From NCBI GenBank assembly GCA_001304315.1, contig LJUW01000036.1:1-39433 (forward strand): a stretch of 39,433 nt of DNA, given 5' to 3'. A program made the position numbers and the translations under genes. The stretch is from a candidate division Zixibacteria bacterium SM23_73_2 (GTDB taxonomy: Bacteria > Zixibacteria > MSB-5A5 > SM23-73-2). Shown in pieces: positions 1 through 39,433 of the stretch. Every line of letters starts with the position of its first letter. Positions within the stretch are counted from its first letter, which is position 1. Below the pieces are notes generated by a model that saw only the letters and a program-made list of their open reading frames with translations, was not told the origin of the DNA and ran no database searches.

Positions 1-7232: not shown

Positions 7233-9689
7233 ATGAATGAGATGTTCACAGAGAAAGCCAGGAAGGCGATAGAATATGCCAGGGATGAGGCTGCCAGATT
7301 GCGGCATGATTATATTGGAACGGAGCACCTTCTATTGGGCCTCATCCGTCTGGGTGAGGGAAGGGCCATTGAGGTCTTAATCAATATCGGGATAGATTTA
7401 AACGAGCTTAAGGGTTCGGTGGAGGAGGTGGTGCAGCCTTCCGCGGGAACCCTTACCCTGGGCCAGCCTCCCCTGACAGCCAGGGCAAAAAAGAGTCTGG
7501 AGCTTGCCACCCAGGAAGCCCGCGCCTTAAGAACGAAAGAGGTGGACTGCGAGCATATCCTTTTGGCTCTTTTGAGGGACGAGGAGGGTGTGGCAGCCCA
7601 GGTTTTGTCGATGTATGAGGTGGATTATAAAGAAGCTTATGAGGAACTGAAAAACATCCGTGCAGGAAAGCCCTCCTCTTATGGAAGAAAAAGGAAGAAG
7701 ACCAAAACACCTGCTTTGGATCACTTTGGAAGGGATCTGACCGAGCTGGCCCGAAGAGGGAAATTGGACCCCATTATCGGAAGGGACAATGAGATCGAAA
7801 GGGTTTCCCAGATACTCTCTCGCCGGAAGAAAAACAACCCGGTTTTAATCGGCGAGCCAGGAGTGGGAAAGACTGCAATCGCTGAAGGATTAGCTCAAAG
7901 GATAGTTCAGGGAAAGGTTCCCCAGATTTTGGAAAACAGAAGGATCGTAACTTTGGACATGGCGGCTTTGGTTGCCGGTACAAAATATCGGGGTCAGTTC
8001 GAGGAGAGGATGAAGGCGGTTATGAGTGAGATCATCAACTCCAAGGATGTGATAATCTTTTTGGATGAGCTGCACACCATTGTGGGAGCCGGAAGCGCCG
8101 AGGGCTCCCTGGATGCCTCGAACATCTTCAAGCCCACCCTCTCCCGAGGGGAGATCCAATGTATAGGTGCTACCACCCTGAATGAGTACCGAAAATACAT
8201 TGAGAAGGATGGTGCTTTAGAGCGGAGATTTCAGACGGTAATGGTAGATCCGCCTTCTGCCGAGGACACCATTGCTATACTCAAGGGTTTAAGACAAAAA
8301 TATGAAGAGCATCACAAAGTCAAGATCACCGATGAGGCAATTGATGCCGCAGTTAGGCTTTCGGATCGGTATATCTCCGGTAGGTTTCAGCCCGACAAGG
8401 CTATCGATGTGATGGACGAGGCTGGTTCCAAAGCTCACCTGGCATCTTACACTAAACCGCCGGAGTTCGACGAGTTGGATAGTGAAATAAAAAGGATACA
8501 GAAATCCAAGGAACAGGCGGTTAAGGATCAGGAATTCGAAACCGCAGCCAAACTCCGGGATGAGCTCAAGTTTAAAAAGGATCAGCTGGAGAAGCTGAAG
8601 AACAAATGGGTTGCGGAAAGGGAAAAGATCACGGTCAAACTTAGCGATGAGGATATCGCTGAGGTGGTTTCCAAGATGACCGGTATACCTCTTTTCAGAC
8701 TGGAGGAAAAGGAGTCGAAAAAGCTTTTAAGGATGGAAGAGGAGCTGAAGAAGAGAATCGTTGGTCAGGATAAGGCCATTTCATCCATAACCAGAGCCAT
8801 AAGAAGATCGAGAGCAGGGCTGGGCGATCCCCGTCGTCCCATCGGTTCTTTTATCTTCTTGGGACCCACCGGGGTGGGAAAAACCGAGCTGGGCCGAGCT
8901 TTAGCAGCTTTTTTGTTCGAGGACGAGGACAGCCTGGTCAGGATAGATATGTCGGAGTATATGGAGAAGTTCTCAGTTTCCAGGCTTATTGGAGCACCTC
9001 CCGGATACGTGGGTTACGAGGAGGGAGGCCAGCTTACCGAGAAGGTCCGGAGAAAACCATACTCGGTTGTGCTTTTAGACGAAATAGAGAAAGCCCATCC
9101 CGAGGTTTTCAATATCTTGCTTCAGATGTTGGATGATGGTCAACTGACCGATAGCTTTGGAAGGAAGGTCGATTTCAGAAACACGGTTGTGATCATGACC
9201 TCGAATATGGGAACCAGGCAGATAAAGTCGGGCAAGGGCATGGGGTTCCAGAAGGGGGATGAGAAATCCAGTTACCAGCAGATGAAGGATAAGATAATGG
9301 ACGAGGTCAAAAAGACATTCAATCCTGAGCTTCTGAACCGAATCGATGAGACGATTATCTTCAAGGCTTTGGGGATTAAAGAGATAATGGAGATCGTAAA
9401 CATTCTGCTCTCCGACGTTGCCAAAAGGCTTGCCGATAAAGGTATATCCTTCGAGCTTACTGAATCTGCCAAGGAATTATTGGCTGATAAGGGGTATAAC
9501 CCGACCTTTGGTGCCCGTCCCTTGAAAAGATCGATCCAGAATTTTCTGGAGGATCCTTTGGCTGAGGAGATCATCAGAGGTCAGTTTGCCTGCGATTGTC
9601 ACGTTTTAATAGATAGAAAACCAAAAGAGGATAAGCTTTTCTTTGACATAAGGGTTGGAGAAAAAGCTGGTAAACAGAAGGTGAAATAA
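7233..9689 (+). CDS. clpC: ATP-dependent Clp protease ATP-binding subunit ClpC
   Basis: Clp_N repeats, two AAA+ modules ([30 protein letters not shown]), UVR-containing linker. Confidence 0.96.
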
Positions 9690-9704
9690 AAGGGAAGGTA
9701 GTTT

Positions 9705-9956
9705 ATGGCTCATAAAAAGGGAGTAGGTTCATCCAGAAACGGGAGAGACTCCCACGGACAGAGATTAGGAGTGAAGTGTTTCAGTGGAGAAGCTGTTTTA
9801 GCTGGATCTATACTGGTTCGTCAACGGGGAACCAGGGTCTATCCGGGTTATAATGTGGGGATGGGAAGGGATAATACCCTGTTTGCCAGGATCACCGGTG
9901 TAGTGAAGTATGAGAGAAAGGGAAAAGGAAAAAAATTAGTTTCAGTTTACCCGTAA
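9705..9956 (+). CDS. rpmA: 50S ribosomal protein L27
   Basis: [29 protein letters not shown]...[29 protein letters not shown]. Confidence 0.97.
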
Positions 9957-10072
9957 TTTTTTTACAAAAGATTGCTAATTTTTTCACAAGCTTCAAAACT
10001 TCTTCACCGAAAAGAATACCTTTATCGTTTTTTGGGTTTGTAGATTAAACCAAAGGTCTTTTATTATCCAAG

Positions 10073-10738
10073 ATGAAATCATTTGGTATTTTGCTTGCCG
10101 GATGTGGTTTTTGGGATGGTTCAGATGTTTGGGAATCCGTTTTGATCTCTTATTTTTTGTCCAGAAGGAAAATGCCTTATTCTTTCCTAACCTTGGATAT
10201 GAGTCAGAAGGAGGTGGTGGATCACATCACCGCCAATAGCTTCCCCCAGACAAGGAGTTTATTATCCGAATCAGCCAGAATCGGGGGTTCGGAGATGAAG
10301 ATCTTAGAGGATGTAGCTTTAGAACAGCTTTTGGGTCTTTTTATCCCTGGAGGTTGGGGCCTTCTGAAAAACCTTTCGGAGTTTGACTTAGAGCAGAATT
10401 CATTCGGTGTGGATAAAAGAGTGAAAATATTTTTAAGGTCGATTCACCGGAGGAAGAAACCGATGGGGGGATGCGGGCTGGCTACCTTTCTTTTGGCTTT
10501 TTGCCTTAACGATCTTTCCGGATCACCAATAAATTTGACCCTGGGCAATGATGCCAAACTGTCCAAAAAGCTTGAGGGTTTTGGAGTAAACCACGTTATC
10601 TCCAAAGCATCCGAAGCGGTGGTAGATAAGGAACACAAGATAGTCACCACCCCGGGAACCCTTTTGAAGAAAAACATCTCGGAGGTTTCCTCCGGGATAG
10701 AGAATTTGGTCCTGGGGGTTTTGGAATTAACCTGTTAA
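10073..10738 (+). CDS. elbB: ElbB-like DJ-1/PfpI superfamily protein
   Basis: LLAGCGFWDGSDVWESVL, SESARIGGSEMKIL, LFIPGGWGLLKNLS, GGCGLAT nucleophile-elbow-like segment. Confidence 0.8.
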   Translation: MKSFGILLAGCGFWDGSDVWESVLISYFLSRRKMPYSFLTLDMSQKEVVDHITANSFPQTRSLLSESARIGGSEMKILEDVALEQLLGLFIPGGWGLLKNLSEFDLEQNSFGVDKRVKIFLRSIHRRKKPMGGCGLATFLLAFCLNDLSGSPINLTLGNDAKLSKKLEGFGVNHVISKASEAVVDKEHKIVTTPGTLLKKNISEVSSGIENLVLGVLELTC

Positions 10739-10756
10739 AATCAAAAAGGAGGTAAT

Positions 10757-11593
10757 ATGCGTCAGATTGATGCAGCCAAGATAACCGAGGAAGTGAAAAA
10801 GCTTTGCATCGAAGCCAATTATTATCTGGGCAAGGATGTCATGGATGCGCTGGAGGCCGGACACAAAAAAGAGGAATCACCGGTGGGCAAGGAGATTATC
10901 TCCCAGATTTTGGAGAACGATAAGATCGCAGCCGAAGGGGTATTCCCCATGTGTCAGGACACCGGTGCTGCGGTGGTTTTCGTGGAACAGGGTGCGGACG
11001 TTTTCGTCAACGGGAACCTTTTCGAAGCGATAAACGAAGGGGTGAGGCAGGGTTATAAAGATGGTTATTTGAGAAAGTCGATGTGCGATCCCATCACCAG
11101 GAAAAACACCGGAGACAACACCCCGGCAATCATTCACATGAACGTTGTGCCCGGAGACAAGCTCAAGATCATCGTGGCTCCCAAAGGAGGCGGATCGGAG
11201 AACATGAGCTTCGTTAAGATGATGAAGCCGGCTGACGGGATTGAAGGGGTCAAGGAATTTGTAATCGATTCGGTTAAAAACGCTGGTTCAAATCCCTGTC
11301 CCCCTATTGTCGTTGGAGTGGGCATCGGTGGAATTTTCGAGAAGTCTGCCCAGCTTGCCAAAAAGGCTCTTTTGAGAACTATAGGCTCCAAGCATCCAGA
11401 CCCATTCTATGCTGACCTGGAAGCTGAGCTTCTGGAGAAGGTGAACAAGACCGGAGTGGGTCCCCAGGGCTTGGGCGGAACAGTTACCGCTCTGGCGGTT
11501 TTCGTTGAGGTTCATCCCTGTCACATCGCCAGCTTCCCCGCAGCAGTGAACATCAACTGCCATGCGGCAAGGCACAAAGAGGCGGTTATTTAG
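10757..11593 (+). CDS. Fumarate hydratase class I, alpha subunit
   Basis: PMCQDTGAAVVFVEQG, DNTPAIIHMNVVPGDKLKIIVAPKGGGSENMS, GVGIGGIFEKSAQLAKKALLR. Confidence 0.94.
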   Translation: MRQIDAAKITEEVKKLCIEANYYLGKDVMDALEAGHKKEESPVGKEIISQILENDKIAAEGVFPMCQDTGAAVVFVEQGADVFVNGNLFEAINEGVRQGYKDGYLRKSMCDPITRKNTGDNTPAIIHMNVVPGDKLKIIVAPKGGGSENMSFVKMMKPADGIEGVKEFVIDSVKNAGSNPCPPIVVGVGIGGIFEKSAQLAKKALLRTIGSKHPDPFYADLEAELLEKVNKTGVGPQGLGGTVTALAVFVEVHPCHIASFPAAVNINCHAARHKEAVI

Positions 11594-11643
11594 TGGTTAG
11601 CTGTTGGTAGTTAGAAAAAGATAAAAACTATGGAGGTAATAAA

Positions 11644-12201
11644 ATGGCTGAGGTAAAGAGATTGAATACCCCTTTGACTGATGAAGATATCGAGGGGTTG
11701 AAAATTGGAGATAATGTTTTAATAACAGGTGAGATATTTACAGCCAGGGATGCAGCCCATAAAAAAATGGTCGAAATTCTGGATAAGGGTGAAAAGCTCC
11801 CTTTTGACATAAAAGGACAATTAATCTATTATGTCGGGCCTTCACCAACTCGCCCTGGACAGGTTATAGGTTCTGCGGGACCAACGACATCGGGAAGGAT
11901 GAATAAATATGCACCCCGGATTCTGGAGGCTGGGTCAAAGGGGATGATCGGAAAAGGTGAGATGGGTGGTGGAGTGCCCGATGCTTTGAAAAAAAACAAG
12001 GGTGCATATTTCATAGTTGTCGGTGGTGCTGCTGCTTTGATCTCCAAATCGATCACTGCCAATGAACTGGTCGCCTGGGAGGAGATGGGAGCAGAGGCGG
12101 TCAGGAAGTATACGGTCAAGGATTTCCCGGCTATCGTTGCCCAGGATTCCCACGGGGGGAATATGTACGTTGAGGGAATAAAGAAGTATAGTAAGATTTA
12201 A
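11644..12201 (+). CDS. Fumarate hydratase class I, beta subunit
   Basis: DNVLITGEIFTARDAAHKKM, YVGPSPTRPGQVIGSAGPTTSGRMN, MIGKGEMGG, FPAIVAQDSHGGNMY. Confidence 0.94.
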   Translation: MAEVKRLNTPLTDEDIEGLKIGDNVLITGEIFTARDAAHKKMVEILDKGEKLPFDIKGQLIYYVGPSPTRPGQVIGSAGPTTSGRMNKYAPRILEAGSKGMIGKGEMGGGVPDALKKNKGAYFIVVGGAAALISKSITANELVAWEEMGAEAVRKYTVKDFPAIVAQDSHGGNMYVEGIKKYSKI

Positions 12202-12228
12202 ACAACTCCCTTAAATAAGTTTATTTTA

Positions 12229-12259
12229 TGGGCGGGGTTACCTCCCGCCCTTTTTTTTT
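12229..12259 (+). terminator. Rho-independent terminator after the fumarate hydratase genes
   Basis: GGGCGGG-GTTACCT-CCCGCCC followed by a run of nine T. Confidence 0.9.
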
Positions 12260-12277
12260 CAAAACCTCCCCTTAATC

Positions 12278-12340
12278 CCCTCCTTAGAAAGGAGGGGAAA
12301 CCGTTTCCTCTCCTTTTTAAGGAGAGGGTCAGGGTAAGTA
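12278..12340. repeat. Two adjacent palindromes (CCCCTCCTT/AAGGAGGGG and CCTCTCCTT/AAGGAGAGG)
   Basis: Direct inspection; hairpin arms CCCCTCCTTagaAAGGAGGGG and CCTCTCCTTttTAAGGAGAGG. Confidence 0.7.
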
Positions 12341-12362
12341 TAATTAGGCAAAAACATCTTTT

Positions 12363-12420
12363 GTTGTTGCCAAATTTTTAATTCGGCAATCCCTTGCTGC
12401 ATTTTAAATGCAGCAACAAC
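12363..12420. repeat. Branched palindrome GTTGTTGC...GCAACAAC with internal hairpins
   Basis: Outer 8-bp inverted repeat; inner TTGCTGCATTTTAAATGCAGCAA palindrome. Confidence 0.65.
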
Positions 12421-12460
12421 GCTAATCCTCCTGTTTTGCCTTCTATGTTAGGTTCAAAAA

Positions 12461-13228
12461 CTAATATCCCACTTGTGGAGGGGGACCACTTTTTAAAAGG
12501 TAGTTTGCCAAATAAATCACGTCAGATAAATTAATCAGGCAGTCTGCGTTCATATCTGCGTTGGTATAAGAACAGGGGAAATATCCAGGTTCAGACCCAG
12601 ATTTCAAAAGATACCTTGCAAGATGAATCACATCTGATAAGTTCACCGAATCGTCTAAGTTCGCATCACCAAGCAATACATCTGAAGATTCAATATGGAA
12701 AATTCCCTTTTCAAACTGGGGAGTAAAAGTAGAGCCTTCATCTGTATCCATACGAAGATCATAAAAAGTTCCAAGTACAATGCTAAGTGTATCTATCGTT
12801 ACTGTACCCGTATCCGTGGCAGTAAAGAACAAATTTACAGCTGGGCCTCGCCCTGGCTTTATCGTCTGGTCCACTAAGTAAGCTACAGCAGCGCACACTA
12901 ATATATTTTGGACATTATCAATAGTATCAAATTTAGCCTGCATTGGCTCAGCTCTAGTTCCTGTAAAACTTACAGAGTCCAGAAAAAGAGGTCCGGTCCA
13001 ATGAAAAGGGAAAGTAAATGCTGCTAAAACCTCATCATTTTCTATAATGGTAGAAATGACAACTTTGCCACTACACGACGAACTATCGATATAAGAACAT
13101 CTCTGTTCAAACAAGACCGAATCTAGACCATAAGGATCTAACGGATCCTGCTGAGCAAAGCTATTGCTAAGGAAGATAAATATAAACAGCAAATCCATTA
13201 AAAGAAACTTTGTTATTGTTTTGCTCAC
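12461..13228 (-). CDS. Secreted protein with C-terminal dockerin type I-like repeats
   Basis: Signal peptide FIFLSNSFAQQ; C-terminus GDANLDDSVNLSDVIHLARYLLKSG...ADMNADCLINLSDVIYLANYLLKSGPPPQVGY. Confidence 0.8.
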   Translation of the reverse strand: MSKTITKFLLMDLLFIFIFLSNSFAQQDPLDPYGLDSVLFEQRCSYIDSSSCSGKVVISTIIENDEVLAAFTFPFHWTGPLFLDSVSFTGTRAEPMQAKFDTIDNVQNILVCAAVAYLVDQTIKPGRGPAVNLFFTATDTGTVTIDTLSIVLGTFYDLRMDTDEGSTFTPQFEKGIFHIESSDVLLGDANLDDSVNLSDVIHLARYLLKSGSEPGYFPCSYTNADMNADCLINLSDVIYLANYLLKSGPPPQVGY

Positions 13229-13451
13229 CCCCGGTCTCCTATGCTTAGGACTTAAACTCTATTATAAAAATGCAACAACCTATTTATATAATAATAAAGA
13301 CCTTAATATTTGTCAAAAGAAAAATTCAAATTTTTTGATACTCAAAAGGTGTTATACCAATTTTAAAATCAACACCCGTATGTGTTTAAGAAACAACTTT
13401 AAAAGGGTGTTAGCCTAATGCGTTACAACACATTAAATTGTGTATGTATTT

Positions 13452-13534
13452 GTAGGTCGGATTTCAAAATCCGACTATAAGAGAGTCGATTTTAGAAAAT
13501 CGATCCGAAGGATCGATCCTTCGGATCGACCTAC
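13452..13534. repeat. Cloverleaf-like element: outer GTAGGTCG/CGACCTAC enclosing hairpins
   Basis: GTCGGATTTcaAAATCCGAC, GTCGATTTTagAAAATCGAT and GATCCGAAGGATCGATCCTTCGGATC hairpins lie within the outer inverted repeat. Confidence 0.85.
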
Positions 13535-13554
13535 TAAAAGTCTTAAAGAATCTG

Positions 13555-14448
13555 CTAAGCAGATGCTTTGCTCTCCACTACCAGCTTTCCTTTGTTCTCT
13601 CCCTCTCCCATATAGAGGGTGACATGGGGGAAGGGTATCTCGATTCCCTTTTCATCGAAGGTCTTTTTGACCCTGCGCCTGAACTCCCTGGCTACGTCCC
13701 ACTGCTTTATGGGAAGGGTTTTGAACATTACCTTTATGATCACCGCTGAGTCAGCGAAATCGTCCACTCCCAGGATCTGAAGAGGCTCCAGTATTATCTC
13801 AGAATAGTCAGGATCTTTTTGCATCCCATCTGCGATCTCTTTTAAGGTTTCCATCACCTTATCAACGTCCTCCTTGTAAGCCACTCCGATGTCCAGAAGC
13901 GCCCGGGACCATTCCTTGGTCATATTGGAAGCAGTGGAGATGGAGCCGTTGGGAATGAAGTGAACTTTTCCCTCCAGGTCCCTTAGTACCGTGGTTCTCA
14001 AAGACATCTGCTCTACCACCCCTCCAACTCCTGCTACGCTGACCACGTCCCCTACCCGGTACTGATCCTCCATCAAAATGAAAAAGCCGTTGATCACATC
14101 CTTGACCAAAGACTGAGCACCAAAACCCAAAGCCAAACCTATTATTCCAGCACCAGCGATTAACGGTCCGATGTCCAAGCCCAGCTCTCTTATAATCATC
14201 ATTAAAGCCACCGCTAAAATCACCGCCATAAGTCCGGTCTGGATGATCCTGCCCAAAGTCTTTGCCCTTTTCTCGGTCTCCGAGGGGACCACCCCTTCCT
14301 GTTTGAGAACCACCTTTTCAAACCTGTGAATTATCACTTTCACGATCCGGTAGGCGATAAAGGCACCCAGAAGGATAAAAGCTATTTTCACCCCGTGGGT
14401 TAAAAGCCAGTGAATGATGGAATCCAGCGAGAATGGCATCGAGGGCAT
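13555..14448 (-). CDS. Small-conductance mechanosensitive channel, MscS family
   Basis: AGAGIIGLALGFGAQSLVKDVINGFFILMEDQYRVGDVV, followed by the beta domain FIPNGSISTASNMTKEWSRA. Confidence 0.94.
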   Translation of the reverse strand: MPSMPFSLDSIIHWLLTHGVKIAFILLGAFIAYRIVKVIIHRFEKVVLKQEGVVPSETEKRAKTLGRIIQTGLMAVILAVALMMIIRELGLDIGPLIAGAGIIGLALGFGAQSLVKDVINGFFILMEDQYRVGDVVSVAGVGGVVEQMSLRTTVLRDLEGKVHFIPNGSISTASNMTKEWSRALLDIGVAYKEDVDKVMETLKEIADGMQKDPDYSEIILEPLQILGVDDFADSAVIIKVMFKTLPIKQWDVAREFRRRVKKTFDEKGIEIPFPHVTLYMGEGENKGKLVVESKASA

Positions 14449-14682
14449 ATGAACCTCCTTTGATTTTTAGATTTTTTCTGCTAAAACAGTTTTAAGTAAA
14501 AAGTATTTTAATATTCAAACCTTTAACTTTTTCCGAACTGTTTCTTTTCTTTTGCCATAGAATATAAGCTTAACTTAAAAATCTTCAAGAAAAAATGGGA
14601 AGAATTTTAATTTAAAAAATAAGAAGACAACTAACGAAAGTCAGGTGATGGGATTATAAAAAATGTTTGATTCGGATTCGGT

Positions 14683-15999
14683 TTAATAAAAATAACCATA
14701 AAAGCAGCCGTGCTTTGGAGGGGGTACTCCGGGTTTTAAAATGTAGTTAGCGAGATATATCGCATCCCCTATGCTGATCTGACAGTCGCAGTCAGGGTCC
14801 GCTCTCCAGACAGGCTGGGGGAGCTTCACCGGTTTGCCAAAGTAGAAGTTTGCCAGAAGGATAACGTCATCCAGTCCCAGATTCCAGTTTCCGTTCACAT
14901 CGCCATTGAGGTAATTGATCGCCAGGTTTTGCGGTCCATCCCCAACATAGTAGCTTTTCAAAATTTCACCGGAGGAGTCGATTTTGGTAACGTTATCAGT
15001 TTGAAAATTAGAGGTGTAAACCGTTGAGTCCTGAAAAGAGATTACCGAGACCACCCCGGTATCTCCGGGTAGTTCTAAAGGATTTGAAGACCCATGAAAA
15101 ACGCTGTCTCCTTTTACATCAAAGGTATAGACCTGGCCATCGGTTCCCCAGCCCCCGGCAGCAATATAACCCACTCCGTCAGGAGAAACAGAGATGATTC
15201 CAGGACTTCCCCCAATTTCAAAACTATCTATTTGCGCTCCTCTCTTTGTCCACAGGTTCGAGGATTTAGACTCCGAGTTTCTGCCAACCTCAACTACCTT
15301 CTTTACCACATCGTTTATGGGGTCTATTATATAGATTTTACCCCATTGGGACTGGTAATCCCCGGTGCAGACTACATAGAGTTCTCCCTGGCTATCTAAA
15401 TCCAGATACTGGGGATTGGTGCCTACGTTTATCACCTTAAGAACAGAATCTCCCTGGGTATCGAAAACAGCTACCGTGCCCTGTCCGTAAATCCCGGGAT
15501 AGGAGATGAAGCTGGTATTGCAAACGTAACCCTTGTTTAGGTTCTCCAGGATAAAAATCCCTGCGGGGTTTTCCCCGATGTAGAAGGAGTCGATTTTGGT
15601 TTTTGTACGCAGATCGATTTTAAACAGAGAATCCGCAGAAAAACAGGTGAGGTAGGCATATTTACCGCAATCTGAGAAATCCATAGCCCAGGGGTTACGA
15701 GCTAATCCTCCTCCGATATTAATGCTGTCTATCTTGGTATCGGTGTTGATGTTGTATATGTGGATATCCGCTGAGCCGGAGTTGACCACGTAGACCAGGC
15801 TGTCCCTGACCTTAACCTGGTTAGGAATGAACCCGGTGGTGGCGAAATTCCGGGTAATCTCATCGGTTTTTAAATTGATTTTAGACAGGGTGCATCCCAA
15901 ACCATTGATAACGTAAACTGTCGGATCTGCTCCCCAAATATTGGTGAATAGAATCTGTATAAGGATAAAAATAAAAAATGATTTTTTTATCATCTTCAA
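14683..15999 (-). CDS. Secreted YVTN/YncE-like beta-propeller protein with C-terminal dockerin-like repeats; candidate BtuG-like cobalamin-binding protein
   Basis: Signal peptide ending NIWG-ADPTVYVIN; repeats DPTVYVINGLGCTLSKINLKT, SLVYVVNSGSADIHIYNINTDTKI, GELYVVCTGDY...GKIYIIDPINDVV; C-terminal GDVNGNWNLGLDDVILLANFYFGK; about 47 bp downstream of the TonB receptor gene. Confidence 0.75.
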   Translation of the reverse strand: MKMIKKSFFIFILIQILFTNIWGADPTVYVINGLGCTLSKINLKTDEITRNFATTGFIPNQVKVRDSLVYVVNSGSADIHIYNINTDTKIDSINIGGGLARNPWAMDFSDCGKYAYLTCFSADSLFKIDLRTKTKIDSFYIGENPAGIFILENLNKGYVCNTSFISYPGIYGQGTVAVFDTQGDSVLKVINVGTNPQYLDLDSQGELYVVCTGDYQSQWGKIYIIDPINDVVKKVVEVGRNSESKSSNLWTKRGAQIDSFEIGGSPGIISVSPDGVGYIAAGGWGTDGQVYTFDVKGDSVFHGSSNPLELPGDTGVVSVISFQDSTVYTSNFQTDNVTKIDSSGEILKSYYVGDGPQNLAINYLNGDVNGNWNLGLDDVILLANFYFGKPVKLPQPVWRADPDCDCQISIGDAIYLANYILKPGVPPPKHGCFYGYFY

Positions 16000-16046
16000 A
16001 CTCCTTCAAATTAAAATATTTCTTTGACTCATAACACCTGAGATTT

Positions 16047-18299
16047 TTAATTTCTTAAATTGTAGACTATCTCCAGGTCCAATCCCCATTCCCTTCCGGG
16101 CATAGGGTATCTTTCGATCAGAAAATATTTCTCATTCGTTAAGTTTTTTATCTGTCCATTTAACATTACCTCCCATCTGTAGATTCTTTTTTTCAACCCG
16201 AAGCTTAAATCCACCAGATGGTAGGGATTCTCCTTTAAGGTGTTCGCTTCTGTTCTATATCTTTCGCTGACCCACCTATTTTTGCAGGAAAGCTGGAGGA
16301 GTTTATAATCAATTGAGATATTTAAGTCGGTGACATATCTGGGCTGAAAGGGGATGAGTTTACCATCATAGGTTTTGTCACCGCTTTTATTTATTGCTTG
16401 AGTTGCGTTGTTTCGATAATCTATCTTTGCTGCCTTGCCAAAAAATTCTAAACTCACAAAATCGTCGTGACCGGTCATCCGTGATCTGGAGATGTTTTGC
16501 GGCACGTATTTGCCGTCAAATCTCTTTCTCCAGATTATGATATCCTTAACCGAATTATGGAAATAGGTTGAGCCCAGGGAGAGTTTTGAATTTGAAAAAA
16601 GGGGAACTTTGAATTCAAATCCGATCTCCGAATGCTCTGATTTCTCCGGCTTCAGATCGGGATTGCCCGATGCGTAAACATCCTCTTTCCAGAATAAAGC
16701 GTTGTTAGAAGGCTGTCTGAAAGATTTTCCGTAGTTACCCCTCAGGATAATCTGGATTTTTTTACCCCTGGAAAGGGCAAGGCCCACCTTAGGGGAGGTG
16801 AAATCCTTTAGGTTTTTTGTGTTATCCTGACGAAGGTGAAAATTTAACCAAAGGCTTTCAAAGACAAAAAAGTCAGGTAAAGTTAGGTTTTGATCATCCG
16901 AGACGAAAAAGCTTTTGGTTTCTCTTTTTACCTCCCCGATGCTTCTTTGAGGAAATTTAAGGTCTTTGTGATCCAAAAGGTCCTTTTTGAATTCAGAGCC
17001 GATCCGGAGGTTGTTTTTTGGCAAAAAATTGAAATCCAAAAGAAGATGTAAATCGTAAATGTCGTTTACATACCTGGAATCATATCCGAAAAGGCTTAGC
17101 AGGTTAGAAGGAAGATTTAGGTTTTGGAAATGCTGCTGGAAACGGGAGAGTGCAAATTGCATTTGCGCAGACAATTTATTGGAGAAACTTCTTTTAAGCT
17201 TCAAATTCAAAAGCTTTCTTTTATCTTCTACTCTGGCACCGGAGGATATCTCCTCCTCAAATATAGCCCCGGGTATTCCGTTTTTCGATTGGTAGAGCTG
17301 TCCTGAAAAAGTCAAGTTGGTTTTGGGATTCAAGTTGTAAATCCCGGACAAGAAGAGATTTACCCCTTTTTTATAAGAGTTTTCTCTTTTGACTTTTCCT
17401 TGGTAGGGTTTTTCATATTCAAAATCGGATCTGGAATATTTGTATGAATAAGAGAAGTTGGTGGAAAGGTTTTCCAAAACAAAGGGATTTTTAAAAGAAA
17501 TACCAAAAACCTCTGTATTCCAGCTCCCCCACAAATTATCCATTTTCATTCTGGAGTCCTTGTCTATCCTCTGGGGTTGGGTTATTACGTTTATCGCTCC
17601 ACCCAGAGCATCGGCTCCGAATTTTGCTGAAGCACCGCTTTTATAGACCTCGATTCTTTCCACCATCTCCAGGGGGATGGTGGAAAGGTCTGCTACACCC
17701 GTGCCCGAGGGGTTGATCCTCTGGCCATCGATTAAAACCAGAACCTGCTTGGGGGAGGAGCCTCTTATCGAAACCTGATGTTTTCCACCGACGGTTCCGG
17801 TCTTCTGAATGAAGATCCCCTCAATCGACTCTAAAGCTTCAGCCACCGTTTTTGCTTTTAATTTTTCTATTTCACCTCTGGTTAAGATCTCTGCTTCAAA
17901 GGATGGTAAAGGTCTCTTTTCCGCGGTAACTTCTATTCCCGGAATGAAGTAAGTTTTTCTTTTTAGATTGATCCTTATTTTTCTGGTTATATCTTCTGAG
18001 GTCTCTATATCCGGGATAGTTTTTTTTTCGAATCCAGAAGCATCGATTTCCAGATTGTAGAGACCCACGGGGATATTGGCGAATAAGAAATTACCAGAAT
18101 TATCTGATTGGGTGAGGTAGTTGGTGTTTGCGATTTTAATTACAGCAAAACTTACAGGATTTCCATTGTCCTCCGACACAACTGTGCCGGAGATCTTTAT
18201 ATTGGATTGCGCAAAGGAGAGAGAGGAGATTGAAAGGTTAAGAAAAATAGAAATGAAAAGAATTCTCAGAATCTTTTTTAGCGAGTGTGAAAAGTACAT
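16047..18299 (-). CDS. btuB: TonB-dependent receptor, BtuB-like (cobalamin), with CarboxypepD_reg-like N-terminal domain
   Basis: Plug domain (ALESIEGIFIQKTG...VSIRGSSPKQVLVLIDGQRINPSG), C-terminal beta-barrel; preceded by a cobalamin riboswitch. Confidence 0.85.
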   Translation of the reverse strand: MYFSHSLKKILRILFISIFLNLSISSLSFAQSNIKISGTVVSEDNGNPVSFAVIKIANTNYLTQSDNSGNFLFANIPVGLYNLEIDASGFEKKTIPDIETSEDITRKIRINLKRKTYFIPGIEVTAEKRPLPSFEAEILTRGEIEKLKAKTVAEALESIEGIFIQKTGTVGGKHQVSIRGSSPKQVLVLIDGQRINPSGTGVADLSTIPLEMVERIEVYKSGASAKFGADALGGAINVITQPQRIDKDSRMKMDNLWGSWNTEVFGISFKNPFVLENLSTNFSYSYKYSRSDFEYEKPYQGKVKRENSYKKGVNLFLSGIYNLNPKTNLTFSGQLYQSKNGIPGAIFEEEISSGARVEDKRKLLNLKLKRSFSNKLSAQMQFALSRFQQHFQNLNLPSNLLSLFGYDSRYVNDIYDLHLLLDFNFLPKNNLRIGSEFKKDLLDHKDLKFPQRSIGEVKRETKSFFVSDDQNLTLPDFFVFESLWLNFHLRQDNTKNLKDFTSPKVGLALSRGKKIQIILRGNYGKSFRQPSNNALFWKEDVYASGNPDLKPEKSEHSEIGFEFKVPLFSNSKLSLGSTYFHNSVKDIIIWRKRFDGKYVPQNISRSRMTGHDDFVSLEFFGKAAKIDYRNNATQAINKSGDKTYDGKLIPFQPRYVTDLNISIDYKLLQLSCKNRWVSERYRTEANTLKENPYHLVDLSFGLKKRIYRWEVMLNGQIKNLTNEKYFLIERYPMPGREWGLDLEIVYNLRN

Positions 18300-18333
18300 T
18301 TAAATTTTTTCCTTGCCGGGGGAGAAAATAAAA

Positions 18334-18366
18334 AAACCAGCTTGCCGGGCTCAGCTGGTTTTATGG
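18334..18366 (-). terminator. Intrinsic terminator / riboswitch expression platform
   Basis: Minus strand: AACCAGCT-GAGCCCGGCA-AGCTGGTTTTTTTATT, between riboswitch and btuB start. Confidence 0.8.
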
Positions 18367-18409
18367 ATTAACCTTTTCCTCACCCGCGCAAGGACATATT
18401 AAGGTTTTC

Positions 18410-18590
18410 AAACCTGGCAGGTTTCCTGACTTGTGGCGTCAAACCTTGAGTCTTCCTTCCCATTCCGCCTATGGCGGGACAGTGGATTAACAGACCCTCG
18501 TAGCCACTCACAGTAGCGGGGCTGTGGCGGATTCTCACCGCCTTCCCTCTTAACCCCAAAGGGGACCAGATTCGGTATTTGTTTTCAAAG
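18410..18590 (-). ncRNA. Cobalamin (AdoCbl-type) riboswitch
   Basis: Minus strand: GGGAAGGCGGTGAGAATCCGCCACAGCCCCGCTACTGTGA...GGAAGACTCAAG...AAGTCAGGAAACCTGCC; B12-box and conserved core by eye. Confidence 0.95.
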
Positions 18591-18600
18591 AGCTTGTTTT

Positions 18601-18630
18601 ATATTAAATATAGAGAAAATATTTTGTCAA
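18601..18630 (-). promoter_or_regulatory. Promoter of riboswitch leader (TTGACA-N18-TAATAT)
   Basis: Minus-strand -35 at 18625-18630 and -10 at 18601-18606, just upstream of the riboswitch. Confidence 0.55.
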
Positions 18631-18844
18631 GGATTTTTTCTGGTATTTTTAATATTAAATCTCAGGAATTTATTTGTTGCTTTTAAGGAGATTTTTGTAT
18701 AATTTTGGTAAGAGATATTAAATTAAGTGACAAATATATATGTCAGAAAAAGTTCGGATATAAAGGAGTTATCTGACATTTTGAATAGTATTTTTAATGA
18801 AGAATGTTAACGTTATAATTTAACCTTAAGATGGAGTTAGTACA

Positions 18845-19318
18845 ATGACATTGGGAAGTACACAAAAAGGGAAGATTGTAGAAAGTTTAATTGCTGCAAG
18901 TTGTATTTTAGGTTCTGACGGTAAACTTTCGGTAAGTATTCCTCTTGTAGACGATGAAGGGGTAGATATTATATTTACACCTAAAGGGGGTGGACGAAGT
19001 ATATTCGTTCAAGTCAAAAGTCGCTTTACGTTAACCAAAAAAGGAAATTATCGATCTCAAATTAGGAAGAAAAATTTTTCACCTCGTCAAGATCTTTACA
19101 TTATCTTCGTTTATTATGATAGTGAGAAGTCACAACTTGGAGAAACGCTTTGGTTCGTTCCCTCACATGATTTTGAGAAAAATCTTAAGGGCCAGAGTAA
19201 AAAGCGAAAAAATTACATTTTTCAGAGTCGATTTACATCTCAACAAGATATGTGGGTATCATATAAATTAAAGCTAAGAAACTTGCCACAACATATTTTG
19301 CAGTTGATAAAGATTTGA
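18845..19318 (+). CDS. Hypothetical protein with PD-(D/E)XK nuclease-like motifs
   Basis: KGKIVESLIAASCIL ... DDEGVDIIFTPKGGGRSIFVQVKSR: E, GVD, and QVK spaced as in restriction-endonuclease-like folds. Confidence 0.55.
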   Translation: MTLGSTQKGKIVESLIAASCILGSDGKLSVSIPLVDDEGVDIIFTPKGGGRSIFVQVKSRFTLTKKGNYRSQIRKKNFSPRQDLYIIFVYYDSEKSQLGETLWFVPSHDFEKNLKGQSKKRKNYIFQSRFTSQQDMWVSYKLKLRNLPQHILQLIKI

Positions 19319-19418
19319 TAAAAAACTTTGTGCTGTACATAACAGCAGATAACATGGTGTAAAAGACTACTTTGGTGCATCTAAATTATGCTTATGCAGA
19401 ACTTCTCTTACATCGATA

Positions 19419-19560
19419 ACATTAGATTGTGTGAAAACCCCTATTTGGGTGGCTATCCTACTTTAAGCGGGACAAATTGGAGCATTGATTTCAATGCTTT
19501 ACGCAACCTAAAGGTTGCGGCTACCACATCAAAACATAATTTTCACACATCTGACATTAG
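19419..19560. mobile_element. Possible MITE-like element: TGTGTGAAAA / TTTTCACACA inverted repeats flanked by ACATTAG direct repeats
   Basis: TIR 19428-19437 and 19540-19549; direct repeats 19419-19425 and 19554-19560; internal palindromes AGCATTGATTTCAATGCT and GCAACCTAAAGGTTGC. Confidence 0.4.
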
Positions 19561-19596
19561 GTGACATTGGTCCATATTTATTAAGAGGTAGAAAAG

Positions 19597-20388
19597 ATGC
19601 TCTCAGAAATCGCTGTGTGTCTTGAGATAGGTCCAAAAGGGGCTGGTGTTTTTGTTCCTGATTGTCCGGGTTGCTGGGTTTTCGCGAAAACGAAAAATAA
19701 AGCCTTGAAAAAAGCAAGGGTGGCTGTGGTTGAATGGTTTGAATGGATGAAAAAACACAAAGAGAGGGTGCCAGATCTTAAAGGTAAATTAAAAATTGAA
19801 GTGGCTGAGCTACTTTGGGTCAATTACAATCCAGTTGAGGCAGGCAAGCCCGAACCTTTGTTCTGGTCTGAGGTTTTACCTGTGAAAAAAGATGATATTA
19901 AAAAAACTCTTAAGTTAATGTATTACTCTCGTCAGGATTTGCTTGCACTTGTTTCTCCCTTAACCCAAGAACAGCTTGACTGGAACCCCCCGGGAGAACC
20001 CCGCAGCATAAGAAACTGCCTGAAACATATAGCTATTGTTGAACCCTGGTATATAAACCGCCTTAATATAAAACTACCAGAAGCTTATCCGAGAGATGTT
20101 TTTAAATTATTGAATCATACACGGGAAATCGTTTTGGATTGTTTGAATGACTTCCCCAGGGAAAAAATGAAGGGAGTTTTCATCCCCCAAAAATATAAAA
20201 GCCCGGTATGCGATCTATGGACCGCAAGAAAGGTTTTAAGGAGACTGGTTGATCACGAGAGACTACACACAAAATATATCCAGAAGGTGGTAAAAATGTA
20301 TAAAAAAGATAGGGGATTAAGATTATTCATTCACCTTTCAAGGAAACTCAAGGAGTGCCCATTCAACCTAAAGCTGGCAAGGATGTAA
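19597..20388 (+). CDS. HicB-like N-terminal domain plus DinB/YfiT-like helical domain
   Basis: N-term VCLEIGPKGAGVFVPDCPGCWVFAKTKNKALKKARVAVVEW (HicB-like); C-term MYYSRQDLLALVSPLTQEQLDWNPPGEPRSIRNCLKHIAIVEPWYINR...LRRLVDHERLHTKYIQ (DinB-like). Confidence 0.65.
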   Translation: MLSEIAVCLEIGPKGAGVFVPDCPGCWVFAKTKNKALKKARVAVVEWFEWMKKHKERVPDLKGKLKIEVAELLWVNYNPVEAGKPEPLFWSEVLPVKKDDIKKTLKLMYYSRQDLLALVSPLTQEQLDWNPPGEPRSIRNCLKHIAIVEPWYINRLNIKLPEAYPRDVFKLLNHTREIVLDCLNDFPREKMKGVFIPQKYKSPVCDLWTARKVLRRLVDHERLHTKYIQKVVKMYKKDRGLRLFIHLSRKLKECPFNLKLARM

Positions 20389-20771
20389 AAGGAACTGTTG
20401 AGGTTTTTCCTCAGTATGCCCAGGGTCTATCAGATCTTGAGGGTTTTTCCCATATCGTTTTGATTTATCATTTTCATCTGTCCAGAGGATTCTCCCTGGA
20501 GGTTAAACCTTATCTGGATGAGAAATTACGCGGGGTTTTTGCAACCAGAGCACCATCCCGCCCCAATCCCGTTGGAATCTCGGTGGTCCGTCTTCTAAAA
20601 CGGGAAAAAGAGAAACTTTTTATTCAAAACATTGACATCGTGGATGGTACTCCTCTTCTGGACATAAAACCTTATGTTCCGGAATTTGATAAGCCTGAGA
20701 AAATCAAAATCGGATGGCTGGAGAAAAAAGTAAAGAATCAGGCCAAAGATGACGGAAGGTTTATCAAATAA
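20355..20771 (+). CDS. TrmO/TsaA-like tRNA methyltransferase family protein; N-terminus uncertain
   Basis: GVPIQPKAGKDVKGTVEVFPQYAQGLSDLEGFSHIVLIYHFHLS, FATRAPSRPNPVGISVVRLL, DGTPLLDIKPYVPEFD. In-frame upstream GIKIIHSPFKETQ (20313-20351) looks like the family N-terminus. Confidence 0.85.
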   Translation: MPIQPKAGKDVKGTVEVFPQYAQGLSDLEGFSHIVLIYHFHLSRGFSLEVKPYLDEKLRGVFATRAPSRPNPVGISVVRLLKREKEKLFIQNIDIVDGTPLLDIKPYVPEFDKPEKIKIGWLEKKVKNQAKDDGRFIK

Positions 20772-20861
20772 AATACTTAACTTTTTGTTTCACAGTGAGC
20801 GGTTCTTCTGTGATTATTTTATCGGAGGCGTTTTGATTTTAAAACCAAAGTATTGAAATTC

Positions 20862-22559
20862 TTACGGGGATGTAGAGGATTGGTATGGAAGTTTGATCGT
20901 AAATTGGGTTCCCTCCCCGATTCTGCTTTTTACCTCGATTCCTCCTCGGTGATCTTCGATTATTTTTTTGCAAGCCAGAAGGCCTAAACCATGACCGTGC
21001 TCTTTGGTGGTGAATCTGACCTGGAACGCTTTTTTTAACTCCTCTTCGGACATACCCTTTCCCGAGTCAGAAATTTTTATTTCAAGAAGGTTTTCCTTTT
21101 CATTAAACCCTGTCTTGATTTCTATATCTCCATCCGCTTTACCCAGAGACCTGATGGCATCAGCTCCGTTGTTCAAGAGATTATAAAACAGCTGCTGCAA
21201 TTGGTTTGAATCCGCAAGGATGAGGGGTGCTTTTCTATCCAAGGAACTGGTCATACCGATATATTGGAATCTTTTCTGAGGCTTCAAAAAGGAGACAACC
21301 TTTTCGATAAGGCCGTTTACATCGCAACCTTCCTTTTTCCCTTTCATGGAGCGAAAGTCCATCAGACTTTTTACGAAGGTTTCTGCCTTTGTCAGATGTT
21401 CCTCAACCGCCTTTACGCACTTTTCGATTTTTGCCTTGTCGTTTTTTTCCAGATGAAGAGGTAGAAGTTGAAAATAACCTTTGATGATCATCAGAAAGTT
21501 GTTTATGTCATGCCCGATTTGAGCGGACCGGTGAGCCTCGATTGCACCTTTCTCCAGTGCCACGATCTGATCCTGCAGTCCCTGGAGCTTTAGATATGAT
21601 TCCTGGGTTTTCTGGAAGAGGCGCAGGTTTTCAAGGGAGATCGCGGTCTGGGTAGCAACGATTTTAATTAGTTTCATCTTGGTAGGGTCGGGTGGATTCT
21701 GGTCTTTTTTTTGATTTAGATTTAAAAACCCTACCAGTTTCTCTCCCCTTTGTATGGGGATGGAGATGATTCGATCCTTGGGGGGAAAGATCTCTGAGAA
21801 AAGATCCGGTTTGGTTTGTTGATTTTCAAGATACTGGTATATGGGAAACCGGGTGATGTCTATTTCTTTTACTGGCTCTGCTATCTTAGACCAGCTATCC
21901 GCAGTCTCCTTTGAGATCTTAAGTCTCTCTTCCTTAAACTCCCCTCTTCCCAAGTTCTGGATGACGAATATCTCTAAGCCCGCCAGGGGGTGATCCCAGA
22001 TGAGAATGGAACCGTTGGTTAATTTGCAGTGGGAAAGGCCAAGTCCAAGCAAAAGCTTTAAAAGACCCTTTCTGTCCATGGTGGAAGATAGGAGTTTATT
22101 GAGGTCATATAACCAGGCCAAATCCCCGGTTTTAACCTTACCTAAAATCTCCTTTCTTTTATCCAGAGCCTTAGCCACAGCAACCTTCATCTCTTCCAGA
22201 TCGAAGGGTTTCAAAATATAATCGAAGGCACCTTCTTTAACCGCCTCTTTGGCAGTTTCCACACTGGCGAAACCGGTCATGAATAAGGCGCCTAAGTTGG
22301 GACTTACCTGATGGGCTCTTTTAACCAACTCTATCCCGTCTATCTCGGGCATCTTTATATCTGCAACCATCAGATCGTATTCTTTTTCCTGAATTTTTCT
22401 TAAGGCTTTTCTGGCATCTGTAAAAGGGGATACTTGATATCCCTGGTCACAGAGAACTTTGCTGACCAGTTTTAATATCACTTCGTCGTCGTCCACCACC
22501 ACGATTTTGGTCCCGATCTCCGGGACCAATTCAGCTGACTTCGATTTTCTCTCCGCCAC
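20862..22559 (-). CDS. Hybrid REC-GAF-histidine kinase
   Basis: REC (VVDDDEVI, VADIKMPEIDG, KPFD), GAF-like middle, H-box QIGHDINNFLMIIKGY, N-box LLNNGADAI, GHGLGLLACKKIIEDHRGGIEV. Confidence 0.88.
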   Translation of the reverse strand: MAERKSKSAELVPEIGTKIVVVDDDEVILKLVSKVLCDQGYQVSPFTDARKALRKIQEKEYDLMVADIKMPEIDGIELVKRAHQVSPNLGALFMTGFASVETAKEAVKEGAFDYILKPFDLEEMKVAVAKALDKRKEILGKVKTGDLAWLYDLNKLLSSTMDRKGLLKLLLGLGLSHCKLTNGSILIWDHPLAGLEIFVIQNLGRGEFKEERLKISKETADSWSKIAEPVKEIDITRFPIYQYLENQQTKPDLFSEIFPPKDRIISIPIQRGEKLVGFLNLNQKKDQNPPDPTKMKLIKIVATQTAISLENLRLFQKTQESYLKLQGLQDQIVALEKGAIEAHRSAQIGHDINNFLMIIKGYFQLLPLHLEKNDKAKIEKCVKAVEEHLTKAETFVKSLMDFRSMKGKKEGCDVNGLIEKVVSFLKPQKRFQYIGMTSSLDRKAPLILADSNQLQQLFYNLLNNGADAIRSLGKADGDIEIKTGFNEKENLLEIKISDSGKGMSEEELKKAFQVRFTTKEHGHGLGLLACKKIIEDHRGGIEVKSRIGEGTQFTIKLPYQSSTSP

Positions 22560-22914
22560 AGATTCCCTCCTTAACCTCCTGGATGATATCTTTGATCTCC
22601 TCTAAGGCGAAAGGCTTGTGAATGCAGGTGATAGCACCTCTCTCTTTGGCTAATTCGCTTAGCGAGTCGGGAAAGCTGTCCATCATCACCACGGTTACTC
22701 TCTGATCGAACTTCCTTATTAAGGTTACAACCTCAAGCCCGGTTATCTCCGGCATATGAACATCGGAGAAGATTATGTCATAGGAGTTTTGTTTCGCTAA
22801 TCTGACTGCCTCATATCCGTTTTCGATTGCAGTTACCTGGTGTCCCCAGTCGTTGAGCACCTCGCTTAAAAGCTGCCGGATGATCTGCTCGTCATCTAAG
22901 ACCAATATTTTCAT
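22531..22914 (-). CDS. Stand-alone response regulator receiver
   Basis: ILVLDDEQIIRQLL, IIFSDVHMPEITGLE, IHKPFALEEI. Confidence 0.9.
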   Translation of the reverse strand: MKILVLDDEQIIRQLLSEVLNDWGHQVTAIENGYEAVRLAKQNSYDIIFSDVHMPEITGLEVVTLIRKFDQRVTVVMMDSFPDSLSELAKERGAITCIHKPFALEEIKDIIQEVKEGICGGEKIEVS

Positions 22915-23001
22915 TTTTTTCTTTAGTTTTCTCTTCCGAAAGTATTTTCACTGGTGGACAGACTGAGATTCCGCTATCTTGACCTATAGGCATTCTTTTG
23001 C

Positions 23002-23379
23002 TCAGATCGATTGTTTGTCATTCAAATTACTTTCCAATAACTGTTGGATTTGACTGATTGAAAAAGGCTTTACTAAATATCCGGAGGCGCCAAGGTTTCT
23101 GCACTCAGTTTCAGTCTCCACAGAGGGATAGCCGGTAATCATGATTACCGCGGTGTTGGATTTTTTTTGTTTCAGTTCCTTGAGTACCTCTATTCCATTG
23201 GCATTGGGCATCTTTATATCGGTAATTATCAGATCGTATTCTGACCTTCTGACCTTATCCAACGCTTCTTTTCCGTCGCTGGCAAGATCAACACCATATC
23301 CTTGGTCAGAGAGGAAATCTTTCAAGAATTCCCTTATGACCTTTTCGTCGTCTACCACCAGAATTCGATAGTCTTTCAT
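23002..23379 (-). CDS. Stand-alone response regulator receiver
   Basis: ILVVDDEKVIREFL, LIITDIKMPNANGIEVL, VIMITGYPSVETE, LVKPFS. Confidence 0.92.
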   Translation of the reverse strand: MKDYRILVVDDEKVIREFLKDFLSDQGYGVDLASDGKEALDKVRRSEYDLIITDIKMPNANGIEVLKELKQKKSNTAVIMITGYPSVETETECRNLGASGYLVKPFSISQIQQLLESNLNDKQSI

Positions 23380-23396
23380 TTTCGAAAAGCCTTTAC

Positions 23397-25079
23397 TTAT
23401 CCATTTTGTTTATCGGCAAAAGATTTGATTTCCTTTCCCGATGGTTTTTTATCCTCTGCTGGTAGCGCTGGCAAGGAGATGATAAAGGAGGTTCCCTTGC
23501 CCAACTCGGTTTGTACTTTTATATCACCTTTATGTTCTTTGATTATCCCGTAGCTTACCGAAAGACCCAAACCGGTTCCCTGACCAACTTTCTTGGTGGT
23601 GAAAAATGGCTCAAATATCTTTTCAAGGTTCTCCGCGGGTATTCCGCAGCCGCTGTCGGTGAAAACTACCTCCACTCCTTTTTTCGCTTCTTGGGAATAG
23701 CTGGACGATTTGGTGGAGACACTCAGACTACCTCCTTGAGGCATGGCTTGGAGAGCATTTAAGATTATGTTGGTAAAGACCTGCTGAAGCATACCGGAAT
23801 TTCCGTTGACCTTGGGCAGGGAGGACTCCAAACTCTTCGACAATCTAACTTTGTTCATGGAAAGCTGATGCTGAACGAACATCAGGGTATCCTCCAGAAT
23901 GTTGTTCAAATCCAAGATTTCGAAATCAACTTTTTTGGATGTCCTGGAAAACTTCAAAAGATTCTGGACGATCCTTTTGCACCTCATCGACTGCTGTTCG
24001 ATATCTTTGAGATAGGTGGAATAGGAAAATAGATCCTCGTCAGTTAAATCGTTTGCTTTTTTGTTCCTTATCTTTGAGGATGCATATTGGGCGAAGCCCA
24101 AAATACCTCCCAGGGGATTATTCAATTCGTGAGCAACTCCTGCAGCCAACTGCCCCACTGCAGCCATTTTTTCGGTCTGGATGAGTTTGGCCTGTGCCTC
24201 CTTCAATTCCCTGGTCCTTTCCTCTACTTTATGTTCTAAGGTCCTGGAGTAATCTTCGATTTCACTTCGGGACTCTTTCAAAGAGGCGGTCATCTGGTTA
24301 AAAGCGGAGGCTAACTCCCCCAGCTCATCTTTGCGTTGGATGTCCACTGAAAAAGAAAGGCATCCTTGAGCAATTTTTCTTGTGGCCTTAACCAGTTTCT
24401 CTATCGGTTTGATTATCAGGTTTACCAAGCCGAAGGTGAAAAGTATGGCTAATCCCACGATCAAAAGGGTAAGAAGAACTATGATGTTTTTCATCCTGGC
24501 GATCTGGGCTCTCATGGGTCTAAGTGATACGCCTACCTTTGCCAGACCTATCTTTTCCTGAGATTGAGGTTGATTCAAATCATTGTCCCATATATTTCCC
24601 AACTCCTCCCTGGGCATTTGAATCCGGGTGGTCATTATCGGGTAGGTTAACTCCAGAAGCTCATACTTACCATCGGAGGTCAGATGACACTGATGGCAGG
24701 GACCTTTTGTCTGGTAGTCATTTGAGTTAATTACTCCCTCTGATCTTTTGGATCTCTGCCAATGTTTTTTCTGAGTTAGTTGTGCCAGCACCTTGCCGTT
24801 GTTATCGTAGACTGTAGCATACATCAGATCCTCATCTCTGAGCACCCCTTTAAGCAGGTTAGTTAGAAGCTGGCTGTTTTCAACCAATACCCCGTATTCA
24901 CAGTTGTAGGCCAGATTCTTAACCAAGGAATTTACTCTTTTCTCCAGCTCCTCTTTGATGAGCTGGCTTTGTTTTTCGATCAAAAACCCGCTCAAAATCA
25001 CCGAGGTGAAAAGTATGAGCATTGAAATCAGCACCACGAATTTAGCTTTTAATCCGAATTTGATTTTGGCAAATCTCAT
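23397..25079 (-). CDS. Membrane histidine kinase with extracytoplasmic CxxCH (heme c-type) motif, HAMP, HisKA, HATPase
   Basis: N-terminal TM, GPCHQCHLTSDGKYELLELTYPI, HAMP, GQLAAGVAHELNNPLGGILGFAQYA, DSGCGIP, GQGTGLGLSVSYGIIKEH. Confidence 0.9.
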   Translation of the reverse strand: MRFAKIKFGLKAKFVVLISMLILFTSVILSGFLIEKQSQLIKEELEKRVNSLVKNLAYNCEYGVLVENSQLLTNLLKGVLRDEDLMYATVYDNNGKVLAQLTQKKHWQRSKRSEGVINSNDYQTKGPCHQCHLTSDGKYELLELTYPIMTTRIQMPREELGNIWDNDLNQPQSQEKIGLAKVGVSLRPMRAQIARMKNIIVLLTLLIVGLAILFTFGLVNLIIKPIEKLVKATRKIAQGCLSFSVDIQRKDELGELASAFNQMTASLKESRSEIEDYSRTLEHKVEERTRELKEAQAKLIQTEKMAAVGQLAAGVAHELNNPLGGILGFAQYASSKIRNKKANDLTDEDLFSYSTYLKDIEQQSMRCKRIVQNLLKFSRTSKKVDFEILDLNNILEDTLMFVQHQLSMNKVRLSKSLESSLPKVNGNSGMLQQVFTNIILNALQAMPQGGSLSVSTKSSSYSQEAKKGVEVVFTDSGCGIPAENLEKIFEPFFTTKKVGQGTGLGLSVSYGIIKEHKGDIKVQTELGKGTSFIISLPALPAEDKKPSGKEIKSFADKQNG

Positions 25080-26083
25080 CTGTAAATCTCCTTGGCTACG
25101 CTAATTAGATCAGGCGAGATCTCCAATCCTATGTGCTCAGCGGTTTTTAGATTCAGGTACAAATATATTATCCTGGGTACCGAGATGGGAATGTGTCTGG
25201 TATTTTTACCCGAGAGCACCTCCAGAGCCATTTCACCGGATTGTATACCAATATCTTTATAATCGCAGGCCAGAGCAAAAAGGGCTCCGTTTCCAACGAA
25301 GGAGGGATTGATCCCCATCACCGGAAGGCGGTTTCTCAAAGCGTGCAGTAAAATGAATTGAGTGGTTTGAGGAGTATAGATTTGCGGATCCGCAATGGTC
25401 CATAATACCTGTGCTTCTTTTTGCATCTGTTCTAAAGCTTTAGGCACATCTTTTTCCGAGGCTGCCAGGAAAGGAATTATCTTCAGGTTCAGATCCTCCG
25501 CTATAGCTTGGGAGTTTTTTACCAATCCTTCCGTTTCGGGAGTATGAAGAACAGCGATTTTCTTCAGATGGGGGACGATCAATTTAAACTTCTCAAACTG
25601 AATTTTAATGGGGATGTCCAGGGATGCACCGGTGAGGTTGTTCCCCGATGATTCCATGCTTTCAACGAAACCGCTTATCACCGGATTCAGAACCACGGAA
25701 AAAACAACAGGGATGTCATCTATTTTCTGGGAGACAGCTTTTGTGGCTTTTGAGCCGATGGTTATTATCAGATCAGGCTTTTCAGAGATAAGTTTTTCTA
25801 AGGAAAGTTTTCTTTCCTGTGGATCCTCTGGCACCAGGTATTCGATTACCCTGATATCCTGATCGCTTTCCTCCAGCACTTTTTTGATTCCTTTGAGTGC
25901 CCTTTTATAGGAGGTGAAATCCTCGCATTTGGCAATAATCACTTCCTTTTGCCTGGCCTGTGATAGGGAGGAGGTCAAAAGGAGAAGAAAAACAAAAAAT
26001 ATTATTGCCGGCTTAATCCATTTAATCAAAGGCTTGATTCCTCTATTCCAGGTTTCAGTTTGCACTTTATTTAAAGGCTTCAA
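25076..26083 (-). CDS. ABC transporter substrate-binding protein (ABC_sub_bind / TrpX-like)
   Basis: KPDLIITIGSKATKAVSQKIDDIPVVFSVVLNPVISGFVESMESSGNNLTGASLDIPIKIQFEKFKLIVPHLKKIAVLHTP. Confidence 0.87.
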   Translation of the reverse strand: MKPLNKVQTETWNRGIKPLIKWIKPAIIFFVFLLLLTSSLSQARQKEVIIAKCEDFTSYKRALKGIKKVLEESDQDIRVIEYLVPEDPQERKLSLEKLISEKPDLIITIGSKATKAVSQKIDDIPVVFSVVLNPVISGFVESMESSGNNLTGASLDIPIKIQFEKFKLIVPHLKKIAVLHTPETEGLVKNSQAIAEDLNLKIIPFLAASEKDVPKALEQMQKEAQVLWTIADPQIYTPQTTQFILLHALRNRLPVMGINPSFVGNGALFALACDYKDIGIQSGEMALEVLSGKNTRHIPISVPRIIYLYLNLKTAEHIGLEISPDLISVAKEIYR

Positions 26084-26437
26084 AAAAATGCTTCATTTAT
26101 CTTCTATCCTATAACCCCAAGTCCAGGATTGAACAGGACAAATCTTTTTGATGTCCTGATAACAACAGGTTAGGTTATCCCTCCAATACTATTGTTTTTT
26201 TATCGGTTGTTTGTATTAAACCTTTATTTCCAATCGGCATCTGCCCTATCAACTATAGGGTTTATTTATTAAAGTGATTAATCTAATTTTTAGTACTTTT
26301 TGGCTAAAGGAATTTTTCAAGGGGTCGATTTCATTATTAAGGTTAAAGCATCCCAAGTCCTATTAATGAGATATTATTATGAAATTATTTAGGATGTTGG
26401 ATTTGGTTTGAAACCAGAACTTAAGGAGGGACGAAAA

Positions 26438-29104
26438 TTGTCAACAGGATCAACTTTTAAAGTATGGTTATGGGTCTGCCTTATTCTGTTTTTTGCTCTG
26501 TCTTTGACCCAGGCAGCCACGACCGGAAAAATTGCTGGAACGGTTAAGGATAAAGAATCAGGGGAGCCTTTGGCCGGAGTAACCATCATGGTGGTAGGTA
26601 CACCGGTGGGAACATCAACCGATGATGACGGAGATTTCTTTCTGATAAATCTTCCGGTTGGTAATCACACCATCGAGGCATCACTGATTGGTTATGAATC
26701 GGTTCAGAAAACCGGAGTGAAGGTTTTGTCTGATTTGACCACGCCGATGGAATTTAATTTAAAATCCTCTCCCATCGTGTTGGCTCATGTTTTGACTGTG
26801 GATGCCCAGCGCCCTCTCATCCAGAGGGATTTAACTGCATCCACCGAGATAGTTACCCGGGAACAGATAACCAAGCTACCCGATGCGATCTCGATTCAAA
26901 ATCTGATCTCCAATACCGCAGGAACGGTGGAGGATAGGGATGGAGTCTTGCACATGAGAGGTGGCCGCAGCGGAACCATTAGTTACTTTTTCGACGGAGT
27001 ATCGGTTCAGGAACCTTTCGTGGGTCAGGTGGGAACCAGAATCCCTCCGGATGCTTTGGAGGAATTAAACATAACCACCGGGGGGATCACCGCGGAATAC
27101 GGTGAGGCTTTATCCGGTGTGGTCAATGCTATCAGTCAACGGGGAACTGCTGGATATTCCGGTAAATTGAAACTCTATGACGGAGCAACCCGTTCCTATG
27201 ATGTCACCAAGGGGGAATATAAAAGTACCGAGAGAAACCACAATCAATCCGCGGTTATGAACTTATCCGGACCATTTGGCTTCAGTAAAGGCGATAGGGC
27301 CAATTTCTTCTGGTGTGGGGAATACCTCCATGATAATGGATATCTTCCTCATAACCGGGTGGAGTTAAATTCACAGACCGGCAAGATAACATTGAAGCCC
27401 ACCAAAAATATAAATGTGATTTTAAATGGTCATTATTACAAGAGGAATCTCCAGAGATACACACACCGGGACGTAAACAATATCTCCTATGATTTCAACT
27501 TAAAGGGCTTGGGCAGGGTGGAAAATACGTCTCATCTGCTGGGAGCAAAAATAGCTTATCCTACCTCAAAGAACGTTATGTACTTTTTGAAATTCAGCCA
27601 TTTCACAGCTGAGTTAAAGCTTGCGCCCGAGCATCTTTTCGATATATACTGGGACGAGTGGCCCGGATATGCGGAGGATTCGAGCGGGACCTACGTGGGA
27701 ACCATCGACGACTATAATTACTTACCCGACGATTCATTCTTCTCCACCGGGTTTACCGCTGCTCCGGATTTCTACCCGGTGTACCACTATCGGAGAACTA
27801 AATATAACTCGGTCGGTTTTGACATCCTGGGGCAGGTGAACAAGTACAATCAGATAAAGTTCGGTGGAGAATATCGGGCTTACCGGCTGAAATGGGACGA
27901 TAAGCAGTTTTTCAACGTCAGACCCTACGGGGAGAAATATGATGTCAATCCCAAATATGCAGCCGGGTATCTTCAGGATAAGATCGAGCTCAAGGATATG
28001 ATAATAAATGCGGGGGTAAGAGTTGATTATCTTAAGGCGGATATCGATTTCTGGGAGGACCCGGTGACCAAGATCAGAAAGATTTCAACCGATCCCAAAG
28101 TTCAGTTAAGTCCTCGGGTGGGTATTTCCCATCCCATTACCGACCAGACGGTGGTTCACTTTAATTACGGATATTATTACCAGGTTCCCCAGTATATGTA
28201 TCTTTTCACTAATCTGAAGGCGGATTTGAGCACCGGCTTTCCCCTGGTAGGTAATCCGGACATGGAGCCTGAGAAAACGGTTTCCTATGAACTGGGTTTC
28301 GATCATATGTTAACCCAGGAGATAAAACTGGATGCCACCGTTTACTATAAGGATCTGACCAACCTGGCTACCACCAGGCAGTTGATCTATTCCGGGGGCT
28401 CCTATACCCAGTACACTAACGCGGACTACGGGAGCGTCAAAGGCGTGGATTTGATCTTAACCAAGATACCGGTGGGGAACTTTTCGGGCAAGGTGGCTTA
28501 TACCTATTCCATTGCCAAGGGGAACGCCTCCTCGGTGACTGAGGGATACTATGATTACTTTACCCGGGGGACCAGTGCTCCGGTTTGGCCGGTCAAGGAA
28601 TATCCTCTGGATTTCGATCAGAGACACACCCTGGTTGCTGATCTGGATTACCGGGTTACCAAAGACTGGCGGGGAGAGCTTTTGGGCATTACCATCCCCG
28701 GTGCCTGGGGAGTTAACCTGTTAACCAAATACGGCAGCGGATTTCCCTATACCAAAACCGATGAACAGGGTAACCGTATCGGGATGTTAAATGAGGGACG
28801 AATGCCACCAACCTACCGGATTGATTTTAAGTTTAACAAGGATTTCTACTTTTCCAAGGCAAGCGATATCCGGGTTACCTTTTTCACCGAGATCGAAAAT
28901 CTCTTCGATCGGAGAAACGTCATACACGTCTATTCCAACACCGGCAAACCGGATGACGATGGAAGGGACTATAGCGCTACCACCGATCCGGATGGACCCG
29001 CAACCGCTGATGACGTTAACTATTATTATAGACTTTTATCAGAGGACCCTCAAAACTATGATGCCCCCAGAACGATCAGATGGGGACTGGAATTAGTCTT
29101 TTAG
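26438..29104 (+). CDS. TonB-dependent receptor with CarboxypepD_reg-like domain
   Basis: TTG 26438 has SD AAGGAGG upstream. Signal peptide FALSLTQAA; GKIAGTVKDKESGEPLAGVTIMVVGTPVGTSTDDDGDFFLINLPVG; plug GVVNAISQRG; C-terminal aromatic residue. Confidence 0.88.
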   Translation: MSTGSTFKVWLWVCLILFFALSLTQAATTGKIAGTVKDKESGEPLAGVTIMVVGTPVGTSTDDDGDFFLINLPVGNHTIEASLIGYESVQKTGVKVLSDLTTPMEFNLKSSPIVLAHVLTVDAQRPLIQRDLTASTEIVTREQITKLPDAISIQNLISNTAGTVEDRDGVLHMRGGRSGTISYFFDGVSVQEPFVGQVGTRIPPDALEELNITTGGITAEYGEALSGVVNAISQRGTAGYSGKLKLYDGATRSYDVTKGEYKSTERNHNQSAVMNLSGPFGFSKGDRANFFWCGEYLHDNGYLPHNRVELNSQTGKITLKPTKNINVILNGHYYKRNLQRYTHRDVNNISYDFNLKGLGRVENTSHLLGAKIAYPTSKNVMYFLKFSHFTAELKLAPEHLFDIYWDEWPGYAEDSSGTYVGTIDDYNYLPDDSFFSTGFTAAPDFYPVYHYRRTKYNSVGFDILGQVNKYNQIKFGGEYRAYRLKWDDKQFFNVRPYGEKYDVNPKYAAGYLQDKIELKDMIINAGVRVDYLKADIDFWEDPVTKIRKISTDPKVQLSPRVGISHPITDQTVVHFNYGYYYQVPQYMYLFTNLKADLSTGFPLVGNPDMEPEKTVSYELGFDHMLTQEIKLDATVYYKDLTNLATTRQLIYSGGSYTQYTNADYGSVKGVDLILTKIPVGNFSGKVAYTYSIAKGNASSVTEGYYDYFTRGTSAPVWPVKEYPLDFDQRHTLVADLDYRVTKDWRGELLGITIPGAWGVNLLTKYGSGFPYTKTDEQGNRIGMLNEGRMPPTYRIDFKFNKDFYFSKASDIRVTFFTEIENLFDRRNVIHVYSNTGKPDDDGRDYSATTDPDGPATADDVNYYYRLLSEDPQNYDAPRTIRWGLELVF

Positions 29105-29113
29105 GAGGAAGAG

Positions 29114-31777
29114 ATGTCAAAGCGAAGATATTTAAAAAATGTGTTTATTTTCTTGGCAAGTGTAATCTTTCTGGTTTCAGTTTCAGACTTACAAGCCAAG
29201 GAAACAAAGGTTTTAAGTCCACCTACCCCGATGCAGGACCAAGTTATCCATAACAAGGGCAATATCGCAACCACCATCCAGAACTGGGGTCAGATCGGTG
29301 GTCAGAGCCATCTGGGCAAGCCTTCCGGTGAATGGCCCAAAGGCTCCGAGCATCATTACCTGGCAGAGATCAAATATTGGATGGGTGCGGTTACACCCTC
29401 CGGGGATACGCTGGTGGCTAATTCCGATGATGATTTCATGCCCATATCAACACCCTTAGGAGGAGGGGAGTCTTATAAAATTCGCCTCTCCACAGATACA
29501 GAAAGTTATGATTATGACCTTTTCGATACGGTGGGGTCGGGTGTGGGTAAGCCAGCTTACGGGTGGAGAATCTGGGATAGCCAGATCCAAAGCTGGGTCT
29601 ATAACAAAGTCTGGAATCCCCAGCAAAGCCTTTACGTTGAAGCTGGCCCGGTCTCTCTTCAAGAGAGTCACTACCGCATCAGCGATGCTAACAGCGGTGA
29701 AAGCATTTTAGGATTGGAACTGACCCAGACCATATACCAGTGGAATTACAGCTACAACCAGGATTATCTTTTCGTGGTACTGGAGATTAAAAACAAAAGC
29801 TCCTATGATTATCAGGATTTTGCCTTTGGACTTTATTGTGACTTCGACGTGGGAGGGTTTAATTCACAGGGTGGTAACGGACGACTGGGAGATCTGGTGG
29901 CTTTCGATTCGAGCATGAATTTGGCCTGGACCTACGATGAGGACGGATACGATCCCGGATGGGGTCCTCTGGTCAAATGTGGCATGATGGGCACCAAATA
30001 TATCGAGACCCCGGACGATATCGGGATGACGGCTTTCAGAACCGGTCAATGGGATAATTTGCCCCAGAGGGATCCGGGGAGATACGAGCTGATAAACAGC
30101 CAGCAGTTCGACTTAAGTCTTCCTCCTACGGACCAGTACTACATTCAGTGCACCCGGGGAATAAATCTGCAGGCGGGTAAAACCATCCGGGTGGTTTTTG
30201 CCTTAATTGCCGGACAGAACGAAGATGAGCTCAAAGCCAGTGCCTCCATGGCACAGGTGGTCTATGACAATCATTTTATCGGTCCTGAGCCACCGAAATC
30301 CGCTGAACTAACTGCTACGGCCGGCGATGGCATGGTGAAACTATGCTGGGATAATTTATCGGAGCAATCAGTTGATCCTCTGTCTGGAGAGAAAGATTTC
30401 AATGGATATAAAATCTATCGGAGCACCAATCTGGGGCTTACCTGGGGCGAGCTGGTGAAAAATCCGGACGGGAGTCTGGGACCGGATTACGTTCCCCTAT
30501 CTATGTTCCAGAAGGAAAACCAGGATGACATTCTGCCCCATACTTATATCGATACCGACCTCACCAACGGAATGGAATACTGGTACTCGGTAGTCTCTTA
30601 CGATTCCGGTGATTCTACTGTTCCTATAAAATCTCTGCAGACAGCTTACGGAAGACCGGGAGAGGATAAAAATTGCGGCCTGGTTATACCTCGAACTGAC
30701 CCTGCAGGTTTCTATCCGGCTGAGAAGACGGTTGAGCACAACTATTACGGATTGGAGGAGGAAAGCGATGGAGAGGTACTCCCCACCGTGTTCGATCCCG
30801 CCGCTTTGACCGGACATGAATACCGGGTGGTTTTCTCGGAGGCCCCGCTCCAGAGCTTTTGGCACCTGATAGATGCCCAGACAAATGATACGGTTTTAAA
30901 GGATCAGACCGAGCAGGAGGGAGACCTGGAGAATTATCCGGTGGTGGACGGGATTCAGGTTATCGTTACCAACGGAACGAGGGAGCCACGCTCCTATCAG
31001 CAGACCGGGTTGGCCACGGCCATGGATACCACCCTGCATATGGGTTATTTCTACGGGAGCATGGGGGAGACCTTCGGCTTGCCCACTGGTGGGGACATGC
31101 ATTTCCGCTCTACCTATGAGATAAGGTTCACCCAGAATGGTTCGGTTGGTTACAGCTTTTACGATGACGTCACCCCGATACAGCTGCCCTTTGAAGTGTG
31201 GAATGTCTCTCTGGAATATCAGGTGATCGCTGAGATATACGATCGTGGGGATGGGATCTGGAATCCCGAGGATAAGGACTACGTCGACATAGTCAATTTT
31301 CCCTACGACGGGAGCCCTCATCCCGAGGCTTTTCCCTATCATCATTGTTGGTTTTTCAGATTCGATGCCGCGGATACCAATTATAAAGAGGGTGATGTTT
31401 TCACCATAGGCGGAGCCAGGCTGAATACCCCGGATGATGTATTCGTTTTCAAAGCTGATGGGGTAGATCCCAGCCAGGCGAAAGACCAGTTGTCGAAAGT
31501 TAAAGTGGTACCCAATCCCTATATAGCTTATGCTGCCTGGGAGACAACCGAGGGAGTGAGAAAGATTCAATTTACCCATTTGCCCGATGTCTGCGAGATA
31601 CGCATTTACACTCTGGCCGGGGATCTGGTTAATACCCTGGATCACGATAACGGAACCGGCACCGAGGAATGGGACATGCTGACGGTAAATAAGCAGGGGA
31701 TAGCTCCGGGAGTTTATTTCTATCACGTTCAATCCCAGTACGGGGAGAAATTAGGTAAATTCGTGGTGATAAAGTAA
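29114..31777 (+). CDS. Large secreted protein with fibronectin III-like segment and C-terminal FlgD-Ig/T9SS-type domain
   Basis: Signal peptide; FN3-like PKSAELTATAGDGMVKLCWDNLSE...GYKIYRSTNLG; C-term VKVVPNPYIAYAAWE...IRIYTLAGDLVNTLDHDNGTGTEEWDMLTVNKQGIAPGVYFYHVQSQYGEKLGKFVVIK. Confidence 0.8.
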   Translation: MSKRRYLKNVFIFLASVIFLVSVSDLQAKETKVLSPPTPMQDQVIHNKGNIATTIQNWGQIGGQSHLGKPSGEWPKGSEHHYLAEIKYWMGAVTPSGDTLVANSDDDFMPISTPLGGGESYKIRLSTDTESYDYDLFDTVGSGVGKPAYGWRIWDSQIQSWVYNKVWNPQQSLYVEAGPVSLQESHYRISDANSGESILGLELTQTIYQWNYSYNQDYLFVVLEIKNKSSYDYQDFAFGLYCDFDVGGFNSQGGNGRLGDLVAFDSSMNLAWTYDEDGYDPGWGPLVKCGMMGTKYIETPDDIGMTAFRTGQWDNLPQRDPGRYELINSQQFDLSLPPTDQYYIQCTRGINLQAGKTIRVVFALIAGQNEDELKASASMAQVVYDNHFIGPEPPKSAELTATAGDGMVKLCWDNLSEQSVDPLSGEKDFNGYKIYRSTNLGLTWGELVKNPDGSLGPDYVPLSMFQKENQDDILPHTYIDTDLTNGMEYWYSVVSYDSGDSTVPIKSLQTAYGRPGEDKNCGLVIPRTDPAGFYPAEKTVEHNYYGLEEESDGEVLPTVFDPAALTGHEYRVVFSEAPLQSFWHLIDAQTNDTVLKDQTEQEGDLENYPVVDGIQVIVTNGTREPRSYQQTGLATAMDTTLHMGYFYGSMGETFGLPTGGDMHFRSTYEIRFTQNGSVGYSFYDDVTPIQLPFEVWNVSLEYQVIAEIYDRGDGIWNPEDKDYVDIVNFPYDGSPHPEAFPYHHCWFFRFDAADTNYKEGDVFTIGGARLNTPDDVFVFKADGVDPSQAKDQLSKVKVVPNPYIAYAAWETTEGVRKIQFTHLPDVCEIRIYTLAGDLVNTLDHDNGTGTEEWDMLTVNKQGIAPGVYFYHVQSQYGEKLGKFVVIK

Positions 31778-31799
31778 AACTAACAGTAAGGGGTAAGAC

Positions 31800-32807
31800 A
31801 TGAGAGGTAAAATTATCTTAATTTCGTTTCTTTTGATTTTTATAGGGGCATCTGTCCAGGCCAGAGAGTTCTCCAAGGTTGGCACCGCGGGAGCCCAATT
31901 TCTCAAAATCGGGGTGGGGGCAAGGTATGTGGGGATGGGAGAGGCTTCGGTTGCCTGCGTGAACGATGCTTATGCCATGTACTGGAATCCAGCTACCCTG
32001 ACCCAGCTTCCCGGCTCCAATCTTCTGTTTACCAACGTTGACTGGATAGATGACGTGCAGCTGAATTACGTGACTTTCGGAAAGCCGCTGGGAGACGGTT
32101 CCGCTTTCGGGATAAGTTTGACCGCCCTGACCATGGGGGAGATGGAGATCACTACGGTGCAGGAGCCCGAGGGAACCGGAGAGACCTTCACCGCCTCGGA
32201 CTATGCCTTGAGTCTGGGCTACGCCAGAAAATTGACCGACCGCTTCTCCTTTGGCCTGTCTGCCAAGTACGTTTACGAGAGGCTCTCGGAGGAAAGAGCT
32301 TCCGGATTCGCATTCGATTTCGGCACTCTCTTTTATACCGGTTTCAACAGCTTGAGATTGGGGATGAGCATCTCCAATCTGGGACCGGAACTGAAACTGG
32401 ATGGACCGGAGCTGGACGTAGGCTACCATCCTGACCCGGACAATACCAATTACGATGAGGTTAATGCCAAGCTTGCGGTGGAGAACTATGATATGCCCCT
32501 TACCTTCAGGTTCGGGATGGCATATGATATTCCGGTGTCACCCAATTCACAGATGACCATCTCCCTGGAAGCTAAACATCCCAATGACAACGTGCAGCAG
32601 GTAAGTTTTGGCTCGGAATACGTGTGGAAGGATATGGTCTCTCTGAGGGGAGGGTACAAGTTCAATTACGAGGAGGAAGGGCTGGCTTTAGGAGGCGGTT
32701 TGAGGTTTGACATGGGCAAGGACGTTGAGATGGACATAAATTATGCCTGGGTGGATTTCAACCGGTTGCAGAGCGTTCACCGGTTTTCCCTGGGCTTTCT
32801 TTTCTGA
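31800..32807 (+). CDS. PorV/PorQ-like outer membrane beta-barrel protein
   Basis: VGTAGAQFLKIGVGARYVGMGEASVACVNDAYAMYWNPATLTQLPGSNLLFTNVDW...; C-terminal LGFLF. Confidence 0.87.
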   Translation: MRGKIILISFLLIFIGASVQAREFSKVGTAGAQFLKIGVGARYVGMGEASVACVNDAYAMYWNPATLTQLPGSNLLFTNVDWIDDVQLNYVTFGKPLGDGSAFGISLTALTMGEMEITTVQEPEGTGETFTASDYALSLGYARKLTDRFSFGLSAKYVYERLSEERASGFAFDFGTLFYTGFNSLRLGMSISNLGPELKLDGPELDVGYHPDPDNTNYDEVNAKLAVENYDMPLTFRFGMAYDIPVSPNSQMTISLEAKHPNDNVQQVSFGSEYVWKDMVSLRGGYKFNYEEEGLALGGGLRFDMGKDVEMDINYAWVDFNRLQSVHRFSLGFLF

Positions 32808-32945
32808 GGTTTGGGAATTAATTAGGACCTAAATTTGGAGTTAGTACATTTTTTAATCTGAGTAATTCCCTCCAGAGGGATTTCTACCTATTTTTTTCTT
32901 TATACAAGCATTTCCTTTTCTGTCAAAAATTTCTCCCAGTAGATA

Positions 32946-32967
32946 TGTCAGGTCTTTTGACCTGACA
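32946..32967. repeat. Perfect hairpin TGTCAGGTC-TTTT-GACCTGACA
   Basis: 9-bp perfect stem. Confidence 0.7.
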
Positions 32968-33119
32968 CAACAGGAAAATATTCACTTTTAGGTGCTAAAA
33001 GAGGAAATGGAGCAATCCTTGGTGGTATGTTATTCCGATTGAATAAGGATGATGCATTGATGTAATTGATACTTACACTGGCGAAAGAAACTTAGATGGT
33101 GACTGAATAAAATCTCAGT

Positions 33120-33147
33120 TTGACAAAAAGACAAATCCTTTTATATT
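33120..33147 (+). promoter_or_regulatory. Promoter TTGACA-N16-TATATT directly abutting the SRAP start codon
   Basis: -35 at 33120-33125, -10 at 33142-33147, ATG at 33155. Confidence 0.6.
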
Positions 33148-33154
33148 AAAAAGT

Positions 33155-39433: not shown

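Follow-up and report, generated by a model that had tools for sequence, protein, structure and literature searches.

A known system for propeller-assisted B12 uptake is the BtuB/BtuG pair of Bacteroidetes, in which BtuG is an extracellular lid on BtuB and is described as exclusive to that phylum (PMC6143338, PMC10404256). Another point of comparison is YncE from E. coli, which together with the generic YVTN propellers belongs to the same repeat family, and whose gene adjoins pqqU, encoding a TonB receptor. The window, i.e., the complete stretch of 39,433 nucleotides analysed here, comes from a metagenome-assembled genome of an uncultured bacterium of the candidate phylum Zixibacteria. Its minus strand carries, in 5' to 3' order, a promoter, a cobalamin riboswitch, a terminator hairpin and the genes of a BtuB-like receptor and a secreted propeller. 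We propose, with a probability of about 0.75, that this locus is a corrinoid uptake operon formed by a BtuB-type importer and a BtuG-type propeller, in a host apparently unable to make the corrin ring. This proposal is based on computed evidence, namely the riboswitch, the gene order, the phylum-wide synteny, the predicted folds and the profile similarity to BtuG, together with the co-occurrence of receptor and propeller, the absence of a lipobox, the types of C-terminal tail, the presence of SprA and cohesins, and the absence of CbiC.

The cobalamin riboswitch reported by the initial annotation is recovered by the full RF00174 covariance model at 18585-18399 (minus strand) with 119.2 bits (E 1.6e-29), against a gathering threshold of 31.5. 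The aptamer is full length, with nothing unusual when compared with this family, and synteny also supports it. It is the only cobalamin riboswitch of the source genome, and 113 of 130 Zixibacteria genomes carry one, nearly always as a single copy. The promoter had been read as TTGACA-N18-TAATAT; the -35 hexamer at 18630 is an exact TTGACA, however, within a 70-nt search window an overlapping -10 hexamer, TTTAAT with a 16-nt spacer, scores better (11/12 matches versus 10/12 for TAATAT with 18 nt), and the sigma-70-like promoter was placed at 18603-18630 (minus strand). This spacing is kept in L064, a locus from the same genus that shows TTGACA-16-TATAGT at an identical distance. Matches of at least 10/12 were found upstream of 14 of 48 aptamers, versus 0.8 expected from shuffled sequences.

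Directly 3' of the aptamer, folding of the RNA with growing 3' ends predicted a hairpin, UCCUUGC-GCGG-GUGAGGA (18377-18394, minus strand); its segment CUUGCGCGGG can alternatively pair with the loop of the terminator, and this pairing may have a role in the switch. The intrinsic terminator was located at 18362-18321 (minus strand), where the hairpin scan and the RNA fold identified the stem AAAACCAGCT-N10-AGCTGGTTTT and a T run; its loop of 10 nt exceeds the limit of 8 used in the consensus scan, and a scan for longer loops recovered it. A near-identical hairpin occupies the same place in L064, and terminator-like hairpins were detected within 330 nt after 18 of the 48 related aptamers (in 17 cases no more than about 100 nt away), versus 1.9 in shuffles. 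The terminator is likely the expression platform of the riboswitch: at low cellular levels of B12 the riboswitch would permit read-through, putatively by the alternative pairing, and both genes would be expressed.

The first of these genes (16047-18299, minus strand) encodes a BtuB-like TonB-dependent receptor of 750 residues, with a CarboxypepD_reg domain at the N-terminus (18194-17952, minus strand) and a plug (17891-17595, minus strand) followed by the barrel. When the AlphaFold model of this protein (pLDDT 87.6) was compared with the PDB using Foldseek, the 16 best matches were all BtuB, with TM-scores mostly of 0.82-0.86 (normalised by target length), whereas PqqU ranked below with 0.76-0.77. 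This receptor resembles BtuB from E. coli and BtuB1-3 from Bacteroides in its plug, its 22-strand-type barrel, its riboswitch and in having TIGR01779 as best NCBIfam match; it differs in the additional N-terminal CarboxypepD domain and in its score for that family, 144 bits, which is under the curated cut-off of 599.7. In the receptor tree a single clade, with 99% SH-aLRT support, contains 58 rows of which 56 are linked to a propeller; one of the other two lies at an assembly gap and the other is a genuine exception. This clade is distinct from the propeller-less receptors that the same riboswitch precedes in sister genomes, and the CarboxypepD domain is present in 50 of 56 propeller-linked Zixibacteria receptors versus 2 of 32 propeller-less ones, both of which belong to the propeller-linked clade. 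The BtuB proteins of Bacteroidota did not group with this clade, the Zixibacteria receptor being on a separate branch; therefore, a common origin of the receptor-propeller pairs of both phyla is not established, and their common descent, which was considered, receives no support from the tree.

The propeller gene extends from an ATG at 15993 to 14683 (minus strand) and encodes 436 residues. The gap of about 47 bp previously assigned between both genes is correct for a TTG start two codons upstream, but from the ATG the gene begins 53 bp past the receptor stop. A signal peptide without lipobox (15931-15993, minus strand) precedes a predicted seven-bladed, BtuG-like YVTN propeller domain (14920-15930, minus strand), for which AlphaFold gave a pLDDT of 91.2 and a pTM of 0.90. 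BtuG chains were 16 of the 17 best Foldseek matches of this model, with TM-scores mostly of 0.74-0.80 (target length), B12-bound BtuG being its closest structural relative; YncE from E. coli scored clearly lower, with 0.67-0.70, so that the structural comparison called for by the initial annotation favours BtuG. The top match by Foldseek and profile was the generic archaeal YVTN propeller 1l0q, with a TM-score of 0.67 that is below BtuG. Likewise, global alignment of the family profile with hhalign gave 98.5% for BtuG, 97.8% for the BtuG-like protein from Persicobacter, 62.5% for YncE and 0.2% for Pgl, and the profile matched BtuG over the full length without a shift in register, whereas the alignment with YncE was out of register. 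The identity of the propeller as a generic YncE protein is disfavoured by these comparisons of fold and profile.

Further similarities with BtuG1, BtuG2 and BtuG3 from Bacteroides thetaiotaomicron are the seven blades, the strong acidity (mean net charge of -22 versus -18 for BtuG) and a btuB neighbour under a cobalamin riboswitch. According to the alignment, the ligand-loop residues N54, T64 and Y239 of BtuG2 correspond to N9, T14 and Y192 of the propeller; the first is kept in 58/58 sequences, the second is T in 56 of the 58 and S in the remainder, and the third is Y or F in all 58. On the other hand, the propeller belongs to another phylum, its first pocket loop is shorter, no Trp is found at the positions aligned with the BtuG2 contacts Trp194 and Trp272, and the C-terminus is a dockerin, type IX or membrane tail. 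The propeller may be regarded as a candidate for BtuG-type corrinoid capture, with B12 binding predicted from sequence and model.

Homologues of the propeller were sought in 133 Zixibacteria genomes and found in 72, and 60 neighbourhoods were retrieved. In the 58 of these that have upstream sequence, a receptor gene is always present directly 5' of the propeller and on the same strand (58/58), an adjacency that is maintained across some 17 family-level groups and that answers the question of whether btuB-propeller pairs are syntenic. A cobalamin riboswitch lies 5' of the receptor in 48/48 loci whose contig extends beyond this gene; the 12 loci without riboswitch were rejected as counter-evidence, given that all 12 are truncated by the contig end. 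Receptors of other types under the same riboswitch class have no propeller beside them. L033, a locus with a Deferribacteres match, was discarded as a relative, since it has a different TonB receptor and lacks both riboswitch and propeller. The initial annotation had viewed the propeller as a BtuG analogue in a new architecture; the BtuB/BtuG reading is upheld by fold, profile, synteny and regulation, but the arrangement is a phylum-wide system and not a single new one. CbiC was absent from all 130 Zixibacteria genomes searched, and therefore the phylum is probably dependent on imported corrinoids; B12-binding domains are encoded in the source genome.

With respect to anchoring, a lipobox was detected in none of the 59 members of the propeller family, whereas both BtuG controls were positive, and the plain signal peptide and dockerin-like repeats noticed earlier in this propeller were observed again. 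Two F-hand loops form the C-terminal dockerin-like pair (14719-14910, minus strand), and residues 361-420 match the solved dockerins 2y3n_B and 4uyp_B with E-values of 0.001-0.003; Pfam Dockerin_1 gave no match in this protein. When the tails of the 59 homologues were classified, using a family HMM to count dockerins, 46 had the dockerin pair, 11 a type IX sorting domain and 2 a C-terminal membrane anchor, and the three C-termini are interchangeable within Zixibacteria, the type IX and membrane tails being found on this propeller in other families of the phylum. The idea that the dockerin tail is peculiar to this gene was rejected, because related tails match at about 60 places in the source genome. 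SprA was found in 128 of 130 Zixibacteria genomes and cohesin in 118 of them, the source genome having both; its cohesin proteins at L190 carry type IX tails, which makes the docking of the propeller at the surface plausible. Cellulosomes also show two F-hand loops per dockerin tail and cohesins in the same genome; here, however, no glycoside hydrolase context was seen and the carriers of the cohesins bear type IX tails.

In the proposed uptake system the receptor would act as a BtuB-type importer in the outer membrane, and the propeller would be located outside the cell, probably in complex with it. Its central pocket would capture the corrinoid and pass it to BtuB, presumably as a lid, while the C-terminus would hold it near the surface, where the dockerin-like pair could dock to surface cohesins; this pair is replaced in sister lineages by a type IX sorting domain or by a membrane anchor. 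More tentatively, B12 capture may take place on a dockerin-cohesin surface scaffold, with dockerin-tailed propellers docking onto cohesin proteins fixed to the cell surface by the type IX system, and the module re-anchored in three ways independently of lipidation; we consider this extension doubtful.

Instead of forming a lid, the propeller could bind B12 as a released or scaffold-bound scavenger, similar to a haemophore, with the dockerin tail attaching it to a cohesin scaffold, extracellular or on the surface, away from the receptor. The lack of a lipid anchor in all 59 members, the interchange of tails and the occurrence, in this genome, of cohesin proteins bearing type IX tails agree with this idea, as does the finding that Bacteroides has additional B12 binders that associate only transiently with BtuBG (PMC10404256). 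Nevertheless, the near-strict one-to-one linkage with a single receptor clade suggests a specific complex, and the nearest relative, BtuG, is a lid; we consider the scavenger unlikely. It is still harder to sustain that a generic secreted YVTN/dockerin protein, with no role in B12 capture, is co-transcribed with btuB by chance. YVTN propellers form a large family, these genomes are rich in dockerin tails, and a generic archaeal propeller is the best PDB sequence match; but the invariable adjacency across so many families, the lack of propellers next to the other kinds of receptor that this riboswitch controls, and the closer likeness to BtuG than to YncE, both in fold and in profile alignment over the full length, make such a coincidence very improbable. 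A periplasmic propeller that receives B12 from BtuB and delivers it to the inner-membrane transporter has slightly poorer prospects: a plain type I signal peptide by itself predicts export only to the periplasm, but the 11 homologues with type IX sorting domains, which mark crossing of the outer membrane, occupy the same genomic position, and BtuG is extracellular. Import of a different ligand such as PQQ or haem, by analogy with the neighbouring PqqU and YncE of E. coli and with the PqqU and haem receptors lower in the Foldseek list of the receptor, can practically be dismissed given the riboswitch in 48/48 loci, the higher rank of BtuB over PqqU, the out-of-register YncE alignment and a genome without a second candidate for a riboswitch-controlled B12 receptor.

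Relative to the BtuBG system of Bacteroides, the novelty of the corrinoid uptake pair from Zixibacteria is the different phylum, the absence of a lipid anchor and the presence of three interchangeable C-termini. If this reading is true, propeller-assisted B12 capture would be older or more widespread than thought, and the lipid anchor would be dispensable for it; the natural series of swapped anchors would also offer a way to ask what the anchor does. Furthermore, the dependence on corrinoids that is probable for an entire candidate phylum would be tied to one riboswitch-controlled locus per genome. Our search found no literature on Zixibacteria with dockerin or type IX secretion. As for the two membrane-anchored tails, in L112 and L122, neither matched the NCBIfam models of known C-terminal sorting signals. 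Exosortase-like genes are present in the order of L112 and L122.

The minus-strand series described in the initial annotation, in which a promoter is followed by a cobalamin riboswitch, a terminator, a TonB receptor gene (18299-16047) and, after a gap of 53 bp, a propeller gene (15993-14683), proved to be real. The aptamer (18585-18399, minus strand) matches the Rfam cobalamin model over its full length with 119.2 bits. The -35 element of the promoter is TTGACA exactly as proposed; however, the better -10 element is TTTAAT at a spacing of 16 nt instead of TAATAT at 18 nt, and a genome of the same genus shows a matching promoter, TTGACA-16-TATAGT. Good promoters are present upstream of 14 of 48 related aptamers, versus 0.8 expected. 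Likewise, the proposed intrinsic terminator is found at 18362-18321, and a near-identical hairpin exists in the same-genus locus; a simple terminator scan overlooked it because of its loop of 10 nt. Terminator-like hairpins follow 18 of the 48 aptamers (1.9 in shuffles), and the remaining loci may be controlled at translation. Another hairpin is located after the aptamer (18394-18377), and folding of a transcript ending inside the terminator predicts that its CUUGCGCGGG can pair instead with CCCGGCAAG of the terminator. From this prediction we infer a choice switched by B12: when B12 is bound, the first hairpin would be held and the terminator would be free to form; without B12, the alternative pairing would block the terminator.

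The receptor shows plug and barrel domains and an N-terminal CarboxypepD_reg domain. Its top NCBIfam model is that of the B12 receptor TIGR01779, with a score under the cut-off of that model, and its top PDB sequence match is the BtuB of Bacteroides (8bmx_C). The 16 best PDB matches of its AlphaFold model (pLDDT 87.6) are all BtuB, led by BtuB1 and BtuB3 from Bacteroides; PqqU, siderophore and haem receptors rank below all of them.

The propeller is present in 72 of 133 genomes. Synteny, which the initial annotation suggested examining, holds among the 60 neighbourhoods analysed: a same-strand receptor lies directly 5' of the propeller wherever upstream sequence is available (58/58), and a cobalamin riboswitch precedes the receptor in all 48 that reach past it. 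This riboswitch occurs in 113 of 130 genomes, nearly always exactly once; at 33 loci, from genomes with the riboswitch and no recognised propeller, the receptor behind it is again TonB-dependent but in most cases shorter and lacking the CarboxypepD domain. In a quick-search tree of 90 receptors, with 22 weak branches and an unreliable placement of Bacteroidota BtuB, the propeller-linked Zixibacteria receptors form one clade (99% SH-aLRT) in which 56 of 58 rows are propeller-linked; one of the two exceptions has a run of N exactly at the expected propeller site. Since the propeller-linked receptors belong to one clade, receptor type and propeller go together, as expected for partners. In the other exception (locus L161) the propeller is truly absent, a natural loss that is available for comparison. 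At the riboswitch loci without a propeller (L143-L173, L177 and L178), the single riboswitch of each genome precedes distantly related TonB receptors that vary among Zixibacteria, as if the receptor had been swapped behind a retained riboswitch.

The AlphaFold model of the propeller has seven blades (pLDDT 91.2, pTM 0.90). BtuG chains, several of them B12-bound, account for 16 of its 17 best PDB matches, with TM-scores by target length mostly of 0.74-0.80; the top E-value corresponds to an archaeal YVTN S-layer propeller (TM 0.67), and YncE from E. coli ranks later (0.67-0.70). The modelled propeller is thus nearer in fold to BtuG than to YncE, a comparison that the initial annotation had named among the grounds for refuting its proposal. 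A profile built from 58 homologues aligns in register over the whole length to BtuG from Bacteroides (98.5%) and to a BtuG-like protein from Persicobacter (97.8%), whose gene also sits after a TonB receptor gene; YncE aligns only out of register (62.5%), and Pgl gives 0.2% and no alignment. The BtuG reference, a protein from a circular Bacteroides record, fits the residue numbering of the published BtuG2 structure, in which a ligand loop, Asn54-Thr64, and a contact, Tyr239, were described (PMC10404256). Asn54, Thr64 and Tyr239 align with Asn9, Thr14 and Tyr192 of the mature propeller; Asn9 is conserved in 58/58 propellers, Thr14 in 56/58 (Ser in the other two), and the third position is Tyr or Phe in 58/58. 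Trp194 and Trp272 of BtuG2 are not retained at the aligned positions. The majority of the strongly conserved positions belong to loops that lead into strand A or follow strand B of a blade. These loops lie on the face that holds the ligand in BtuG; given that this conservation is partly common to YVTN propellers, it lends only mild support to a BtuG-like ligand face.

The lipobox, which the initial annotation had described as missing from this propeller, is absent from all 59 family members and present in both BtuG controls. The C-terminus varies with lineage: 46 members end in a dockerin-like pair, 11 in a type IX type A sorting domain, and two in a hydrophobic segment with a basic end. The type IX translocon protein SprA is encoded in this genome and in 128 of the 130 overall, and cohesin domains in 118 of 130, at five places in this genome; here, the products of three consecutive genes (L190:355-7886) combine cohesin domains with type IX sorting tails, and one of them also has a dockerin. 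The propeller would therefore be located beyond the outer membrane, where its dockerin tail would dock onto proteins of this kind. For one propeller with a C-terminal membrane anchor (L112, G107:C437), the contig also carries an exosortase-like gene (C437:10963-11379) at a distance of about 9 kb. A cohesin match at G105:C11:15601-15777 falls within a 24,197-codon open frame, possibly a giant surface protein. Two more dockerin-tailed proteins are encoded in the window, at 12461-13228 and 34246-35601; the latter shows weak similarity to thioredoxin-like proteins.

Both known routes to the corrin ring require CbiC. This enzyme was found in none of 130 genomes, and the same search recovered it in seven control genomes. 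The genome of the window, a 2.26-Mb MAG that is 86% complete, encodes B12-binding domains. The lineage probably relies on imported corrinoid. A receptor 70% identical, also preceded by the riboswitch, is present in a Candidatus Zixiibacteriota MAG.

By fold and profile the pair can be likened to BtuBG of Bacteroides, and we regard the propeller as a BtuG-like partner. It differs from BtuG in that it lacks lipidation, a defining feature, and in that it occurs outside the one phylum to which BtuG is said to be confined (PMC6143338; PMC10404256; PMC12751083). Among the BtuG records, two circular ones encode a BtuG identical over 203 aa, possibly reflecting a mobile B12 locus: NZ_OY725920.1 (L132), a 73-kb record attributed to Bacteroides finegoldii in which the B12 uptake locus is complete, and OY726018.1, a 35-kb record attributed to Phocaeicola massiliensis. 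Elsewhere in the window, a HicB-like antitoxin domain is fused to a DinB-family domain and overlaps a gene for a TrmO tRNA methyltransferase (19597-20388 and 20355-20771).
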